Origin: Galbibacter orientalis DSM 19592
GTDB taxonomy: Bacteria; Bacteroidota; Bacteroidia; Flavobacteriales; Flavobacteriaceae
Length of the DNA stretch: 64,000 nt
Direction: 5' to 3'
Assembly (NCBI RefSeq): GCF_000260115.1
Contig: NZ_JH651379.1
Span: 2,645,466-2,709,465, forward strand
Shown here: positions 1 through 64,000 of the stretch, piece after piece
Layout of the letters: every line of letters begins with the position of its first letter
Position numbering within the stretch: the stretch's first letter is position 1
The notes under the pieces: generated by a model
Databases searched by the model: none
Seen by the model: only the letters and a program-made list of their open reading frames with translations
Told to the model about the DNA's origin: nothing
Program-made: the position numbers and the translations under genes

Positions 1-1
1 C

Positions 2-1201
2 GATTTAACAAACAGAAATATACCGGAATACCATTGGTCTGAAATGTATAGAGACGTCTTGTTAGACCTAAAAACAGCGAAAGAGGTTGCGGAAGCAAAC
101 CCAGAGCTAAGTGCAGGAGAAATAGCGGCTAGAAAAGCGCAAGCAGAAGTATTAATGGTATATACTTACCAACAATTAGTAGATACTTATGGCAACATTC
201 CTTATACAGAATCTCTTGATGCTGAAGGCTTTCCTTTACCTGCTTATGACGATGCTGCAACAATTTATTCTGATTTAATTACAAGAATAGATGCAGCAAC
301 ACCTAACTTAACAGGTTCTGGTTTTTCAATTGACAATATCTACGGAGGAGATATGGCTGCATGGACTAAGTTTGCTAATTCTATAAAATTAAGAATTGGT
401 ATTCGTTTATCAGATGTTAACCCTACCCTATCTCAATCAACTGTTGAATCAGCTGTTGCTGGAGGTGTATTTACATCTAATGATGATAATGCTACTTTTG
501 AATATCAAGGAGCTACTCCAAACACAAACCCTTTATGGGTAGATTTAGTTCAGTCTGGAAGATCTGATTTTGTTCCTGCTAATACATTAGTAGATTTCAT
601 GAACGATCTAGAAGACCCTCGTAGAGCTGTATATTTCGATGACAATATGGGTGCAGACACGTATGTTGGAGGTATTTATGGAGCTAGTAATACATTCTCT
701 AACTATACACATATTGGAGATCTCCTACACCAACCTACATTTCCAGGAATCCTTCTTGACTATTCAGAAGTATCCTTCTATTTAGCTGAAGCAGCTGCTA
801 GATCTTACGCTGTTACAGGCACAGTTGAAGAACATTATAACAATGGTATAACTGCATCTTTTGAATACTGGGATGTTGCAGATGTTGCTACATACCTTGC
901 TAAACCAGAGGTTGCATATGCTACAGCTCCAGGAACAGATTGGAGAGAAAAAATCGGTTCTCAGTTCTGGTTAGCAATGTACAACAGAGGATTTGAGGCA
1001 TGGACTGTTTGGAGAAAATATGACACTCCTGTGTTTAACCTTCCAGAAGACACTGGAAATCCAGTTCCAGCTCGTTACACATACCCAATTAACGAGCAAA
1101 CACTTAATGGAACAAATTGGGAAGCTGCATCTGAAGCAATTGGTGGAGACGAACAAACTACTAAAATTTTCTGGGACGTTAACGACTCTCCTTCGAATTA
1201 A
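2..1201 (+). CDS. SusD/RagB-family lipoprotein, SusD-like_2 type (5' end outside window)
   Basis: This is the C-terminal 399 residues of a SusD-type surface lipoprotein. Such proteins sit on a SusC channel and capture nutrients at the outer membrane. The frame is open to the window edge, so the ATG at 44 is internal and the signal peptide and lipobox are missing. Family signs are the early helical stretch (RKAQAEVLMVYTYQQLVDTY), the block WTKFANSIKLRIGIRLSDVNP, and the C-terminal FYLAEAAARSY and WLAMYNRGFEAWTVWRK segments, which are typical of the SusD-like_2 group. The partner SusC should lie upstream of the window. A strong terminator follows 23 bases after the stop. The substrate cannot be inferred; no glycoside hydrolase or protease is seen beside it. 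Confidence 0.85.
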   Translation, partial: DLTNRNIPEYHWSEMYRDVLLDLKTAKEVAEANPELSAGEIAARKAQAEVLMVYTYQQLVDTYGNIPYTESLDAEGFPLPAYDDAATIYSDLITRIDAATPNLTGSGFSIDNIYGGDMAAWTKFANSIKLRIGIRLSDVNPTLSQSTVESAVAGGVFTSNDDNATFEYQGATPNTNPLWVDLVQSGRSDFVPANTLVDFMNDLEDPRRAVYFDDNMGADTYVGGIYGASNTFSNYTHIGDLLHQPTFPGILLDYSEVSFYLAEAAARSYAVTGTVEEHYNNGITASFEYWDVADVATYLAKPEVAYATAPGTDWREKIGSQFWLAMYNRGFEAWTVWRKYDTPVFNLPEDTGNPVPARYTYPINEQTLNGTNWEAASEAIGGDEQTTKIFWDVNDSPSN

Positions 1202-1223
1202 TAATTCTTATTTTAAAATATAT

Positions 1224-1253
1224 AAAACCACCTCACTTCGAGGTGGTTTTTTT
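1224..1253 (+). terminator. Rho-independent terminator of first SusD-type gene
   Basis: A perfect 11-bp stem (1224-1234 with 1240-1250, core ACCACCTC/GAGGTGGT) with loop ACTTC, running into a T tract. It closes the SusD-type gene that ends at 1201. A nearly identical hairpin ends the next susD gene at 6250-6277. Confidence 0.9.
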
Positions 1254-1528
1254 ATACCCTATAAATTAGATAATACATTAAAATCATTATAAAAAATTAA
1301 GAAAAACAACATTTAACACAATAATAAATAGCTGATTTTTTTAAAAAAAACGTGTAATTAAATTCATACATAAAAATACATCTTAATACTATCTTCATTA
1401 ATTAACTTAAAAAGTTAAACATATCTTATTTCAATAAAAAATTACGTAGAATCCAGTCTACGCCTGTAGTTGTGTAATTAACATTAAATTATCACTTTCG
1501 CAGATGCTAATTCAAATAATTTATTAAA
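1254..1528 (+). promoter_or_regulatory. Upstream region of the susC-susD operon
   Basis: About 275 bases of very AT-rich noncoding DNA between a terminator and susC. Near its end is an inverted repeat CGTAGA-6 nt-TCTACG (1445-1462), then TTG at 1470-1472 and, about 19 bases on, a degenerate -7 region around 1490-1500 (TATCACTTTCG, compared with TAnnTTTG). This would place the transcript start about 20 bases before the ATG at 1529. The inverted repeat directly upstream of the -33 element could be an operator; this is inferred from position only. Confidence 0.4.
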
Positions 1529-4500
1529 ATGAGAAAAAAGTACAATGGGTACTTAGCGCTAATATTTGCGCTAATAGTACAAATTACTTTTGCGCAAGAA
1601 AAAACCATTACAGGGGTTATAACAGACCAAGATGGTTTACCATTGCCAGGAGCAAATGTAACTGTTAAGGGGACTTCAACAGGTACACAAACAGATTTTG
1701 ACGGAAATTATTCAATTTCTAGTGAAGCAGGAAACACCTTGGTTTTCTCTTATGTTGGTCAAAAAACAGAAGAAAGAAAAGTAGGTAGCTCCAACACAAT
1801 TAATATTGTATTAGAACAAGATTCCCAAGCTCTAGAAGAAGTAATAGTTGTTGGATATAGTACATCAACAAAAGAGTCTTTTACTGGTACAGCAACCACA
1901 ATAGACGCCGAATCAATCGACAAAAAAAGTGTCTCTAATATCTCACAAGCACTTGCAGGAGAAGCTGCAGGGGTAAGAGTTATTAACACTACTGGACAAC
2001 CAGGTCAAGCGGCTACAATTCGTATTCGTGGATATGGTTCTGTGAACGGGAATAGAGATCCATTATATATTGTTGATGGAGTTCCTTATGTTGGAAATAT
2101 TAGTTCTATAAATCCAGCAGATATTAAATCTACCACTATTTTGAAGGATGCATCTGCAACTGCTATTTATGGTGCAAGAGGGGCAAATGGAGTTGTTGTA
2201 ATTACAACGCAAAATGGTAGAGGTGAAGATTCTTATATTGAAGTAGAAACTAAAACTGGCCAAAACATGAGCTTAATCCCTCGTGCTAAAACCATTGAAT
2301 CTCCAGAACAATACATCGGTCTTGCATGGGAAGGTCTTTACAATAAAGGAAATATAAATGGAGTTGATCCTGAGGCTTATGCTAATGCTAATTTATTTAG
2401 TAACAATGGTATTTCTCCATTTTATAATATGTGGAATGTTGCTGATGGGGGAGAATTAATAGACCCTGCTACCAGACAAGTAAGAGAAGACGTTACAAGA
2501 AAATACAACCCAGAAAACTGGGAAGATTATGCGTTTCAACCTGCTAACCGTATCGAAGCAAATTTAAAAATAGGTGGTGGTAATGATAAAACAAGTTACT
2601 ATACTTCTTTTGGATACTTAAAAGATCAAGGTTATTCAATCAATTCAGATTTTGAACGTATCTCAACTCGTTTAAATTTAACTCACCAAGTACGCGATTG
2701 GTTATCTGGATCTGTAAATTTAGGATATGCAATTACAGATGCAAACAACAATGGGCAATCGGAAGATTCTGGAAGTATATTCTGGTTTGTAGATAACATT
2801 CCTTCTATATATCCTTTATTTTTAAGAGATGGAAATGGAAACATCGTTCAAGATCCTATCTATGGCGGACCTCAATATGATTACGGTGAAGATGGTCGTG
2901 GATTTGGAGCATTAACAAATGCAATTGCAGATTCATACTATAGCACTAGTAAAACTAAACGTCATGAAATTAATGGTAGTGCAAATTTAGATTTTAAATT
3001 TTCAGATCATTTAACATTTGAAAATCGTTTAGGACTTCAGTATTACAACAGTGGTTATGACAGTCTAGGAAACCCTTTTTATGGATCTAGTGCTAGTCAA
3101 AATGGATCTATATTCAAATCTAAAACTGAATTTTTTAGTTACAATATTTTAAATTTACTACGTTACCAAAATAAATGGGGTAATCATAGTTTTCAAGCTT
3201 TAATAGCTCATGAAGCTAACTCTTGGGAGCGTAAATACCTTTCAGCGTCTAAATTTAATTTAGTTGACCCTGATGGAAATGAATTTAACAATGCAGTAGG
3301 ATCCAATCCTCCAACTTCATATACAGACGACTATACTTTAGAAAGTTATTTCGGTCAGATTAATTATGACTTTGATAAGAAATACTTTATTTCTGGTACA
3401 ATTCGTAGAGATGGATCTTCTAGATTCTTAAACGATAAATGGGGAACTTTTGGGTCTATTGGTGCAGCATGGGTTTTATCAAACGAAGAATTCATGCAAA
3501 ACCAAAATGTATTTAACAACCTAAAAGTAAAAACTAGTTACGGTATCATTGGTGAGCAAGGTGGTGTAGGTTTCTACCCTGGATACGACTTATATGAGTC
3601 TAGCAATTTAAATGGCAACATTTCATTATCTTTTGACTCTAAAGGGAATCCAGATTTAACTTGGGAAACATCTAAAATGTTCCAAACAGGTATTGAAATG
3701 GGTATTGGAAACTTCCTTGACGTAGCTGTTGATTACTATGTAAAAAATACAGACGATTTAATATTTGATAGAAGAGTTGGACCTTCTCTAGGGTATGCTA
3801 CTATTAAAGTAAACGATGGTCAATTAAGAAACAGTGGTTTAGAATTTGATGTACAAGCACATATTGTTCAAACAAAAGATTTTTACTTAGACTTTGGCGT
3901 AAACGGTGAAGTATTAACCAATGAGTTAACACAGATGCCTATCGATCCTGCTACAGGGCAAGAAAAAGTATTGAATATTGACGGTTATTTTGGACAATCT
4001 CAAGGACACTCTATATACGATTTTTATATGAGAGAATGGGCTGGTGTTGATCCAGATACAGGATCTGCAATGTGGAATCAATATTTTTATGATGCAAACG
4101 GCGACGGTCAGTTACAAGCAGATGAAGAAACAATCAACTCTATGACTGATTATTTAGCTGCAAATCCGGATAGAGCTAATGCTATTGGGAAAACGACTAC
4201 TACCGTTTACCAAAATTCTACTCAAAAATACATTGGCAAATCGGCTATTCCAGATGTACGTGGAGCCTTCAGATTATCAACAGGATACAAAGGATTTAGT
4301 TTAAGCGCACAATTCTTATATGGTATTGGTGGTTATTCTTATGACTTCGTTTATTCTCAATTAATGAGCAATGACCAAATAGGTAATGCTAATTATCATG
4401 TTGATATCTTAGACAGATGGCAACAGCCTGGTGATATAACTAATGTCCCTAGATTGTCTAGTAATGCAGATGGAGATACAAACTTCGCTTCTGCTTCAAC

Positions 4501-4744
4501 AAGATTCTTAACAAAAGCAGATTACTTAAGTTTAAATAATATCCGTTTAGGATACCAAATTCCTAGAAACTACATTGATCAAATAGGTCTTGCAGACATG
4601 GAATTTTGGATAAGTGGAGACAACTTATTCTTATTCTCTGAACGTGACGGATTCAATCCAACTGCTAGTGAAGACGGTGGAACAGGTTGGTATCAATACG
4701 CACCATTATCTACTGTAACATTTGGTATTAGAGCTAAATTTTAA
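1529..4744 (+). CDS. SusC/RagA-family TonB-linked outer membrane receptor
   Basis: A 1071-residue outer-membrane transporter that forms the barrel of a SusCD complex and is energised by TonB. The order is: signal peptide (1-23, cut after ITFAQ); a carboxypeptidase-regulatory-like beta domain (about 25-105, with GVITDQDGLPLPGANVTVKG); a plug domain (about 110-235, starting LEEVIVVGYS and including IRIRGYGSVNGNRDPLYIVD); then the barrel, ending in the aromatic-rich strand TVTFGIRAKF. Length fits the family. A loop near residues 855-866 has the calcium-site pattern DANGDGQLQADE. The susD partner starts 7 bases after the stop, so the two are co-transcribed. No catabolic enzymes flank them, so the imported substrate is unknown. 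Confidence 0.95.
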   Translation: MRKKYNGYLALIFALIVQITFAQEKTITGVITDQDGLPLPGANVTVKGTSTGTQTDFDGNYSISSEAGNTLVFSYVGQKTEERKVGSSNTINIVLEQDSQALEEVIVVGYSTSTKESFTGTATTIDAESIDKKSVSNISQALAGEAAGVRVINTTGQPGQAATIRIRGYGSVNGNRDPLYIVDGVPYVGNISSINPADIKSTTILKDASATAIYGARGANGVVVITTQNGRGEDSYIEVETKTGQNMSLIPRAKTIESPEQYIGLAWEGLYNKGNINGVDPEAYANANLFSNNGISPFYNMWNVADGGELIDPATRQVREDVTRKYNPENWEDYAFQPANRIEANLKIGGGNDKTSYYTSFGYLKDQGYSINSDFERISTRLNLTHQVRDWLSGSVNLGYAITDANNNGQSEDSGSIFWFVDNIPSIYPLFLRDGNGNIVQDPIYGGPQYDYGEDGRGFGALTNAIADSYYSTSKTKRHEINGSANLDFKFSDHLTFENRLGLQYYNSGYDSLGNPFYGSSASQNGSIFKSKTEFFSYNILNLLRYQNKWGNHSFQALIAHEANSWERKYLSASKFNLVDPDGNEFNNAVGSNPPTSYTDDYTLESYFGQINYDFDKKYFISGTIRRDGSSRFLNDKWGTFGSIGAAWVLSNEEFMQNQNVFNNLKVKTSYGIIGEQGGVGFYPGYDLYESSNLNGNISLSFDSKGNPDLTWETSKMFQTGIEMGIGNFLDVAVDYYVKNTDDLIFDRRVGPSLGYATIKVNDGQLRNSGLEFDVQAHIVQTKDFYLDFGVNGEVLTNELTQMPIDPATGQEKVLNIDGYFGQSQGHSIYDFYMREWAGVDPDTGSAMWNQYFYDANGDGQLQADEETINSMTDYLAANPDRANAIGKTTTTVYQNSTQKYIGKSAIPDVRGAFRLSTGYKGFSLSAQFLYGIGGYSYDFVYSQLMSNDQIGNANYHVDILDRWQQPGDITNVPRLSSNADGDTNFASASTRFLTKADYLSLNNIRLGYQIPRNYIDQIGLADMEFWISGDNLFLFSERDGFNPTASEDGGTGWYQYAPLSTVTFGIRAKF

Positions 4745-4751
4745 TTAAAAA

Positions 4752-6224
4752 ATGATGAAAATGAAATCTAAAATATATTTAACAGCACTTGCAGGTGTGA
4801 TTACTCTTGCAAGTTGTAGCGATGACTTTTTAGAGACAGAGCCTACCGAGTTCATCTCTTCAGATCAAATTGCTGATGCTTCTGAATTAAACCCAGGGTT
4901 ACAAGCTGCCAATGTTGCTGGTTTGTACTCAACAATGTACACCACTGGATCTGGCGGAACAGATCTAGATCATGATGATTTCGGTCAAAAAGGATATGAT
5001 ATCTATTCAGATATGTTATCTGGAGATATGGTTTTAGGTGCATTAAATTACGGTTGGTACTCTGGTATTGCACAATTACAATCAACAATTGACTTTACAG
5101 ATACCGACAATTATAAGCCTTGGAGGTATTATTATAGAATTATTTTTGGTGCAAATAATGTAATTACTGCTTTTGGAGGAAACGATGTTGTTCCAGAAAC
5201 TGATGAAGCAAAACACTTTATGGGACAAGCCAAAGCTATGCGTGCTTATGCATACTTTTATTTAGCAAACTTATATTCTGAAGGGTATGAGGCTTCCACT
5301 CCAATTCTACCAATTTATACGGATACAGAAGCACCAAACCAACCGCTTTCCCCAGCATCGGATGTATATGATTTAGTTATAAGTGATTTAGAAGATGCTG
5401 TTAGCCTATTAAGCACTTTTTCTCGTACCGATAAAAGTGAAATCGATCAGGATATTGCTAAAGGGTTACTAGCATATGCTTATGCCGCAATAGGTGATAA
5501 TGATAAAGTAAAAACAATCACTAAAGAAATTATCGACACAGGAAAGTTCCCTATCGCTACTGCAGAAGAGGCTTTAGGAGGATTCAACAACATTACACAA
5601 CCAGGTTGGATGTGGGGTATGGATTTAACTCTTGATAATGGTCTTGATCTTGTTTCTTGGTGGGGACAGGTTGATGTTTACACCTATAGCTATGCATCTG
5701 TTGGAGATGTAAAGTCTATTGACGATGACCTTTACGACGCAATGCGCGAGGATGATATTCGTAGAGAACAATTTACAGATGTATATGAAATTGGACAAAA
5801 AGCTCCTACTGGTAAATTTTATGATCCAGCTAGAGAAATCCAAGGGCAACGTTACATCGAAACAGATTATGTTTACATGAGAATTGCTGAAATGTACTTA
5901 TTAAACGCTGAAGCTTCTGCAAAAACAGGAGATGAAGGAAACGCTATCACAATGTTAAAAGTACTTCTTAACGAAAGAGTTGAGGATGCTTCATATGTTG
6001 ATGCATTATCTGGACAAGCATTGTTAGATGAAATTTACCTACAAACTAGAATTGAACTTTGGGGAGAAGGTAAAAGTTATTTAGCTATGAAACGTAATAA
6101 AGCAACTATTACTAGAGGTCCTAACCACTTATCGTTTCCAGGGCAATCGTTTTCATATGATGATGATAGATTAACCCTTGAAATCCCTCAATTGGAAATC
6201 CAAAACAACCCTAATATCAACTAA
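4752..6224 (+). CDS. RagB/SusD-family nutrient-binding lipoprotein
   Basis: A 490-residue surface lipoprotein partner of the susC gene just upstream. The N-terminus is a lipoprotein signal ending LASC, with the lipidated cysteine at about residue 22, followed by the family hallmark DDFLETEPTEFISSDQ. Helical repeat segments such as FMGQAKAMRAYAYFYLANLYSEGY and the C-terminal YMRIAEMYLLNAEASAKTGD are characteristic of RagB/SusD. Several ATGs lie at the start (MMKMK); the first is used here, and MKMK or MKSK would differ by two to four residues. It differs clearly from the shorter SusD-like_2 protein at 2-1201, so the two loci are not a simple recent tandem copy despite their matching terminators. 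Confidence 0.95.
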   Translation: MMKMKSKIYLTALAGVITLASCSDDFLETEPTEFISSDQIADASELNPGLQAANVAGLYSTMYTTGSGGTDLDHDDFGQKGYDIYSDMLSGDMVLGALNYGWYSGIAQLQSTIDFTDTDNYKPWRYYYRIIFGANNVITAFGGNDVVPETDEAKHFMGQAKAMRAYAYFYLANLYSEGYEASTPILPIYTDTEAPNQPLSPASDVYDLVISDLEDAVSLLSTFSRTDKSEIDQDIAKGLLAYAYAAIGDNDKVKTITKEIIDTGKFPIATAEEALGGFNNITQPGWMWGMDLTLDNGLDLVSWWGQVDVYTYSYASVGDVKSIDDDLYDAMREDDIRREQFTDVYEIGQKAPTGKFYDPAREIQGQRYIETDYVYMRIAEMYLLNAEASAKTGDEGNAITMLKVLLNERVEDASYVDALSGQALLDEIYLQTRIELWGEGKSYLAMKRNKATITRGPNHLSFPGQSFSYDDDRLTLEIPQLEIQNNPNIN

Positions 6225-6249
6225 TAAATTATTGATATTATAAAACAAT

Positions 6250-6277
6250 AAACCACCTCCCTTCGAGGTGGTTTTTT
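6250..6277 (+). terminator. Rho-independent terminator of the susC-susD operon
   Basis: A perfect 10-bp stem (6250-6259 with 6265-6274), loop CCTTC, followed by a run of T. Stem and the following TTATACCC match the terminator at 1224-1253 almost base for base. Confidence 0.9.
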
Positions 6278-6403
6278 TATACCCCATTCTTCTGTAGAAC
6301 TATAATTCAATTCCAAAAAGTATAAATTTTAATTTTACTTCAATAAAGCAGAAGATTTTATTTAATTGGGTTAACTCCTAAGCATTCAATAAAAAAATTC
6401 ATG

Positions 6404-6411
6404 TACTTTTG
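6404..6411 (+). promoter_or_regulatory. -7 box (TACTTTTG) of rlmB
   Basis: A perfect match to the Bacteroidetes -7 consensus TAnnTTTG, ending only four bases before the ATG at 6416. It lies inside the longer open frame that starts at ATG 6401, which argues that 6416 is the true start and that the transcript is nearly leaderless. No convincing -33 element at the usual distance. Confidence 0.6.
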
Positions 6412-6415
6412 CAAC

Positions 6416-7150
6416 ATGGAAAACAACTACCAAATATTTGGAATCAGAGCTATTATTGAAGCGGTTCAAGCAGGAAAAACTATTGACAAAGTATTTATTC
6501 AAAAAGGCTTAAAGGGAAGCTTATTTCAAGAGCTTGATACCCTTTTAAGAAAAGAACAAATAAACACTTCTTATGTTCCGGTTGAAAAGCTAAATAGACT
6601 CACAAAAAATAACCATCAAGGGGTAGTTGCAAATATTTCTCCAATAGAGTTTCACGTAATAGAAACCCTTATTTCTAATGTATTGGAATCTGAAGCTAAG
6701 CCACTATTTTTGCTATTAGACCAACTATCTGATGTCCGAAATTTTGGAGCAATTATTAGAACTGCAGAATGCACAGGCGTAAGCGGAATCATTATTCAGA
6801 AAAAAGGAGCTGCTCCTGTAACTGCAGATACTGTAAAAACTTCGGCTGGTGCTGCTTTTAAAGTTCCTATTTGTAAAGTTGACCATATAAAAGATGCTGT
6901 TTTCCATATGCAAGCTTCCGGAATTCAAGTGGTTGCTGCTACTGAAAAAACCGAAAACACCTTATACGATGCCGATTTTACATTACCTACAGCAATCATT
7001 ATGGGATCTGAAGATGTAGGAATTTCCCCTTCCATCTTGAAGGTTGTAGATCAAAAAGCGAAGCTTCCATTATTGGGAGAAATCCAGTCTTTAAATGTAT
7101 CGGTAGCTTGTGGTGCTTTTTTATATGAAGTTGTTAGGCAACGAATGTAA
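6416..7150 (+). CDS. rlmB: 23S rRNA (guanosine-2'-O-)-methyltransferase RlmB (SpoU/TrmH family)
   Basis: Methylates the 2'-OH of a conserved guanosine in the peptidyl-transferase region of 23S rRNA, using S-adenosylmethionine. The 244-residue protein has an N-terminal substrate-binding domain (IFGIRAIIEAVQAGKTIDKVFIQKG) and the C-terminal knotted SPOUT fold with all three motifs: NFGAIIRTAECTGVSGIII, IIMGSEDVGIS and LPLLGEIQSLNVSVACGAFLYE. The longer frame from 6401 would include the -7 box in its coding sequence, so MENNYQ at 6416 is taken as the start. It stands alone, between the susCD terminator and a noncoding stretch. Other TrmH-family enzymes are possible, but the length and N-domain fit RlmB. 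Confidence 0.92.
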   Translation: MENNYQIFGIRAIIEAVQAGKTIDKVFIQKGLKGSLFQELDTLLRKEQINTSYVPVEKLNRLTKNNHQGVVANISPIEFHVIETLISNVLESEAKPLFLLLDQLSDVRNFGAIIRTAECTGVSGIIIQKKGAAPVTADTVKTSAGAAFKVPICKVDHIKDAVFHMQASGIQVVAATEKTENTLYDADFTLPTAIIMGSEDVGISPSILKVVDQKAKLPLLGEIQSLNVSVACGAFLYEVVRQRM

Positions 7151-7571
7151 AATTAATTCCCCCTCAAAAAAAGATATTAGACCGCTACGCTACGAGAACA
7201 AAGACATAATCCCTGATTTATGTGAAAAAATACTTACAAAAACATAAGGCTCTAGTTTAAAATTACGTTGATTATTTGCTGGCTTCAATATCAATTCAAA
7301 ATGTAGTGACTTCATGTTTTTCATTTCTTTTGCTCGCCCAAAAGAAACGAAACAAAGAAAAAGGCGCCTTCTCCAATGAATTTTTTTAACAACGGGGTCG
7401 AAAAACCTTAACCGAAACGCTGCGTCGCTGCGCTACGAGAAAAAAGAATGCAATATTATTTAGCAGATTTTCTATTTCTTTTAACTACTTACTTTATGAT
7501 AGTTAAAATTTAGTCTTTGTTCTTTTTTCTTATTGCAAAGCGATCTTGTATTTTTACTCGAATAACTATTT
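7151..7571 (+). repeat. Noncoding 421-bp stretch with short repeats and a hairpin
   Basis: No gene is supported here. It contains two related tracts ending CTACGAGAA, at about 7182-7199 and 7424-7441; a perfect hairpin TTTCTTTTG-6 nt-CAAAAGAAA at 7324-7347 within a stretch (about 7320-7368) that resembles intergenic sequence I recall from other Flavobacteria; and, at 7523-7560, a 38-bp element that recurs with 35 matches at 23843-23880. It lies between convergent genes, so these are more likely repeat remnants than promoters. Confidence 0.55.
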
Positions 7572-8333
7572 CTAGGCTTTTTCTCCAGATGAAGGATTTC
7601 TTTTAGTTTCGTAATAATGGTATTTTATTTCTAGTGGATGCATTTCTGCTTCAGAGGTATCTTCTTCTGGGAGTTTTTCAATAAAATTTCCATTTTCATC
7701 AAAATGTTGTAAAAAAGGATCTTCTGCTTCATTATAATCTGGGCGCTCCCATTCATATTTTTCTTTCCGAAGCACTTCAGTTTTAAAAACCAATGCCAAT
7801 ACAAGCCCAACTATAAACCCTGATAGATGTCCTTCCCAAGAAATTTTATTTTCGACTGGAAAAATAAACCAAAACATACTTCCGTAGACAAAAACAGTAA
7901 CTAAGGAAAGTGCTACTAAGCGTCTATTTTTAGTAAAAACACCTTTAAAAAATATAAAACTAACTAATACATATATAAGTCCGCTAGCACCTATATGGTA
8001 GGCTGGACGACCTATTAACCAGGTAAAAAAACCGCTAAATAAGATTCCTAACACTAATACTTTCCAACTAATCTTATTATAAAAATAAAATAGAGCAGCG
8101 CTCAAAAACATTAACGGGAGCGTATTGCTATATAAATGTTCTACGTTACTGTGTATAAAAGGACTACATATAACACCTTTTAAACCACTAAAAGTGCGAG
8201 GATAGATACCAAATTCTTTAAAATCATGACCAAAAGTTAGCTCAAACCAATATACAGTCCAGATAGTCAGTCCAAAAAACAATGGATAGATAAGCATCCA
8301 AAGAGAAAAATCTAAAGAATCGTTTTTTTGCAT
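7572..8333 (-). CDS. Rhomboid-family intramembrane serine protease
   Basis: A 253-residue polytopic membrane protein of the rhomboid family, which cuts substrates within the lipid bilayer by a Ser-His dyad. The catalytic serine motif is HIGASGLIYVL, the catalytic histidine lies in WEGHLSGFIVGL, and the preceding HSNVEHLYSNTLPL loop carries the conserved His/Asn of the oxyanion site. About six hydrophobic segments are visible, followed by a charged cytoplasmic tail of about 65 residues rich in E and P. The substrate is unknown. A perfect -7 box lies at 8347-8354. It is divergent from rarA. Confidence 0.92.
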   Translation of the reverse strand: MQKNDSLDFSLWMLIYPLFFGLTIWTVYWFELTFGHDFKEFGIYPRTFSGLKGVICSPFIHSNVEHLYSNTLPLMFLSAALFYFYNKISWKVLVLGILFSGFFTWLIGRPAYHIGASGLIYVLVSFIFFKGVFTKNRRLVALSLVTVFVYGSMFWFIFPVENKISWEGHLSGFIVGLVLALVFKTEVLRKEKYEWERPDYNEAEDPFLQHFDENGNFIEKLPEEDTSEAEMHPLEIKYHYYETKRNPSSGEKA

Positions 8334-8346
8334 AGTAAGGCTTCAT

Positions 8347-8354
8347 CAAAATTA
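8347..8354 (-). promoter_or_regulatory. -7 box of the rhomboid gene
   Basis: Read on the minus strand this is TAATTTTG, a perfect TAnnTTTG match 13 bases upstream of the ATG at 8333. No clear -33 element. Confidence 0.5.
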
Positions 8355-8422
8355 ACTCCAAACTAAAAGTACTGATAATTTGTCAGAAGAAAGAAAAAAC
8401 AATCTGGCATAAAATTGAACAA

Positions 8423-8449
8423 TTGAGCAGTATAAATTTTGTAATTTTG
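8423..8449 (+). promoter_or_regulatory. rarA promoter
   Basis: TTG (8423-8425), a 16-base spacer, then a perfect -7 box TAATTTTG (8442-8449) four bases before the ATG at 8454. The spacer is slightly short for the Bacteroidetes sigma factor. Confidence 0.5.
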
Positions 8450-8453
8450 AGGC

Positions 8454-9731
8454 ATGAATGAACCTTTAGCAGAACGTATCCGTCCTAAAAACTTAGAGCA
8501 ATACATAAGTCAAAAACATCTTATTGGAGATGATGGCTCTTTAACGGCTCAAATAAAAAGAGGAACCATCCCGTCCTTAATTTTATGGGGACCTCCAGGG
8601 ACTGGAAAAACAACATTAGCAAACATTATAGCCAATGAAAGCAAGCGTCCGTTTTATACTTTAAGTGCCATTAACAGTGGGGTTAAAGACATTAGGGAAG
8701 TTATTGAAAAGGCAAAGCAAAGCGGTGGACTCTTTACTGCTAAAAATCCTATTTTATTTATTGACGAGATCCATAGATTTAGTAAATCGCAACAAGATTC
8801 TCTTTTAGCTGCTGTAGAAAAAGGTTGGATTACCTTGGTTGGTGCTACTACAGAAAATCCGAGTTTTGAGGTTATTCCTGCCCTACTTTCTAGATGTCAG
8901 GTTTACATTTTAAATGCCTTTGATAAAAATGATTTAGAAGCATTATTACATCGTGCATTGAAAGAAGATTCTCTTCTTTCAAAAAAAAATATTGAATTAA
9001 AAGAAACAGAGGCCTTACTCCGTCTTTCTGGCGGAGACGGAAGAAAACTACTCAATATCTTTGAGCTAGTTATAAATTCTGAAGCTACCGATACCGTTGT
9101 TATTACAAACGATTTGGTAATGAAGAAAGTGCAGAAAAACACTGTTTTATACGACAAAACTGGCGAGCAACACTATGATATTATTTCAGCTTTTATAAAA
9201 TCTATTAGAGGAAGCGACCCAAACGGTGCGGTATATTGGCTTGCCAGAATGATTGAAGGTGGAGAAGATGTTAAATTTATTGCTCGGAGAATGATTATTT
9301 CTGCCTCCGAAGATATTGGAAACGCAAATCCTACAGCCCTAGTTATTGCAAACAATACTTTCCAAAGTGTTACTACTATTGGATATCCAGAAGCTCGTAT
9401 AATTTTAAGTCAGTGTGCTATTTATTTGGCTACTTCCGCAAAAAGTAATGCTTCTTACGAAGCTATTAATAAGGCTATTTCGGTTGTAAAACAAACTGGC
9501 GACTTATCGGTGCCGATACATTTACGAAATGCACCTACAAAATTAATGAAAGATTTAGGCTACGGAGAAGACTACAAGTATTCTCACTCCTACCCTAATA
9601 ATTTTGTAAAGCAAGAGTTTCTTCCAAATTCCTTAGAAAACAATATTTTTTATACTCCAGGAAATAATCAAAGAGAAAATGCCTTGAAAGAATTCTTAAA
9701 AAACAGATGGTCCGGAAAATACAATTATTAA
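8454..9731 (+). CDS. rarA: Replication-associated recombination protein A (AAA+ ATPase)
   Basis: RarA/MgsA acts at stalled replication forks and single-strand gaps, as an AAA+ clamp-loader-like ATPase. In the 425 residues, Walker A is GPPGTGKT at about 46-53, Walker B is ILFIDEIHR at about 100-108, and the sensor 1 region is TLVGATTENPSFEVIPALLSRC. The C-terminal half has the MgsA/WRIP1 tetramerisation region (DPNGAVYWLARMIEGGEDVKFIARRMIISASEDIGNANP) and ends HSYPNNFVKQEFLP, typical of the family. Length is normal. It is a single gene, divergent from the rhomboid protease. Confidence 0.95.
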   Translation: MNEPLAERIRPKNLEQYISQKHLIGDDGSLTAQIKRGTIPSLILWGPPGTGKTTLANIIANESKRPFYTLSAINSGVKDIREVIEKAKQSGGLFTAKNPILFIDEIHRFSKSQQDSLLAAVEKGWITLVGATTENPSFEVIPALLSRCQVYILNAFDKNDLEALLHRALKEDSLLSKKNIELKETEALLRLSGGDGRKLLNIFELVINSEATDTVVITNDLVMKKVQKNTVLYDKTGEQHYDIISAFIKSIRGSDPNGAVYWLARMIEGGEDVKFIARRMIISASEDIGNANPTALVIANNTFQSVTTIGYPEARIILSQCAIYLATSAKSNASYEAINKAISVVKQTGDLSVPIHLRNAPTKLMKDLGYGEDYKYSHSYPNNFVKQEFLPNSLENNIFYTPGNNQRENALKEFLKNRWSGKYNY

Positions 9732-9787
9732 AAACAGACTAAACTTTTATGTAAAGAAGCACAAATTTCTATTTAACTGAAAGTCTA

Positions 9788-10315
9788 TTTGCCACGAATT
9801 CACAAATGTTTCTCTAATCCCTATCCATAAAATAACTCCTTCAAGAGAAGTCAGTGATTTATCCGTGAATTTGTGGCTAAAATTTTAAAAACTATAATTG
9901 CTAGAGATATGTTGTACTTACTTTTGGGTATTGCGTTTGTCAGGCTGAACCAATACAACATTTTATATATAACACAACACTCGAAAAACAAAGTTCGTTT
10001 GCCACGAATTCACAAATATTTCTCTAATCCCTATCCATAAAATAACTCCTTCAAGAGAAGGCAATGATTTATTCGTGAATTTGTGGCTAAAATTTTAAAA
10101 ACTATAGTAACTAGGGATATGCTGTATTTACTTTTTGGTATTGCGTTTGTAAGGCTGAGCCAATACAACATTTTATATATAAAACACAACACTCGAAAAA
10201 CAAAGTTCGTTTGCCACGAATTCACAAATATTTCTCTTATCCCTATCCATAAAATAATTCCTTCAAGAGAAAGGAATTATTTATTCGTGAATTTGTGGCT
10301 AAAATTTATATTACA
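9788..10315. repeat. Three-copy tandem repeat (about 212 bp unit) built on a long palindrome
   Basis: Units start at 9788, 9998 and 10210; the third stops after about 105 bases. Each begins TTTGCCACGAATTCACAAAT and about 80-90 bases later returns as ATTCGTGAATTTGTGGC, so the first half of every unit folds as a long hairpin. Inside it is a second hairpin around CCTTC-AAGA-GAAGG; in the third copy this inner stem is a perfect 11 bp (AATAATTCCTT/AAGGAATTATT). The other half, about 110 bp beginning after GTGGCTAAAATT, is also repeated, in the first two copies only. No coding potential is credible. It fills most of the rarA-10336 gap. Confidence 0.9.
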
Positions 10316-10335
10316 TAAAACAATTTGCAGAAAGA

Positions 10336-11133
10336 CTAAAACTTAATATTTAAAGTTTCTTGTTTTAGTACATCCCCTTCATAATATTCTGCAATCCACT
10401 TTCCATCTTTTTGATAAAGAAATCCGTTCTTATCTTTAATAAGATAATAGTTAGGTTGCGTTGTTTTAGTAATTTTAAAAACAACTTTTGGAGTCATATC
10501 TACTAATTGAAATCCTGTTGCAGTTGGTTGTGCAAATAAGGTTTTAGCATCTGTATCTACAGTAGTTGCAGCTACTGGAGTAACTTGCTCTTGAGCCTGA
10601 TTTACAGTAGAATTTACACTCGAAGAAGCCACCGCCACAGAGGTAGTAGCCGCGGCCGCAGGAACTGTTGCAACTTGAGTTGGCATTTGTACTTGTGTGT
10701 TAGCAACAGGCTCATATTTATAATTTAACCCTCTTACAGACACAAAAGCATTTTCTATAGCTTCTTGGTATGCTTTTTCGTAATCCTTTTCTTTACTCTT
10801 TCCTTCATCCGATGTATAAACTATAGTTCCTTGGCAATTTTCTAGAGTAACATTAAGTTTTGTGGTAAACAAATTTGAATTATCAAGAATATTTGCTTTT
10901 AGTCCCAAACAAGGATTCGCCTGAAGATCGGCTGGCTTTTGATCATCATATATTGCAGTAAAGCCTTGTTTTTCGAATAAAAATTTAGTAAATGTATTTA
11001 CTCTATATTGATTCTCTTCTTTTAAGAAATCGAACTTTTTAGGAACTATTATATATTTATAATTGTTTACATTTTCTTGAGCAGACATAGAAATTGCTAT
11101 TAAAAACAATCCCAGAAATAATAATTTTTTCAT
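10336..11133 (-). CDS. Secreted hypothetical protein
   Basis: A 265-residue exported protein of unknown function. A signal peptide (MKKLLFLGLFLIAISMSAQ) is cut at about residue 19. The N-terminal part (20-130) has alternating hydrophobic strands. A low-complexity stretch rich in A, T, V and Q (about 145-190) looks like a flexible linker. The C-terminal 70 residues (VFKITKTTQPNYYLIKDKNGFLYQKDGKWIAEYYEGDVLKQETLNIKF) look like a small beta domain. No enzyme motif is recognised. It is the last gene of a minus-strand series, facing the tandem repeat array. Confidence 0.75.
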   Translation of the reverse strand: MKKLLFLGLFLIAISMSAQENVNNYKYIIVPKKFDFLKEENQYRVNTFTKFLFEKQGFTAIYDDQKPADLQANPCLGLKANILDNSNLFTTKLNVTLENCQGTIVYTSDEGKSKEKDYEKAYQEAIENAFVSVRGLNYKYEPVANTQVQMPTQVATVPAAAATTSVAVASSSVNSTVNQAQEQVTPVAATTVDTDAKTLFAQPTATGFQLVDMTPKVVFKITKTTQPNYYLIKDKNGFLYQKDGKWIAEYYEGDVLKQETLNIKF

Positions 11134-11221
11134 GTGTTTATATTTGTTTTATGTTGTCAAATAAAACATCCCTATAATTCTTCCTTTAGCAAATTATATA
11201 GTGGACATTCCCTTGAATTCG

Positions 11222-12643
11222 TTAATCTTTAATCGGAAATATATAATTAAATCCAAACTGTAAAGATGCATTATTAGCATCCGCTAAATTATAATATTCC
11301 AGCAAATTATCAGCTAGTAAATAGAAGTTAAAGTTAGCAAAATGTGTTGATAATCCAAGTCCGATGTTGGTTTTCGAAAATTTATCAACGGTGTAAGTTG
11401 TTTTTACACGTAAAGCACTGCCTAATTTTCTGTAATAAAAGGCTGTAAGCGCAGCTTGAGGGTATCTAGAATGACTTTCAGCAAAAAGCTGCAATCCTAC
11501 AGAATTTACATAATCGTTTTTCCCTGAAGTACAATTACAGTCATTGCTTCTTCTTTTAGCACCAAAATTATACATAGTAGCGGCATTGAACTTTACTGGA
11601 CGCATTGTGGTATATGAATTATAAATTGTATCTCGGGGAAAGGCTGCTTCTATTTCATCAATCAATTCTTGCCAATTATCAGACAAGCCGCCTCCTGTTA
11701 TAATAGCATCAAATGGTAGGTTTATTCCTTCCAAAGAATAAGCCCCTTTTAAGGTGTAGGTTTCCACATCTTTCTTTTGCGCTATATAACCTAAATCTTG
11801 AATACTGGCTGTATGCGTCCATTGATCACTCGGTGTATATGTTATCCCAAAATCAACCCCTAAACCTATATTCCCACCGAGCAGCGCTCTGTTTTTTAAA
11901 ATATTCAAAACATCGGCGGCACCGTCTACATCTTCCTCGCGCAACCCTGAATAACCCGATGTTTGCACCTTTACATCGGAAAGCAAGGTGTGTGTGTAAA
12001 TATTATTTGTTCCTTCTGAAGTAACAAAGTACCCGCTATTTTTAGTGGAAGAAATATCTATAATTCCTGAATATAATTTCCCTCGTATACCGTAGCTAAA
12101 ATGTTCATTCACTTTTCTATGAAAACCTATATGGAAAACAGTTAATAATTCTCCTTTAACATTTAAATGAGATAAATTAAAAGGGCGACCAATATTTGTA
12201 GAATTTCCTTCATAAGCCAAAATAGCGAGGTCTTCTGGCCAATAATTAAATACATTTAACTCTTGATAAACTCCAAAACTCACATAGTTTTTACTGAATA
12301 AACCTCCTATTTTAAAACCTACATTTAAAATTTCAACTTGTTCATTTACACGTTGAATATCGTTATTATTTAAGCTATACACAGCATTCCGAACTTTGGC
12401 ATTGAAGTCAACTCCATCATCAGAAAAAAGGTCATAAAGAGAAATCTCACTAGTCCCAACATTTGCATAAATCCCAGACAATGCAGGAATTCCAAAATAG
12501 GCTCTATTTTGAATAGTAGCCCCAGGATTCACCATTAAAGACTGCGGAATGTCTGTAAAATTATAAAGTAATTGCTTGTTCTGAGCATTTATAAAAACGC
12601 CTAAAAATAATAACAGGTATAGTATTACCTGATTAATCCGCAT
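11222..12643 (-). CDS. DUF5723-like outer membrane protein
   Basis: A 473-residue predicted outer-membrane beta-barrel protein with signal peptide (LLLFLGVFINAQ) and the pattern LLYNFTDIPQSLMVNPGATIQNRAYFGIPALSG, which I associate with DUF5723 and the broader PorP/SprF-like group in Flavobacteria. Alternating aromatic strands run to the C-terminus (LQFGFNYIFPI). A short cysteine-containing insert (SNDCNCTSG) lies near residue 370. The function of the family is not established. Its start overlaps the upstream lipoprotein gene by 11 bases, so the two are translationally coupled and probably work together at the outer membrane. Confidence 0.75.
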   Translation of the reverse strand: MRINQVILYLLLFLGVFINAQNKQLLYNFTDIPQSLMVNPGATIQNRAYFGIPALSGIYANVGTSEISLYDLFSDDGVDFNAKVRNAVYSLNNNDIQRVNEQVEILNVGFKIGGLFSKNYVSFGVYQELNVFNYWPEDLAILAYEGNSTNIGRPFNLSHLNVKGELLTVFHIGFHRKVNEHFSYGIRGKLYSGIIDISSTKNSGYFVTSEGTNNIYTHTLLSDVKVQTSGYSGLREEDVDGAADVLNILKNRALLGGNIGLGVDFGITYTPSDQWTHTASIQDLGYIAQKKDVETYTLKGAYSLEGINLPFDAIITGGGLSDNWQELIDEIEAAFPRDTIYNSYTTMRPVKFNAATMYNFGAKRRSNDCNCTSGKNDYVNSVGLQLFAESHSRYPQAALTAFYYRKLGSALRVKTTYTVDKFSKTNIGLGLSTHFANFNFYLLADNLLEYYNLADANNASLQFGFNYIFPIKD

Positions 12644-13193
12644 CTATAGACATAAAAAAGGTTCCAGAAGATTTTAACAATAACTCTCCACTTGAGTTTG
12701 GGTCGAGCATAGGAGCTCCAGGCATGAGCATTAACTCAATTCCCATATACGCCATATTTTTTATCTTTTGGATTTCTGTTTCATTATAAGATGTAGTATT
12801 TGTTATTTTTGGTGAATCCACTAAAATTTCTATTTCGTCCAATTCATTGTATGCATTATCATACAACACAATTTTAGCATTAAAAATACGCGGAATAGAA
12901 TTTAAAAACTCAAAATCAAATGTAGCTTCCTTTAAATTTTCCTCCAAAAAAGGCTTTGAGAATATTTCTAATTTGGTAGTGTCCTGAACACTATATGGAT
13001 TTACATCATTGTTAGGTATAAACCCAACTTGTGAAGCCTGCAAATCAAAATAAAGTAAACTTACGTCTACAACAGATTCTATTTTTAAAGTTTCAGCCTG
13101 ATCAAAATCTACATCTTTAACACAAGAAAGCATAAAAAAGCTACTAAGGATAAATAAAAAATAAGGGCTATATTTTTTGGTTAGTAGTAGCAT
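12633..13193 (-). CDS. Hypothetical lipoprotein
   Basis: A 186-residue lipoprotein of unknown role. The signal peptide ends SSFFMLSC with the lipidated cysteine at about residue 24. The remainder alternates beta-strand-like segments and ends SSGELLLKSSGTFFMSIDAD. The gene overlaps the DUF5723-like gene by 11 bases (12633-12643), suggesting a functional pair. No domain is recognised. Confidence 0.75.
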   Translation of the reverse strand: MLLLTKKYSPYFLFILSSFFMLSCVKDVDFDQAETLKIESVVDVSLLYFDLQASQVGFIPNNDVNPYSVQDTTKLEIFSKPFLEENLKEATFDFEFLNSIPRIFNAKIVLYDNAYNELDEIEILVDSPKITNTTSYNETEIQKIKNMAYMGIELMLMPGAPMLDPNSSGELLLKSSGTFFMSIDAD

Positions 13194-13229
13194 TTAATTA
13201 AAACGAAATAAACAAGAAACTATTGCCCT

Positions 13230-13934
13230 TTAAAGATAGTTTTTTATTTGCTTTAATTTGTTAATTTTATGAGACTTAACTTTTACATAATCTTCTTTTG
13301 GAGTATAAAAAAGAGTATGCATTCCTATATTTTTAGCTCCTAAAATATCTGCTTCATAACTATCGCCAATCATTACAGAAACTTCGGGCTTTGCATTTGC
13401 TTGCTCCAATGCTTTCTCAAATATTATGGCATTAGGCTTTTTTACGCCAGCAGTTTCAGAATCCATAATTACTTGAAAATAATGATCAATTTTAGAATTT
13501 TTGAGTTTTTTTAGCTGCACTTCAGCAAACCCGTTAGTTATAATATGTAGTTTATAGTTAGGCTTTAAATAATCTAAGATCTCTATAGTATCTACAAAAA
13601 GGTGATTAAATGTTGCTAAGTTTTCAATATAATCGTCGCTGAGTTTATGAATCATCTCCTCATCAACTTTTATATTCAATTGGTCAAAAATTGTTTTTAA
13701 ACGCTTGTAACGCAAATCTTCTTTGGAGATTTTATCTTCTTGATAAAGTTTCCAAAGTTCAATATTATACGGCACATATAGTTTAAAAAAATCTACGAGG
13801 TCGATTTCTAATTTATTTTCAGAAAATATTTTTTTATAAGTAAGTTCAGAATTCTTTTCAAAATCCCATAAGGTGTGATCTAAATCAAAGAAAACATCTG
13901 TAATCCCTTCATTCTTCAATATCATTTTTAGCAC
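13230..13934 (-). CDS. YjjG-type noncanonical pyrimidine nucleotidase (HAD family)
   Basis: A HAD-superfamily phosphatase resembling YjjG, which removes phosphate from noncanonical pyrimidine nucleotides and so protects the nucleotide pool. The motifs are complete: motif I FFDLDHTLWDF with both aspartates, motif II HIITNGF, the motif III lysine in GVKKPNAIIFEKAL, and motif IV MIGDSYEADILGA. The 234-residue length fits. Start choices are ATG at 13934 (MLKM) or 13925 (MILK). Either overlaps the end of the upstream deacetylase-like gene (stop at 13909) by 17-26 bases, so the two are coupled. Confidence 0.85.
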   Translation of the reverse strand: MLKMILKNEGITDVFFDLDHTLWDFEKNSELTYKKIFSENKLEIDLVDFFKLYVPYNIELWKLYQEDKISKEDLRYKRLKTIFDQLNIKVDEEMIHKLSDDYIENLATFNHLFVDTIEILDYLKPNYKLHIITNGFAEVQLKKLKNSKIDHYFQVIMDSETAGVKKPNAIIFEKALEQANAKPEVSVMIGDSYEADILGAKNIGMHTLFYTPKEDYVKVKSHKINKLKQIKNYL

Positions 13935-15219
13935 TCATTTTTAGGTAATTAACATATAATTCTTTCCAGGCATTTCTTTCATTCAGATTTAATACTTCAT
14001 TAGAAAAAACAATATTAAAATCGCCATCAACTTCTCTAATTCTATTGGAAAGTTCTATTATCTTTTCTTCTACTTGAGAAATATTTTTAAACTTATATAA
14101 GGCTGTATACTGAATACAAAATGAATTTATCTGAATAGGTATTTGTTCTTCAAAGCTAATATCGTAAAAATAAAAAGGACTACAAGTACCTGCTCTAAAT
14201 CCAGTTTTTCCAGTGTATCCCATGGAATAATCCTCATTAAAACCAGCATCCACCATGAGTCTATATGCATCTGGAATATTCAACCTATTAAAGCGTTGAC
14301 GTACTCTTTTTACTGGTCTGTTAATAAAATTTATAAGTCTTTTTCGCTCTTTTTTTAAAGTTGTCAAATCTGACAACGATTTGTAAGAAGCCATTAAAGA
14401 AACAATACTATAATCGGCTACAGATTTTACCAAAGACCGAAACGTAGGGTTGATAACAGATATATTTTTATCGTAGGTAGAATAATCTGCCATTAAAAAG
14501 AAAAATATAGCAGGAACTTTATATTTTTTATGAAGTAAGGTTACATCATCAAAGAAATCATATGGATCTCTTCGGAAACGCAAAAGCACCAAATATCTTT
14601 CCACTAGCTTTTTTAATCTAAGGTTTAAAAGATCCAACAATGTTCCTCCCATTGTTCTTACAAATCCCTTTTTTAAATAGGCATATGCAACCGCAATATC
14701 CATTATAGAGGTTTGGTTATAGCTTTTTTTAGGGAAATTAATTTCTGGGAATTTCTCTTGAAGGGCTTCTTTTAATTTCTTAACCCACAAATCTACTACT
14801 GGAATTTCTAAAAATCCTTGCTGAAAAGCCAAACTTTCCTCCACCGGAAACCTTCCGTGCTCATCTTTTACATGCGGCAAATACTCTTCGTACCTACTTA
14901 ACAAATAAAAACTCGCTGCAAAAATATCAAATGGAATTGCACACTTGTCATTTGTAGGAAAGAAACTCGGAATTCCATCCCATTTATGGATGTTAATTTC
15001 CACGTCAGAGATTCCTTGATCGAATAATAACTCATGACTTTTAATAAAAAATTCGCTTTGTAGTGGTTGTTTTGTATACGTAATCTTAGGCCCTTTGTGG
15101 GCTATAAAATCTTCCACTTTGGTTGTGATACTTATATCTATCAACAACATTTTTGTAAAAATGTGCCTCATAATATAAGTCAATCTCGGTGTAACTTTGT
15201 AGGTGTAAACTAGTAGCAT
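13909..15219 (-). CDS. Polysaccharide-deacetylase-like protein with DUF7033-type N-terminus
   Basis: A 436-residue protein of the Flavobacterial family annotated as polysaccharide deacetylase. The N-terminal third (LLFDQGISDVEI...IPFDIFAASFYLLSRYEEYLPH...HGRFPVEESLAFQQGFLEIPVVD) matches that family's N-domain, and the C-terminal part has DYSMGYTGKTGFRAGTCSPFYFYDI. As I recall relatives, two segments read G-L-H-P-S-Y and R-Q-H-F; here they read SLMASY and RQRF, so two conserved histidines appear lost and activity is doubtful. The start follows the radC stop by two bases (TAA-AA-ATG). An alternative start is MRHIFTKM, 16 codons in. It probably acts on envelope polysaccharide or is a degenerate, non-catalytic member. 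Confidence 0.75.
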   Translation of the reverse strand: MLLVYTYKVTPRLTYIMRHIFTKMLLIDISITTKVEDFIAHKGPKITYTKQPLQSEFFIKSHELLFDQGISDVEINIHKWDGIPSFFPTNDKCAIPFDIFAASFYLLSRYEEYLPHVKDEHGRFPVEESLAFQQGFLEIPVVDLWVKKLKEALQEKFPEINFPKKSYNQTSIMDIAVAYAYLKKGFVRTMGGTLLDLLNLRLKKLVERYLVLLRFRRDPYDFFDDVTLLHKKYKVPAIFFFLMADYSTYDKNISVINPTFRSLVKSVADYSIVSLMASYKSLSDLTTLKKERKRLINFINRPVKRVRQRFNRLNIPDAYRLMVDAGFNEDYSMGYTGKTGFRAGTCSPFYFYDISFEEQIPIQINSFCIQYTALYKFKNISQVEEKIIELSNRIREVDGDFNIVFSNEVLNLNERNAWKELYVNYLKMSAKNDIEE

Positions 15220-15221
15220 TT

Positions 15222-15920
15222 TTATAAAAGTCCTTCGTCTGCAAAGCTAAAGTAAGATTTTTCAGTTACAATAAGATGGTCTAAGAGCTTAATATCCATT
15301 CCTGCACCCGCATTTTTTATTTTATTAGTAATTTCTTTATCTGCTTCACTAGCTATTAACGTTCCCGACGGATGATTATGAACCAATATCAAAGCGGTAG
15401 CATTAAGTTCCAAAGCTTTTTTAAGAGTGAGCCTCACATCCACTAAAGTTCCAGTAATTCCACCTTTACTTAACTGCAATGTTTGAATTATAGCGTTTGA
15501 ATTATTTAAATATAAAATCCAGAATTCTTCATGTTGAAGCTCTCCTATTTTGGGTTGCATTAATTCAAAAACATGTTTACTGCTTTTAATCTTTTTAATT
15601 TCTTGTACCTCTTCTCCCCTCCTTCTCCTTCCTAATTCCAAACATGCAACAATACTTACAGCTTTGGCCTCTCCTATTCCTTTAAATTTCATAAGCTGAT
15701 TAACATTTAACCGACCTAATTGATTTAAATTATTAGCTACCGAAGCTAAAATTCTCTTGGACAACTGTACTGCACTCTCATCTCTACTTCCGCTTCCTAT
15801 TAATATAGCTATCAACTCGGCATCGGATAGTGCTTGCCGTCCTTTAGAGAGCAACTTCTCTCTAGGTCGATCGTCTACACTCCAGTTTTTAATCGAAAAG
15901 GAAGAGGGTTTTTCTTTCAT
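15222..15920 (-). CDS. radC: RadC family JAB-domain protein
   Basis: A 232-residue RadC/UPF0758 protein. The N-terminus is a helix-hairpin-helix region (SKGRQALSDAELIAILIGSG and LMKFKGIGEAKAVSIVACLELGRR). The C-terminal JAMM metalloprotease-like domain has the full metal motif HNHPSG...D (VHNHPSGTLIASEADKEIT) plus the conserved glutamate in QHEEFWILYLN. The name reflects an old repair assignment; the molecular role of RadC proteins is not settled. It is the first gene of a tightly packed group with the deacetylase-like and nucleotidase genes downstream. Confidence 0.9.
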   Translation of the reverse strand: MKEKPSSFSIKNWSVDDRPREKLLSKGRQALSDAELIAILIGSGSRDESAVQLSKRILASVANNLNQLGRLNVNQLMKFKGIGEAKAVSIVACLELGRRRRGEEVQEIKKIKSSKHVFELMQPKIGELQHEEFWILYLNNSNAIIQTLQLSKGGITGTLVDVRLTLKKALELNATALILVHNHPSGTLIASEADKEITNKIKNAGAGMDIKLLDHLIVTEKSYFSFADEGLL

Positions 15921-15988
15921 GAATTAAATATAGTAAATTATCTCAAAAATGTAATTTATAATGAATAATAATACTATAAACTAAACCA

Positions 15989-16009
15989 CTATGGACTCAA
16001 AGTCCATAG
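15989..16009. terminator. Strong hairpin downstream of mpl
   Basis: A perfect 9-bp stem (CTATGGACT/AGTCCATAG) with a 3-base loop, about 105 bases past the mpl stop. Flanking AAACC and GGTTT extend the pairing with a bulge. On the minus strand the following bases are only moderately T-rich (GTGGTTTAGTTTATAG), so terminator activity is likely but not certain. Confidence 0.45.
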
Positions 16010-16030
16010 GTTTGATATAGTCTGAAAGTC

Positions 16031-16097
16031 TGTTTTGCCACGAATACACATATGATTTTAAAATGCAAACCAATATATATTCGTGTATTCGTGGTGT
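16031..16097. repeat. Solitary copy of the CCACGAAT palindromic repeat
   Basis: The arms CCACGAATACAC and GTGTATTCGTGG are perfectly complementary over 12 bp, with about 35 bases between them. The arm and the bases before it (CTGAAAGTCT and then TTTTGCCACGAAT) match the start of the tandem array at 9777-9805, so this is a dispersed member of the same family. It lies 18 bases past the 3' end of mpl. Confidence 0.75.
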
Positions 16098-16114
16098 ATA
16101 ATAAGTTTTAGAAG

Positions 16115-17476
16115 CTAAAGCGGATGTACTAAAGCCTTAACTTCTTCTAAATCAAGACCTCCATAATTCCCGCTACTCATTAGCAATAAAGCTGAATTTT
16201 CTAATTTCAGATTAAATAAATACTCTTTAAAACTAGCAGGATTTGTGTAGACAATTAAATCTTCTCGGTTAAAAGCCTCTTCAATTTGAGACGCAGAAAC
16301 TTCTTCTAATTGTTTAATTTTAACAGCTTCTGGGGAGAAAAACACCACTGCTATATCTGCATTATCAAGTGTATTTTTATATTCTTTTAAAAATGTTGCA
16401 TTTAAGCTACTGTAAGTATGTAACTCTAAACAAGCAACCACTTTTCTCTCTGGAAATTGCTCTTTAACAGCAGTTAAAGTAGCCGCAACCTTACTTGGAG
16501 CATGGGCAAAATCCTTATAAATAACACTGTCTCCTTTTTCTGCTAATTTATCTAAACGTTTAAACGCTCCTTTAAAACTTGCAATAGCCTCATAAAAATC
16601 GTCTTCATCTACCCCCATGTGCTGACAAAGCCATTTGGCTCCTGCCAAATTATTTAAATTATGCCTTCCAAAAACCTCAATCGGCATAGCGCCTTCTGGA
16701 GTTTCTAAATAGGTTACACCGTCTTCAACAGTAAACTCTGGAGTAGAATATGGAATTTTTCGAATTTGATTTTCAGAAGCTTCCACTACGTTTACCACCT
16801 CAGCGTCTTCTTCATTATAGGTAATACTTCCCCCTTCAACAATTGAATCAACAAAAATTTTAAACTGCTCTACATAATTCTCAAAAGTTGGAAACACATT
16901 AATATGGTCCCAAGCAATCCCGCTTAACAACGCTATATTTGGTTGATAAAGATGAAATTTTGGTCGCCTATCTATTGGAGAAGACAAATACTCATCTCCT
17001 TCTAATACAATAAAATCATTTTCTTCGGTAAGTTTCACCATGGTATCAAAACCTTCAAGTTGAGCTCCTACCATGTAATCTACATCAATATCATGATAAT
17101 GCAACACATGCAAAATCATAGAAGTTATAGTGGTTTTTCCGTGACTCCCACCTATTACAACTCGGGTTTTGTATTTACTCTGCTCGTAAATAAATTCTGG
17201 ATACGAATATATTTTCAATCCCATTTCCTTTGCTTTCTTCAGCTCTGGATTGTCTGCTTTTGCATGCATTCCAAGAATTACAGCATCTAAATCTGCTGTA
17301 ATTTTTTCTGGAAACCAACCAAAACTTTCTGGACATAAATCTTTAGCCTCCAAACGAGATTTGGAAGGTTCAAAAATAACATCGTCACTTCCAGTTATTT
17401 TATATCCTTTGTTATGTAAAGCAAGTGCCAAGTTGTGCATAGCACTTCCACCAATGGCAATGAAATGTATTTTCAA
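16115..17476 (-). CDS. mpl: UDP-N-acetylmuramate:tripeptide ligase Mpl (murein recycling)
   Basis: Joins recovered L-Ala-D-Glu-meso-DAP to UDP-MurNAc, returning wall peptides to peptidoglycan synthesis. The protein has 453 residues. The N-terminal Rossmann domain starts IHFIAIGGSAMHNLALALHNKGYKITGSDD. The ATP loop VVIGGSHGKTT is at about 107-116. The central motifs LEGDEYLSS and FGRHNLNNLAGA, and C-terminal DFAHAPSKVAATL, fit the Mur ligase fold. SAMHNLALAL and GGSHGKTT are typical of Mpl rather than MurC, and MurC is normally in the dcw cluster, which is not here. The ATG at 17476 is the natural start. It stands 130 bases from the upstream TPR gene. Confidence 0.93.
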   Translation of the reverse strand: MKIHFIAIGGSAMHNLALALHNKGYKITGSDDVIFEPSKSRLEAKDLCPESFGWFPEKITADLDAVILGMHAKADNPELKKAKEMGLKIYSYPEFIYEQSKYKTRVVIGGSHGKTTITSMILHVLHYHDIDVDYMVGAQLEGFDTMVKLTEENDFIVLEGDEYLSSPIDRRPKFHLYQPNIALLSGIAWDHINVFPTFENYVEQFKIFVDSIVEGGSITYNEEDAEVVNVVEASENQIRKIPYSTPEFTVEDGVTYLETPEGAMPIEVFGRHNLNNLAGAKWLCQHMGVDEDDFYEAIASFKGAFKRLDKLAEKGDSVIYKDFAHAPSKVAATLTAVKEQFPERKVVACLELHTYSSLNATFLKEYKNTLDNADIAVVFFSPEAVKIKQLEEVSASQIEEAFNREDLIVYTNPASFKEYLFNLKLENSALLLMSSGNYGGLDLEEVKALVHPL

Positions 17477-17608
17477 TGTAGTAATTTTTAAATCGTATTC
17501 AGACTGTAAAGATAAAAGGACAATTTGCTATAGACAAACCTTCAGCAGAATATATTAATTCATTTAAAACCATTAATATCCGAGTAAAAATATAAATCAG
17601 CTTAAAAA

Positions 17609-18505
17609 TTACAGGGCTTTAATTTTTTTATTTTCTGAAATAAAATCTTTTGAATTTGGGTTTCGCACTATGGCTTCTTCAATATAATAATTGGCTTTGT
17701 CCTTATTTTTTTGGTAACGGTACAGCACAGCCAACCTATAATAAACATCTTCTAACGGAATTATACTTTCTGGGGTATGAAGATTTTTATATACCAACAT
17801 ATGATCAATTCCAGTTTTTATTTGATACTTATATTGATAAGCAATATCTCCTATTTGATAATGAATATCTTTTCTTCTATAATTTTTATCAGGAAAACTA
17901 TTTTTTGCCACCACATCCAAAGCTCTTTGATAATAAGTTGTAGCCAATTTTTCATTATTCCGTTCAGCTTCAATAAAGCCTTTAGATAAATAGCCTTCTA
18001 TAGGAGCAATTGCAGATAATTCTTCAGAATATTGATACGCCTTATTATTACTCCCGCCTAATATTCCTGGAAGCTTAAGGTATAAATCTATAGAAGCCCA
18101 ACGCACATCAAGGTGCTCTTCATCCAACGCACAAGCAATCTTAAAATGCTCCTTTACATCATCAAGAAGTGTTAACGCTCTTATTTTACTTTCCAAAGAA
18201 ATCATCCCTAAAACACCGCCATACTTAAAATGGTAGTTGGCATTTTTAGGATCTTTATCAACTAAAATCTTATAATACTTTGCTGCAGCATCCCAATCTT
18301 TTTCAATTCCATAGACATCGCCTAAACGCTCTATTATTTTCGGGTCTGGATTTTTTTGGGAAGCTAAAAGCAATACTTCTTTTGCTTGAGCAATTTTATT
18401 AGACTTTATAAAAGAATTTGCCTTCTCTAAACTCGACTGCTGAGCAGAAACAATAAATCCAATCAATAAAAAAAGTAGTCCTAAGGATTTATTGTTAACA
18501 ATCAT
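17609..18505 (-). CDS. Secreted TPR-repeat protein
   Basis: A 298-residue exported protein (signal peptide ending GFIVSAQ) made of tetratricopeptide-like helical repeats, for example AKEVLLLASQKNPDPKIIERLGDVYGIEKDWDAAAKYYKILVDKDPKNANYHFKYGGVLG (about 40-100) and DVYYRLAVLYRYQKNKDKANYYIEEAIVRNPNSKDF near the C-terminus. TPR proteins scaffold protein complexes; the partner is unknown. The first ATG is used. It lies 13 bases after the DUF4136 lipoprotein gene and is probably co-transcribed with it. Confidence 0.8.
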   Translation of the reverse strand: MIVNNKSLGLLFLLIGFIVSAQQSSLEKANSFIKSNKIAQAKEVLLLASQKNPDPKIIERLGDVYGIEKDWDAAAKYYKILVDKDPKNANYHFKYGGVLGMISLESKIRALTLLDDVKEHFKIACALDEEHLDVRWASIDLYLKLPGILGGSNNKAYQYSEELSAIAPIEGYLSKGFIEAERNNEKLATTYYQRALDVVAKNSFPDKNYRRKDIHYQIGDIAYQYKYQIKTGIDHMLVYKNLHTPESIIPLEDVYYRLAVLYRYQKNKDKANYYIEEAIVRNPNSKDFISENKKIKAL

Positions 18506-18518
18506 TTGGAAGAAATTA

Positions 18519-19040
18519 TTACTGTGGAGGATAATTAGAAAACACTTTATCTACAACTGCTTTTAGTTTGGCATCACGTATTTCTGGAGTCATTTGTTCA
18601 GAAATAGTTCCTTCACTTACTGCTTGCCAAATTAACTCGTCTTCAGTGGCATCTACTATATCAAATATAATTTCTCTATACTGCTCGGCACCGCCAACGG
18701 GAAGTCCTACAGAAACGCCTCCACCAATATTTCTTCCTGTACCTCCAATCCCAATTCCTACCGAACTATTGCTAGGTTTTGGTCGGGTTGAAGTTTTAAT
18801 ATTGATATAAATATCTGGCGTTGTAGAATACTCAAAACCGCGTGTTTGCAATAAACTATCTATATGTCTAAACAGTCGTTTATTATCTAGATCGCTTAAG
18901 CCACTTTCCATTTCTGGGTAATAATCGTAGCTTTTATAATTGGAAAAATCTTTTTTCTTATCGTAATCATACGCTACTTGAACGCTTCCACAAGCACACA
19001 AGATCAAGCAACAAAAAAATCCTAAAGATTTGGAATACAT
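18519..19040 (-). CDS. DUF4136 lipoprotein
   Basis: A 173-residue lipoprotein (lipobox LILCAC). The DUF4136 pattern is clear: VQVAYDYDKKKDFSNYKSYDYYPEM, then DNKRLFRHIDSLLQTRGFEYSTTPDIYINIKT, a glycine-rich loop, and IIFDIVDATEDELIWQAVSEGTI. The function of the family is unknown; it is common in Bacteroidetes envelopes. A paralogue lies at 34814-35377. Confidence 0.88.
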   Translation of the reverse strand: MYSKSLGFFCCLILCACGSVQVAYDYDKKKDFSNYKSYDYYPEMESGLSDLDNKRLFRHIDSLLQTRGFEYSTTPDIYINIKTSTRPKPSNSSVGIGIGGTGRNIGGGVSVGLPVGGAEQYREIIFDIVDATEDELIWQAVSEGTISEQMTPEIRDAKLKAVVDKVFSNYPPQ

Positions 19041-19081
19041 AGCCTTCTTTTTTGCTAAAATTAAGCAAAAAAAACTTGTAT

Positions 19082-20095
19082 CTAGTCTTCTTCATTTTTA
19101 TTCAACATAATCCACAATTTATCTTTTAATTGCTGAATCCCTTGTTGAGCTACAGAAGAAATAAACATATAATCTATTTCTTTAAAATTTTTATCGAGTT
19201 CTATTTTCATTTCGGATTTTAACTCATCGTCTAACATATCCGATTTTGAAATAGCTACCAAACGTTCCTTATCTAGTAATTCTGGATTGTATTTTTGAAG
19301 TTCGTTTAAAAGAATTTCATATTCTTTATAGATATCTTTTGCATCTGCTGGAACCAAGAATAACAAGGTTGAATTCCGCTCAATATGCCTTAAAAAGTAA
19401 TACCCTAAACCTTTTCCTTCGGAAGCTCCTTCTATAATTCCAGGGATATCTGCCATTACAAAAGTCCTAAAATCTCTGTACTGAACAATTCCTAAATTAG
19501 GTTTTAGCGTGGTAAACTCATAGTCTGCAATTTTTGGTTTTGCTGAAGTAATTACAGAAAGTAAGGTAGATTTTCCTGCATTTGGAAAACCAACTAAACC
19601 AACATCGGCTAATAATTTTAGCTCTAATAAAATTTCTCGCTCTTCTCCAGGCAAGCCCGTTTGAGCATATCGAGGGGTTTGATTGGTAGCCGATTTAAAA
19701 TGATTATTACCTAAACCACCTTTTCCACCTTTAGCGATGATTCTTTCTTCCCCATCTTCGGTAATTTCAAACAAAACCTCATTAGTTTCGGCATCCTTTA
19801 CTTGAGTCCCCAGAGGAACTTTCATATAAACGTCTGCTCCATCGGCACCTGTACTGGTTTGTTTACTCCCATGTTCTCCATGCCCTGCTTGGTACACTCT
19901 TTTAAATTTAAAATGAAAAAGTGTCCAAAGATTTTTATCTCCCTGAATTATTACATGACCTCCACGACCACCATCTCCACCATCTGGCCCACCATAAGCT
20001 ACATATTTTTCCCTGCGTAAATGTGCGGATCCCTGCCCACCTTTACCAGATGTCACTCTAATCTTTACATAATCTGTAAAATTCCCTTCTGTCAT
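19082..20095 (-). CDS. obg: GTPase Obg (ribosome assembly, CgtA)
   Basis: An essential GTPase that acts in late 50S ribosomal assembly and the stringent response. The 337 residues have the glycine-rich N-terminal Obg fold ([30 protein letters not shown]) and a G domain with G1 GFPNAGKS (about 165-172), G3 [17 protein letters not shown]4 SKSD and G5 ISSVAQ. It lacks the long C-terminal extension of some Obg proteins. It is downstream of adk and hpt on the same strand, an arrangement common in Bacteroidetes. Confidence 0.96.
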
Positions 20096-20327
20096 TTAAA
20101 TATGTTTTTGTATTGTAAAATTGATTAGCTGTCCAATTTTATACTAAAAATTCTTCACTATGTTTTTCAAAAAAATACGCTCTCATAATTCTTAAATTCA
20201 GAGAGCGCTCACTATATATAAAGCTTAATAAACTCTTTGAAGGAGTTTACATTTTGATGTAATATTATAATACCTCATGACTTATTTAGTCAACCTCGTT
20301 TAAACAAACTCAAGGTAGTTACAATCA
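20096..20327 (-). other. obg-adk intergenic region (232 bp)
   Basis: No gene is seen. A weak hairpin TAAACTC-7 nt-GAGTTTA lies at 20229-20249 but lacks a proper T tract on the minus strand. The gap is long enough for obg to have its own promoter, but no perfect TAnnTTTG box was recognised. Confidence 0.35.
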
Positions 20328-20900
20328 TTAAAGCGTAGCAATAACTTTACTCAAACGCTCTGTAATATCTTCAATAGATCCAATTCCGTTTACACTGTGG
20401 AATTTATCTTGCTTCTTATAATACTGCATCAAAGGAGCTGTTTTCTCGTTGTATTCGTCAAAACGATTTCTAATTTTACTTTCGTCTTGATCATCACTTC
20501 TTCCGCTTACTTTCCCACGTTCTAATAGGCGTTGGATTAAAACTTCATCATCTGCCTCTAACGCTATTGTTGCATCAATTTTCATTTCTTTTTCTTCCAA
20601 CAAATCGTCTAGAGCTTCTGCCTGTGCATTTGTTCTTGGAAAACCGTCAAAAATAAAACCACTAGCGTCCGGATTTTTCTCTACTTCAGCTTTAAGCATG
20701 TTAATAGTTACTTCATCTGGAACCAACTCTCCCTTGTCAATATATGACTTAGCTAGTGTACCTAATTCAGTGCCGTTTTTAATATTAAATCTGAAAACAT
20801 CGCCGGTAGATATATGCTTTAAATTGTATTTCTCTTTTAAAAAATTAGCTTGTGTACCTTTACCTGCTCCTGGTTTTCCGAACAGTACTAAATTGATCAT
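20328..20900 (-). CDS. adk: Adenylate kinase
   Basis: Interconverts ATP plus AMP and two ADP, in the cytoplasm. The 190 residues have the P-loop GKPGAGKGTQ (about 8-17), the AMP-binding segment HISTGDVFRFNIKNGTELG, FIFDGFPRTNAQA, and a short LID region (LLERGKVSGRSDDQDESKIRNRFDEYNEKTAPLMQYY) without zinc cysteines, as in the short bacterial type. It follows hpt by three bases and is probably co-transcribed, coupling purine salvage with nucleotide phosphorylation. Confidence 0.97.
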   Translation of the reverse strand: MINLVLFGKPGAGKGTQANFLKEKYNLKHISTGDVFRFNIKNGTELGTLAKSYIDKGELVPDEVTINMLKAEVEKNPDASGFIFDGFPRTNAQAEALDDLLEEKEMKIDATIALEADDEVLIQRLLERGKVSGRSDDQDESKIRNRFDEYNEKTAPLMQYYKKQDKFHSVNGIGSIEDITERLSKVIATL

Positions 20901-20903
20901 ATT

Positions 20904-21434
20904 TTATTCTTTTATTTTATATACTTCTGGTAAATTTCTTCCTAATTCGTCATAATCAAGCCCATAACCTACAATAAACTTGTCGGGAATTTCAATCCCA
21001 ACATAATCAATATTATACTCCCCGCTATATATTTCTGGTTTGTAAAACATAGATGCTATTTTAAACCTCTTTACATTAATTTGAGAAAACATAGAGACCA
21101 GTTCTTTTACGGTATTTCCAGTGTCAATAACATCCTCTAAAATAACAACACTTCTTTCCTCTACAGTATCTGGAACATCTAAAAGTGTTTTTACTATTCC
21201 TGTAGACGACATCCCTCGGTAAGAACTTAATTTAACAAAAGTAATCTCACAATCTTGGTCGTAATGCTTCATAAAGTCTGAGGCAAACATAAAAGCACCA
21301 TTTAACACACATATAAAAATAGGTGTCTCATCTTTAAAATCGGCTTTTACCTTTTCCACCATCTTTTTTATGGCAGCATCTATTTCTTCTGCAGAAATAA
21401 AAGGTTCAAAATATTTATCGTGAAGCTTAATCAA
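20904..21434 (-). CDS. hpt: Hypoxanthine phosphoribosyltransferase, TTG start
   Basis: Salvages hypoxanthine (and often guanine) to IMP/GMP using PRPP. The PRPP site is VVILEDVIDTGNT, and LNGAFMFASDFMKH and YVGIEIPDKFIVGYGLDYDELGRNLPEVY are family hallmarks. The open frame reaches ATG 21509, but a perfect -7 box (TATCTTTG, minus strand 21464-21457) lies inside that extension, so the transcript should start near 21450. The first in-frame start after it is TTG at 21434-21432, giving (L)IKLHDKYFEPFISAEE and 176 residues, the usual size. AGGAG stands just one base before the TTG, so ribosome binding may be unusual. Confidence 0.92.
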   Translation of the reverse strand: MIKLHDKYFEPFISAEEIDAAIKKMVEKVKADFKDETPIFICVLNGAFMFASDFMKHYDQDCEITFVKLSSYRGMSSTGIVKTLLDVPDTVEERSVVILEDVIDTGNTVKELVSMFSQINVKRFKIASMFYKPEIYSGEYNIDYVGIEIPDKFIVGYGLDYDELGRNLPEVYKIKE

Positions 21435-21456
21435 TCTCCTAAAAATTATAAAGTTG

Positions 21457-21464
21457 CAAAGATA
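21457..21464 (-). promoter_or_regulatory. -7 box (TATCTTTG) of hpt-adk
   Basis: A perfect Bacteroidetes -7 element on the minus strand, about 22 bases upstream of the TTG start of hpt. It fixes the start of hpt downstream of the longest frame. No -33 TTG at standard spacing was found. Confidence 0.65.
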
Positions 21465-21829
21465 CCATTTAGATTTTTGTTTTCCTTTAAATTTAATCGT
21501 TTTCAGCAATAATTACACTTTTTTCACAAAAAAATCGCTCTTTTATATAGTTATAACCAAATAGTTAGCATTTAATTGCTTAAAACTTAATTTTTAAAAG
21601 CCTCTCAAACAAAAGTGTATTCTTACGCTCTAATGAACTACTTCAGGGCAAGCCCATGAGGTATCAGACAAAACAACCTTAATTTATTTAGACACAGCAA
21701 ATCGGAGAATTAAACCCTCTGTGAGGGATTAATTATGTAGATTTCATATTTAGCCATACTTTTGCAAAATCAAATTTGTATTTACAATTTGTAGCAGAAA
21801 CATACAGTCAGTTTTAAAAATATAAGAAC
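21465..21829 (+). repeat. hpt-purK intergenic region with dispersed repeat copy A
   Basis: Noncoding between divergent genes. From about 21640 to 21731 lies a member of a dispersed repeat: CTTCAGGGCAAGCCCATGAGG, a linker containing CAGACAAAACAA, and the hairpin CCCTCTGTGAGGG (21715-21727) followed by ATTAATTAT. Copies B (24051-24172) and C (39953-40050) share the same order. The purK -7 box follows the repeat, at 21757-21764. Confidence 0.7.
21757..21764 (+). promoter_or_regulatory. -7 box (TACTTTTG) of purK
   Basis: A perfect TAnnTTTG match. The transcript would start near 21771 and carry a leader of about 59 bases before the ATG at 21830. No obvious -33 TTG. Confidence 0.55.
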
Positions 21830-22984
21830 ATGAACTACTTTTCATCAGATTTTAAACTTGGTATTTTAGGCGGTGGACAACTTGGTAAAATGATGCTTTA
21901 CGAAACAAGAAAGTATGATATCCAAACCCTTGTGCTAGATCCAAGTAATGATGCTCCTTCTAGAATAGCTTGTAATGAATTTTTCCAAGGCGATTTAATG
22001 GATTACGACACAGTTTATGAGTTCGGAAAAAAAGTAGATGTTTTAACTTTTGAAATTGAAAATGTAAACGTTGACGCACTAGCACAATTAGAAAAAGAAG
22101 GAAAAACTGTTTTTCCTTCTGCTAAAACATTAAAAACCATCAATAATAAAGCTACACAAAAACTGTTTTATGTTGATCACCAAATTCCAACAGCCGATTT
22201 TAAACGCTTTGCTTATCCTGATGAAATACTAAATGCTGTTAAAAACGAATCTCTAGCCTTTCCTTTTGTATGGAAAAGCGCTCGTTTTGGTTATGATGGT
22301 CAGGGTGTAAAAGTAATTAGAACTTATTCTGATTTGGAAGGTTTACCAGAGGGTGAGTGTATTGCTGAAAAAATGATTCCTTTTAAAAATGAATTGGCAG
22401 TAATTGTGGCACGTGATAGCAAAGGGAATGTAAAAACATATCCAGTAGTAGAAATGGAGTTTCATCCAGAAGCCAACCAAGTGGAATATGTAATTTGTCC
22501 AGCTCGTATTAGTGAAGAAGTTGCAAAAAAAGCACAGCTCATTGCTTTAAAAGTTTCTAAAGCTTATGAACATGTTGGACTTTTGGCTGTTGAAATGTTT
22601 CAAACAGAAAACGATGAAATCTTAGTAAATGAAGTAGCTCCACGCCCTCATAACAGTGGACATTACAGTATTGAAGCCAGCTATACCAATCAATTTGAAC
22701 AACAAATTCGTGCTATTTTAGGACTTCCATTAGGCAACACAGAAAGTAAGGTAGCAGGTATTATGGTTAATTTGGTAGGGGATGAAAACTATACTGGTTC
22801 TGTTGTATACAAAAACATTGAAAAAATTATGGCAATGGAAGGGGTTACACCACATATTTACGGAAAACGAGAAACACGTCCGTTTAGAAAAATGGGACAC
22901 GTAACTATTGTAAATAAAGATATAGCCAAAGCTAGAGAAATAGCAGAACAGGTAAAGAAAAGTATTAGGGTTATTGCTGAATAA
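21830..22984 (+). CDS. purK: N5-carboxyaminoimidazole ribonucleotide synthase (ATP-grasp)
   Basis: Carboxylates AIR to N5-CAIR with ATP and bicarbonate in de novo purine synthesis. The 384 residues have the N-terminal LGILGGGQLGKMMLYE (Rossmann-like), the ATP-grasp segments FPFVWKSARFGYDGQGVKVI and LAVEMFQTENDEILVNEVAPRPHNSGHYSIEA, and C-terminal PHIYGKRETRPFRKMGHVTI. It is followed 79 bases later by purE, its pathway partner. Confidence 0.96.
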   Translation: MNYFSSDFKLGILGGGQLGKMMLYETRKYDIQTLVLDPSNDAPSRIACNEFFQGDLMDYDTVYEFGKKVDVLTFEIENVNVDALAQLEKEGKTVFPSAKTLKTINNKATQKLFYVDHQIPTADFKRFAYPDEILNAVKNESLAFPFVWKSARFGYDGQGVKVIRTYSDLEGLPEGECIAEKMIPFKNELAVIVARDSKGNVKTYPVVEMEFHPEANQVEYVICPARISEEVAKKAQLIALKVSKAYEHVGLLAVEMFQTENDEILVNEVAPRPHNSGHYSIEASYTNQFEQQIRAILGLPLGNTESKVAGIMVNLVGDENYTGSVVYKNIEKIMAMEGVTPHIYGKRETRPFRKMGHVTIVNKDIAKAREIAEQVKKSIRVIAE

Positions 22985-22998
22985 AATTATTTAAGACG

Positions 22999-23033
22999 AT
23001 AGGCAGTAGGCAATAGGCAATAGGCAATAGGCA
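22999..23033. repeat. Heptanucleotide tandem repeat (ATAGGCA x5) between purK and purE
   Basis: Five 7-base units, ATAGGCA with the second reading GTAGGCA, fill much of the 79-base purK-purE spacer. Copy number could vary by slippage. It is noncoding, so changes would alter only the purE leader or spacing. Confidence 0.9.
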
Positions 23034-23063
23034 ATTTTAAATTAAGAATACAAATTTTAAAAA

Positions 23064-23549
23064 ATGGCAAAAGTAGCAGTTATCATGGGGAGCACGAGTG
23101 ACCTCCCAGTAATGCAAGACGCAATAGATGTTTTAAAAGAATTAGGAATTGAAGTAACGGTAGATATAGTTTCTGCACACCGTACGCCAGAAAAAATGTA
23201 CGACTTCGGTAAGAATGCTCATAAAAATGGGATTTCTGTAATTATTGCTGGTGCTGGTGGTGCTGCGCATTTACCAGGAATGGTAGCTTCGCTATCTCCG
23301 CTTCCTGTAATTGGGGTTCCTGTAAAAAGTAGTAACTCTATCGACGGATGGGATTCTGTGCTTTCTATACTTCAAATGCCTGGAGGCGTTCCTGTTGCCA
23401 CTGTAGCGCTTAATGGAGCTAAAAATGCTGGTATTCTAGCCGCTCAAATTATAGGCTCTGCAGACCTTTCTGTTCAAAACAACATAGTAGCCTACAAAGA
23501 ATCTTTAAAAGAGAAAGTTATAAAAGGTGCAGAAGAAATAAAAAAATAG
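23064..23549 (+). CDS. purE: N5-carboxyaminoimidazole ribonucleotide mutase
   Basis: Converts N5-CAIR from PurK to CAIR. The 161 residues show the class I PurE signature: VAVIMGSTSDLPVM at the phosphate site, VDIVSAHRTPEKM with the catalytic histidine, IIAGAGGAAHLPGMVAS, PVIGVPV and LSILQMPGGVPVATVALNGAKNAGILAA. It probably shares a transcript with purK and ends in a terminator that overlaps its stop codon. Confidence 0.97.
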   Translation: MAKVAVIMGSTSDLPVMQDAIDVLKELGIEVTVDIVSAHRTPEKMYDFGKNAHKNGISVIIAGAGGAAHLPGMVASLSPLPVIGVPVKSSNSIDGWDSVLSILQMPGGVPVATVALNGAKNAGILAAQIIGSADLSVQNNIVAYKESLKEKVIKGAEEIKK

Positions 23550-23575
23550 GCTCTGAGGGTAAGCCTATTTTTTTT
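23544..23575 (+). terminator. purE terminator, overlapping the stop codon
   Basis: A 9-bp stem AAATAGGCT/AGCCTATTT with a 9-base loop, then eight or more T. The left arm contains the TAG stop of purE. Confidence 0.85.
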
Positions 23576-24191
23576 AAAAATCCAATACATTACTGTTTAG
23601 GGGATTTACACAGCGTATTAAAAGAGTAGGTTTGGTGTGTATCTTATATTATTATTTTAACTTTAAATTCCTCTTCAACAACCTCACCTACGAAGCTGTA
23701 TTTCTTATGGTTTTTTTATTTGAAAAAAGTTTCACTAAAATCGATTATGTGCTTAATTAATACGTTGTAATGATGAAAATGAATAAAAAGAGGATTTTAG
23801 TAATACTGTTTCTTTAAACTGCTAATTTTATAATATTTAGTCTTTTTTCTTATAGCAAAGTGGTCTTGTATTTTTACTCGGACATTCAGATTTATAACTT
23901 AGTTCCCTTGAAGAGAGAGGGTCCTACAAAACAACTTTAATTACTTTTAAAGCATTTAAAATTTTATATTTTGTTGTTTTAAAAAATGTTAATCATTCTT
24001 TAAGCGACCTATCTATTTTAGAGAAAGTTTATTACTTTGTAAATAAAAGAACCTCGGTGCAAGCACATGGGGTATTCAAACAGAACAAATTTAACCCATT
24101 TCGAGGTAGAGCACATCGATTAACTCTGGACGGACTTTGGGAAAATAAAAACCCTCTATGAGGGATTCAATTATCTTATAAAAATTAGAAC
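23576..24191 (+). repeat. Noncoding 616-bp region with two repeat elements
   Basis: No gene is supported. At 23770-23817 is a 15-codon frame MMKMNKKRILVILFL that looks like the start of a signal peptide but ends at once, perhaps a gene remnant. At 23843-23880 is the second copy of the 38-bp element at 7523-7560. At 24051-24172 is copy B of the dispersed repeat, ending with CCCTCTATGAGGG (24152-24164), 27 bases before the dcp-like start codon. The promoter is uncertain; TTACTTTG at about 24031-24038 is a near match to a -7 box. Confidence 0.6.
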
Positions 24192-26231
24192 ATGGCAAAT
24201 TTGCTTAATCATACATTTACAACGCCTTATCAAACGGCTCCTTTTTCAGCAATAAAAAACGAAGATTTTCTTCCTGCAATTCAAGAAGAGATTAAAAAAA
24301 CAAAATCCGAAATTGATGAGATTACATCAAATTCGGAAACTCCTACTTTTGAAAATACTATTGAAGCTCTTGAATTTTCGGGAGCTCAATTAGATAGAGT
24401 TACTTCCATCTTTTTTAACTTGAACAGCGCCGAAACCAATGAGGAAATTCAGAAATTAGCACAAGAAATCTCTCCTCTTTTATCGGAATTTGGAAATGAC
24501 ATCCGTTTAAACGAACAACTTTTTAAAAGAGTAAAAGCGGTTTGGGAAGCTCGCAAAGAACTTACGCTTTCTAAAGAACAGCAAATGCTTTTGGAAAAAA
24601 CGTATAAAGGTTTTTCTAGAAATGGAGCAAATCTCCCTGAAGAAAAGAAATCCATTTTAAGAGATATCGATAAGAAATTATCCCAACTAAGTTTAAAATT
24701 TGGCGAAAATGTACTAGCAGAAACCAATGCTTTTGAACTTCATATTACTAATGAAGAAGAATTAAAAGGACTTCCAGAAAGTACGTTGGAAGCAGCTGCC
24801 GACGAAGCTAAATCTCGCAATAAAGATGGATGGGTTTTTACACTCAATTACCCTAGCTATATTCCTTTAATGACGTATGCTGAAAACAGAGAACTCCGCA
24901 AAAAAATGTCGTTTGCATTTGGAAGCAAAGCATTTCAAGGGAACGAGTATGACAACCGAGAAAATGTAAAACAAATTGTTCGATTAAGACAGCAAAGAGC
25001 AGCATTATTAGGTTATAAAACCCATGCGCATTTTATTTTGGAAGAACGCATGGCAAAATCTCCAGAAAAAGTAACTACTTTTTTAGAAGAGCTTTTAGAA
25101 AAAGCAAAACCTGCGGCTCAACGAGAATTTAAACAATTAGAAAACTTTGCCAAAGAAGAAAACGGACTTGAAAAGCTCGAAAAATGGGACGGGGCTTTTT
25201 ATACAGAAAAGCTAAAACAAAAGCTTTTTAATTTAGATGATGAAAAACTCAAGCCTTATTTTAAATTAGAAAATGTTATTGATGGTGTTTTTACGGTTGC
25301 TGAAAAATTATATGGTCTTCAATTTGAAGAAACTAAGGAAGTAGACACCTATCATAAAGACGTAAAAACGTACAAAGTTTTAGACGAAAACGGCGAATTA
25401 ACCGCTATTTTTTATGCGGATTTCCACCCACGTCCTGGAAAAAGAAATGGCGCTTGGATGACCGTTTATAAATCGCAATGGAAGAAAAATAACGACAACT
25501 CTCGTCCTCATATTTCTATTGTTTGCAATTTTACTAAACCTACCGCTTCTAAACCTTCATTACTTACTTTTAACGAAGTAACTACATTATTTCATGAATT
25601 TGGACACGCCTTACATGGAATGCTAGCAAATACCACCTATCCTAGCCTAAGTGGAACTAGTGTATATTGGGATTTTGTAGAACTTCCTAGCCAAGTTTTA
25701 GAAAACTGGTGTTATGAAAAAGAGGCTTTAGAAATTTTTGCAAGACATTACCAAACTAATGAGGTTATTCCAATGGAATTTGTTACAAAAATAAAGGAAT
25801 CGGCTACTTTTATGGAAGGAATGCAAACGCTACGCCAATTAAGTTTTGGAATGCTAGACATGAGTTGGCACGGTATTGACCCAAGTACTATTGAAGATGT
25901 AAAGGCGCATGAAAGTAAGGTTTTTGAAGCAACGAGTTTATATCCAGAAACTCCAGAAACATGTATGAGTACAGCTTTTTCACATATCTTTCAAGGTGGT
26001 TATTCTGCTGGGTATTACAGCTACAAATGGGCAGAAGTTTTAGATGCCGATGCTTTTGAGTTTTTTAAAGAAAAAGGTATTTTCAGTAAAGAAGTAGCTC
26101 AGAAATTTAAAGAAAATGTACTTTCTCAAGGAGGGACAGAAAACCCAATGGAGTTGTACAAACGCTTTAGAGGAAAAGAGCCACAACCAGAAGCTTTATT
26201 ACGTAGAGCAGGATTGATTGAGAAAAAATAA
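24192..26231 (+). CDS. M3-family zinc oligopeptidase (peptidyl-dipeptidase Dcp-like)
   Basis: A 679-residue M3A metallopeptidase that degrades short peptides in the cytoplasm or periplasm. The zinc motif FHEFGHALHGM is at about residue 465-475, followed by YPSLSGTSVYWDFVELPSQVLENW with the third-ligand region, and C-terminal STAFSHIFQGGYSAGYYSYKWAEVLDADAFEFF. The N-terminal half is the helical lid (FTTPYQTAPFSAIKNEDFLPAIQEEIKK). No signal peptide is visible, so it is probably cytoplasmic. The sequence fits Dcp better than oligopeptidase A, but the substrate preference is not proven. Confidence 0.92.
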   Translation: MANLLNHTFTTPYQTAPFSAIKNEDFLPAIQEEIKKTKSEIDEITSNSETPTFENTIEALEFSGAQLDRVTSIFFNLNSAETNEEIQKLAQEISPLLSEFGNDIRLNEQLFKRVKAVWEARKELTLSKEQQMLLEKTYKGFSRNGANLPEEKKSILRDIDKKLSQLSLKFGENVLAETNAFELHITNEEELKGLPESTLEAAADEAKSRNKDGWVFTLNYPSYIPLMTYAENRELRKKMSFAFGSKAFQGNEYDNRENVKQIVRLRQQRAALLGYKTHAHFILEERMAKSPEKVTTFLEELLEKAKPAAQREFKQLENFAKEENGLEKLEKWDGAFYTEKLKQKLFNLDDEKLKPYFKLENVIDGVFTVAEKLYGLQFEETKEVDTYHKDVKTYKVLDENGELTAIFYADFHPRPGKRNGAWMTVYKSQWKKNNDNSRPHISIVCNFTKPTASKPSLLTFNEVTTLFHEFGHALHGMLANTTYPSLSGTSVYWDFVELPSQVLENWCYEKEALEIFARHYQTNEVIPMEFVTKIKESATFMEGMQTLRQLSFGMLDMSWHGIDPSTIEDVKAHESKVFEATSLYPETPETCMSTAFSHIFQGGYSAGYYSYKWAEVLDADAFEFFKEKGIFSKEVAQKFKENVLSQGGTENPMELYKRFRGKEPQPEALLRRAGLIEKK

Positions 26232-26232
26232 A

Positions 26233-26255
26233 GCCCCTCATTGAGGGATTTTATT
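26233..26255 (+). repeat. CCCTCATTGAGGG hairpin (partial copy D of dispersed repeat)
   Basis: A hairpin at 26235-26247, two bases after the peptidase stop, followed by ATTTTATTATGA. It matches the last module of copies A-C but lacks the GGGCAAGCCC part. It may act as a weak terminator. Confidence 0.5.
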
Positions 26256-26396
26256 ATGAGCATAGCCTGTGTTTAGCTTAGCTAAAAATCACTTCCACAT
26301 GAGTGGATCAATAAAGCAAAGGTGTTAAAAGGTTCTGATTTCTCACATAACTATATAAGATGTTAAAAATCAATTATTTATCATAGAATAATTCGC

Positions 26397-27344
26397 ATGA
26401 AACTACAAACACAAATTCCATTAAAACCACTAGAAAACTCAATAGATTATAATGCTAAAGTGTTTTTAATGGGATCTTGTTTTGTAGAGAATATTGGAAA
26501 AAAATTTTCGTATTATAAATTTCAATCGCTTGTCAATTCATTTGGAATTATTTTTCATCCAAAAGCGATTGAAAATTTAATTTCCAGAATAATTCAGCAA
26601 AAAAAGTTCACCAAAGAAGATGTTTTCTTTTTAAATGAACGCTGGCACTGTTTTGAAGTTCATTCGGTATTGAGTAATCCCTCCGAAGAAATATTTTTAA
26701 ACAAGCTCAATGAAATTCTAGAAGAGTCATTTTCTTTTTTAAAAACAGCCTCTCATATAGTTTTTACTTTGGGTACTGCTTGGGGTTATGAGAATAAAGA
26801 AAGTGCTAATTTAGTTGCTAACTGCCATAAGGTACCGCAAAAAAACTTTAATAAAGTACTTTTTAATGCAATTGAGATTGAAGCATCTCTTAAAATAATT
26901 ACCCGTTTAATAAAAGAAATCAACCCTAAAGCTGCTATACTATTTACGGTTTCTCCAGTGAGACACCTTAAAGATGGTTTTATAGAAAATCAACGTAGTA
27001 AAGCGCATTTAATAACTGCAATCCACCAAATTATAGAAAAGGATACTTCCATTTCTTACTTTCCTTCTTACGAAATTATGATGGATGAATTACGAGATTA
27101 TCGTTTTTATGCAGAAGACATGATACATCCTAACAAAACGGCCATAAATTACATTTGGGAAAAGTTTAAAGAAACAGCCGTTGCTTCTTCTTGTACAAAT
27201 ACGATGAAGGAGGTTGAAAAAATTCAAAGCGGATTATCACATCGTCCTTTCAATACGGAAAGTGATGAATTTAAAAAATTTCAAGAAAAACTTCAGCAGA
27301 AAATTGTGTATCTTTCAGAAAAACATCCACATATAACATTCTAA
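26397..27344 (+). CDS. GSCFA domain protein
   Basis: A 315-residue protein with the GSCFA-family N-terminus (VFLMGSCFVENIGKKFSYYKF, about 22-42), VNSFGIIFHPKAIENLI, and FTLGTAWGYE; later segments ILFTVSPVRHLKDG and YFPSYEIMMDELRDYRFYAEDMIHPNKTAINYIWEKF fit an SGNH-like hydrolase layout with a C-terminal D-x-x-H (DMIHP). The family is common in Bacteroidetes, and enzymatic activity is presumed rather than shown. The next gene starts one base after its stop, so they form an operon. Confidence 0.88.
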   Translation: MKLQTQIPLKPLENSIDYNAKVFLMGSCFVENIGKKFSYYKFQSLVNSFGIIFHPKAIENLISRIIQQKKFTKEDVFFLNERWHCFEVHSVLSNPSEEIFLNKLNEILEESFSFLKTASHIVFTLGTAWGYENKESANLVANCHKVPQKNFNKVLFNAIEIEASLKIITRLIKEINPKAAILFTVSPVRHLKDGFIENQRSKAHLITAIHQIIEKDTSISYFPSYEIMMDELRDYRFYAEDMIHPNKTAINYIWEKFKETAVASSCTNTMKEVEKIQSGLSHRPFNTESDEFKKFQEKLQQKIVYLSEKHPHITF

Positions 27345-27345
27345 T

Positions 27346-27966
27346 ATGCGAAAAGTTCTTTTCGGAATTATCATCACTTTACTTATTTTATGGACGTATC
27401 AATTGTACAAACGCTATGATGAACGTTCTAAATACCTAAAAGAAAATACCGCTTTAATTCAGCAAGAAATAAAAAATGTTAGCAAATTAATTGTTACTGA
27501 AGGACACTTTTCACAAGTATATAATTACAAACAATCAGAAAAAATATTTGCTAATTTATTAACTACCGAAAAAAAGGCATTGGTAGTAGTAAATGCAGAA
27601 GTAACAGTTGCTTACGACCTCAGTAAAATAAATTTTGATGTAGATGAAGAACATCAAACTCTTTATATTACCGATATCCCAGCTCCTGAAATTAAAATTT
27701 TCCCCGACTTAAAATACTACGATATTTCTGGAGATTATTTGAATCCGTTTAACGCAAACGATTTTAATAAAATAAAAGATGAAGTCCATATTGCCATTGG
27801 AAAAAGAATTGATAATTCTAACCTAAAAGAAAATGCTGAAAACAGATTAATTAGCGAATTATCTCGCTTCTATGTTCTCACAAATTCTTTAGGATGGAAA
27901 TTGGTTTACAATAAACAAACAATTACAGACGGAAAAGAATTAGAAAAACTCAATTTTAAGCAATAA
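27346..27966 (+). CDS. DUF4230 domain membrane-anchored protein
   Basis: A 206-residue protein with one N-terminal membrane helix (VLFGIIITLLILWTYQLY) and an extracytoplasmic domain of DUF4230 type: VSKLIVTEGHFSQVYNYKQSE, ALVVVNAEVTVAYDLSKINFDVDEEHQTLYITDIPAPEI, and a helical C-terminus (AENRLISELSRFYVLTNSLGWKLVY). Function is unknown. It is cotranscribed with the GSCFA gene, separated by one base. Confidence 0.85.
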   Translation: MRKVLFGIIITLLILWTYQLYKRYDERSKYLKENTALIQQEIKNVSKLIVTEGHFSQVYNYKQSEKIFANLLTTEKKALVVVNAEVTVAYDLSKINFDVDEEHQTLYITDIPAPEIKIFPDLKYYDISGDYLNPFNANDFNKIKDEVHIAIGKRIDNSNLKENAENRLISELSRFYVLTNSLGWKLVYNKQTITDGKELEKLNFKQ

Positions 27967-28011
27967 TCATGCATAAATTCTCTATATTTAAGAAATTATA
28001 CTAAGACAATA

Positions 28012-28134
28012 ATGACTTTGAAAGGTAAAAGAATAAATATAGCTACGGTGATTATGTGCATATCTACAGTAGTAATTTTGGTATATATAGCAGGGTACTT
28101 TTTAGGAAAGACTTTATATTATGTCTTACATTAA
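28012..28134 (+). CDS. Possible 40-residue single-span membrane peptide
   Basis: A short frame starting MTLKGKRINIATVIMC and ending LGKTLYYVLH, with one strongly hydrophobic segment (about residues 9-33) flanked by lysines. This layout is typical of real small membrane proteins, and it fits neatly between the DUF4230 gene and the next gene. No relative is recognised and no clear ribosome-binding site is seen, so it remains tentative. Confidence 0.35.
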   Translation: MTLKGKRINIATVIMCISTVVILVYIAGYFLGKTLYYVLH

Positions 28135-28146
28135 GTTGTAAGAAAT

Positions 28147-28647
28147 ATGCTAACTAACCAAGAGGCAAAATATCTATTGGATTTAGAAAAGGTTTTAATC
28201 AACCCGAATCAAACAATAGACCTATCGAAAAAGAAAAATAGATTGGAATTGATTTCTCATCAAGATTCAGACCACAACTTTTTGGTTGAAATTACAACCA
28301 ACCAGAAAATAATACTTAAAACTTCGATACATCATTTAGAAAGTAACTTTTATGTTGGGCTTTTAAGAATTGATTACAGAGGAGGACATCACAATCCTAC
28401 AAATATACTACCAACTTTACCTGATATTCTAATTCCGTATGCAGATAAATGGTTTAATCCAACCGAATCTCATATGCACATTTATGTTGAAGGTTACAGA
28501 CCTTTGGCTTGGGCAATTCCATTATCTGATATTGATTTCCCTATTAAAGATATTACTCAACCATCTGACTTATCGGATTTAATATTTAACTTTGCCCGAA
28601 GAATAAATTTAAAATCATTAATTAATATTCAACAATCAATACTTTGA
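28147..28647 (+). CDS. DUF6978-like protein, first gene of a two-gene unit
   Basis: A 166-residue soluble protein. The pattern MLTNQEAKYLLDLEKVLINP..., FYVGLLRIDYRGGHHNP and ESHMHIYVEGYRPLAWAIPL resembles the family I know as DUF6978; H, H-x-H and nearby acidic residues could bind a metal or nucleotide, but no function is established. The stop codon overlaps the TTG start of the next gene (TTGA, 28644-28647), so both are made together. It lacks a signal peptide. The pair looks accessory among envelope genes and could be a toxin-antitoxin or defence-type unit; that is inference. Confidence 0.7.
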   Translation: MLTNQEAKYLLDLEKVLINPNQTIDLSKKKNRLELISHQDSDHNFLVEITTNQKIILKTSIHHLESNFYVGLLRIDYRGGHHNPTNILPTLPDILIPYADKWFNPTESHMHIYVEGYRPLAWAIPLSDIDFPIKDITQPSDLSDLIFNFARRINLKSLINIQQSIL

Positions 28648-29426
28648 ATTGGGTAAATACATATGTGGACAATTATTACAATTGGTTAAGAGAAAAAACT
28701 TTTATCCAAAAGGACTCTACCACCGATTGGCATCTAATAAATACCCCTTTTGTTGGAGCATTTAATGACACGATTGAGATTTATGCTCAAAAAAATGGAA
28801 ATCATTTAAAATTAAGCGATAATGGAGAGACAATGTCTAATTTAGAACTTCAAGGTCTACATATTCAAGGTTCAAAAAGACGTAGAGCAATTTTAGATAC
28901 AATACTTTTAAACTATGGGGTTAGAGCAGAAAATGATGAATTAACTATTGAAGCAAACAGTGATAATTTTTCACAATCAAAGCATAACTTTCTTTCAGCA
29001 ATAATTGAGATCAATGATTTATATGTATTATCAAAACATAATGTTGCTTCTATTTTCAAAGAAGATGTTAGGGATTATTTAGATTCTCTAGATATAATTT
29101 ATACCCCTGATTTTATATCTAAAGGGACAACAGGATTGGAATTTAATTTTGATTTTCAAATTGCAAAAAAAGATAAAGAAATTGTCATTAAATCATTTAA
29201 TACAATTAACAAATCGAATTTACCAACCTTTCTTTTTTCATGGGACGACATAAAACCAGTTCGAGAGAAAATCACAAAAAAGAATGTAAACGCAATTGCT
29301 ATCATCAATGACATAGGTAAAGAAATTAAAATGGAATTTTTAGATGCACTTAAAGCGAAAAATGCTAACTATATTCTGTGGTCTGAACGTGAATCGGAAA
29401 AAAGTAAAGAACTTATATCTGTTTAA
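28644..29426 (+). CDS. DUF1828/DUF1829 domain protein, TTG start
   Basis: A 260-residue protein. The N-terminal half (HLINTPFVGAFNDTIEIYAQKNGNHLKLSDNGETMSNLELQGL...RRRAILDTILLNYGV) matches DUF1828, and the C-terminal half (ISKGTTGLEFNFDFQIAKKDKEIVIKSFNTINKSNLPTFLFSWDDIKPVRE) resembles DUF1829, which has the look of a nuclease-like alpha/beta core, though no certain catalytic set can be assigned. Translation starts at TTG inside the preceding stop (TTGA). Such domains occur on phage and mobile DNA; function is unknown. Confidence 0.75.
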   Translation: MNWVNTYVDNYYNWLREKTFIQKDSTTDWHLINTPFVGAFNDTIEIYAQKNGNHLKLSDNGETMSNLELQGLHIQGSKRRRAILDTILLNYGVRAENDELTIEANSDNFSQSKHNFLSAIIEINDLYVLSKHNVASIFKEDVRDYLDSLDIIYTPDFISKGTTGLEFNFDFQIAKKDKEIVIKSFNTINKSNLPTFLFSWDDIKPVREKITKKNVNAIAIINDIGKEIKMEFLDALKAKNANYILWSERESEKSKELISV

Positions 29427-29520
29427 AGTACTACTTAACAATAGTATTAGTTATTGCTAAAAAATACAACTACTCATAGCTGAGACCAAAATAACCACAC
29501 ACTTTTCAAACAGTCAAAAA

Positions 29521-31200
29521 TTAATTTTTGATTCTTTCCTTCACCCAATTCAAAAATTCGTTTTTAAAATCTTTTACATCCCAAGATTTTCCCTTAGCCA
29601 TATCATTACTCTTTTCTACAACCGAATTATTTTCGGTTTTCTGATAATGAATACTAATTTTTCCGTCAGAAGAGGTACTCCAGTAGGTTTCTTTGTATAA
29701 AATCATGCCGTTATCTCCAATTTTAACAATTCGGGCACTATAATTACCTCCTCCAGTTTTAGAAGTATAAATAGCCGACTTATTATCTTTATCAATTAAA
29801 ATATACGGTGCCATTGAAGGACCTGTAAAAGCTTCATTTTTAACAAAAGTATTCGACTCAGGATTGTACAAATAAACAGCATACGTAGCATTTCTATTTA
29901 AATCAAACCCTTCTGGAAAACTCAAATCTGTATACCCATCAAAGTTTATATCGAAATCGGAAACCTTATAATCTTGCTCAGATAAATCGCCAATATTAAT
30001 TGGCTTTTTAATAGGCGAAAGAGGAGCTTCAAAAACAAAAGTAGTATCTTCAACCTTTATCAATTCCTTCTTTGACACAGAAACTTCAATAGTAGTTGGA
30101 TTGGCATTTGTTTTTCGCGTATACCGGACCGAATATCGCCATTTAGTATCCATTTTATTAATAGAAAAAGGCTTACTATAAACAAAAAATGTAGTGTCTA
30201 TTAAAGACCTATAATACTGAGGATAGGTGTTTTCAAGGTTAAAAGAATCTATTGCTTTTAGCGTAAATTTAAAGTCCTTATTATAATGATATTGCTTAAT
30301 TATTGAATCTATGTTATATGCCACTACATGCTTAGAATTTTTGTCTTGTTTTTCTGAAACTTCAAAAGTTTTAAAAACCGAATCATTGACAAATGCACTA
30401 GAATATTTGGTAGTTTTATCTATAGATTCACTTTTTCCACTAAGCGTAATATTAGTTAATACACTTGCAGTATCTTGAATAATTAATTTTTCGAGCACAC
30501 TAGTACTGTCCACAAAATAATAGGTGTTTAAAGCAGTAGCATCTTGTATATCTAACAACCCATTTGAACGATAAATTCTAGCGCCGCTAGCCAAGGTATC
30601 TAAAATAGAATCTCCTTTAATTAACCTATCTTTTCTAATGGTAAAAAACTTATTCTTATTCTCTACAGTATATTTAAATTCTTTTTTTGGTAACAAATCG
30701 TAGTAAAAATTTGCGGTGCGTGTTGCTTTTCTTATAGAAATTGGGGTGTCTCCAAAATCAATATCGTAGGCACTAAAATTAGCATTTGTTACACTGTGTG
30801 TGTATATTTTATAACGATTCTTAGAAGATTTATCTATTCTAAAAACATTTCCATCAATTCGAGAAGTAATTGTTTTATTATCCTTAATAATAGCAGTTTG
30901 TTTAAACTCTTGTAATTTTCCTAAATGTTTTACTTTTCCGTAAAGATTCATCACTATAAAAGCAGAATCTTTTGGTCTTTTTATTTTTGCCAGATAGTAA
31001 ATAGAGTCTTCTGTTGAGAGTTGGTTATTCTTAGCTCTCAACATATCTTTAACCCGCTGCTCATCTGTAATTACTCGTTCTTTCTTTTGAAGAAGTCTTA
31101 GAGAATCGGCTTCTGTAGCCAGTCTAGTTTTATGAGTGTCATCATTTTTACATGCTACATTAGCCAAAATGAAACCGATAATAAATAAGTATTTTTTCAA
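29521..31200 (-). CDS. Large lipoprotein with XAC2610-like C-terminal domain
   Basis: A 559-residue lipoprotein (signal ending ANVACKND, cysteine at about 17). Residues 90-400 are beta-rich and unrecognised. The C-terminal part YKVSDFDINFDGYTDLSFPEGFDLNRNATYAVYLYNPESNTFVKN...YILIDKDNKSAIYTSKTGGGNYSARI resembles XAC2610-related domains, with a D-x-N-x-D-G calcium-site-like motif. Function is unknown. It is convergent with the DUF1828 gene; the 94-base gap holds only weak hairpins. It is separated by 52 bases from the aromatic hydroxylase gene upstream. Confidence 0.75.
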   Translation of the reverse strand: MKKYLFIIGFILANVACKNDDTHKTRLATEADSLRLLQKKERVITDEQRVKDMLRAKNNQLSTEDSIYYLAKIKRPKDSAFIVMNLYGKVKHLGKLQEFKQTAIIKDNKTITSRIDGNVFRIDKSSKNRYKIYTHSVTNANFSAYDIDFGDTPISIRKATRTANFYYDLLPKKEFKYTVENKNKFFTIRKDRLIKGDSILDTLASGARIYRSNGLLDIQDATALNTYYFVDSTSVLEKLIIQDTASVLTNITLSGKSESIDKTTKYSSAFVNDSVFKTFEVSEKQDKNSKHVVAYNIDSIIKQYHYNKDFKFTLKAIDSFNLENTYPQYYRSLIDTTFFVYSKPFSINKMDTKWRYSVRYTRKTNANPTTIEVSVSKKELIKVEDTTFVFEAPLSPIKKPINIGDLSEQDYKVSDFDINFDGYTDLSFPEGFDLNRNATYAVYLYNPESNTFVKNEAFTGPSMAPYILIDKDNKSAIYTSKTGGGNYSARIVKIGDNGMILYKETYWSTSSDGKISIHYQKTENNSVVEKSNDMAKGKSWDVKDFKNEFLNWVKERIKN

Positions 31201-31252
31201 ACTAAATAAGTAATTGAATTTGGATAAAAATATAAAATCTTTTTAAAGCGAC

Positions 31253-33007
31253 CTATTTCACCAATGCATCGTTTACTAATGAAATCCCATCGTCTATTAA
31301 ATGCCCTACTGTAGGTCGGTTTCTTTTTACCGATTCGAGATGATTCAGAATTTCCTCAGAAAAATCATCATCTCCATTATTTTTTGCAAGTTCATAAAGC
31401 TCAACAGACAACAACCAGTCCTCTGGATAAAATTCTTGTAATTGCTCAAAAACCTTATGTCTTGAAATCGTTTTATTTTCCCCTTCCCTATATTCGCGCA
31501 CTTGTAAATATAACGTTTCAAGCATCTTGGTATTATTATTTTTTTGCTTTTTTGTTTCTTCAGAATGGCTATGTGTTATTAAATCAAAACTATTTACATC
31601 TGCGGGGCCATTATAAGCGGAGATTGCTTCTTTCCCAACAGCAAGATTATAAATACCTTGTGAAGGTTCAAATAAAACTTCGCCTTTATGTTTTACAGTA
31701 CAATTATCAAAACTAATAAGTATAATTTTACCCATTAAATTCCGAGTTCCAGTAATAATAGTTCCAGAAACAGTTACACCGCCTTCAAACTCCAAATCCA
31801 CCTGATGTCCTTCATAAATATTATACGCCTTTAAATCTCTAGGGCTCATATCTTCAATAGCTAGGTTTATCCCCTTAAGTTTTCCTAACGGACTCCCAAA
31901 TCCTTGTTGATACTTTTCTATTCCGTGCCCAACCAATTCTTTGTCTCTGTAAGAAAGCGCTGTCTCTTTTTCTGTTTGAAAATAAATAGGCTTCCCTTCA
32001 AACTCGATTACATTTGAAAAAGTTCCTGAAATCTGAATTCCAGTACTTAATTCCACCGTTCCTAAAGCGTTAGAATTTATTAGTTTTAGCATCCCTTTCA
32101 AGCCTCCTTTTCGGAGCGCCATTGTATTAGCAAATTCTTCCAAAATCAAACTTAGATATGCAAAATCTGGAGTAATATAAAGCTGCGGTTGTGGTTTTGT
32201 AATATCAAAATCTTGGTATGCCGCCTGCATATTATATGGTACTTTTTTTACAGCATCCGTCATACACCACTTACTTTCTCCAATAGAAGACAATAAACCA
32301 GCACCATAAATTTTTGGATTATCAAATGTTCCAATTAAACCATACTCAACCGTCCACCAATGTAAATTTCTGATTAAAGACATTTCACTAGGCTCTCCCA
32401 TATTCTGCTGCAAATCTTCCACTCGCTTTTCAGCTTTTTCAATTTCGGAAGCAGTAGTTCCATCGGCTTCTTTTATAATAGAAAGATGGCGTATAGCCTC
32501 ATACATTTCATAATCTTTTGCACTAGAAATTGCTTTACATCCAATCTCTCCAAAACGTCTTAAATACTCTGCATACTCTGGATTTGCAATAATAGGTGCA
32601 TGTCCTGCCCCTTCATGAATAATATCTGGTGCAGGGGTGTATTCTATATTTTCAAGCTGTCTAATATCCGAAGCTATTACTAACACATTATAAGCTTGGA
32701 ACTCCATAAAAGCATTTGGAGGGATAAAACCATCTACTGCAACGGCTGCCCATCCTATGTCTTTCAATATTCTATTCATTCCATACATACTTGGAATTCG
32801 ATCGATAGAAATCCCTGTTTTTTGCAAACCTTCTGTATATGATTTATGCGCAACCTTACTTAAATAATTCACATTCTTACGCATCACATAACGCCACACC
32901 GCTTGATTTATAGAAGTGTAATCGTTATAGTTCTGAGGCTTTATAAATTGCTTTAAATGTTTTGGTAAACGATCTAATAATGGATTGCTTTTATAACCGG
33001 TTTGCAT
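31253..33007 (-). CDS. Biopterin-dependent aromatic amino acid hydroxylase with C-terminal extension
   Basis: Probably hydroxylates phenylalanine to tyrosine using a pterin and non-haem iron. The iron motif HEGAGHAPIIANPEYAEYLRRFGEIG starts at residue 131, and the catalytic domain spans about 20-310, including WWTVEYGLIGTF and YGAGLLSSIGE. The total of 584 residues is about twice a simple bacterial PhhA: residues 310-480 form a beta-rich extension (GIQISGTFSNVIEFEGKPIYFQTEKE, VDLEFEGGVTVSGTIITGTRNLMGKIILISF) and the last 100 are helical. Long forms occur in Bacteroidetes. No pterin-recycling dehydratase is adjacent. Tryptophan or tyrosine as substrate cannot be excluded. Confidence 0.9.
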   Translation of the reverse strand: MQTGYKSNPLLDRLPKHLKQFIKPQNYNDYTSINQAVWRYVMRKNVNYLSKVAHKSYTEGLQKTGISIDRIPSMYGMNRILKDIGWAAVAVDGFIPPNAFMEFQAYNVLVIASDIRQLENIEYTPAPDIIHEGAGHAPIIANPEYAEYLRRFGEIGCKAISSAKDYEMYEAIRHLSIIKEADGTTASEIEKAEKRVEDLQQNMGEPSEMSLIRNLHWWTVEYGLIGTFDNPKIYGAGLLSSIGESKWCMTDAVKKVPYNMQAAYQDFDITKPQPQLYITPDFAYLSLILEEFANTMALRKGGLKGMLKLINSNALGTVELSTGIQISGTFSNVIEFEGKPIYFQTEKETALSYRDKELVGHGIEKYQQGFGSPLGKLKGINLAIEDMSPRDLKAYNIYEGHQVDLEFEGGVTVSGTIITGTRNLMGKIILISFDNCTVKHKGEVLFEPSQGIYNLAVGKEAISAYNGPADVNSFDLITHSHSEETKKQKNNNTKMLETLYLQVREYREGENKTISRHKVFEQLQEFYPEDWLLSVELYELAKNNGDDDFSEEILNHLESVKRNRPTVGHLIDDGISLVNDALVK

Positions 33008-33184
33008 ATGCTTTGTTTTAGATTTTTAAAAATACAAAACCTTACGAAAACGTTGTCTTAAAATGAACACAAAGATATTTTTCAACTCAAATAATGCTAT
33101 TAGACTTAAAATTAGTTTGTTAAAAAAATTCTCAACCTAATCTAAAAATTATTACTTTTATCAAACTTTACCAAAATTCATAAA

Positions 33185-34729
33185 ATGAAAGCTAATAAAA
33201 GAACAAAACTTATTTTTAACACTGTATTTATTTACGTTTTTATTTCTATATTTCTTATAAGTTGTAAAAAAGAAACTTCAGAAGAGAAAATAGAAAGTAC
33301 CAAAAGTCCTAATGTTGTAATTATTTATATGGACGATTTAGGATATGGAGACGTTAGTTTTAATGGCGCTTCAACTATACACACTCCAAACATGGATAAA
33401 CTTGCTAATAATGGAGTTATATTTACCAATGGATATGCTGCTGCTTCAACATGTACCCCAAGTAGGTATTCTTTATTAACAGGAGTATATCCTTGGCGAG
33501 AAAAAGATGCTAAAATATTACCAGGAACAGCGCCATTACTTATAAAACCAAATCAAGTTACACTTCCTAAAATACTTAAAAGTAAAGGATATCATACAGG
33601 AATTGTAGGGAAATGGCATCTAGGATTAGGCACAGGAATTATAGATTGGAATGAAACAATAAAACCCAGCCCTAATGAAGTTGGCTTTGATTATTCTTAT
33701 ATAATGGCAGCAACTCAAGATAGAGTTCCTACTGTTTATATAAAAAACGGAGATGTAGTTGGACTAGAGAAAGAAGACCCGATTGAAGTTAGTTATGAAC
33801 AAAACTTTGATGGGGAACCAACAGGAAAAGAAAATCCGGAATTGACAAAAATGAAATGGCACCATGGACATAATAATAGTATTGTAAATGGAATTCCTAG
33901 AATCGGTTTTATGAAAGGTGGTGAAAAAGCCAAATGGATTGATGAAGATATGGCTGATAATTTTTTAAATGAAGCTAAAAATTACGTAAAAGAACATAAA
34001 GAAAAACCCTTTTTTCTATACTACGCACTGCAACAACCCCATGTTCCAAGAACTCCAAATAAACGCTTTGTAGGAAAATCTGGAATGGGACCAAGAGGAG
34101 ATGTAATCCTTGAAGCGGATTGGTGTGTGGGAGAATTTGTAAAAACCCTTGAAGAACAAGGAATATTAGAAAACACTCTTATTATTTTTTCTAGTGATAA
34201 TGGCCCTGTTATAAATGATGGTTATTATGATGAAGCAGAAGAAAAAATTGGAAATCATAACGTAACAGCAGGATTAAGAGGAGGAAAATATAGCCTTTAT
34301 GAAGCTGGAACTAGAGTCCCATTTTTTACATATTGGAAAGGAACAATAAAACCTGGAGTTTCTGACGCAATAGTAAGTCAGATTGATATTTTTTCTTCGA
34401 TTGCTAAGTTGATTGGAAGCAGTGAAAAAACCAATGATAGTGTAGACTTATTAGCTGAATTCTTAGGGAACTCAGAAGTAGGAAGAGAAAACATCATACT
34501 TCAAGGGTCTTATGGAACTTTTATAAGAGAAAATGAATGGGTAATGATTCCAAAAAATGACACAGCGCCCTCTTTTATAGAAACCGTAAAAATTGAAACT
34601 GGAATTTCTAAAGAAGATCAACTATATAACTTAAAAGAAGATTTCGGTCAGCAAGAAAACGTAGCTAGCAAATATCCAGAAAAATTAAAGGAATTAAAGG
34701 AGAAGTATGAATTGATCCGATATAATTAA
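33185..34729 (+). CDS. Arylsulfatase-type sulfatase lipoprotein
   Basis: A 514-residue type I sulfatase. The formylglycine motif is CTPSR, with Cys90 as the residue to be oxidised. The metal site DDLGYGD is at about 50-56, followed by GKWHLGLG, HGHNNS, LQQPHVPRTP and SSDNGP. The N-terminus is a lipoprotein signal (FLISCKK, cysteine 27), so it is exported and probably surface- or periplasm-facing. It likely removes sulfate from a sulfated sugar, but no sulfatase-activating enzyme, glycoside hydrolase or SusCD pair is adjacent. It stands alone, divergent from the hydroxylase gene. Confidence 0.93.
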   Translation: MKANKRTKLIFNTVFIYVFISIFLISCKKETSEEKIESTKSPNVVIIYMDDLGYGDVSFNGASTIHTPNMDKLANNGVIFTNGYAAASTCTPSRYSLLTGVYPWREKDAKILPGTAPLLIKPNQVTLPKILKSKGYHTGIVGKWHLGLGTGIIDWNETIKPSPNEVGFDYSYIMAATQDRVPTVYIKNGDVVGLEKEDPIEVSYEQNFDGEPTGKENPELTKMKWHHGHNNSIVNGIPRIGFMKGGEKAKWIDEDMADNFLNEAKNYVKEHKEKPFFLYYALQQPHVPRTPNKRFVGKSGMGPRGDVILEADWCVGEFVKTLEEQGILENTLIIFSSDNGPVINDGYYDEAEEKIGNHNVTAGLRGGKYSLYEAGTRVPFFTYWKGTIKPGVSDAIVSQIDIFSSIAKLIGSSEKTNDSVDLLAEFLGNSEVGRENIILQGSYGTFIRENEWVMIPKNDTAPSFIETVKIETGISKEDQLYNLKEDFGQQENVASKYPEKLKELKEKYELIRYN

Positions 34730-34751
34730 TCTGAAAAAACAATTATAAAAA

Positions 34752-34791
34752 AAACTGAGTCAGTCTCAAAATTGTGAGGCTAACTCAGTTT
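34752..34791. terminator. Bidirectional terminator between sulfatase and DUF4136 gene
   Basis: A 9-bp outer stem AAACTGAGT/ACTCAGTTT, extended inward by CAGTCTC/GAGGCTA with wobble. On the minus strand it runs into eight T, so it terminates the DUF4136 gene best; on the plus strand the tail is AT-rich and it can serve the sulfatase. Confidence 0.85.
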
Positions 34792-34813
34792 AAAATATTT
34801 TATAAATACTATT

Positions 34814-35377
34814 TTATTGTCCGTTTTGAACTACAGCTACTTGTGTAGAAACTGGAGGGAACTGTTCTAAAATTTCTTTAACAAATTCGGTTATACGTTC
34901 CTCTTTTTTAGCTAGATTTCCATTGGTAACCAAATAACCAGTTCCTTTACCTTGCCAAACTAATTCTTTTTTACCAGCATCAATTAAGTCAATATAAAGT
35001 GAGCCTTCGGTTTCCGTAGACACAGAATTATAACCGCCACCCCAATATGGGTAACCGTAATAACCCCAGCCCCAACCAACGTTATTATAAACACTAACAC
35101 GATCCACTTCTTTAGTAAAAATACTTACTAAAATATCTGGATTCTCAGATAATCTATAGCCTCTATTCTGTAGTTCGTATTGTATTGAGCGTAAGATTCT
35201 TTTCTTATCAAGATCAGAAATTTCTGCTTTATCAATACCAGGTTTATAAAACGCAAAAGTTTTATACTTACTAAAATCTACGTGTCGGTCGTAATCTGTT
35301 GCAACACTTACACTAGAGCAAGCGCTCATAAGGAGTGTAACAAGCAACATTCCAGAAAGGAGTTTTATTGTTCTCAT
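34814..35377 (-). CDS. DUF4136 lipoprotein (second paralogue)
   Basis: A 187-residue lipoprotein (signal ending LLMSACSS). DUF4136 features are VSVATDYDRHVDFSKYKTFAFYKPG, DKKRILRSIQYELQNRGYRLSENPDILVSIF, an aromatic and glycine-rich loop (VGWGWGYYGYPYWGGGY) and GSLYIDLIDAGKKELVWQGKGTGYL. Function is unknown. It shares layout but limited identity with the protein at 18519-19040. It stands alone, with its own terminator. Confidence 0.88.
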   Translation of the reverse strand: MRTIKLLSGMLLVTLLMSACSSVSVATDYDRHVDFSKYKTFAFYKPGIDKAEISDLDKKRILRSIQYELQNRGYRLSENPDILVSIFTKEVDRVSVYNNVGWGWGYYGYPYWGGGYNSVSTETEGSLYIDLIDAGKKELVWQGKGTGYLVTNGNLAKKEERITEFVKEILEQFPPVSTQVAVVQNGQ

Positions 35378-35539
35378 GGTTTATTTTTTTATTGTTTTTA
35401 ATTGCCACATAAAACATCCAAATAATTAGCCTCCTAAGCGACTTAAATTAAATATGAATGTTTCATTTTATTTCACTTTAAAGTTCTTCGTTTATTTAAA
35501 AATTTCATCTAAAACTAGATAAAAAAGGTATTCTAATTA

Positions 35540-37534
35540 CTATAGCAAATCTTCATCTACAAAATTTGGAAGTGTTACTTTTAAATTAGGCTCAGCATTC
35601 ATTGCTCGTTTTATTGCAAAAACAGCTTCTTCATTTCTTGCCCAGCTTCTTCTAGCTATTCCATTATTTACATCCCAAAATAACATAGATTGTAAACGTT
35701 TATCTGCTTCTATAGTACCATCAAGAACCATACCAAAACCTCCATTTATAACTTCTCCCCATCCAACGCCACCGCCGTTATGAATACTCACCCAGCTGGC
35801 ACCTCTAAAACTATCACCAATTACATTATGAATAGCCATGTCTGCTGTAAAACTAGAACCATCATATATATTAGAGGTTTCTCTGTATGGAGAATCCGTT
35901 CCACTAACATCATGATGATCTCTCCCTAAAATTACAAAACCTATTTCATTATTTGCTATTGCCTTGTTAAAAGCTTTGGCAATTTCTATTCTTCCTTCTG
36001 CATCTGCATATAAAATACGTGCTTGAGAACCAACTACAAGCTTATTTTCTTGAGCAGATCTAATCCATTTTATATTATCCTCTAATTGTTTCTGAATTTC
36101 CTTTGGAGCTGTTGCTTTTATACGCTCCAGTACTTGACAAGCTATAGCATCTGTCTTTTTTAAATCTTGAGGATCTCCACTAGCACACACCCATCTAAAA
36201 GGACCAAAACCATAATCAAAACACATAGGTCCCATAATATCTTGCACATAACTTGGGTATTTAAAATCGATATTATTTTTTGCCATCACCGCTGCACCTG
36301 CACGTGAAGCCTCTAATAAAAAAGCATTTCCATAATCAAAAAAATACGTTCCTTTTTCTGCATGTCTGTTTATAGCTGCTGCATGTCGGCATAAACTTTC
36401 TTGAACTTTAGCTTTAAAGGTTTCGGCATCATTTGCCATTAAGGATTGCGATTCTTCAAGAGATAATCCCACAGGATAATACCCTCCAGCCCATGGATTG
36501 TGTAAAGAAGTTTGATCGGAACCTAAATCAATATAAATATTTTCTTTATCAAATTTCTCCCAAACATCTACTACATTTCCTTGATAAGCTATGGAAACAG
36601 TTTGTTTTTGGACCTGTGCTTCCTTTACTCTTTTTGTTAATTCATCTAAATCAGAAATCACTTCATCTACCCATCCTTGAGAATGCCTTGTCTCTGTTGC
36701 CTTCGGATTTACCTCTGCACAAACAGTTATACATCCTGCAATATTTCCTGCTTTTGACTGAGCTCCACTCATTCCTCCCAAGCCAGAAGTTACAAAAACA
36801 CCTCCCTTAGGGTCTTTCTTAATTTTTCTAAATCCATTTAAAACCGTAATTGTTGTTCCATGAACAATTCCTTGCGGACCAATATACATATAACTTCCAG
36901 CAGTCATTTGTCCATATTGAGTAACTCCAAGCGCGTTAAATTTCTCCCAATCGTCTTGTGCTGAATAGTTTGGAATCATCATCCCGTTTGTTACCACCAC
37001 TCTTGGCGCATTTTTATGTGACGGAAATAACCCCATTGGATGCCCACTATACATTACCAAGGTTTGCTCATCATTCATTTCGGCCAAATACTTCATCGTT
37101 AATCGGTATTGTGCCCAATTTTGAAAAACAGCTCCATTCCCTCCATAAGTAATCAACTCATGCGGATGCTGCGCCACTTTTGGATCAAGATTATTCATAA
37201 TCATCAACATAATTGCAGCAGCATGTTTTGACTTTGCTGGATATTGATCAATAGGCCGTGCATACATTTTATAATCTGGACGAAGTCGATACATGTAAAT
37301 ACGACCGTAAGCTTCTAACTCTTCTTTAAATTCTGGAAGTAATTCTGCATGAAACTTCTTATCAAAATATCGTAATGCATTTTTAAGGGCTAATTTCTTT
37401 TCTTCTGAAGTTAAAATATTCTTTCGCTTTGGAGCGTGATTCACATTTTTATCATATTCCTTTTTAACAGGAAGCACCTCTGGAATCCCAACTAAAATTT
37501 CGTTTTCAAAAGTATTTTGGGTATCAATCATCAA
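35540..37534 (-). CDS. hutU: Urocanate hydratase
   Basis: Second step of histidine breakdown: urocanate to imidazolone propionate, with tightly bound NAD+. The 664-residue protein has the family core GGNGAVFQNWAQYRLTMKYLAEM, VTNGMMIPNYS, GQMTAGSYMYIGPQGIVHGT, VTSGLGGMSGAQSKAG and DHHDVSGTDSPYRETSN...GGVGWGEVINGGFGMVLDG. It is about 100 residues longer than classical bacterial HutU, as in Bacteroidetes and eukaryote-type enzymes. Other hut genes (hutH, hutI, hutG) are not in the window, so this is an unlinked pathway gene. The first of two starting ATGs is used. Confidence 0.94.
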   Translation of the reverse strand: MMIDTQNTFENEILVGIPEVLPVKKEYDKNVNHAPKRKNILTSEEKKLALKNALRYFDKKFHAELLPEFKEELEAYGRIYMYRLRPDYKMYARPIDQYPAKSKHAAAIMLMIMNNLDPKVAQHPHELITYGGNGAVFQNWAQYRLTMKYLAEMNDEQTLVMYSGHPMGLFPSHKNAPRVVVTNGMMIPNYSAQDDWEKFNALGVTQYGQMTAGSYMYIGPQGIVHGTTITVLNGFRKIKKDPKGGVFVTSGLGGMSGAQSKAGNIAGCITVCAEVNPKATETRHSQGWVDEVISDLDELTKRVKEAQVQKQTVSIAYQGNVVDVWEKFDKENIYIDLGSDQTSLHNPWAGGYYPVGLSLEESQSLMANDAETFKAKVQESLCRHAAAINRHAEKGTYFFDYGNAFLLEASRAGAAVMAKNNIDFKYPSYVQDIMGPMCFDYGFGPFRWVCASGDPQDLKKTDAIACQVLERIKATAPKEIQKQLEDNIKWIRSAQENKLVVGSQARILYADAEGRIEIAKAFNKAIANNEIGFVILGRDHHDVSGTDSPYRETSNIYDGSSFTADMAIHNVIGDSFRGASWVSIHNGGGVGWGEVINGGFGMVLDGTIEADKRLQSMLFWDVNNGIARRSWARNEEAVFAIKRAMNAEPNLKVTLPNFVDEDLL

Positions 37535-37567
37535 TCTATTTTTTATAAAATTGAAATTTTCAATTCG

Positions 37568-37720
37568 TTATCTTCTATTCTTTTTAAAACCATACGGACA
37601 ATGCCTACATCCATTCTCACAACAATACCCTCTCTTTAAATGATATTGTTCTGTAAAAACCCGATAGCCCTCAGGCGACAAATAATAATCACCTTCTTCA
37701 GGCTTTAAATTTTTTTTCAT
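37568..37720 (-). CDS. DUF5522 small cysteine-rich protein
   Basis: A 50-residue protein between hutU and the next plus-strand gene. It reads MKKNLKPEEGDYYLSPEGYR, then VFTEQYHLKRGYCCENGCRH and CPYGFKK, which matches the DUF5522 family: YY..G..VFT..YHL.RG.CC..GCRHCPYG. Four cysteines and a histidine in CC-x3-C-x-H-C suggest metal binding, perhaps zinc or an Fe-S centre. Function is unknown. It starts at the ATG whose complement is 37718-37720 and ends with TAA. Confidence 0.85.
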   Translation of the reverse strand: MKKNLKPEEGDYYLSPEGYRVFTEQYHLKRGYCCENGCRHCPYGFKKNRR

Positions 37721-37866
37721 CTATTGTACTATTCTCAAAAAAAGTTATAAAAATTATGCTTTTCTTAAATTAAGATTAAAAATAACCGTTATAAATTTTT
37801 ATAACAGCAAATCCTATTATCTTTACAAAGATAACAGAAAACTACAGCTCTACTAAAAGCTGCTTT

Positions 37867-38193
37867 ATGATTCTAATTTTTAAATACATTTTTCCTAAAA
37901 GATATGTTGGCCTTACACTTTGGCCTGTAATTATCTTAAAAGAAAATAGACTAAAAGAAGACGATGTGCTTATTAACCATGAGCGAATTCACCTAAAGCA
38001 ACAATTAGAATTATTTATTCTCCCTTTTTACATTTGGTATCTAATAGAATGGCTTATTGGCGTAATGCTATTTAGAAATTTTAATGAAGCTTACAGAAAT
38101 ATAAGTTTTGAAAAAGAAGCCTATCAAAATGAGCGAAACTTAAATTACATAAAAGAGCGACCATTTTGGGGCTTTTTAAGCTACCTATTTTAA
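37867..38193 (+). CDS. Small membrane protein with HExxH-like motif
   Basis: A 108-residue protein with an N-terminal aromatic segment (MILIFKYIFPKRYVGLTLWPVII), then VLINHERIHLKQQLELFILPFYIWYLIEWLIGVMLF, followed by AYRNISFEKEAYQNERNLNYIKER. The HERIH box followed by a membrane span and a downstream glutamate (FEKEAY) is reminiscent of M56/BlaR1-type membrane zinc peptidases cut down to the core, but no proteolytic activity is documented for it here. Its single hydrophobic span and size suggest an inner-membrane protein. The next gene has its own -7 box. Confidence 0.65.
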   Translation: MILIFKYIFPKRYVGLTLWPVIILKENRLKEDDVLINHERIHLKQQLELFILPFYIWYLIEWLIGVMLFRNFNEAYRNISFEKEAYQNERNLNYIKERPFWGFLSYLF

Positions 38194-38203
38194 ACGTTCC
38201 TCT

Positions 38204-38211
38204 TATCTTTG
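38204..38211 (+). promoter_or_regulatory. -7 box (TATCTTTG) of the desulfhydrase gene
   Basis: A perfect consensus -7 element. The transcript would start near 38218, leaving a short leader with the purine-rich tract AAAGAGAGA before the TTG start at 38234. A second TAnnTTTG match (TAGTTTTG, 38229-38236) overlaps the start codon and is less likely to be used. Confidence 0.6.
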
Positions 38212-38233
38212 AATTCTATAAAGAGAGATAGTT

Positions 38234-39130
38234 TTGCACAACCAAGAAATTGTTCTAGAAGAAACAAAAAATGCCAACGTTCAACTTTTCATCAAACGTG
38301 AAGATTTAATCCATCCGTTTATTTCTGGAAACAAGTTTAGGAAATTAAAATACAATATTGCAGAAGCCAAAAGACTAAATCATGATACTTTATTAACTTT
38401 TGGAGGCGCCTATTCCAACCATATTGCTGCTACTGCATATGCTGGTTTTGAAAACAATCTAAAAACAATTGGAGTTATTAGAGGGGAAGAGCTTTTAGAT
38501 AAAATTGAAGAAAATCCTACACTTTCTTTTGCCAAAAAACACGGAATGTCTTTCAAGTTTGTAAGTCGATCCGACTACAGAAGGAAAGAGGAACCTGCTT
38601 TTATAGCATCTTTAAAAAATACCTACCACAATTCATTCATAATTCCAGAAGGAGGCACCAATGAACTTGCTGTTAAAGGTTGTGAAGAAATTTTGGAAAA
38701 AGAAGATTTTGATTTTGATTTCATTTGTGTAGCTGTAGGCACAGGAGGCACTATTTCAGGACTCATAAATTGTTCACAACTCCGTCAACAAGTTTTAGGG
38801 TTTCCCGCTTTGAAAGGCAATTTTTTACAAACAGAAATTTGTAAATTTGCACATCAAGTTAATTGGAATTTACATACAGATTATCATTTTGGCGGGTACG
38901 CAAAAGCTGACAAAGAATTAGTAAATTTCTTAAATTGCTTTAAAGAAAAAACAGACATTCCTTTAGACCCAGTTTACACTGGAAAAATGATGTTTGGAAT
39001 ACTAGACTTGATAAAAAAAGGTTATTTTAAAGAGAATACAAAAATTTTAGCGATTCATACCGGAGGTCTACAAGGTATTTCTGGAATGAATATTCGCTTA
39101 AAACAAAAGAATTTACCCCTTATAAAATGA
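38234..39130 (+). CDS. PLP-dependent D-cysteine desulfhydrase / ACC deaminase family, TTG start
   Basis: A 298-residue tryptophan-synthase-beta-fold PLP enzyme. The PLP lysine lies in SGNKFRKLKYNIAEAK (about 30-45), and LTFGGAYSNHIAATAYAG and VAVGTGGTISGL are the substrate and phosphate loops. The family includes 1-aminocyclopropane-1-carboxylate deaminase and D-cysteine desulfhydrase; in Bacteroidetes desulfhydrase is the more common activity, but this cannot be settled from sequence here. The start is TTG at 38234-38236 with AAAGAGAGA upstream; no ATG is available before residue 90. Its stop overlaps the next gene by four bases (ATGA). Confidence 0.88.
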   Translation: MHNQEIVLEETKNANVQLFIKREDLIHPFISGNKFRKLKYNIAEAKRLNHDTLLTFGGAYSNHIAATAYAGFENNLKTIGVIRGEELLDKIEENPTLSFAKKHGMSFKFVSRSDYRRKEEPAFIASLKNTYHNSFIIPEGGTNELAVKGCEEILEKEDFDFDFICVAVGTGGTISGLINCSQLRQQVLGFPALKGNFLQTEICKFAHQVNWNLHTDYHFGGYAKADKELVNFLNCFKEKTDIPLDPVYTGKMMFGILDLIKKGYFKENTKILAIHTGGLQGISGMNIRLKQKNLPLIK

Positions 39131-39951
39131 TTATAAAACGGCTTATTTATACTTTTCTCATACTACTTTTAGTAAGTTGTGGCGCTAAAAAAAAGGCTTC
39201 TTCGTCTAAAAAAAATTCTAGAAAGTATCCTACTACAAATACACGGACTACGCATAACAAAAATGATGTTGAAACAAACAATAATAGAACTACCGAAACT
39301 TTAGAATCTACTTCCAGAACTACAGTTTATACAGCTACTGTAGAGGAATATATTGATGTTTTTAGTCCGATTGCTGAACGCCAAATGCAAAGTCACGGAA
39401 TTCCAGCTAGTATAATTTTAGCGCAAGGAATTTTAGAAAGTGGCGCAGGAAAAGGAGAATTGGTTAGAAAAGCAAATAATCATTTTGGGATAAAATGCCA
39501 TACTGGATGGACTGGAGAAAGAGCGTACCATGATGATGATGCCAAAGGCGAATGTTTTAGAAAATATAGATACCCAGAGCTTTCCTATGAAGACCATTCG
39601 GAATTCCTAACCACCAGAAGTAGGTATGCTTTTTTATTCGATTTAGATAAAGACGATTACCGTGGATGGGCAAAAGGACTTAGAAGTGCAGGTTATGCAA
39701 CCGATAGACGGTATCCAGATAAATTAATAAGTTTAATAGAAAAATATCAACTTTACAGATATGATGCAGCGGTTTTAGGTACAAATCCTGCTAGAAGAAA
39801 GCAAGTAGCAGAACAAACGTATCGCGTTTCTAAAGGAGACACCCTGTATTCCATTTCAAAACGCTATAATGTTTCTGTAGATGCTATAAAACGAAAAAAC
39901 GGATTAAGAAATAATAATATTAAAATTGGACAGATATTATATCTAAATTAA
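39127..39951 (+). CDS. LysM-containing glucosaminidase lipoprotein
   Basis: A 274-residue peptidoglycan hydrolase. Lipoprotein signal (LLLVSCGAKKK, cysteine 18); a low-complexity S/T/N linker (20-75); a glucosaminidase domain (about 78-225) with catalytic glutamate in ILAQGILESGAGKGELVRKANNHFGIKCH; and a C-terminal LysM domain (YRVSKGDTLYSISKRYNVSVDAIKRKNGLRNNNIKIGQILYL) that anchors it on the wall. It likely cleaves within the glycan during growth or division. The start overlaps the desulfhydrase stop by four bases, though the two functions are unrelated. Confidence 0.93.
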   Translation: MIIKRLIYTFLILLLVSCGAKKKASSSKKNSRKYPTTNTRTTHNKNDVETNNNRTTETLESTSRTTVYTATVEEYIDVFSPIAERQMQSHGIPASIILAQGILESGAGKGELVRKANNHFGIKCHTGWTGERAYHDDDAKGECFRKYRYPELSYEDHSEFLTTRSRYAFLFDLDKDDYRGWAKGLRSAGYATDRRYPDKLISLIEKYQLYRYDAAVLGTNPARRKQVAEQTYRVSKGDTLYSISKRYNVSVDAIKRKNGLRNNNIKIGQILYLN

Positions 39952-39952
39952 A

Positions 39953-40050
39953 CTACATCGGGGCAAGCCCGAGGTAGTCAAACGAAACAAATTTAACTCA
40001 TTTCGACGCAAAGCGTCGGTAAAATTAAACCCTCTATGAGGGATTAAAAT
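39953..40050. repeat. Dispersed repeat copy C (three hairpins) before hemL
   Basis: The most complete copy. It holds three successive hairpins: CTAC-A-TCGGG/CCCGA-G-GTAG around GCAAG (39953-39977), CGACGC-AAA-GCGTCG (about 40004-40018), and CCCTC-TAT-GAGGG (40030-40042). It sits entirely between the glucosaminidase stop and the hemL ATG at 40058, so the last hairpin would be in the hemL leader. Copies A and B share the same order with more substitutions. Confidence 0.75.
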
Positions 40051-40057
40051 AAAAAAC

Positions 40058-41341
40058 ATGGAATATAAAAGAAGTAGTGCCCTTTTTGCTGAAGCCAAAA
40101 AATACATTCCAGGAGGAGTAAATTCTCCTGTTAGAGCATTTAATGCTGTAGGTGGAGAGCCCATTTTTGTGAAGCAAGCAAAAGGCGCCTATCTATATGA
40201 TGAGGACGGAAATAAATTAATAGATTATATAGCATCTTGGGGACCAATGATTTTAGGTCATGCTTTCCAACCTGTTGTGAATGCGGTTATTGAAAAAACA
40301 CAACTTGGTACTTCCTTCGGTATGCCTACTCAAATAGAGACAGAAATTGCTAAACTAGCAGTTTCTATGGTTCCTAATGTTGATAAAATTCGTTTTGTAA
40401 ATAGTGGAACTGAAGCCTGTATGAGCGCCGTTAGATTGGCTAGAGGTTTTACAGGAAAAGATAAAATTATCAAATTTGCTGGTTGTTATCATGGACACTC
40501 AGACTCTTTTTTAATCCAAGCAGGAAGCGGCGCTGTAACTTTTGGAAGTCCAAATAGTCCTGGAGTAACTCAAGGAACAGCAAAAGACACTTTGCTTGCT
40601 AGATATAACGACTTAGAAAGTGTAAAAGCTTTAATTGAAGCAAATAAAAATGAAATTTCTGCAATTATTATCGAGCCTGTTGCTGGAAATATGGGATGTA
40701 TTATTCCTAAAAAAGGCTTCTTAGAGGGCTTGCGTAAACTTTGCGACGACCATAAAATACTCCTCATTTTTGATGAAGTAATGACGGGGTTTAGGCTTGC
40801 ACAAGGAGGCGCTCAAGAGTTACTAAATATAAAAGCAGATATTGTAACTTTTGGAAAGGTTATTGGTGGCGGACTTCCAGTAGGGGCCTTTGCTGCTAGA
40901 AATGAAATTATGGATTATTTGGCGCCGCTAGGCCCTGTTTATCAAGCAGGAACTTTAAGTGGGAATCCTCTTGCTATGGCAGCTGGATTAACAATGCTAA
41001 AAACATTATTCGAGCATGAAGATATTTTTAAAAGCTTAGCCGATAAAACTGCTTATTTACACCAAGGTCTTGAAAAAGCTCTTGAAGAGTCGGAATTAAC
41101 ATATACTATAAACCGACTAGGATCTATGATTTCTGTGCACTTTACAGAAGAGGTATACGATTTTGAAACTGCAGCTAAAGGGAATAACAGCTATTTCAAA
41201 AAGTTTTTCCACGGAATGTTAAACGAAGGAATCTACCTTCCTCCTAGCGCTTTTGAAAGTTGGTTCTTAAATAATGCCTTAACTTACGAAGATTTAGACA
41301 AAACTATTGATGCCGCAACCAAGGTTATCAAATCATTATAA
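40058..41341 (+). CDS. hemL: Glutamate-1-semialdehyde 2,1-aminomutase
   Basis: Makes 5-aminolevulinate from glutamate-1-semialdehyde, feeding haem and other tetrapyrroles by the C5 route. The 427 residues are a class III aminotransferase: [20 protein letters not shown] at the N-terminus, [36 protein letters not shown], and the PLP lysine in [18 protein letters not shown] (Lys267). Other hem genes are not in the window. A strong terminator follows. Confidence 0.97.
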
Positions 41342-41347
41342 AACCGA

Positions 41348-41384
41348 AAAAGCCTCGAAACTCAACAAAGTTTCGAGGCTTTTA
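41348..41384 (+). terminator. hemL terminator
   Basis: A perfect 15-bp stem with core GCCTCGAAACT/AGTTTCGAGGC, loop CAACAA, and AT-rich flanks on both sides. It probably also serves the convergent minus-strand gene ending at 41406. Confidence 0.9.
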
Positions 41385-41405
41385 TAAAACTAACTAACCA
41401 ACCTA

Positions 41406-41873
41406 TTATTTTCTAGCAGCCATTCTATGATCACGTTTTCCGTGCTTTTTATGCTGACTTCTCTTCCACATTTTATATTGATCTTCATCTAAAATATTTT
41501 TCATTTTAGTCTGAACAGCCAATTGCTCATCTAACATAGCGTTCTTCATTTCAAAACGCTCTTCAACTGTAGGCTTCTCTTCTTTTTCTTTCATTTCTTT
41601 GAAAGACTCCACCTTAGCTTTATGCTTTGTAGCCAAATCTTTGTTTATTGCAAGAATATCTTTTTGTTGCGCATCTGTTAAGTCTAAAGCCAACGCCATT
41701 TTTTTTGTCTTTAACGTCGCAATTTGATCTGGAGTTAAATTTGCATATGCTTTTCTAAAATCTTCTCTTCGCTCCTTTCTATCTTGATCTCCACGTTTTT
41801 CTCTCGGTCTATCTTGAGCAAATGTTGTTCCCACAATAAATACAAGTAATAATAAGCTTAGTGTCTTTTTCAT
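41406..41873 (-). CDS. Exported Spy/CpxP-like helical protein
   Basis: A 155-residue exported protein, signal peptide cut at about TTFAQ-D. The mature protein is highly charged and helical, with two segments: YANLTPDQIATLKTKKMALALDLTDAQQKDILAINKDLATKH and MKNAMLDEQLAVQTKMKNILDEDQYKMWKR. LTxxQ repeats like these are typical of the Spy/CpxP family of periplasmic chaperones and metal or stress sensors. Basic tail HKKHGKRDHRM. A perfect -7 box lies at 41917-41924. Confidence 0.75.
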   Translation of the reverse strand: MKKTLSLLLLVFIVGTTFAQDRPREKRGDQDRKERREDFRKAYANLTPDQIATLKTKKMALALDLTDAQQKDILAINKDLATKHKAKVESFKEMKEKEEKPTVEERFEMKNAMLDEQLAVQTKMKNILDEDQYKMWKRSQHKKHGKRDHRMAARK

Positions 41874-41916
41874 CTTTATACTGTTTTAATTTGTTATAAT
41901 AATAAGACTGCAATTC

Positions 41917-41924
41917 AAAGCTAT
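41917..41924 (-). promoter_or_regulatory. -7 box of the Spy-like gene
   Basis: TAGCTTTG on the minus strand, a perfect TAnnTTTG match about 44 bases upstream of the ATG. No -33 element at normal spacing was seen. Confidence 0.45.
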
Positions 41925-41964
41925 GGTTTAATTGTTGGGAGTTTTTTAACTAAATTCAGAAATA

Positions 41965-42000
41965 AAAAAAGCTCATAACAAAACTGTTATGAGCTTTTTT
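41965..42000. terminator. alaS terminator
   Basis: A perfect 16-bp stem (41965-41980 with 41985-42000), core GCTCATAACA/TGTTATGAGC, loop AAAC. Both arms end in A or T runs, so it can work in either direction; it lies 18 bases past the alaS stop. Confidence 0.92.
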
Positions 42001-42018
42001 ATTTAGTCTTTATCTTAT

Positions 42019-44637
42019 CTATCCAATATAATCTTTTGCCTTTAATAAAGCCTCGGGTATTCCCACAGGATTTTTACCCCCAGCGGTTGCAAAGAAAGGC
42101 TGACCTCCGCCGCCTCCTTGGATTAATTTTCCAAGCTCTCTCACTATTTGTCCAGCATTCAACTCTTTTTCTTTCACAATTTCCTTAGAAACATAACAAG
42201 TCAGTATTACTTTTCCGTCATTTTCTGAAGCAAATAATAAGTATAAGTTTTTAAACTCACTTCCTAACTCAAAAGCTAAATCTTTTATACTTCCTTGGTC
42301 TAAATCTACTTTTTTAGCTAAAAATCTAACTCCGTTTACCTCTTCTAGTTCCGCCTTCAATTCTCCCTTTAAGCCTTTTGCCTTATCTTTTAGCAACTGC
42401 TCAATTTGTTTTTTCATCGCAGTATTTTCTTCCTGAAGAGCGGTAATAGCTTTTATTGGATCGACAGCATTATTTTTCAATACCGCTTTTACTTTATTAA
42501 AAGCTTCCGTTTGGTTTGCAAAATATTCTTTAGCAGCATCAAAAGTAATTGCTTCTATTCTTCGAACCCCGGCTGCAACTGCACTCTCATTAGTAATAAT
42601 AAAATGCCAAATATCTCCTGTATTTGCTACATGCGTACCTCCACAAAGCTCCATGCTCTCTCCAAACTTTACAGCACGCACCAAATCTCCATACTTCTCT
42701 CCAAATAAGGCAACCGCACCTTCCTTGATAGCTTCTTGATATGGCATATGTCTATTTTCTTGCAATGGTAATTGCTCACGAATTCTAGCGTTTACAAAAT
42801 CTTCCACCTGCGTAAGTTCTTCTGAAGTAACTTTTGCAAAATGCGAAAAATCAAAACGCAAATACCCACTATGCACCATACTTCCTTTTTGCTCTACATG
42901 CGTTCCCAACACACTTCTCAATGCTTGATGCAACAAATGTGTTGCGGTATGATTAGCAGCAGTTCTATTACGTTGTTTCTCATCTACAACTGCTCTAAAA
43001 GGATCGTTTAGATTTTTTGGTAAATTCTTAGAAAAATGAATAATTAGGTTATTCTCTTTCTTTGTATCTATTATATAAATAACGTCTCCATTAGTAGACT
43101 CTAAATATCCTTTATCTCCAACCTGACCTCCTCCTTCTGCATAAAAAGGAGTAATATTAAATACTAATTGATACAGCTCCCCATCTTTTTTACTTTCCAC
43201 CTTGCGGTAGCGTGTAATTCTAACTTGAGTTTCCAACGTATCATAACCAACAAACTCTTCAATTGGATCGTCTATTAAAACTTCCCAATCTCCAGTTTCT
43301 ATTTTTGTAGCTGCTCTGGATCTATTTTTCTGCTTCTCTAACTCCTCCTGAAATCCTTTTTCATCTAACTGAAATCCTTTTTCATCTAAAATAAGAGCTG
43401 TTAAATCGATAGGAAAACCGTAAGTATCGTATAATTCAAAAGCTTTACTCCCAGAAATAACCTTATCTGTATTTGCCCCGATAATATTATCTAACAATAC
43501 TAATCCTTGTGCCAAAGTTCTCAAGAAAGAATTTTCCTCTTCTCTAATAACATTGATAATAATATTTTTTTCCTTTTTAAGTTCTGGAAAAAACTCATGC
43601 ATTTGCTTAATAAGCGTATCCACCAACTTGTAAATAAAGGCTTCTTTTTGGTCTAAAAATGTAAATCCGTAACGAATAGCGCGACGTAAAATCCTACGTA
43701 TTACATATCCAGCTCCAGTATTGCTTGGTAATTGTCCGTCTGCAATAGCAAAAGAAACCGCTCTAACATGGTCGGCAATTACACGAATAGCGATATCTAT
43801 TTCCTCTTTAACTCCATATTTGGAATTGGTAATTGTTTCAATTTCTCTAATAATTGGAGTAAAAACATCGGTATCATAATTACTTTTCTTACCCTGTAGG
43901 ACCATACACAAACGCTCAAATCCCATTCCAGTATCCACATGTTGTGCTGGTAGTTTTTCTAGAGAACCATCAGCTTTACGGTTAAATTCCATAAAAACTA
44001 GATTCCAAATTTCCACAACCTGAGGATGGTCTTGATTTACTAAATCTGCACCTGGAATTTTAGCCTTTTCTTCTGCAGAACGAATATCTACATGTATTTC
44101 TGACGAAGGTCCACAAGGCCCTTGATCTCCCATTTCCCAAAAATTATCCTTTTTATTCCCTAGAATAATTCGGCTTTCTGGAACAATTTCTTTCCAAAAA
44201 TCGTAGGCATCTTGATCCATAGGAAGCCCTTCAGCATCAGCTCCTTCAAAAACTGTGATATAAAGAATGTCCTTATCTATTTTATAAACTTCGGTTAATA
44301 ATTCCCAAGCCCATTTAATAGCATCTTTTTTAAAATAATCTCCAAAACTCCAATTCCCCAACATTTCGAACATAGTATGGTGGTAGGTATCTTTTCCTAC
44401 TTCTTCCAAATCGTTATGTTTTCCACTTACACGAAGGCATTTTTGGGTATCTGTAGCTCGTTGATTTTTAGGTACTTTATTTCCTAAAAAATACTCTTTA
44501 AATTGATTCATCCCCGCATTGGTAAACATCAGGGTTGGATCGTCCTTAATTACCATGGGCGCAGAAGAGACAATTTCGTGACTCTTATCTTCAAAAAACT
44601 TCAAAAACTGCTTTCTTATCTCTCTGGAGTTCATCAT
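42019..44637 (-). CDS. alaS: Alanyl-tRNA synthetase
   Basis: Charges tRNA-Ala and clears mischarged Ser/Gly. The 872 residues contain the class II core ([52 protein letters not shown]), the editing-domain metal site [13 protein letters not shown] and [12 protein letters not shown], and the C-terminal Gly-rich region [19 protein letters not shown]. Two starting ATGs are possible one codon apart. In codons for LDEKGFQ there is a perfect 21-bp tandem duplication (43348-43368 and 43369-43389). It has its own promoter and terminator. Confidence 0.97.
43348..43389. repeat. Perfect 21-bp tandem duplication inside alaS
   Basis: Two adjacent identical 21-base units encode LDEKGFQ twice (the second copy lies first in the protein, as DEKGFQ after LIL). 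The reading frame is kept, and the local protein length matches relatives, which have a loose near-repeat here. Confidence 0.95.
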
Positions 44638-44684
44638 AAAATCTTAACTTTTTCTAAAAATTACACTAACTGAAAAACAATTTA

Positions 44685-44692
44685 TATATTTG
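44685..44692 (+). promoter_or_regulatory. -7 box (TATATTTG) of the M23 peptidase gene
   Basis: A perfect -7 element. The transcript would start near 44699, with a leader of about 53 bases before the ATG at 44752. Confidence 0.5.
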
Positions 44693-44729
44693 CTCGTTAC
44701 ACAATTAGTTGCTACAACAATTTATGTGG

Positions 44730-44737
44730 CAAAAATA
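44730..44737 (-). promoter_or_regulatory. -7 box (TATTTTTG) of alaS
   Basis: A perfect TAnnTTTG match on the minus strand. The alaS transcript would start near 44723 with a leader of about 86 bases. It lies downstream of the opposing M23 -7 box, so the two transcripts would overlap at their 5' ends. Confidence 0.5.
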
Positions 44738-44751
44738 GAATTTTTAAACTA

Positions 44752-45729
44752 ATGACGAAGGTAAAATATTATTACGATTCTGAAACATTATCTTACAGAA
44801 GGATTGAGCCTAAAAAAGGTAAAAAGGTTGTAAATATTAGTTTGTTTGTACTCGCTGCCTTTTTATTTGGTGGAATTTGTTTACTTATTCTATTAAATAC
44901 TAATTTGGTAAACACTCCAAAAGAACTCTCCCAAGCTAGAGAATTAAAAAATTATGAATTTCAATTTGAGCTATTAGAAAATAAAATGACTCAAATGGAA
45001 GAAGTGCTAGCAAATATTGAAGATCGAGATAATAATATTTACAGACTTTACTTTGAAGCAAGTCCGATTCCAAAAGAACAACGAACCGCTGGTTTTGGAG
45101 GAGTTAATAGATATAGAAATTTAGAAGGATTTAATAATTCTGATTTAATAATAGACGCTACCGAGAAACTTGAAAAATTACAAAAGAGACTAGTAATCCA
45201 ATCTAAATCTTTAGATGAGATAACTAGTCTTGCTAAAGAAAAAGAAAAACTATTGGCAGCAATTCCAGCAATTCAACCAGTAAGCAACGAAGATCTTACA
45301 AGAATGGCTTCTGGTTATGGTTGGCGTTCCGACCCATTTACTAAAGTTAGAAAAATGCATTATGGAATGGATTTTACTGCGCCAAGAGGAACTCCAGTTT
45401 ATGCAACTGGAGACGGGGTTGTTACTCGTGCAGACAACAGGTCTTCGGGTTATGGAGAACATATTAGAATTGACCATGGCTTTGGCTATATGAGTCTTTA
45501 TGGGCATTTAAGTAAATATAAAGTTCGTCCAGGGCAAAAAGTAAAAAGAGGTGATTTAATTGGCCTTGTTGGAAGCACAGGAAGATCTCAAGCACCTCAT
45601 TGCCACTATGAAGTTTGGAAAGACGGCAACCGAATTAATCCGATTAATTTCTACTACGGAAGTTTATCTGCGGATGAATACGAAGCTTTATTACATGCTG
45701 CATCACAAGAAAACCAATCTCTTGACTAA
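44752..45729 (+). CDS. M23 family metallopeptidase (murein endopeptidase)
   Basis: A 325-residue membrane-anchored protein. One N-terminal transmembrane helix (about 27-49), a coiled-coil region (about 55-85 and 140-175), then an M23/LytM domain (about 190-305): SGYGWRSDPFTKVRKMHYGMDFTAPRGTPVYATGDG carries the zinc H and D, LYGHL and HCHYEVW the rest of the active site. It probably cuts peptide cross-bridges in peptidoglycan. The stop codon overlaps the start of the MerR gene by one base (TAATG), so the two are coupled. Confidence 0.94.
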   Translation: MTKVKYYYDSETLSYRRIEPKKGKKVVNISLFVLAAFLFGGICLLILLNTNLVNTPKELSQARELKNYEFQFELLENKMTQMEEVLANIEDRDNNIYRLYFEASPIPKEQRTAGFGGVNRYRNLEGFNNSDLIIDATEKLEKLQKRLVIQSKSLDEITSLAKEKEKLLAAIPAIQPVSNEDLTRMASGYGWRSDPFTKVRKMHYGMDFTAPRGTPVYATGDGVVTRADNRSSGYGEHIRIDHGFGYMSLYGHLSKYKVRPGQKVKRGDLIGLVGSTGRSQAPHCHYEVWKDGNRINPINFYYGSLSADEYEALLHAASQENQSLD

Positions 45730-46058
45730 TGCATATAAATCTTCCAGAAAAATTATATTACAGCATTGGAGAAGTTGCAAAAGCCTTTGATGTAAACACT
45801 TCCTTAATTAGATTTTGGGATAAAGAATTTGATATTCTAAAACCAAAAAAAAACGCAAAAGGAAACAGAAAGTTTACTCAAGAAGATTTAAAAAACTTGA
45901 GTCTTATTTACCATTTAGTAAAAGAACGAGGCTTTACTCTGGAAGGTGCAAAACTTCACTTAAAAGAGCAAAAACAAAAAGCACTTTCTAATTATGAGAT
46001 TATTCGTAAATTAGAAGGAGTTAAGGCTGAGCTCACTAAAATTAAAGATCAATTATAA
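45729..46058 (+). CDS. MerR-family transcriptional regulator
   Basis: A 109-residue DNA-binding protein. The winged helix-turn-helix is YYSIGEVAKAFDVNTSLIRFWDKEFDILKPKKNAKGNRKFTQEDLKNLSLIYHLVKERGFTLEGAKLHLKE, and a short coiled-coil tail (SNYEIIRKLEGVKAELTKIKDQL) serves for dimerisation. No effector-binding domain or metal cysteines are present. The M23-MerR pairing is common in Flavobacteria; the regulated genes are unknown. Confidence 0.92.
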   Translation: MHINLPEKLYYSIGEVAKAFDVNTSLIRFWDKEFDILKPKKNAKGNRKFTQEDLKNLSLIYHLVKERGFTLEGAKLHLKEQKQKALSNYEIIRKLEGVKAELTKIKDQL

Positions 46059-46165
46059 AATTATTTCTCTATTCCGATTTTATTGCTGAATTTTGAAGAA
46101 TCTTTTTTAAGAGAGGAGCATCCCCAGCTACAACAAAAATTAACAACTTAATAAAATATCGAAAA

Positions 46166-46768
46166 ATGAAAAAGTGGATTATTGGTTTAATTGTATTGGC
46201 TATAATAGGTTTTGGAGTCTACAACTGGGCTGTAGGTTTTAATAACAAAGCCATTAATTTAAATGAAAATGTTTCTGAGGCATGGGGTAATGTACAAACT
46301 GCTTACCAACGTAGAAATGACCTTATCGGAAATTTAGTTAATACCGTAAAAGGAGCAGCAGATTTTGAAAGAAATACACTTACCGATGTTATTGAAGCCA
46401 GAGCAAAAGCTACTTCAGTAAATATTAACCCAGAGAATATCACTCCAGAACAGCTAGAACAATTTAACCAAGTTCAAGGTGGATTGAGTAGTGCTTTAAG
46501 TAGACTTTTAGTAAGTGTAGAGCGCTATCCAGAGCTAAAGGCAAACCAAAACTTTTTGAAATTACAAGACGAACTTACCAGTACTGAAAACAGTATTCAA
46601 ACTGCTAGAGTTAGATTTAATGAAGCTATCAAGCCTTATAACAACCATGTAAAAACCTTCCCTAATTCTATATTAGCTGGCTGGTTTGGTTTTGAAGGTA
46701 AACCATATTTTGATGCTGAAGCAGGCGCAGAAAAACCTGTTGATGTTGAATTTGATTTTGACAAATAA
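46166..46768 (+). CDS. LemA family protein
   Basis: A 200-residue LemA-family protein with one N-terminal membrane helix (WIIGLIVLAIIGFGVYNW) and a long helical bundle: NKAINLNENVSEAWGNVQTAYQRRNDLIGNLVNTVKGAADFERNTLTDVIEARAKA is the family signature. Function is unknown; LemA genes cluster with TPM-domain genes, as here. The spacer to the next gene contains a hairpin terminator, so the TPM genes may be partly attenuated. Confidence 0.95.
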   Translation: MKKWIIGLIVLAIIGFGVYNWAVGFNNKAINLNENVSEAWGNVQTAYQRRNDLIGNLVNTVKGAADFERNTLTDVIEARAKATSVNINPENITPEQLEQFNQVQGGLSSALSRLLVSVERYPELKANQNFLKLQDELTSTENSIQTARVRFNEAIKPYNNHVKTFPNSILAGWFGFEGKPYFDAEAGAEKPVDVEFDFDK

Positions 46769-46775
46769 AACATTT

Positions 46776-46804
46776 AGGTGCTGTGTAACAACAGCACCTT
46801 TTTT
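46776..46804 (+). terminator. Terminator or attenuator after the LemA gene
   Basis: A perfect 9-bp stem AGGTGCTGT/ACAGCACCT, 6-base loop, then six T. It lies 28 bases before the first TPM gene, so expression of that gene needs read-through or another promoter. Confidence 0.85.
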
Positions 46805-46832
46805 ATAATAAACTCATTTAAGTTATTAACAC

Positions 46833-47276
46833 ATGAAATCATCTAAAGTAGAAGCATTCCTTTCTTCCGAAGAAGAGAAAGAGATTGTAGATGCCATCCG
46901 ACAAGCAGAAAAAGAAACTTCTGGAGAAATTCGTGTTCATATAGAAGCTTCTAGTAAAAAAGATCCTTTAAAAAGAGCCCATGAAATTTTTCATATGCTA
47001 AAAATGGACAATACTAAGGATGAAAATGGAGTTTTGATTTATGTTGCCACAAACGACAAAACCTTTGCCATATACGGAGACAAAGGAATTGACAAGGCAG
47101 TTCCTAACGGTTTTTGGGATAGCACCAAAGACATTATACAAACACACTTTCGAAATAACCATTTTAAGGATGGGCTTGTTGAAGGAATTTTAAAAGCTGG
47201 AGTAGAATTGCAAAAGCATTTTCCATGGCAACACGACGATGTAAATGAATTATCAGACCAAATCTCCAAAAGCTAA
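46833..47276 (+). CDS. TPM-domain protein without membrane anchor
   Basis: A 147-residue protein consisting of one TPM domain: AFLSSEEEKEIVDAIRQAEKETSGEIRVHIEASS, then ENGVLIYVATNDKTFAIYGDKGIDKAVPNGFWDSTKDIIQTHFRNNHFKDGLVEGI. TPM domains occur in thylakoid photosystem repair and bacterial envelope proteins, and some have acid phosphatase activity. No signal peptide is seen. The next gene starts three bases after its stop. Confidence 0.9.
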   Translation: MKSSKVEAFLSSEEEKEIVDAIRQAEKETSGEIRVHIEASSKKDPLKRAHEIFHMLKMDNTKDENGVLIYVATNDKTFAIYGDKGIDKAVPNGFWDSTKDIIQTHFRNNHFKDGLVEGILKAGVELQKHFPWQHDDVNELSDQISKS

Positions 47277-47279
47277 ATT

Positions 47280-48083
47280 TTGATGCAAAAACAAAAATTC
47301 GCCTTTCTATTATTTTTCTTAGCATGTATCTCTTTACAATCGATATATGCTCAATTTGATATTCCAAAATTACCCGAAAAACAAACTAGTGTTTATGACT
47401 ATGCAAACGTATTTTCTGCTTCAGAAAAAACAGCATTAGAACAAAAGCTTATTAATTATGCTGACACTACTAGTACGCAAATTGTAATTGCTACGGTTCC
47501 TACAATAAATGGTGAAAATATAGGTATGCTTGCTCCTAAATGGGCACACGAATGGAAAGTAGGACAATCCAAAGAAGATAATGGCGTTTTTATTTTATTA
47601 GCTGAAAAAGAACGTAAAATATGGATTTCTCCAGGGTATGGTTTAGAGCAAAAGCTAACCGCTGGAATTAATGGAGAGATTATAAGAAATATAATTATTC
47701 CAGAGTTTAAAAAAGGCGATTATTACAGCGGATTAAATAAAGGAACAGATGCCCTTATCGACCTTTTTGCAGGTACTTATAAAGGCACTCCAAAGCCAAG
47801 AAGCAGAAAATCTTCTGGAGGTGGCGGTAGCGGATTTATTTTCCTTTTTATCATCTTTATAATTATTATGATTATTCTTTCTAGAAATAATCGTGGAGGT
47901 GGAAACCGTGGTCGTAGAGGTGGCGGTTTCGATTTAATGGACATGATTATACTTAGTAATCTTGGTCGTGGTGGTGGAAGCTTCGGCGGAGGTTCTTCTG
48001 GAGGTGGCTTCGGTGGCGGCGGATTTGGTGGCGGCTTCGGCGGCGGTGGATTTAGTGGTGGCGGCGCTGGCGGTAGTTGGTAG
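47280..48083 (+). CDS. TPM-domain membrane protein with Gly-rich tail
   Basis: A 267-residue protein: signal peptide (ACISLQSIYAQ), TPM domain (about 30-165: VYDYANVFSASEKTALEQKLINYADTTSTQIVIATVP...GLEQKLTAGINGEIIRNIIIPEFKKGDYYSGLNKGTDAL), one membrane helix (FIFLFIIFIIIMIILS), and a tail of about 65 residues made mostly of glycine with S, F and R. The architecture matches the YgcG-like group that accompanies LemA. The start follows the previous stop by three bases. Confidence 0.93.
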   Translation: MMQKQKFAFLLFFLACISLQSIYAQFDIPKLPEKQTSVYDYANVFSASEKTALEQKLINYADTTSTQIVIATVPTINGENIGMLAPKWAHEWKVGQSKEDNGVFILLAEKERKIWISPGYGLEQKLTAGINGEIIRNIIIPEFKKGDYYSGLNKGTDALIDLFAGTYKGTPKPRSRKSSGGGGSGFIFLFIIFIIIMIILSRNNRGGGNRGRRGGGFDLMDMIILSNLGRGGGSFGGGSSGGGFGGGGFGGGFGGGGFSGGGAGGSW

Positions 48084-48111
48084 CTATACTGAGCTTAAGA
48101 AAACTACCTCT

Positions 48112-48660
48112 ATGAAAAAAATATTATTCATTTTCATTTTATTCATCACCTACAGTTGTACAGAAAATAAAAAGTCTAGGCTAATATCTCAATATTATGA
48201 AGGGTTTAAAAACTCTGACTTTAACCAAATACGGAGTACAGTATCTGATACACTTATAATTACTGAAGGTGACTATATAATGACCTACTCACCAGATAAC
48301 TATTACGACCATTTTAAATGGGACTCAACCTTCAAACCAACTTATAATTTGGTTGCCATAGAAAGTCAGGATAATACAATCACTACTACTGTCTCTGTAA
48401 GCTCTATAAGGTTTAAATTCCTAAAAAACGATCCTCTTATCTGTAAATATAAGTTTGCATTTAATTCAGGAAAAATAATCAAAATAGAAAATTTAGATTG
48501 TATTGACGTAAACTGGAAGCTATGGCAAAAAGAAAGAGATTCTTTAGTTAATTGGGTCAAATTAAATCACCCCGAACTAGATGGTTTTATTAATAATATA
48601 AGTGCGCAGGGGGCTAAAGATTATGTAAAGGCTATCGAATTATATAACACAAAAGACTAA
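48112..48660 (+). CDS. Hypothetical lipoprotein
   Basis: A 182-residue lipoprotein (lipobox FITYSC, cysteine at about 17). The mature part is one compact domain (LISQYYEGFKNSDFNQIRSTVSDTLIITEGDYIMTYSPDNYYDHFKWDSTFKPTYNLVAIES), resembling the NTF2-like/SnoaL-like fold in layout; this is only an impression. The frame is open upstream to 47962, but that extension reads the Gly-rich repeat in another frame, so the ATG at 48112 is the start. Confidence 0.7.
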   Translation: MKKILFIFILFITYSCTENKKSRLISQYYEGFKNSDFNQIRSTVSDTLIITEGDYIMTYSPDNYYDHFKWDSTFKPTYNLVAIESQDNTITTTVSVSSIRFKFLKNDPLICKYKFAFNSGKIIKIENLDCIDVNWKLWQKERDSLVNWVKLNHPELDGFINNISAQGAKDYVKAIELYNTKD

Positions 48661-48920
48661 AATCTCAAAAGTAGATGTCTCTTGCCTTAGTTTACTTTTA
48701 CTTCTTTTCTCTTTCTAAATTTATGTAAAAATCTATTATACAAATCTAAAAGAACTTGTCAAAGCTAATTAATATACAAAATTAATAGCGTCCAAAACGT
48801 TTTTATTAATTTTTTTAAACGTACTGAATTTATTGAGGTTTTAATAAAATTCCATTGTTTTTGGTTTGGTTATGGCCTATGCTAAAAACATTGAAAATCA
48901 AGGAAACAGCAGTGGCAAGA
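48661..48920. other. Noncoding region between convergent genes
   Basis: About 260 AT-rich bases between the lipoprotein stop and the large hairpin at 48921. I see no gene, repeat or clear promoter in it. Confidence 0.5.
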
Positions 48921-48970
48921 AGATAAAAATAACTCATTCCGCCCCAAGGCGGAATGAGTTATTTTTATCT
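48921..48970 (-). terminator. Very strong terminator overlapping the receptor stop codon
   Basis: A perfect 23-bp stem (48921-48943 with 48948-48970), core CATTCCGCC/GGCGGAATG, loop CCAA. Read on the minus strand the right arm contains the last codons and the TAA stop (48965-48967) of the TonB-dependent receptor gene, and the far end is T-rich. Confidence 0.9.
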
Positions 48971-51709
48971 TCTTCTTCTACCTGGCGCTTTCCCTCCAAA
49001 CTGATCAAATTTATAGCTAAAACTAGCCATAAAATATTGTGTTAGTACGGTACTTTGATAATCTTGAATATAATCGGCCCCAGTACTTCTGCTTACATTA
49101 TTGTTTTGATTCAGCAAATCGTAAGCTAATACTTTAAAAGTTGCTTTCTTTTTAAAGAATTGATATCCTAAACTCATGTTCCAAAAAAGAGCATCTTTAT
49201 CAAAATCGTCAGATACATTTCCGTTATAATTATAATTGATATCATTACCCCATACTACATTTCCAGGCCAATACGTTGTAGTTCTTAACGAAGCTGTATG
49301 CGATATAAATTCAATATCATCAAACCTATCAATATTATATTTTGTGTTATTATAAGAAATATTATACCCTGGTTCAATCTCTACCAGCTCTAAATAATTA
49401 AAAGTAGTACTAATTCTTGGACTAACACTAAACCGTTTTGAAATTAATTCCTGTCCGTTATTAAAGCTTACGTCTTTATTATAATTAATATTCGGATGGA
49501 AATTAAGTTTTACAGTATAAGTAGTATCTTTTTTTATTTGCTTAGAATATCCAAAGCCCAAATACGCATTATAGTTTCCGTTTACGTTTGTGAAGGTGGT
49601 AGTTCTTAAAAAATTTTCATCGGTAGTTGTTACACTTACTACTTTATCGTCTTGAATTTCTCCACCAGCATACAAAAACAAACCTGTACGTTCTCTCCAA
49701 TTATAATTATTAAAATTTAACGACAAACGATGTGTTTTGGACACATCTAGATCTGGATTACCCTGTCTAATATTTAATGGGTTGTTGATATTTATAACAG
49801 GTTGCAACTGCCCAACCGAAGGCACTTGAATATTAGTACGATAATTTATTCGAAAACGCATATTTTGATTAAATCTGTATGATGACGATGCATTAAGCAA
49901 CAAATTCTCATAACTTCTTTCAAAAGTTCCTTCATGTAAGTAATCATCATTATTTATATCGGTTAATGCATAATCTGCTCCAACTCTCCAACGCCATTTC
50001 TCCCCATCTCTACGGATACCGAGAGAAGGCGTTTGTTGAGTGTTACTAAATTCGAAATCGGTACTTAATGCATCATTAAAATTATCGTAACTCGATGTAT
50101 TTTCATTAAAATCTAAAACATCATTCTCATTTCGCTGCTTCATATCTTCATAACCATATCCGAAATCCAAGAAGAATTCATTTCCAAGTGGCTGTCTGTA
50201 CGAAACCCCTATTTCATATGTATCATTTCTATTATTAGTTGTGGTAAATTGGTTTACAGACTCTACACTTGCATCATCTCCAAAAATCTCTCTTGTAGAC
50301 TGAAAATTTGATTCATTTTCGTTTTTAGAATTATTATTTGAAAAAGTAACTCTTACAAATTTACCAAGCGTATCGAGTTTCTTAATGATATTTAAGCTAT
50401 TAGAAAAATTCCTTTGTAAGCCATCATCTAAAGTTTGTACATCGTTACTGTTTGAAAGTTCTCCATCCACATTTGTTGAAGTTGTATTACTTGTATCCAT
50501 AGAGTTAGCTCTAGTAACATTCAAAGAAGGTTCTATAGAAACACGAAGCGTTTCATCAATATCAAACTCTAAATCTGCAGACCCGCTATTAGAATTTGTA
50601 GAACCATCAAATCGGGACACACTATTGGTAAAGAAGCTCCCCTCTGGCAATAAGTTCTCTCTAGATGTTTTTTGATCGTTATAAGAATCGCTATAAGCAA
50701 AGAAATAATTAGCACTTAACTCATAAGCATCCTTTTGAGCATTGGCATAACTTGCTCCAATGGTAGATGACGTTGTAATTCCTCTTCCGTAATTATTTAT
50801 AAGTCCGTTGCTATTGGCAATATCATACCCACCACGAGTATTCCCAACCATATCATATATTTCGTCAAAAGAAAAACCTGCATTATTGATATTATTAGAA
50901 CTGGCTATAAAACTAATCCGTTCTTTATCTTTAAAATAATTAAGCAAACCGTTTACTTGGTAGCGTTCATCTGTTCCGTAACCTAATGAAGCACGCCCCA
51001 TATAGCCTTTATTCTTATCCTTTTTAATTGTTATGTTGATGGTTTTTGTTTCTCCATCCCCATCATCTCCAGTAAATTCTTGTGTTTTGGACTTTGTATC
51101 GGAAATCTGGATTTTATCTATAATCTCTTTTGGCAAACTTTTGGTAGCAACCTTTGGATCATCACTAAAAAATACTTGTCCGTTTACCAATACCTTATTA
51201 ACCTCTTTTCCATTCACGGTAATTTTACCATCGGTATCAACCTCAACCCCAGGAAGTTTTTTCAAAACGTCCTCCACATTAGCATCTGGACGAGTTTTAA
51301 AAGAATTAGCATTAAATTCTAAGGTATCTTTAGAAATTTTAATAGGAACACGCTCTCCAACTACGCTAACACCTTCTAATTGCTCTGCTTGTAAAGCAAG
51401 AGCAATTTCCCCTAAAGCAATGCTCTTCTTGCTAAGAGTAATTACTTTCTTAACAGGCGTATAGCCATTATAGGTTATAAATAAATTAAGTTTTTCTTGA
51501 GCAGAATTTAAGTCTAGTACAAAGTTTCCCGTTTGATCGGAAATTGTGTAAGACACCATGGTACTATCTTGAATACTTTCAGCATAAACAGTAGAAGCTT
51601 CGAGAGGCTCCTTTGTAGTTTCGTCAATTACTTTTCCTGTAACCTCATATTCTTGCGAAAATGAAATTGCACTCATTACTAAGAAAAATAGTAGGGATAT
51701 TTTCTTCAT
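48965..51709 (-). CDS. TonB-dependent receptor (OMP_b-brl_3 type)
   Basis: A 914-residue outer-membrane protein: signal peptide (FLVMSAISFSQ), carboxypeptidase-regulatory domain (about 20-110: YEVTGKVIDETTKEPLEASTVYAESIQDSTMVSYTISDQTGNFVLDL), plug-like region (LEGVSVVGERVPIKISKDTLEFNANSFKTRPDANVEDVLKKLPGVEVDTDGKITVNGKEVNKVLVNGQVFFSDDPKVATKSLP, about 110-200) and a large barrel of the outer-membrane beta-barrel family 3 type. No SusD partner, so it is not a SusC. The ligand is unknown; it may import siderophores or peptides. It ends in a basic RRRR tail encoded inside the terminator stem. Confidence 0.92.
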   Translation of the reverse strand: MKKISLLFFLVMSAISFSQEYEVTGKVIDETTKEPLEASTVYAESIQDSTMVSYTISDQTGNFVLDLNSAQEKLNLFITYNGYTPVKKVITLSKKSIALGEIALALQAEQLEGVSVVGERVPIKISKDTLEFNANSFKTRPDANVEDVLKKLPGVEVDTDGKITVNGKEVNKVLVNGQVFFSDDPKVATKSLPKEIIDKIQISDTKSKTQEFTGDDGDGETKTINITIKKDKNKGYMGRASLGYGTDERYQVNGLLNYFKDKERISFIASSNNINNAGFSFDEIYDMVGNTRGGYDIANSNGLINNYGRGITTSSTIGASYANAQKDAYELSANYFFAYSDSYNDQKTSRENLLPEGSFFTNSVSRFDGSTNSNSGSADLEFDIDETLRVSIEPSLNVTRANSMDTSNTTSTNVDGELSNSNDVQTLDDGLQRNFSNSLNIIKKLDTLGKFVRVTFSNNNSKNENESNFQSTREIFGDDASVESVNQFTTTNNRNDTYEIGVSYRQPLGNEFFLDFGYGYEDMKQRNENDVLDFNENTSSYDNFNDALSTDFEFSNTQQTPSLGIRRDGEKWRWRVGADYALTDINNDDYLHEGTFERSYENLLLNASSSYRFNQNMRFRINYRTNIQVPSVGQLQPVININNPLNIRQGNPDLDVSKTHRLSLNFNNYNWRERTGLFLYAGGEIQDDKVVSVTTTDENFLRTTTFTNVNGNYNAYLGFGYSKQIKKDTTYTVKLNFHPNINYNKDVSFNNGQELISKRFSVSPRISTTFNYLELVEIEPGYNISYNNTKYNIDRFDDIEFISHTASLRTTTYWPGNVVWGNDINYNYNGNVSDDFDKDALFWNMSLGYQFFKKKATFKVLAYDLLNQNNNVSRSTGADYIQDYQSTVLTQYFMASFSYKFDQFGGKAPGRRRR

Positions 51710-51870
51710 TTGTTTTGGTATAGTTTCTTCGAAAATAGAATAAAACCACTACCAATAAACGTAATATTTACTTTTTAATATTTTTTTAACTCAATAATCG
51801 CTATTTGCTTTGAAATGTTTTTTTAGTTTTCCTTCAATGCACCTACTGTTTACTATGAGAAAGTTTATTT

Positions 51871-53175
51871 TTATTTTTTTCTGAAATACACCTGTACTGG
51901 AACTCCTTTAAAATCAAAATTTTCTCTCAATTTATTCTCAATAAACCTACGATACGGATCTTTTACATATTGTGGTAAATTTGCAAAAAAAGCAAACTGA
52001 GGTGTTGGTGTTGGCAACTGAGTACAGAACTTTACCTTAACATATTTTCCTTTATGAGATGGTGGTGGAGTATGCTCTATAATAGGCAACATTGTATCGT
52101 TTAATTTAGAAGTAGCAATGCGTTTTGTTTTATTATTATAAACCTCTACAGCCGTTTCAATTGCTTTAAAAATACGCTGTTTTGATAATGCAGAAATAAA
52201 AATAATAGGCACATCCGTAAAAGGTTCAATTTGTTTTCTAATATAAGCTTCAAATTGTTTTACGGTATTCGTTTCTTTTTCAACTAAATCCCATTTATTC
52301 ACTAAAATTACAATCCCCTTACGGTTTCTTTCTGCCAACCAAAATATATTTAAATCTTGACCTTCAAAACCACGAGTAGCATCTAGCACAAGCATTACCA
52401 CATCACTATGTTCTATAGCTCGTACCGAACGCATTACTGTATAAAATTCTAAATCCTCTTTTACTTTGGCTTTTCTTCGGATTCCTGCGGTATCCATTAA
52501 GTTAAATTCAAAACCAAAACGATTGTATTTTGTATCTACACTATCTCTTGTAGTTCCTGCAATATCGGTAACAATGTAACGGTCTTCTCCTAAAAGAGCA
52601 TTAATAAAAGATGATTTTCCCGCATTTGGACGTCCAACTACAGAAAATCTAGGAAGCTCTTCTTCAACAACACCAGAATCTTCTGGAAGTTTTTCTACAA
52701 CAGCATCCAACAACTCTCCAGTTCCACTACCATTAATACTAGAAATAGTATAATACGCTCCTAAACCTAAAGCGTAAAATTCAACTGCATCTACTTCTCT
52801 AAGGGCACTATCCACTTTATTAACCGCCAAAAATGTAGGCTTATTTGCTCTACGCAATAATTGCGCAACCTCATCATCCATACCTGTTACTCCAGCAGTA
52901 ACATCTACTACAAAAATAATTACATCAGCTTCATCAATAGCTAACTCTACTTGTTTATCAATTTCTTTTTCAAAAATATCATCACTTCCTACAACATACC
53001 CTCCTGTATCTATTAATGAAAACTCACGTCCATTCCAATCTGATTTCCCATAATGACGGTCACGCGTAACTCCACTAATTTCATCAACAATAGCATCTCT
53101 TCTTTTAATCATTCGATTAAAAAGAGTTGATTTACCAACATTCGGTCTTCCTACAATGGCTACAATAGCACTCAT
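51871..53175 (-). CDS. der: GTPase Der (EngA, tandem G domains)
   Basis: An essential GTPase of 50S subunit assembly, with two G domains and a KH-like C-terminus. The 434 residues from [19 protein letters not shown] show G1 motifs GRPNVGKS and GRPNAGKS, G3 DTGGY and DTAGI, G4 NKVD and NKWD, and the C-terminal [55 protein letters not shown]. The frame is open to ATG 53262, but a -7 box (TACCTTTG) lies inside that extension, so MSAIV at 53175 is the start. Confidence 0.97.
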
Positions 53176-53193
53176 ACTTAAAATTTTATGGCG

Positions 53194-53201
53194 CAAAGGT
53201 A
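53194..53201 (-). promoter_or_regulatory. -7 box (TACCTTTG) of der
   Basis: A perfect TAnnTTTG match on the minus strand, about 18 bases before the ATG at 53175. It shows that the longer open frame from 53262 is not the real gene. Confidence 0.6.
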
Positions 53202-53534
53202 ATTCTATTTTTTCAGTTTTTAACAATTGCTTTTCAGGAAACCACTCTACACCATAAGGCACAGAAGTTTAAAGCTGATTAAAAGTTGTTTCCCGCGAAT
53301 TTATAAATGTATCTTTTTCCGTATCCATAGGCTCTCAACGCCCGCTCAACAGCAACAAATAATATATTCATTAAGCTGCAACTACTATTTATAACACCTA
53401 AAAAGGCTCCTATAAAACCTTTGCTTTTCATTTTACTTACAAAGAATATTATATGTAAAATCTTACTAAAAAAAGAAAAGGCTGCCTACATAAATAGACA
53501 ACCTCTTCTACGGAATTAAAACTAACCTTCTATA
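53202..53534. other. der - choice-of-anchor I intergenic region
   Basis: About 330 noncoding bases. They hold the far end of the longest der frame, a degenerate copy of the CCACGAAT-type repeat (CCCGCGAATTTATAAATG near 53291-53308), and at 53471-53504 a terminator for the gene ending at 53535. No gene is supported. Confidence 0.5.
53471..53504 (-). terminator. Terminator of the choice-of-anchor I gene
   Basis: On the minus strand, AGGTTGTCTA-6 nt-TAGGCAGCCT forms a 10-bp stem with two G-U pairs, followed by TTTTCTTTTTTT. It lies 31 bases after the stop codon. Confidence 0.8.
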
Positions 53535-55055
53535 TTATTTGTTCTCATAAATGCTAATAGTACCACTAGCCTCATTTGTTACAATTAACAGTTCTTTTTC
53601 TGAAGGACTATCTTCTGCGCTTATTGCTAGAACTCCCTCTGGGGCATCGTCTCCTGCTTGACTAAGAAATTGTATAAATTCTGGCGCAGTTGGATTGCTT
53701 ATATCGTAAACCATTACTTGGCTATTTCTTTCTAAACCTACAAACATAATTGTACGTTCCCCAATTTTTAATGCCTCTACCGCCTCTGGCTCTGCACCTT
53801 TATCATCACTCCTTCCATCTACTTCTCCTTCATCTGCATTAAAATGATCTGGAGTAAACTCAAGAACTTTTTTTGCTATATCACTTCCACTATCATATAC
53901 TAAAGCTCCATTTTCAGACCAAATAGTATACGAACGAGCTCCATAGGCATATAATTCATCATAATCACCATCGCCATCAGTGTCGCCCAATGTAGTAGTA
54001 ACTTTTAATCTCCCTAAATTCTCATCCTCTTGAAGCATGGCTGCATCAGGAAAAGCAATTGCATCTAACGTAAGGTCTTTTATTCTTTCTTCCTCAGAGA
54101 AAGCATCATAATCTCTAGCGTCTCCTTCATTGGCAGTAATTACATAAGACACCCCATCAATAGCCACATGTTTAATTGCATCTGGCATATATACTCCTTT
54201 TACTGACCAATTTTTCAACTCCGTAACATCGTCTTTATTACTTGCATCCAAAGCATTTTCTGCTAAAGAATGATCTTTAAATCCTAATGGATAAATAGCA
54301 GAGATTTGTTTAGCCTCTAAACTTACCTTCGCAATTCCATTGTTCTCTTGTAGTGTTACCCATGCAGTTTTGGAATCGTCTGAGATTGCTACATATTCTG
54401 GCTCTATATCTTGTGCAAAACTAGCCTCAGGACCAAAAACTCTGAATCCATCAGATTTTAGCGCTGTTTCTTGAGACGCAAAACTATCGAATGTTAAAGT
54501 AGAAACATTCCCAGAAGCTACTTCTATAATACTGATACTTCCTTTTGGATCGTTTAAATAATCTGCACTAGGCTCTCCCTCGTTGGCAGTAACAATATAT
54601 TTTCCATCAGGAGAAAATAAAACCATGTCTGGCAATGCACCAACGCTAAAAGTATTTTGTAGTGCTTGAGAGTCCGTATTATAAACTAAAATATTCCCGT
54701 TTGCCTGTTTATTGCTAGCCTCTACTGCAATTGCCAACATATCTCCATATACCGACACACTATTTGGAGTTCCAAGAGCACTTACATCTATAGCATTTAA
54801 TTGTTTAGGTGAAGAAATATTAGATAAATCAAACACCATTACTTCATTTGCATCTGGATTTACAGTAAACAACTTTTTGGAAATAGCATCAAATGCCGAA
54901 ATCTCTGTAGTTCCTCCAGCATTAATAGTAGTAAGGTGTTGAAAATTTACTTCTTTAGCTTCTGGAACTTCTACAACAGAGCCATCGTCGTCTTTTTGAC
55001 AAGCAGAAAGAGCTATTGCCAACATAGCAATAGCAGAGATTAATCTTAGTTTCAT
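53535..55055 (-). CDS. Choice-of-anchor I family lipoprotein (beta-propeller-like)
   Basis: A 506-residue lipoprotein (lipobox AIALSAC, cysteine 19). The mature part is made of repeated beta-propeller blades, with signatures VFSPDGKYIVTANEGEPSADY-like segments (LFSPDGKYIVTANEGEPSADYLNDPKGSISIIEV), FRVFGPEASFAQDIEPEYVAISDDSKTAWVTLQENNGIAKV, and YVITANEGDARDYDAFSEEERIKDLTLD. Acidic loops (DGDGDYDE) suggest calcium binding. This matches the choice-of-anchor I family. Catalytic function is not known; some relatives occur beside phosphatases, but none is here. Confidence 0.88.
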   Translation of the reverse strand: MKLRLISAIAMLAIALSACQKDDDGSVVEVPEAKEVNFQHLTTINAGGTTEISAFDAISKKLFTVNPDANEVMVFDLSNISSPKQLNAIDVSALGTPNSVSVYGDMLAIAVEASNKQANGNILVYNTDSQALQNTFSVGALPDMVLFSPDGKYIVTANEGEPSADYLNDPKGSISIIEVASGNVSTLTFDSFASQETALKSDGFRVFGPEASFAQDIEPEYVAISDDSKTAWVTLQENNGIAKVSLEAKQISAIYPLGFKDHSLAENALDASNKDDVTELKNWSVKGVYMPDAIKHVAIDGVSYVITANEGDARDYDAFSEEERIKDLTLDAIAFPDAAMLQEDENLGRLKVTTTLGDTDGDGDYDELYAYGARSYTIWSENGALVYDSGSDIAKKVLEFTPDHFNADEGEVDGRSDDKGAEPEAVEALKIGERTIMFVGLERNSQVMVYDISNPTAPEFIQFLSQAGDDAPEGVLAISAEDSPSEKELLIVTNEASGTISIYENK

Positions 55056-55250
55056 TGGTTAGGTTTTTTATCAACCCCAAAGAAACTAAAGCAGTTTTAA
55101 GTTAGTGTTACTTGATTAGAAAGGTTTTGTTACTTCTTTTTCTGAAAGTAAAATTATTGTTATTAATTATATGAGGTAAATACTACTTAACTCCTGTACA
55201 AACGATACTTTTATTTTTCTTGAATCTGCTCTAGCAGCACTAAGGCAATT

Positions 55251-56138
55251 CTATTTTTGGTTGTAGCCGAAGCGTTTTAACTGATTCTGATTAGAGCGCC
55301 AGTTTTTATTAACTTTTACATAGATTTCTATATGTACTTGTTTTCCAAAAAATTTCTCTAAATCTTTTCGAGATTGAACCCCTACTCGTTTCAAAGCAGC
55401 TCCTTTATGCCCTATAATAATTCCCTTTTGCGTATCTCTTTCTACCATGATTACAGAACGAATTCGAATAATATCTTCATCTTCTATAAACTCTTCTGTT
55501 TCTACTTCTACAGCATATGGAATTTCCTTTTTGTAGTTGATAAGGATTTTTTCACGTACCGTTTCATTAACAAAAAAACGTTCTGGTTTATCGGTAATTT
55601 GGTCTTTAGGATAAAAAGGAGGTGATGCTGGTAACAATTCTAAAATACGATTAAAAACAGTATCTATATTAAAATTTGTTAATGCTGAAATAGGATAAAT
55701 TTCGGCATTTGGCACTTTCTCGCTCCACCATTGCACTTGGTCTTCTAATACTTCTTGAGAAGAAATATCTATTTTATTCAGCAATAATAAAACTGGTAAT
55801 TTTGAAGCAGTTATTTTATCAAAAAAGGCTTCATCCTTTAACTCTTTCTCCCCAATCTCTACCATATAGATAAGCACATCGGCATCTTCAAAAGCCGATT
55901 TTACAAAATCCATCATAGATTGCTGAAGCTCATATGCTGGTTTTATAATTCCTGGAGTATCAGAAAAAACTATTTGAAAATCATCTCCATTAACAATTCC
56001 AAAAATACGATGACGTGTAGTTTGCGCTTTAGAGGTTATTATAGAAAGTTTTTCACCTATAAAAGCATTCATTAATGTGGACTTTCCAACATTTGGATTC
56101 CCAATAATATTTACAAAACCTGCCTTATGATTCTCCAT
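55251..56138 (-). CDS. era: GTPase Era
   Basis: An essential GTPase that binds 16S rRNA during 30S assembly. The 295 residues have G1 GNPNVGKS (13-20), G2 TSKAQTTRHRI, G3 DTPGI, G4 NKID, and the C-terminal KH domain (VETEEFIEDEDIIRIRSVIMVERDTQKGIIIGHKGAALKRVGVQSRKDLEKFFGKQVHIEIYVKVNKNWR). Its start overlaps the end of the symporter gene by 14 bases, so they are coupled. Confidence 0.97.
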   Translation of the reverse strand: MENHKAGFVNIIGNPNVGKSTLMNAFIGEKLSIITSKAQTTRHRIFGIVNGDDFQIVFSDTPGIIKPAYELQQSMMDFVKSAFEDADVLIYMVEIGEKELKDEAFFDKITASKLPVLLLLNKIDISSQEVLEDQVQWWSEKVPNAEIYPISALTNFNIDTVFNRILELLPASPPFYPKDQITDKPERFFVNETVREKILINYKKEIPYAVEVETEEFIEDEDIIRIRSVIMVERDTQKGIIIGHKGAALKRVGVQSRKDLEKFFGKQVHIEIYVKVNKNWRSNQNQLKRFGYNQK

Positions 56139-57492
56139 CTTTTACCTTTTTAAAATATAACTTCAAGGAGTTATTAACCTTTGGCGCTAGATAAACTACC
56201 GCTATCATATTAGGAATACACATTAATGCATACGCCAAATCTATAAGATTAATAACAACCCCCACCGAAGTAATTGCTGCAAAGGTAATGGTAGCTACGT
56301 AATAAATATTAAAAAACTTACCAATTTTAATGTTTGTAAGGAAAGTTAAGCATTTTGTACCATAATATGAATACGTAAATAAGGTAGACATAGCAAAAGC
56401 TGCAACAATTAACATTAGCAAAATATGGCCATATCCAAACAGTGACTTTTCAAAAGCCAACAATGTCATTGCAATTCCGTTATTATCTGCTTCTAAATAA
56501 GCACCACTTATAATAATAGTCAACGCTGTTAACGTACAGACAATAATAGTATCTATAAATGGACCCAACATAGCTACTAAACCCTCTTGTACTGGTTCGT
56601 TTGTTTTAGATTCCCCATGGTACATTGGGGCACTTCCTAAACCAGATTCATTTGAAAATACAGCACGTCTCACCCCCAAAATCACTAAACCCCAAAAACC
56701 ACCTTTAATAGCGGTTTCGAAATTAAAAGCTTCTTGAAAAATTAATTTAATTGAAGGTATTATACCACCTAAATTGGTAAACATTATTACTAAAACTGCA
56801 ATAAAATAAAGCGCCACCATAAAAGGGACAATTGCCGTAGCTACTTTAGCTATTTTTTTGAGTCCGCCAAAAATCACTAAAGAGGTTAATACCGAAAGTG
56901 TTAATCCAATAATAAGTTTCCAATTAAAATCTCCTAATGCAGCAATTGTAACGTCTGGATTTACTACACTCATAAAAGTTTGCGTAAACTGATTTACGGT
57001 AAAAACACCTAAAAAACCAATAAGTCCAGCTATGGAAAAGAAGATTGCTAAAGGTTTCCCTTTTTTCCCCATTCCCTTTGTCATATAATGCATTGGACCA
57101 GATTCTATAGCCCCGCTACTATCTATTGTTCGATACATTACAGCCAAGCTACAAGAATAAAATTTTATAACCATTCCAATAATTGCTGTGAGCCACATCC
57201 AAAATACAACCCCTGGTCCGCCTTGGTAGATTGCAATTGCAACTCCCGAAATATTTCCGAGTCCAACGGTTGCGGCAACAGCCGAAGATAACGCCTGTAA
57301 ATGACTAATTTCTCCAGGGTCGTTTGGATCGTCATGCTTTCCTTTAACTACCTCAATAGCGTGCCGAAACATTAAATAAGGCTTAAATCTTGAGTAGATT
57401 AATAAAAAAAGGCCTCCTCCAATTACAAAAAAGAGCATTGCCCATTCCGCATAGGGAATAAGAGCGCTTATAGCTTCATTAATTTTATTCAT
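56125..57492 (-). CDS. Sodium:alanine symporter family (AGCS) transporter
   Basis: A 455-residue inner-membrane transporter of the alanine/glycine:cation symporter family. Signatures are LSSAVAATVGLGNISGVAIAIYQGGPGVVFWMW, GPMHYMTKGMGKKGKPLAIFFSIAGLIGFLG, and RRAVFSNESGLGSAPMYHGESKTNEPVQEGLVAMLGPFIDTIIVCTLTALTIIISGAY. About ten hydrophobic spans are visible. It takes up alanine or glycine with Na+. It is followed by era with a 14-base overlap. Confidence 0.93.
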   Translation of the reverse strand: MNKINEAISALIPYAEWAMLFFVIGGGLFLLIYSRFKPYLMFRHAIEVVKGKHDDPNDPGEISHLQALSSAVAATVGLGNISGVAIAIYQGGPGVVFWMWLTAIIGMVIKFYSCSLAVMYRTIDSSGAIESGPMHYMTKGMGKKGKPLAIFFSIAGLIGFLGVFTVNQFTQTFMSVVNPDVTIAALGDFNWKLIIGLTLSVLTSLVIFGGLKKIAKVATAIVPFMVALYFIAVLVIMFTNLGGIIPSIKLIFQEAFNFETAIKGGFWGLVILGVRRAVFSNESGLGSAPMYHGESKTNEPVQEGLVAMLGPFIDTIIVCTLTALTIIISGAYLEADNNGIAMTLLAFEKSLFGYGHILLMLIVAAFAMSTLFTYSYYGTKCLTFLTNIKIGKFFNIYYVATITFAAITSVGVVINLIDLAYALMCIPNMIAVVYLAPKVNNSLKLYFKKVKDGES

Positions 57493-57575
57493 AAAAACTA
57501 AAGTAACTAAATCCTTGGATTCGAGAAAGAAAAATAGGGAAAAGAAACTTTTTTAAAATTTATTTCATTTTATGC

Positions 57576-57605
57576 TTGCACAAATGTAAAAACGTTGTAT
57601 ATTTG
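57576..57605 (+). promoter_or_regulatory. Textbook Bacteroidetes promoter of tRNA-fMet
   Basis: TTG at 57576-57578, a 19-base spacer, then a perfect -7 box TATATTTG at 57598-57605. The transcript would start near 57612, seven bases before the mature tRNA. This is the best -33/-7 pair in the window. Confidence 0.85.
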
Positions 57606-57618
57606 CACTCGCAAACAT

Positions 57619-57691
<73 letters not shown>

Positions 57692-57702
57692 CTAGCAAAG
57701 AC

Positions 57703-57733
57703 AAGGCTTCACAGAAATGTGAAGCCTTTTTTT
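57703..57733 (+). terminator. tRNA-fMet terminator
   Basis: A perfect 11-bp stem AAGGCTTCACA/TGTGAAGCCTT with a GAAA tetraloop, then a run of T. Confidence 0.95.
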
Positions 57734-57978
57734 ATGGACTGGGTACAACATAGGTACAACATTTTGCCGTTTTTGATGGTGATATATATTTTGATATTAT
57801 TTAGTGTCGTTTAATGTTGATCAATGCTAAAACAAACCGCAAAACTTTTATGGATGCAACATAAAGTTCAAATCTTTTAGCTTTTTGAGTGATGGAGTCA
57901 GTTTTTTGGAATGAAAGGTTTTTTCTTTTGGTAATAATAAATAGCTATTGATTAAATTTATATCAAAACAGAAGATTT
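57734..57978. other. tRNA-proximal junction with GGTACAACA repeats
   Basis: 245 noncoding bases between the tRNA terminator and the accessory genes. GGTACAACA occurs twice, at 57742-57750 and 57753-57761 (11-base period), followed by TTTTGCCG. Its position just beyond a tRNA suggests an old attachment site or the end of an integrase gene, but no integrase frame is complete here. Confidence 0.35.
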
Positions 57979-59700
57979 ATGCCAATCGATATAGAACAAA
58001 AGTCAAGAGAACTTAAGGAATATGTTAGTGTTTATGACACTAAAACTTTTTTGGGAGATTTAAGTACTTTGTTATTAATGGTGCCTATGCAACATTTACC
58101 AGAGAGTATAATTGGTTTGGTAGCTCCTCAACGACAAATTTTCTATTTAGCAGGGTTACATTTAACCTCTGAAAAAAAAGAAAATGCAGGGTTAAAATAT
58201 CAATATACTCCAGAAGAATGGGAACAAATAAAAGCACTGCTAATAGAAATCGAACAAGGGTATGAAGAGCATTTTTATCCTACATCAGATACAAATATTG
58301 ATGATTTATGGCTAGAACAACGTAAAGTGGGATTGTTGTACCATTTGAATTATTTTAATCAAGGAGATTTGAATTATGAAGAGCAAATTATAGAAAGAAT
58401 AAAAGTTTACTTTACTCCGTTTGATAGGGAAATCAGAAATCATTTTGGTTTAAGTGTTGAAGATTTTATTTCGATCTACCTTTTTTTAGACGAAATGTTG
58501 CATCAAAAATTAAATACAGTATTTGCTAAGGAAGATGAGCATACTTGGGATGATATATCTATTGAACAATTTGCAGAAGGTATAATGAACCCAATAAAAA
58601 TGAAAGAATTGGCACCACCATCTTATATTAGAATGTCGGAAAGTGTTATGGATCCTGGTAAAAAATATCGATTTACTATTAAAGAACTGTCGGAACATTT
58701 TGATGAAGATATTATAAAAGCATTTGTTAGCATACTTAGTTATAAAAGACAGGTCACAGAATATCTATTTTATACAGAAAGTAATCCATATTTTAGCCAC
58801 CCTATTTTCGAAAGCGATGATGGTTCATATCAATCTATAGATATAAAACAAATTATTATTGCAATATATAATAGGTTGTTAAACTATATAACTGGTTTGA
58901 ATATCGTTGATGAAAAATTTTATAAGCATCGAGGAGTTAAATTGGAAAATAAAATTGTAAAGCTTTTCAGGTCTGTATTTGGAAATGATATAAAGGTATA
59001 TCAAGGCTACTATACCGAGTTAGGGAATGAACAAGATATACTTATATTATATAAAGGAATTGCTTTAATTATTGAGGCTAAAGCTTCAAAACGAAGAGAA
59101 CCTCGCTCTGATCCAGATAAAGCATATGACCTTATTAAAAAAAATTTTGATAAGGTTATACAGAAGGGATATGATCAAGCATATAGAGTAAAAAAGAGAT
59201 TTATTAATGGTGATACAATCAAAATATATAGCGATTTAGCTTTAATTGATGAAATTGCTCAAATAAAAACCAAGAATTATCATCACGCCTTTAGTTGTAT
59301 TGTTACCCTGGAAAGATTTGGTCAAATACAAACTGATTTAAATGATTTATTGGTAATTGAAGATGATGATGAATTTCCATTATCTATTTGTATTGATGAC
59401 TTAGAGGTGTTTCTTTTAGCCTTTAAAAAACGTGGTTCAAAATTCAGTGAGTTACTAAGATATTTTGATGCAAGAGAATATTTGCACGGAGGTTTGTTAT
59501 GTAGTGATGAACTGGAAATATGTGGTGCTATTATAACAAAAACTTTAACCGATAAAATTTTAAAATCTGATGAACCAATTAGAACAGATCCTGATCACGC
59601 ACAACTATTTGATGATTACTACGCAAAAGGACTAGGTTTTGAAAATGAAATCAATCTTGAACGTAAAACTAGTGGTAAATTTTTAAATATGTTTAGGTGA
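57979..59700 (+). CDS. PD-(D/E)XK nuclease-like protein in tRNA-proximal accessory region
   Basis: A 573-residue protein with no close relative that I recognise. Near its middle it has a probable PD-(D/E)XK nuclease core: ENKIVKLFRSVFGNDIKVYQGYYTELGNEQDILILYKGIALIIEAKASKRREP, with Asp353 and Glu366-x-Lys368 as the likely metal and catalytic residues, as in Mrr, NERD and restriction enzymes. The N-terminal 320 residues are helical (EEWEQIKALLIEIEQGYEEHFYP, FAEGIMNPIKMKELAPPSYIRMS) and may be a sensor or binding domain; the C-terminal 170 residues are also alpha/beta. No signal peptide. It is convergent with, and 14 bases from, the NTPase gene. A defence role is inference from context. Confidence 0.75.
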   Translation: MPIDIEQKSRELKEYVSVYDTKTFLGDLSTLLLMVPMQHLPESIIGLVAPQRQIFYLAGLHLTSEKKENAGLKYQYTPEEWEQIKALLIEIEQGYEEHFYPTSDTNIDDLWLEQRKVGLLYHLNYFNQGDLNYEEQIIERIKVYFTPFDREIRNHFGLSVEDFISIYLFLDEMLHQKLNTVFAKEDEHTWDDISIEQFAEGIMNPIKMKELAPPSYIRMSESVMDPGKKYRFTIKELSEHFDEDIIKAFVSILSYKRQVTEYLFYTESNPYFSHPIFESDDGSYQSIDIKQIIIAIYNRLLNYITGLNIVDEKFYKHRGVKLENKIVKLFRSVFGNDIKVYQGYYTELGNEQDILILYKGIALIIEAKASKRREPRSDPDKAYDLIKKNFDKVIQKGYDQAYRVKKRFINGDTIKIYSDLALIDEIAQIKTKNYHHAFSCIVTLERFGQIQTDLNDLLVIEDDDEFPLSICIDDLEVFLLAFKKRGSKFSELLRYFDAREYLHGGLLCSDELEICGAIITKTLTDKILKSDEPIRTDPDHAQLFDDYYAKGLGFENEINLERKTSGKFLNMFR

Positions 59701-59714
59701 TTCTCGTTACTTAC

Positions 59715-60652
59715 CTATTTTCTTCTTTTTTTATTTCTTCTACTATATTCCTTATTTCTTTCAATAATTTCTTTGATATAGTTTTGTATCGGTAATAACA
59801 TTATATCTTCAGGTAAGGAATTTATATAACCTAAAACTTCTTCCCATCTTTTGGCTCTAATCAAATCAGGGTCTTCATTTCCACTCCAAACTGCTTGTTG
59901 GTATATCCACCTTACCTTTTCAAAAACAGCCTTATCTTTATTTTTAATCAGATGAGTTTTTATAAAGCTTTCCTTTTCATTTGCGAATTTTTTATGAACT
60001 ATGTCCATAACAACCGTCAAGTGTTCAGGGCTGTTAGTATGTTTTATCATATATGTTCTTAAAAAAGAGATGGCTCTTTTACTTTCTTCAGGTTTTAATT
60101 GTTCGAAAAGATTTCCTGTAGGATGGTCACTTATTCCGTAGTAATGTTCTTTGTCAATAATATAATCTAAAATAGATTCCATTCTTTCTATTAAATCTTC
60201 ATTTTTCCATACAAAATTGTATTTATCGCGATGCTCTCTATTAGGTCTTTTAAGTTCCGATATACTATAATAGTATTCAAAGTATTCTAAAAGAAATTCA
60301 GGATAGAATATACATAGTTGCTCTAATCCTTCGCTATCATAATCAAAATGAGCTTGTGTGAAATCTTGCAACAAATATGTTTCTTTTAAAATTTTAATAT
60401 CATCAGTAAATAAATTTACATACTTTTCAAACAGACTACCATAAAAATAGATTCTCAACCCTTCTTTCATCTTTTTGTTCAAAGAAGATAATATCTTATG
60501 AAACAACTTCGAGTCTGCTTTTAAATATTTCTCTAAATTTTCAAAAGAAATGCTGAAGTTTTCAGAAGCCGTTTGTGACCACTCAACAATATCTATCGCT
60601 GTCTTATGATATAATTTTTTAACTTTAAGTCTTTCAAAATAGCATAATATTA
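59715..60652 (-). pseudogene. 3' part of large NTPase gene, severed by IS982 element
   Basis: The downstream fragment codes for about 310 residues (LCYFERLKVKKLYHKTAIDIVEWSQ...KEYSRRNKKRRK), rich in helices and charged residues, with no recognised motif. A start codon for this piece is supplied by the insertion element (MHNG, from 60665 inside the terminal repeat), so a truncated protein may be made. When the element and one TAATATTA are removed, this sequence joins in frame to the fragment at 61620-64000. It is probably the C-terminal, repeat-like sensor or effector part of the full protein. Confidence 0.85.
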
Positions 60653-61619
60653 ACCCGTTGTGCATTTAGAAAAAGTTGTGCAAACTGCTAAAATGCAGTA
60701 AATTGTAGTAACCACACTATAATTTATATGCACAACTTTCAAGCAAATTACGACAAAATCCTCAAGGTTTTAAAAGAATTGGATTGTAAAATGGATTATT
60801 TACATCAAATCCGTAAACCTAAATTAAGAGATAAAGAGCTTATAGCTATTGATTTAACATCAGAATATATGAGTGTTGATAGTGAATGCCAGCTTTTTCG
60901 AATGTTACCTGCTGGTCTATCCAGCAAAATAGAGCGCAGTGTCTACAATAGAAGAAAGCGTAAGTTGTTTTCTTTTAGAGAATCACTTCGCAAGGCATTA
61001 GTGAGAAAGTTGAATAAATCTGAGCATTGTTATATTGTTGACAGTATGCCGTTAGAGGTCTGTAAATTATCAAGAAGCGCTAGAAGTAAGATATGTAAAG
61101 AACAAAACTACAGTCTGCCCGAAAAAGGATATTGTGCAAGTCAATCAAGCCATTATTATGGATATAAATTACATGCTGTCTGTTCTGCTCAGGGTGTTAT
61201 CGAAAGTATGGATATTAGTCCAGCCTCTGTGCACGATATTAATTATTTAAAGGATATAAAGCATCAATTAAGTGATTGCATATTACTTGGTGATAAAGGG
61301 TATTTGTCGGCTGAATATCAATTGAATTTATTTGAATATCATAATATTAGACTTGAAACCCCTATGAGAACAAACCAGCATAACTATAGGGAGCAGCCGT
61401 ACGTTTTTAAGAAATCCAGAAAGCGTATTGAAACATTGTTTTCTCAACTTTGCGACCAATTTATGATTCGAAGGAATTATGCTAAATCTTTTGAGGGATT
61501 CAAAAACAGAATATTATCTAAGATTACGGCTATGACGGTCATTCAATATATAAACATATTTGAATTCAACAGAAATATCAATAACCTAAAAATCAATATT
61601 GCCTAAATGCACAACGGGT
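60653..61619 (+). mobile_element. IS982-family insertion sequence, 967 bp
   Basis: Complete element with perfect 17-bp terminal inverted repeats (ACCCGTTGTGCATTTAG at 60653-60669 and its complement at 61603-61619) and an 8-bp target duplication TAATATTA (60645-60652 and 61620-61627). GTTGTGCA occurs again near the left end (60675-60682) and, inverted, at the transposase start (60729-60736). It encodes one transposase. It interrupts the large NTPase gene. Perfect repeats, perfect target duplication and an intact transposase suggest recent insertion. Confidence 0.95.
60728..61606 (+). CDS. IS982-family transposase (DDE)
   Basis: A 292-residue DDE transposase. The triad is visible as YIVDSMPLEVCK (first D), ILLGDKGYLS (second D) and RKRIETLFSQLCDQF (E). 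The middle stretch GYCASQSSHYYGYKLHAVCSAQGVIESMDISPASVHDI is typical of IS982. The N-terminal helices hold KPKLRDKELIAIDLTSEYMSVDSECQLFRMLP. No frameshift or stop, so it is probably active. The stop codon lies in the right terminal repeat. Confidence 0.95.
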   Translation: MHNFQANYDKILKVLKELDCKMDYLHQIRKPKLRDKELIAIDLTSEYMSVDSECQLFRMLPAGLSSKIERSVYNRRKRKLFSFRESLRKALVRKLNKSEHCYIVDSMPLEVCKLSRSARSKICKEQNYSLPEKGYCASQSSHYYGYKLHAVCSAQGVIESMDISPASVHDINYLKDIKHQLSDCILLGDKGYLSAEYQLNLFEYHNIRLETPMRTNQHNYREQPYVFKKSRKRIETLFSQLCDQFMIRRNYAKSFEGFKNRILSKITAMTVIQYINIFEFNRNINNLKINIA

Positions 61620-64000
61620 TAATATTATATTGGTTTTTCTATTATAATCTCCTTTACTAATTGCCTCAAAAATTTCAAGAGATTCCTTTTCTTCAATAAG
61701 AAAATTTGAAAATGGCCAATACGGTATATAATTCACTTGATTGTTATCTTTAATTATAGTTTTTAATAATTCTAACCCTTTTTTAAAATCAATCCCAAAA
61801 ATGGAATTAACTGATATGTCAAAACTGTTTCCAGAGATACTCCATTCAGCATTTGTAGCCTCATATAAATATTTGTAATCTTTATAGAGTAATTCAGGTT
61901 CTTTAGAATATATAGAAATTGTATAAGCCTTTATTTCATTGTTCTTTTTTTCCTCATATATTTTATGATCTAATTTATCATCTAGTTCATATCTGTGAAC
62001 CCCATTTAATACCTGTCTGTTTAAAATTTTATAAAATTGATATAACTCACAGTTAAACGATGTTGAAAGTTCTCTAAAGAATTTATGATTAACCTTAGAT
62101 CTTTTACACCACCATATTTGTTTTTGTACATATCTACAATGTTCAAACATATTTGGATTTAATTTTTCATTAATGATTTTTAATATAAATTCTAAATCAT
62201 ATTTCATTAACTCTTTATTGTTATCTGGATGCATTGAAGCACAAGATTCTAATAATTCTAAAGACTCATTTTCATACGAATCAAAATGTGTAAAAACTCT
62301 ATTCCATATATCATCTCTTAATTCTTCTATGATTGTTCCTTTTTTGACTTCGTAATTATAAATTGATAAACTGTTACCATATATGGGTTTTACTTGTTGG
62401 AATTTATGTTTTAATAGCATTTTCCCTATTACATAAAACAATTCTTTCTCAAGTTGTTTTTCTTCATTTGCCCCTTTTAAAACAATATCTAATAAAGTTC
62501 TTTGTTTATAATAGCCATATTGTACATCTTGATAATCAAAACTTAAATATTCTTTTATTGTATAATGAAATTCACTTGCTGTTTCAGGATTACGTCTAAT
62601 AAATTCTAATGTAGCTAATAAAGCATTCTTTAGGTAGGTAGATGGTCTTCTTGAAAAATGACTTAATAAGCTAAATATGTTTCGCTTTTGTGATGAAAAC
62701 TCGTTAGTCTCAAAGTTAAATTTGTATTTATCAACTGATTTAGGTTCACCTTGAAGGCCTAACTTAAGCATATATTCAATTGTTTGGTCAGGTATGATAA
62801 ACCAAAACAATTCATAGAATTCTAATAGATTAATTTTAGAGCTACGCGCAAAATTTAAGAGCACAGATTTAATTGCTTCTACTACGTTTTCGTGATTAAA
62901 GCTATTGTTAGCAGATATTACACAATCTTTAAATCGATAATCATATTTTGGAAAATAATTAAATAGTAATATCTCAAAATCTAATGATTTTAATTGAAAA
63001 AAAGCTTTGTTAAAAAAATAGATACCTAAGTTTTGCTCTACTATTTTAATTTCTTCTTTATAGATACTTATCAATTCAGACTTTCTTAATAACTCGACAT
63101 TTGAAACAAAGTCATTTTTATTTAGTTTGAATGTCTTGAGTAAATTATCAAAATCAATAGAATTCATATTTACTGAACTGAAGAAGGTAATCAAAGCCAT
63201 TGTATTAATAACATTTTCATTTTTTAATTCGCTTGAATCCTTTAAGAAAGTTTTAAAATAAAGGTCAAATGCGTCTTCTGTGTTATTAAGAGCTGACATA
63301 TCTTGATTAACGCCATCAAGTTTAGCTAGCATAAGAGCAAGTCTAACATTTCCTTTTGCTAAATCTAATATTTTATAAAGTGAATCTTTATTTTTTATAC
63401 AAAAGGGTTCGGTAGTTAAAATATCTCTTAATTCCTCATCTTTAAGTCTTTTGATACTTATAGTTTCGAAATCAAATTCACTAATGTGTTCAGAAAAATC
63501 TGTTGCAGCATAATCTCTAACAGTTACAAGTATTTTTACTTTTTTGTAAGAACTATTTTTTAAAAACTGTAAAATCCGTTCAAAATGAGATATTCTATGT
63601 GCATCATCTATAAAAAGAATGGTTTGTGAGCCTACCGATAGCTTTCCTTTTAGATCATCTACAATTGAATCACTGTCAAATGAATTTACCCAAACCATTG
63701 TGCTAGGTTGTTCTCTTAGTAGTCTATCTAATACTTCAACACATAATTTAGATTTTCCTGTCCCAGCAGGGCCAGAAATGATTGAAATATGATGCTTATT
63801 GATTAATTGAAAAACTTCCTTGATTTCAGTCTCTCTATGTAGAAATGGGTTGTTTAATGGTGTAGCAATTTGTTTGCCAGCACTGTTATAGTTTTTGACA
63901 AATGTTTCTAAAGAGACCCACTGGGATTTATCTAAAGGGATGTCTAAATATTTATTACCTATGTCTGTATTTTGTAATAAAATATTTCTCGCAATACGAT
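61620..64000 (-). pseudogene. 5' part of large STAND-like P-loop NTPase gene, cut by IS982 and by the window edge
   Basis: The frame is open from the window edge to the insertion site, about 793 codons. The segment near 63760-63810 (minus strand) reads ISIISGPAGTGKSKLCVEVLDRLL, a Walker A loop; 25-30 codons later TILFIDDAHRISHFERIL is Walker B, and KILVTVRDYAATDF then KRLKDEELRDIL...LAKGNVRLALMLAKL fit the later ATPase and winged-helix parts of STAND or AAA-type NTPases. A helical, repeat-like region follows. As it stands the protein ends TRCAFRQY in the IS, at 61593. Upstream of Walker A, NPFLHRETEIKEVFQLINK is a typical lead-in; the N-terminal effector or sensor domain is outside the window. 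The ATG at 63698 is internal, after the Walker A motif. Confidence 0.85.

Follow-up and report, generated by a model that had tools for sequence, protein, structure and literature searches.

In Avs4 (AVAST type 4), an effector is followed by a STAND NTPase and a C-terminal sensor, and the structure has been solved with a phage portal (PDB 8dgf, PhiV-1 portal). According to PMC12931631, Avs5 proteins (AVAST type 5; PDB 9jap and 9nc9) combine an nSTAND3 domain with a Sir2-like effector, and their C-terminal repeats are helical. This report concerns a gene in a 64,000-nucleotide stretch of DNA from Galbibacter orientalis DSM 19592 (the window), the product of which appears to have the same effector, STAND NTPase and C-terminal sensor order as Avs4. 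The nSTAND3 domain is common to this protein and to Avs5, but the N-terminal domain here seems to be PDDEXK-like, in contrast to the Sir2-like effector given there for Avs5; a Pfam scan of the window protein returned no Sir2 match. We consider it likely, at a probability of roughly 0.72, that a recently multiplied IS982 copy hit the last quarter of an Avs-like single-gene anti-phage sensor, most likely inactivating the gene. The features of the locus are collected in the table.

Table. Features of the interrupted gene, the inserted element and the island, in window coordinates.
Feature	Position	Strand	Basis
tRNA-Met, probable island attachment site	57619-57692	+	
Downstream piece, 316-aa ORF, end of the C-terminal region	59715-60665	-	ORF reading; alignment to relatives
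Target duplication TAATATTA (8 bp), copy by the downstream piece	60645-60652		
IS982-family element, 967 bp	60653-61619	+	ends, duplications, transposase
Inverted ends of the element, 17 bp, perfect	60653-60669 and 61603-61619		
IS982 transposase, 292 aa	60728-61606	+	NCBIfam NF033520 and Pfam DDE_Tnp_1
Target duplication TAATATTA (8 bp), copy by the upstream piece	61620-61627		
Upstream piece, 938 aa as a whole	61593-64000 within the window	-	ORF reading; nSTAND3 match
Walker B, ILFIDDAH	63597-63620	-	sequence; DDA invariant in 7 aligned rows
Walker A, GPAGTGKS	63750-63773	-	sequence; G, G, G and K invariant in 7 aligned rows

Domains and predicted fold

Residues 195-331 of the upstream piece match the Pfam nSTAND3 model (PF20720) at 33.2 bits (cut-off 27.2), and the domain scores above cut-off in all four relatives scanned. 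Together, a score above the curated cut-off and conserved Walker A and B motifs show, at the level of sequence, that the gene contains a STAND-type NTPase domain. This score is modest, and the model is not very specific: it has matches in 14 of 14 control genomes, above cut-off in 7 of the 14, and a RarA-like AAA gene in the same genome also narrowly exceeds the cut-off.

When the predicted model of residues 1-570 (pLDDT 79, pTM 0.71) was compared with the PDB, the best match was Avs4 (8dgf; E 6.1e-12, over 619 alignment columns at 13% identity), followed by EfAvs5 (9jap, E 9.4e-10) and NLRP3 (7alv, E 2.6e-8). TM-scores are low (0.27 for Avs4 and 0.25 for Avs5), and the Avs4 structure chain is about 1540 residues long, in contrast to about 1240 aa in the present family. 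As modelled, the effector and NTPase fold is closest to Avs4 and Avs5 among solved structures. A search of viral structures placed one phage protein named NLR-like first, then mostly clamp loaders, and a profile search of PDB sequences gave a best E of only 0.015.

The PADLOC models do not capture the family. PADLOC returned no Avs4 match for the window protein or for 7 family members; the window protein had a weak Avs2 match (64 residues, E 1.5e-4), and matches at E up to 0.01 were obtained for 2 of the 7 members, the best (PDC-S73, E 3.7e-6) in a single one. In these PADLOC scans, no Avs model gave a match spanning the greater part of the protein, and Pfam, NCBIfam and PADLOC together gave it no name beyond the nSTAND3 domain.

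Nine residues of the N-terminal domain, including D55, E69 and K80, are invariant in 14 aligned rows, and in the predicted model they sit at or on two strands (56-59 and 65-71) and the helix that follows (77-88). The usual site of the catalytic lysine after E69 is occupied by T or S in every one of the 14 rows. Pfam nuclease families matched this domain at chance level, the best being BsuBI/PstI (E 0.031) in 1 of 14 rows. We infer that the domain is PDDEXK-like, and it may act as a nuclease. The long C-terminal region is nearly all helix in the predicted model, but that model is poor (pLDDT 62, pTM 0.40); the region is probably helical.

Distribution, genomic setting and possible roles

Full-length matches were found in 2 of 99, 3 of 395 and 4 of 395 genomes (the totals include the genome under study, the match counts exclude it), a patchy spread. 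The first count leaves aside G002, G035 and G076, where E was about 1e-4 and the Walker region alone was covered, and the third applied a threshold of E 1e-20 or better. The family is also present on 13 Leptospira plasmid records, a count that excludes one Aulosira record covered to 23%, and relatives occur in a viral collection, on two of its contigs; a search of phage records gave no match to the gene at E 1e-5.

The gene lies close to mobilisation genes (BfmA, MobB and a short MobC-like ORF) near a tRNA-Met and adjoins an AbiE-type toxin-antitoxin pair (AbiEii and AbiEi_2 by Pfam), and relatives adjoin an AbiD/Abi_2 or Mrr-type gene. In Winogradskyella undariae a 46-bp identical match, spanning the last 44 bases of the tRNA-Met, lies by a tyrosine integrase, and an integrase occurs 34.5 kb further along in the G. 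orientalis genome (L012:17686-19047). The last 12 tRNA bases do not recur anywhere in the 94.5 kb read. The AbiE pair precedes the NTPase both here and in W. undariae. A conserved AbiEi-AbiEii-NTPase system was considered and rejected, as the pair is not seen by other relatives when their loci are read for ORFs. Third-position identity to W. undariae, calculated per 60 codons, is 60-88% in the NTPase pieces versus 40-67% in AbiEi and 50-58% in AbiEii, and the history of the NTPase therefore differs from that of the AbiE pair.

The gene is best read as a cargo anti-phage sensor. In the intact protein of about 1240 aa, the C-terminal helical region would recognise a phage component, as in other STAND immune proteins; the nSTAND3-type NTPase would then switch and assemble with ATP, which would free the PDDEXK-like domain at the N-terminus for DNA cutting. 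A defence role, and phage sensing in particular, is what the comparison with Avs proteins suggests; to our knowledge, the family has no tested member. The chief competitor, which we regard as unlikely though worth serious attention, is that the STAND switch serves another purpose, such as transcription regulation or maintenance of islands or plasmids, and that its breakage is unconnected with immunity. By ORF reading, many relatives are solitary and have ordinary genes around them, and this, the breadth of the nSTAND3 model and the occurrence on Leptospira plasmids are consistent with such a role, whereas the two antiviral proteins at the head of the fold matches, the patchy spread and the abortive-infection and restriction type neighbours argue against it.

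Within the anti-phage sensor reading, we propose tentatively, at somewhat less than even odds, that these proteins form a distinct Avs-like type without a name in the models searched: a sensor encoded by one gene, about 1240 aa long, in which an nSTAND3 switch is coupled to a PDDEXK-variant effector, mobile in Bacteroidota and Leptospira, recurrently lost and exchanged singly. The vehicles of spread would be islands, plasmids and phage-like elements. Losses would comprise the insertion sequence here, and frame breaks and truncation elsewhere.

The insertion and its consequences

Elements of the IS982 family generate target duplications of 7-9 bp. The element described here shares with ISRa1 and other members of the family the transposase model, inverted ends and short duplications: its transposase matches the NCBIfam IS982 model NF033520 (E 9.2e-70, 235 bits, cut-off 130), its DDE domain is matched by Pfam DDE_Tnp_1, and both its ends and its duplications are of the expected kind. 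ISRa1 is about 70% identical to it in DNA over 48% of its length; of 14 plasmid records that match the element, none covers 80% of it. An earlier note on this DNA had described a 967-bp IS982 element, with perfect terminal repeats and a duplication, between two minus-strand fragments, and the ends, the TAATATTA copies and the transposase confirm that an IS982-family element has inserted into a minus-strand gene.

The element and one copy of the duplication amount to 975 nt, a multiple of three, and the joined frame of at least 1102 codons that had been proposed agrees with the coordinates. The N-terminus had been expected beyond position 64000; the start of the upstream ORF is at coordinate 64409 (L011:9875), just past the window edge. 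The last residues of the upstream piece and its stop, at 61593, are supplied by the element, which also provides the downstream piece with a possible in-frame ATG start (MHNG) within its inverted end, so that both the stop and the start previously attributed to it are found in the ORFs. The downstream piece aligns with the C-terminal end of full-length relatives.

The homologue in W. undariae, at L034:8001-11723, is one 1240-aa ORF that lacks the element, and when the 300-nt flanks were searched separately in that genome they fell at L034:10491-10790 and 10783-11082, an overlap of 8 nt. Among the 14 relatives found, a single full-length ORF is present at 11 distinct loci, the uninterrupted homologues that had been named as a test; in G547 the gene lies in two frames that part near residue 615, where a sequencing error is possible, the G607 copy has decayed, and in G267 an N-terminal remnant is left. 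The element's position corresponds to about residue 930, and none of the 14 shows a split there. This, and flanks that fit one W. undariae ORF with the 8-nt overlap, led us to reject the view that the pieces are two genes neighbouring by chance. An insertion is favoured over chance because all 20 complete copies of the element carry a 7-9 bp duplication and the W. undariae flanks overlap in this manner.

Residue 930 lies in the last quarter of the protein, and a product of the upstream piece would keep the effector and the switch, with the final quarter missing from the presumed sensor. In this strain, loss of function would be the expected outcome. Comparison with W. undariae gave dN/dS values of 0.108 and 0.126 for the two pieces, and this constraint, with the intact relatives, supports the view that the gene was once functional. 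It is very improbable that the split gene still works, with the downstream piece made from the element's ATG and the two pieces associating: both pieces are open, the ATG is in frame and dN/dS is low in both, but the constraint is mostly older than the recent insertion and no relative is split at this place. In addition, the core of Bacteroidota promoters is TAnnTTTG, and an outward reading of the element's final 250 bp gives no exact occurrence of it.

In this genome the element is present in 20 complete copies (a truncated copy in L023 and a 30-bp remnant are not counted), 19 of which are identical over 967 bp. Six other members of the genus lack any complete copy, and the genomes of three of them have no match of any kind. 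Frames are interrupted at 4 of the 20 copies, a count made without a shuffled control. The insertion is recent, since 19 of 20 complete copies are identical and all are flanked by duplications; the earlier description of the gene as recently broken stands on this identity and on two pieces that are still open, with low dN/dS relative to W. undariae. The copies are best read as a recent burst in the genome of this strain. An error of assembly, or an insertion limited to part of the sequenced culture, is the least probable alternative, and we give it almost no weight: repeats in 20 complete copies are error-prone places for assemblies, but the assembly consists of two large contigs, and every complete copy is flanked at its own site by matching 7-9 bp duplications, a pattern that misassembly would not produce.

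Meaning of the broken gene

That an insertion sequence disrupts an accessory gene is everyday bacterial genetics. Among the matches listed for inactivation of defence genes by insertion sequences, no paper was on point, judged by title and opening of the abstract, and a search for Winogradskyella with IS982 found no paper. For annotators the locus is a warning: anyone who overlooks the element will take the two pieces for unrelated genes. Through the broken gene one arrives at a coherent, little-studied family of candidate antiviral STAND proteins, and an intact close relative, in the named strain W. undariae CCUG 63832, is open to direct testing.

Interruption of the NTPase gene by an IS982-family element

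A STAND NTPase gene at the right end of the window, on the minus strand, is divided into two pieces by an IS982-family element whose 292-aa transposase, encoded on the plus strand, scores 235 bits against the IS982 model (cut-off 130). The sequence past the end of the window (G000:C1:2645466-2709465, G000 being the Galbibacter orientalis genome) was read in the same contig. The upstream open reading frame (ORF) starts at window coordinate 64409 and yields a piece of 938 aa, with its stop codon at 61593, within the element; the downstream piece has a possible ATG start at 60665, also within the element, and ends at 59715. Because the element and one copy of the flanking duplication together comprise 975 nt, a multiple of three, both pieces share one reading frame.

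When the upstream piece was scanned against genome_contigs by a method that detects close relatives only, a single locus was returned, L034 of Winogradskyella undariae CCUG 63832. Residues 1-937 are matched there, with 87% identity in the best segment, and the homologue is a single ORF of 1240 aa. The 300-nt sequences on either side of the element were searched separately and map to L034:10491-10790 and L034:10783-11082, with an overlap of 8 nt that equals the duplication in length. The earlier note's observation of an IS982-split gene is thus borne out by the ends of the element, the duplications, the transposase and the uninterrupted W. undariae ORF. dN/dS values relative to W. undariae are 0.108 (926 codons) and 0.126 (308 codons) for the two pieces, both still open, and such low values are expected if the divergence is mostly older than the break.

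Besides 20 complete copies of the element, the 4.5-Mb genome, assembled in two contigs, contains a truncated one and a 30-bp remnant. Nineteen complete copies share an identical 967-bp sequence, the remaining one being short of a single base, and AT-rich duplications of 7-9 bp are found at all 20. Six further genomes of the genus were searched for the element: three have no match, and in the other three the matches are only partial (longest 471 bp, 72%). The insertion into the broken gene is recent. With at least 60 codons required before the element and at least 30 after it, a matching open frame is present on both sides at 4 of the 20 sites (a raw count), the broken gene among them; the other three have matches, in at least one piece each, to TonB-dependent receptor, TPR repeat and FUSC families. 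These genes, for a TonB-dependent receptor, a TPR protein and a FUSC-type membrane protein (loci L014, L016 and L019; G000:C1 near 1331487, 870750 and 1835457), also seem to be interrupted in matching frame by the same element. AAA-type ORFs of 249, 243 and 272 aa recur with equal scores, at 4, 4 and 2 places respectively, which points to additional multi-copy elements; the ORFs may be IS21-type helpers, and the genome seems rich in IS.

Coordinates of the features (window coordinates unless a locus is named; L011 is a region of the same contig that includes sequence beyond the window end)
Feature	Coordinates	Remarks
IS982-family element	60653-61619	967 bp; 17 bp perfect inverted ends
Flanking duplications	60645-60652 and 61620-61627	TAATATTA, either side of the element
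573-aa gene	57979-59700 (+)	between tRNA-Met and the broken gene
AbiEii-like nucleotidyltransferase and AbiEi_2-like protein	L011:9878-11693 (window 64412-66227)	directly upstream of the broken gene
MobC-like ORF	L011:15328-16320	330 aa
tRNA-Met locus of another genome of the genus	L065:9289-15605	
Broken relative, G547	L053:6277-10069	
Broken relative, G607	L054:5802-7560	
Broken relative, G267	L055:8033-8410	

Relatives of the broken gene

In the counts that follow, search totals include the window's own genome and matches leave it out. The upstream piece has full-length matches in two of 99 genomes (G061 and G034) and weak matches to the Walker region only in three. The downstream piece alone, searched in 395 genomes of the class, has three matches (G319, G483 and G291), each within a frame of 1233-1267 aa. 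A phylum search of 395 genomes with the family alignment as query (E 1e-20) gave seven matches, four of them full-length (G291 again, G516, G540 and G524). The relative in G547 consists of two frames that overlap, the split lying near residue 615, that in G607 of decayed pieces, and that in G267 of an N-terminal remnant, which lies near an AbiD/Abi_2 gene. Two IMG/VR contigs (L066 and L067) carry relatives of 1239 and 1240 aa, whose neighbours, as read from the ORFs, look like phage genes; a search of phage records found no match. Thirteen Leptospira plasmid records have matches spanning 94% or more of the protein (~28% identity), 11 of them in one piece; 11 matches are annotated as hypothetical protein, and two have no annotated gene beneath them.

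Together with W. undariae, 14 distinct relatives comprise 11 single full-length ORFs and three broken ones, and none of the 14 is broken at the position of the element. The earlier note's interpretation, a probably once-functional gene that was recently disrupted, is supported in its testable parts by the intact relatives and the near-identical copies of the element.

Domains and predicted fold

Pfam nSTAND3 matches residues 195-331 of the upstream piece with 33.2 bits against a cut-off of 27.2, and is above cut-off in all four relatives scanned. Its specificity is low, with matches in 14 of 14 control genomes, seven of them over cut-off; within G. orientalis a RarA-like AAA gene is barely above cut-off, and the broken gene is the top match. 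Key Walker A and Walker B residues, a TVR-x-Y segment and GN-x-R are invariant across seven alignment rows.

A Pfam search with the first ~170 residues found no family above chance. F19, G41, G52, P54, D55, E69, K80, D84 and C88 are invariant in all 14 rows. In the predicted structure of residues 1-570 (pLDDT 79, pTM 0.71), in which the loop near G41 is poorly modelled, D55 lies just before strand 56-59, E69 on strand 65-71 and K80 on helix 77-88. From this modelled arrangement we infer a putative nuclease of PD-(D/E)xK layout, with T or S in 14 of 14 rows two residues past E69 instead of the usual lysine.

The best solved-structure matches to residues 1-570 are Avs4 bound to phage portal (8dgf, E 6.1e-12, TM-score 0.27), EfAvs5 (9jap, E 9.4e-10, TM-score 0.25) and NLRP3 (7alv, E 2.6e-8). 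The TM-scores to the two Avs chains support a protein that works like Avs rather than one that is a member of that group. PADLOC matches of the family are weak and partial. The C-terminal region, for which the model is poor (pTM 0.40), is nearly all helix in that model.

Setting in a probable island and likely consequences of the insertion

The toxin-antitoxin-type pair of AbiEii-like and AbiEi_2-like genes that adjoins the broken gene also precedes the intact W. undariae gene. Beyond it in G. orientalis lie SSB, RadC-like, BfmA and MobB genes and a short MobC-like ORF, which covers just positions 177-416 of a 655-position model; from this match, the island appears to carry a truncated mobilisation module. 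Mean third-position identity to W. undariae (L011:5181-11693 versus L034:6185-11723) is ~54% in the pair and ~75% in the upstream NTPase piece, with the step at the border of the AbiEii-like gene and the NTPase. The higher identity seems to indicate that the NTPase was shared later than its neighbours, as though the cargo had been swapped gene by gene.

Downstream of the intact W. undariae gene are a tyrosine integrase and a 46-bp identical match spanning the final 44 bases of the tRNA-Met in the window. The window has this tRNA-Met at the corresponding place, and the 573-aa gene where the integrase would be. That gene has no Pfam, PADLOC or NCBIfam match and is matched in one other of 199 family genomes, by a short, decayed sequence; a VIEAKA-like stretch, recognized by eye, hints at a nuclease fold. 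The same tRNA-Met occurs in three further genomes of the genus, followed there by genes without a match in the window region. Among these three loci, ORFs matching the W. undariae integrase occur only at L065, where integrase-like ORFs come after the tRNA-Met, along with JetC and JetD that weakly resemble Wadjet (the JetC match covers only 44 residues). The tRNA-Met appears to be a hotspot for integration.

By analogy with the solved Avs proteins, the intact protein would bind a phage component through its C-terminal region, undergo ATP-driven assembly and cut DNA with its N-terminal domain. With the insertion at about residue 930, any product of the upstream piece would lack the final quarter of the presumed sensor, and the broken gene has likely lost its function through the insertion. 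The event itself is ordinary, being one of 20 complete, nearly identical IS982 copies, here within an accessory gene; members of the gene family are good candidates for Avs-like defence proteins.
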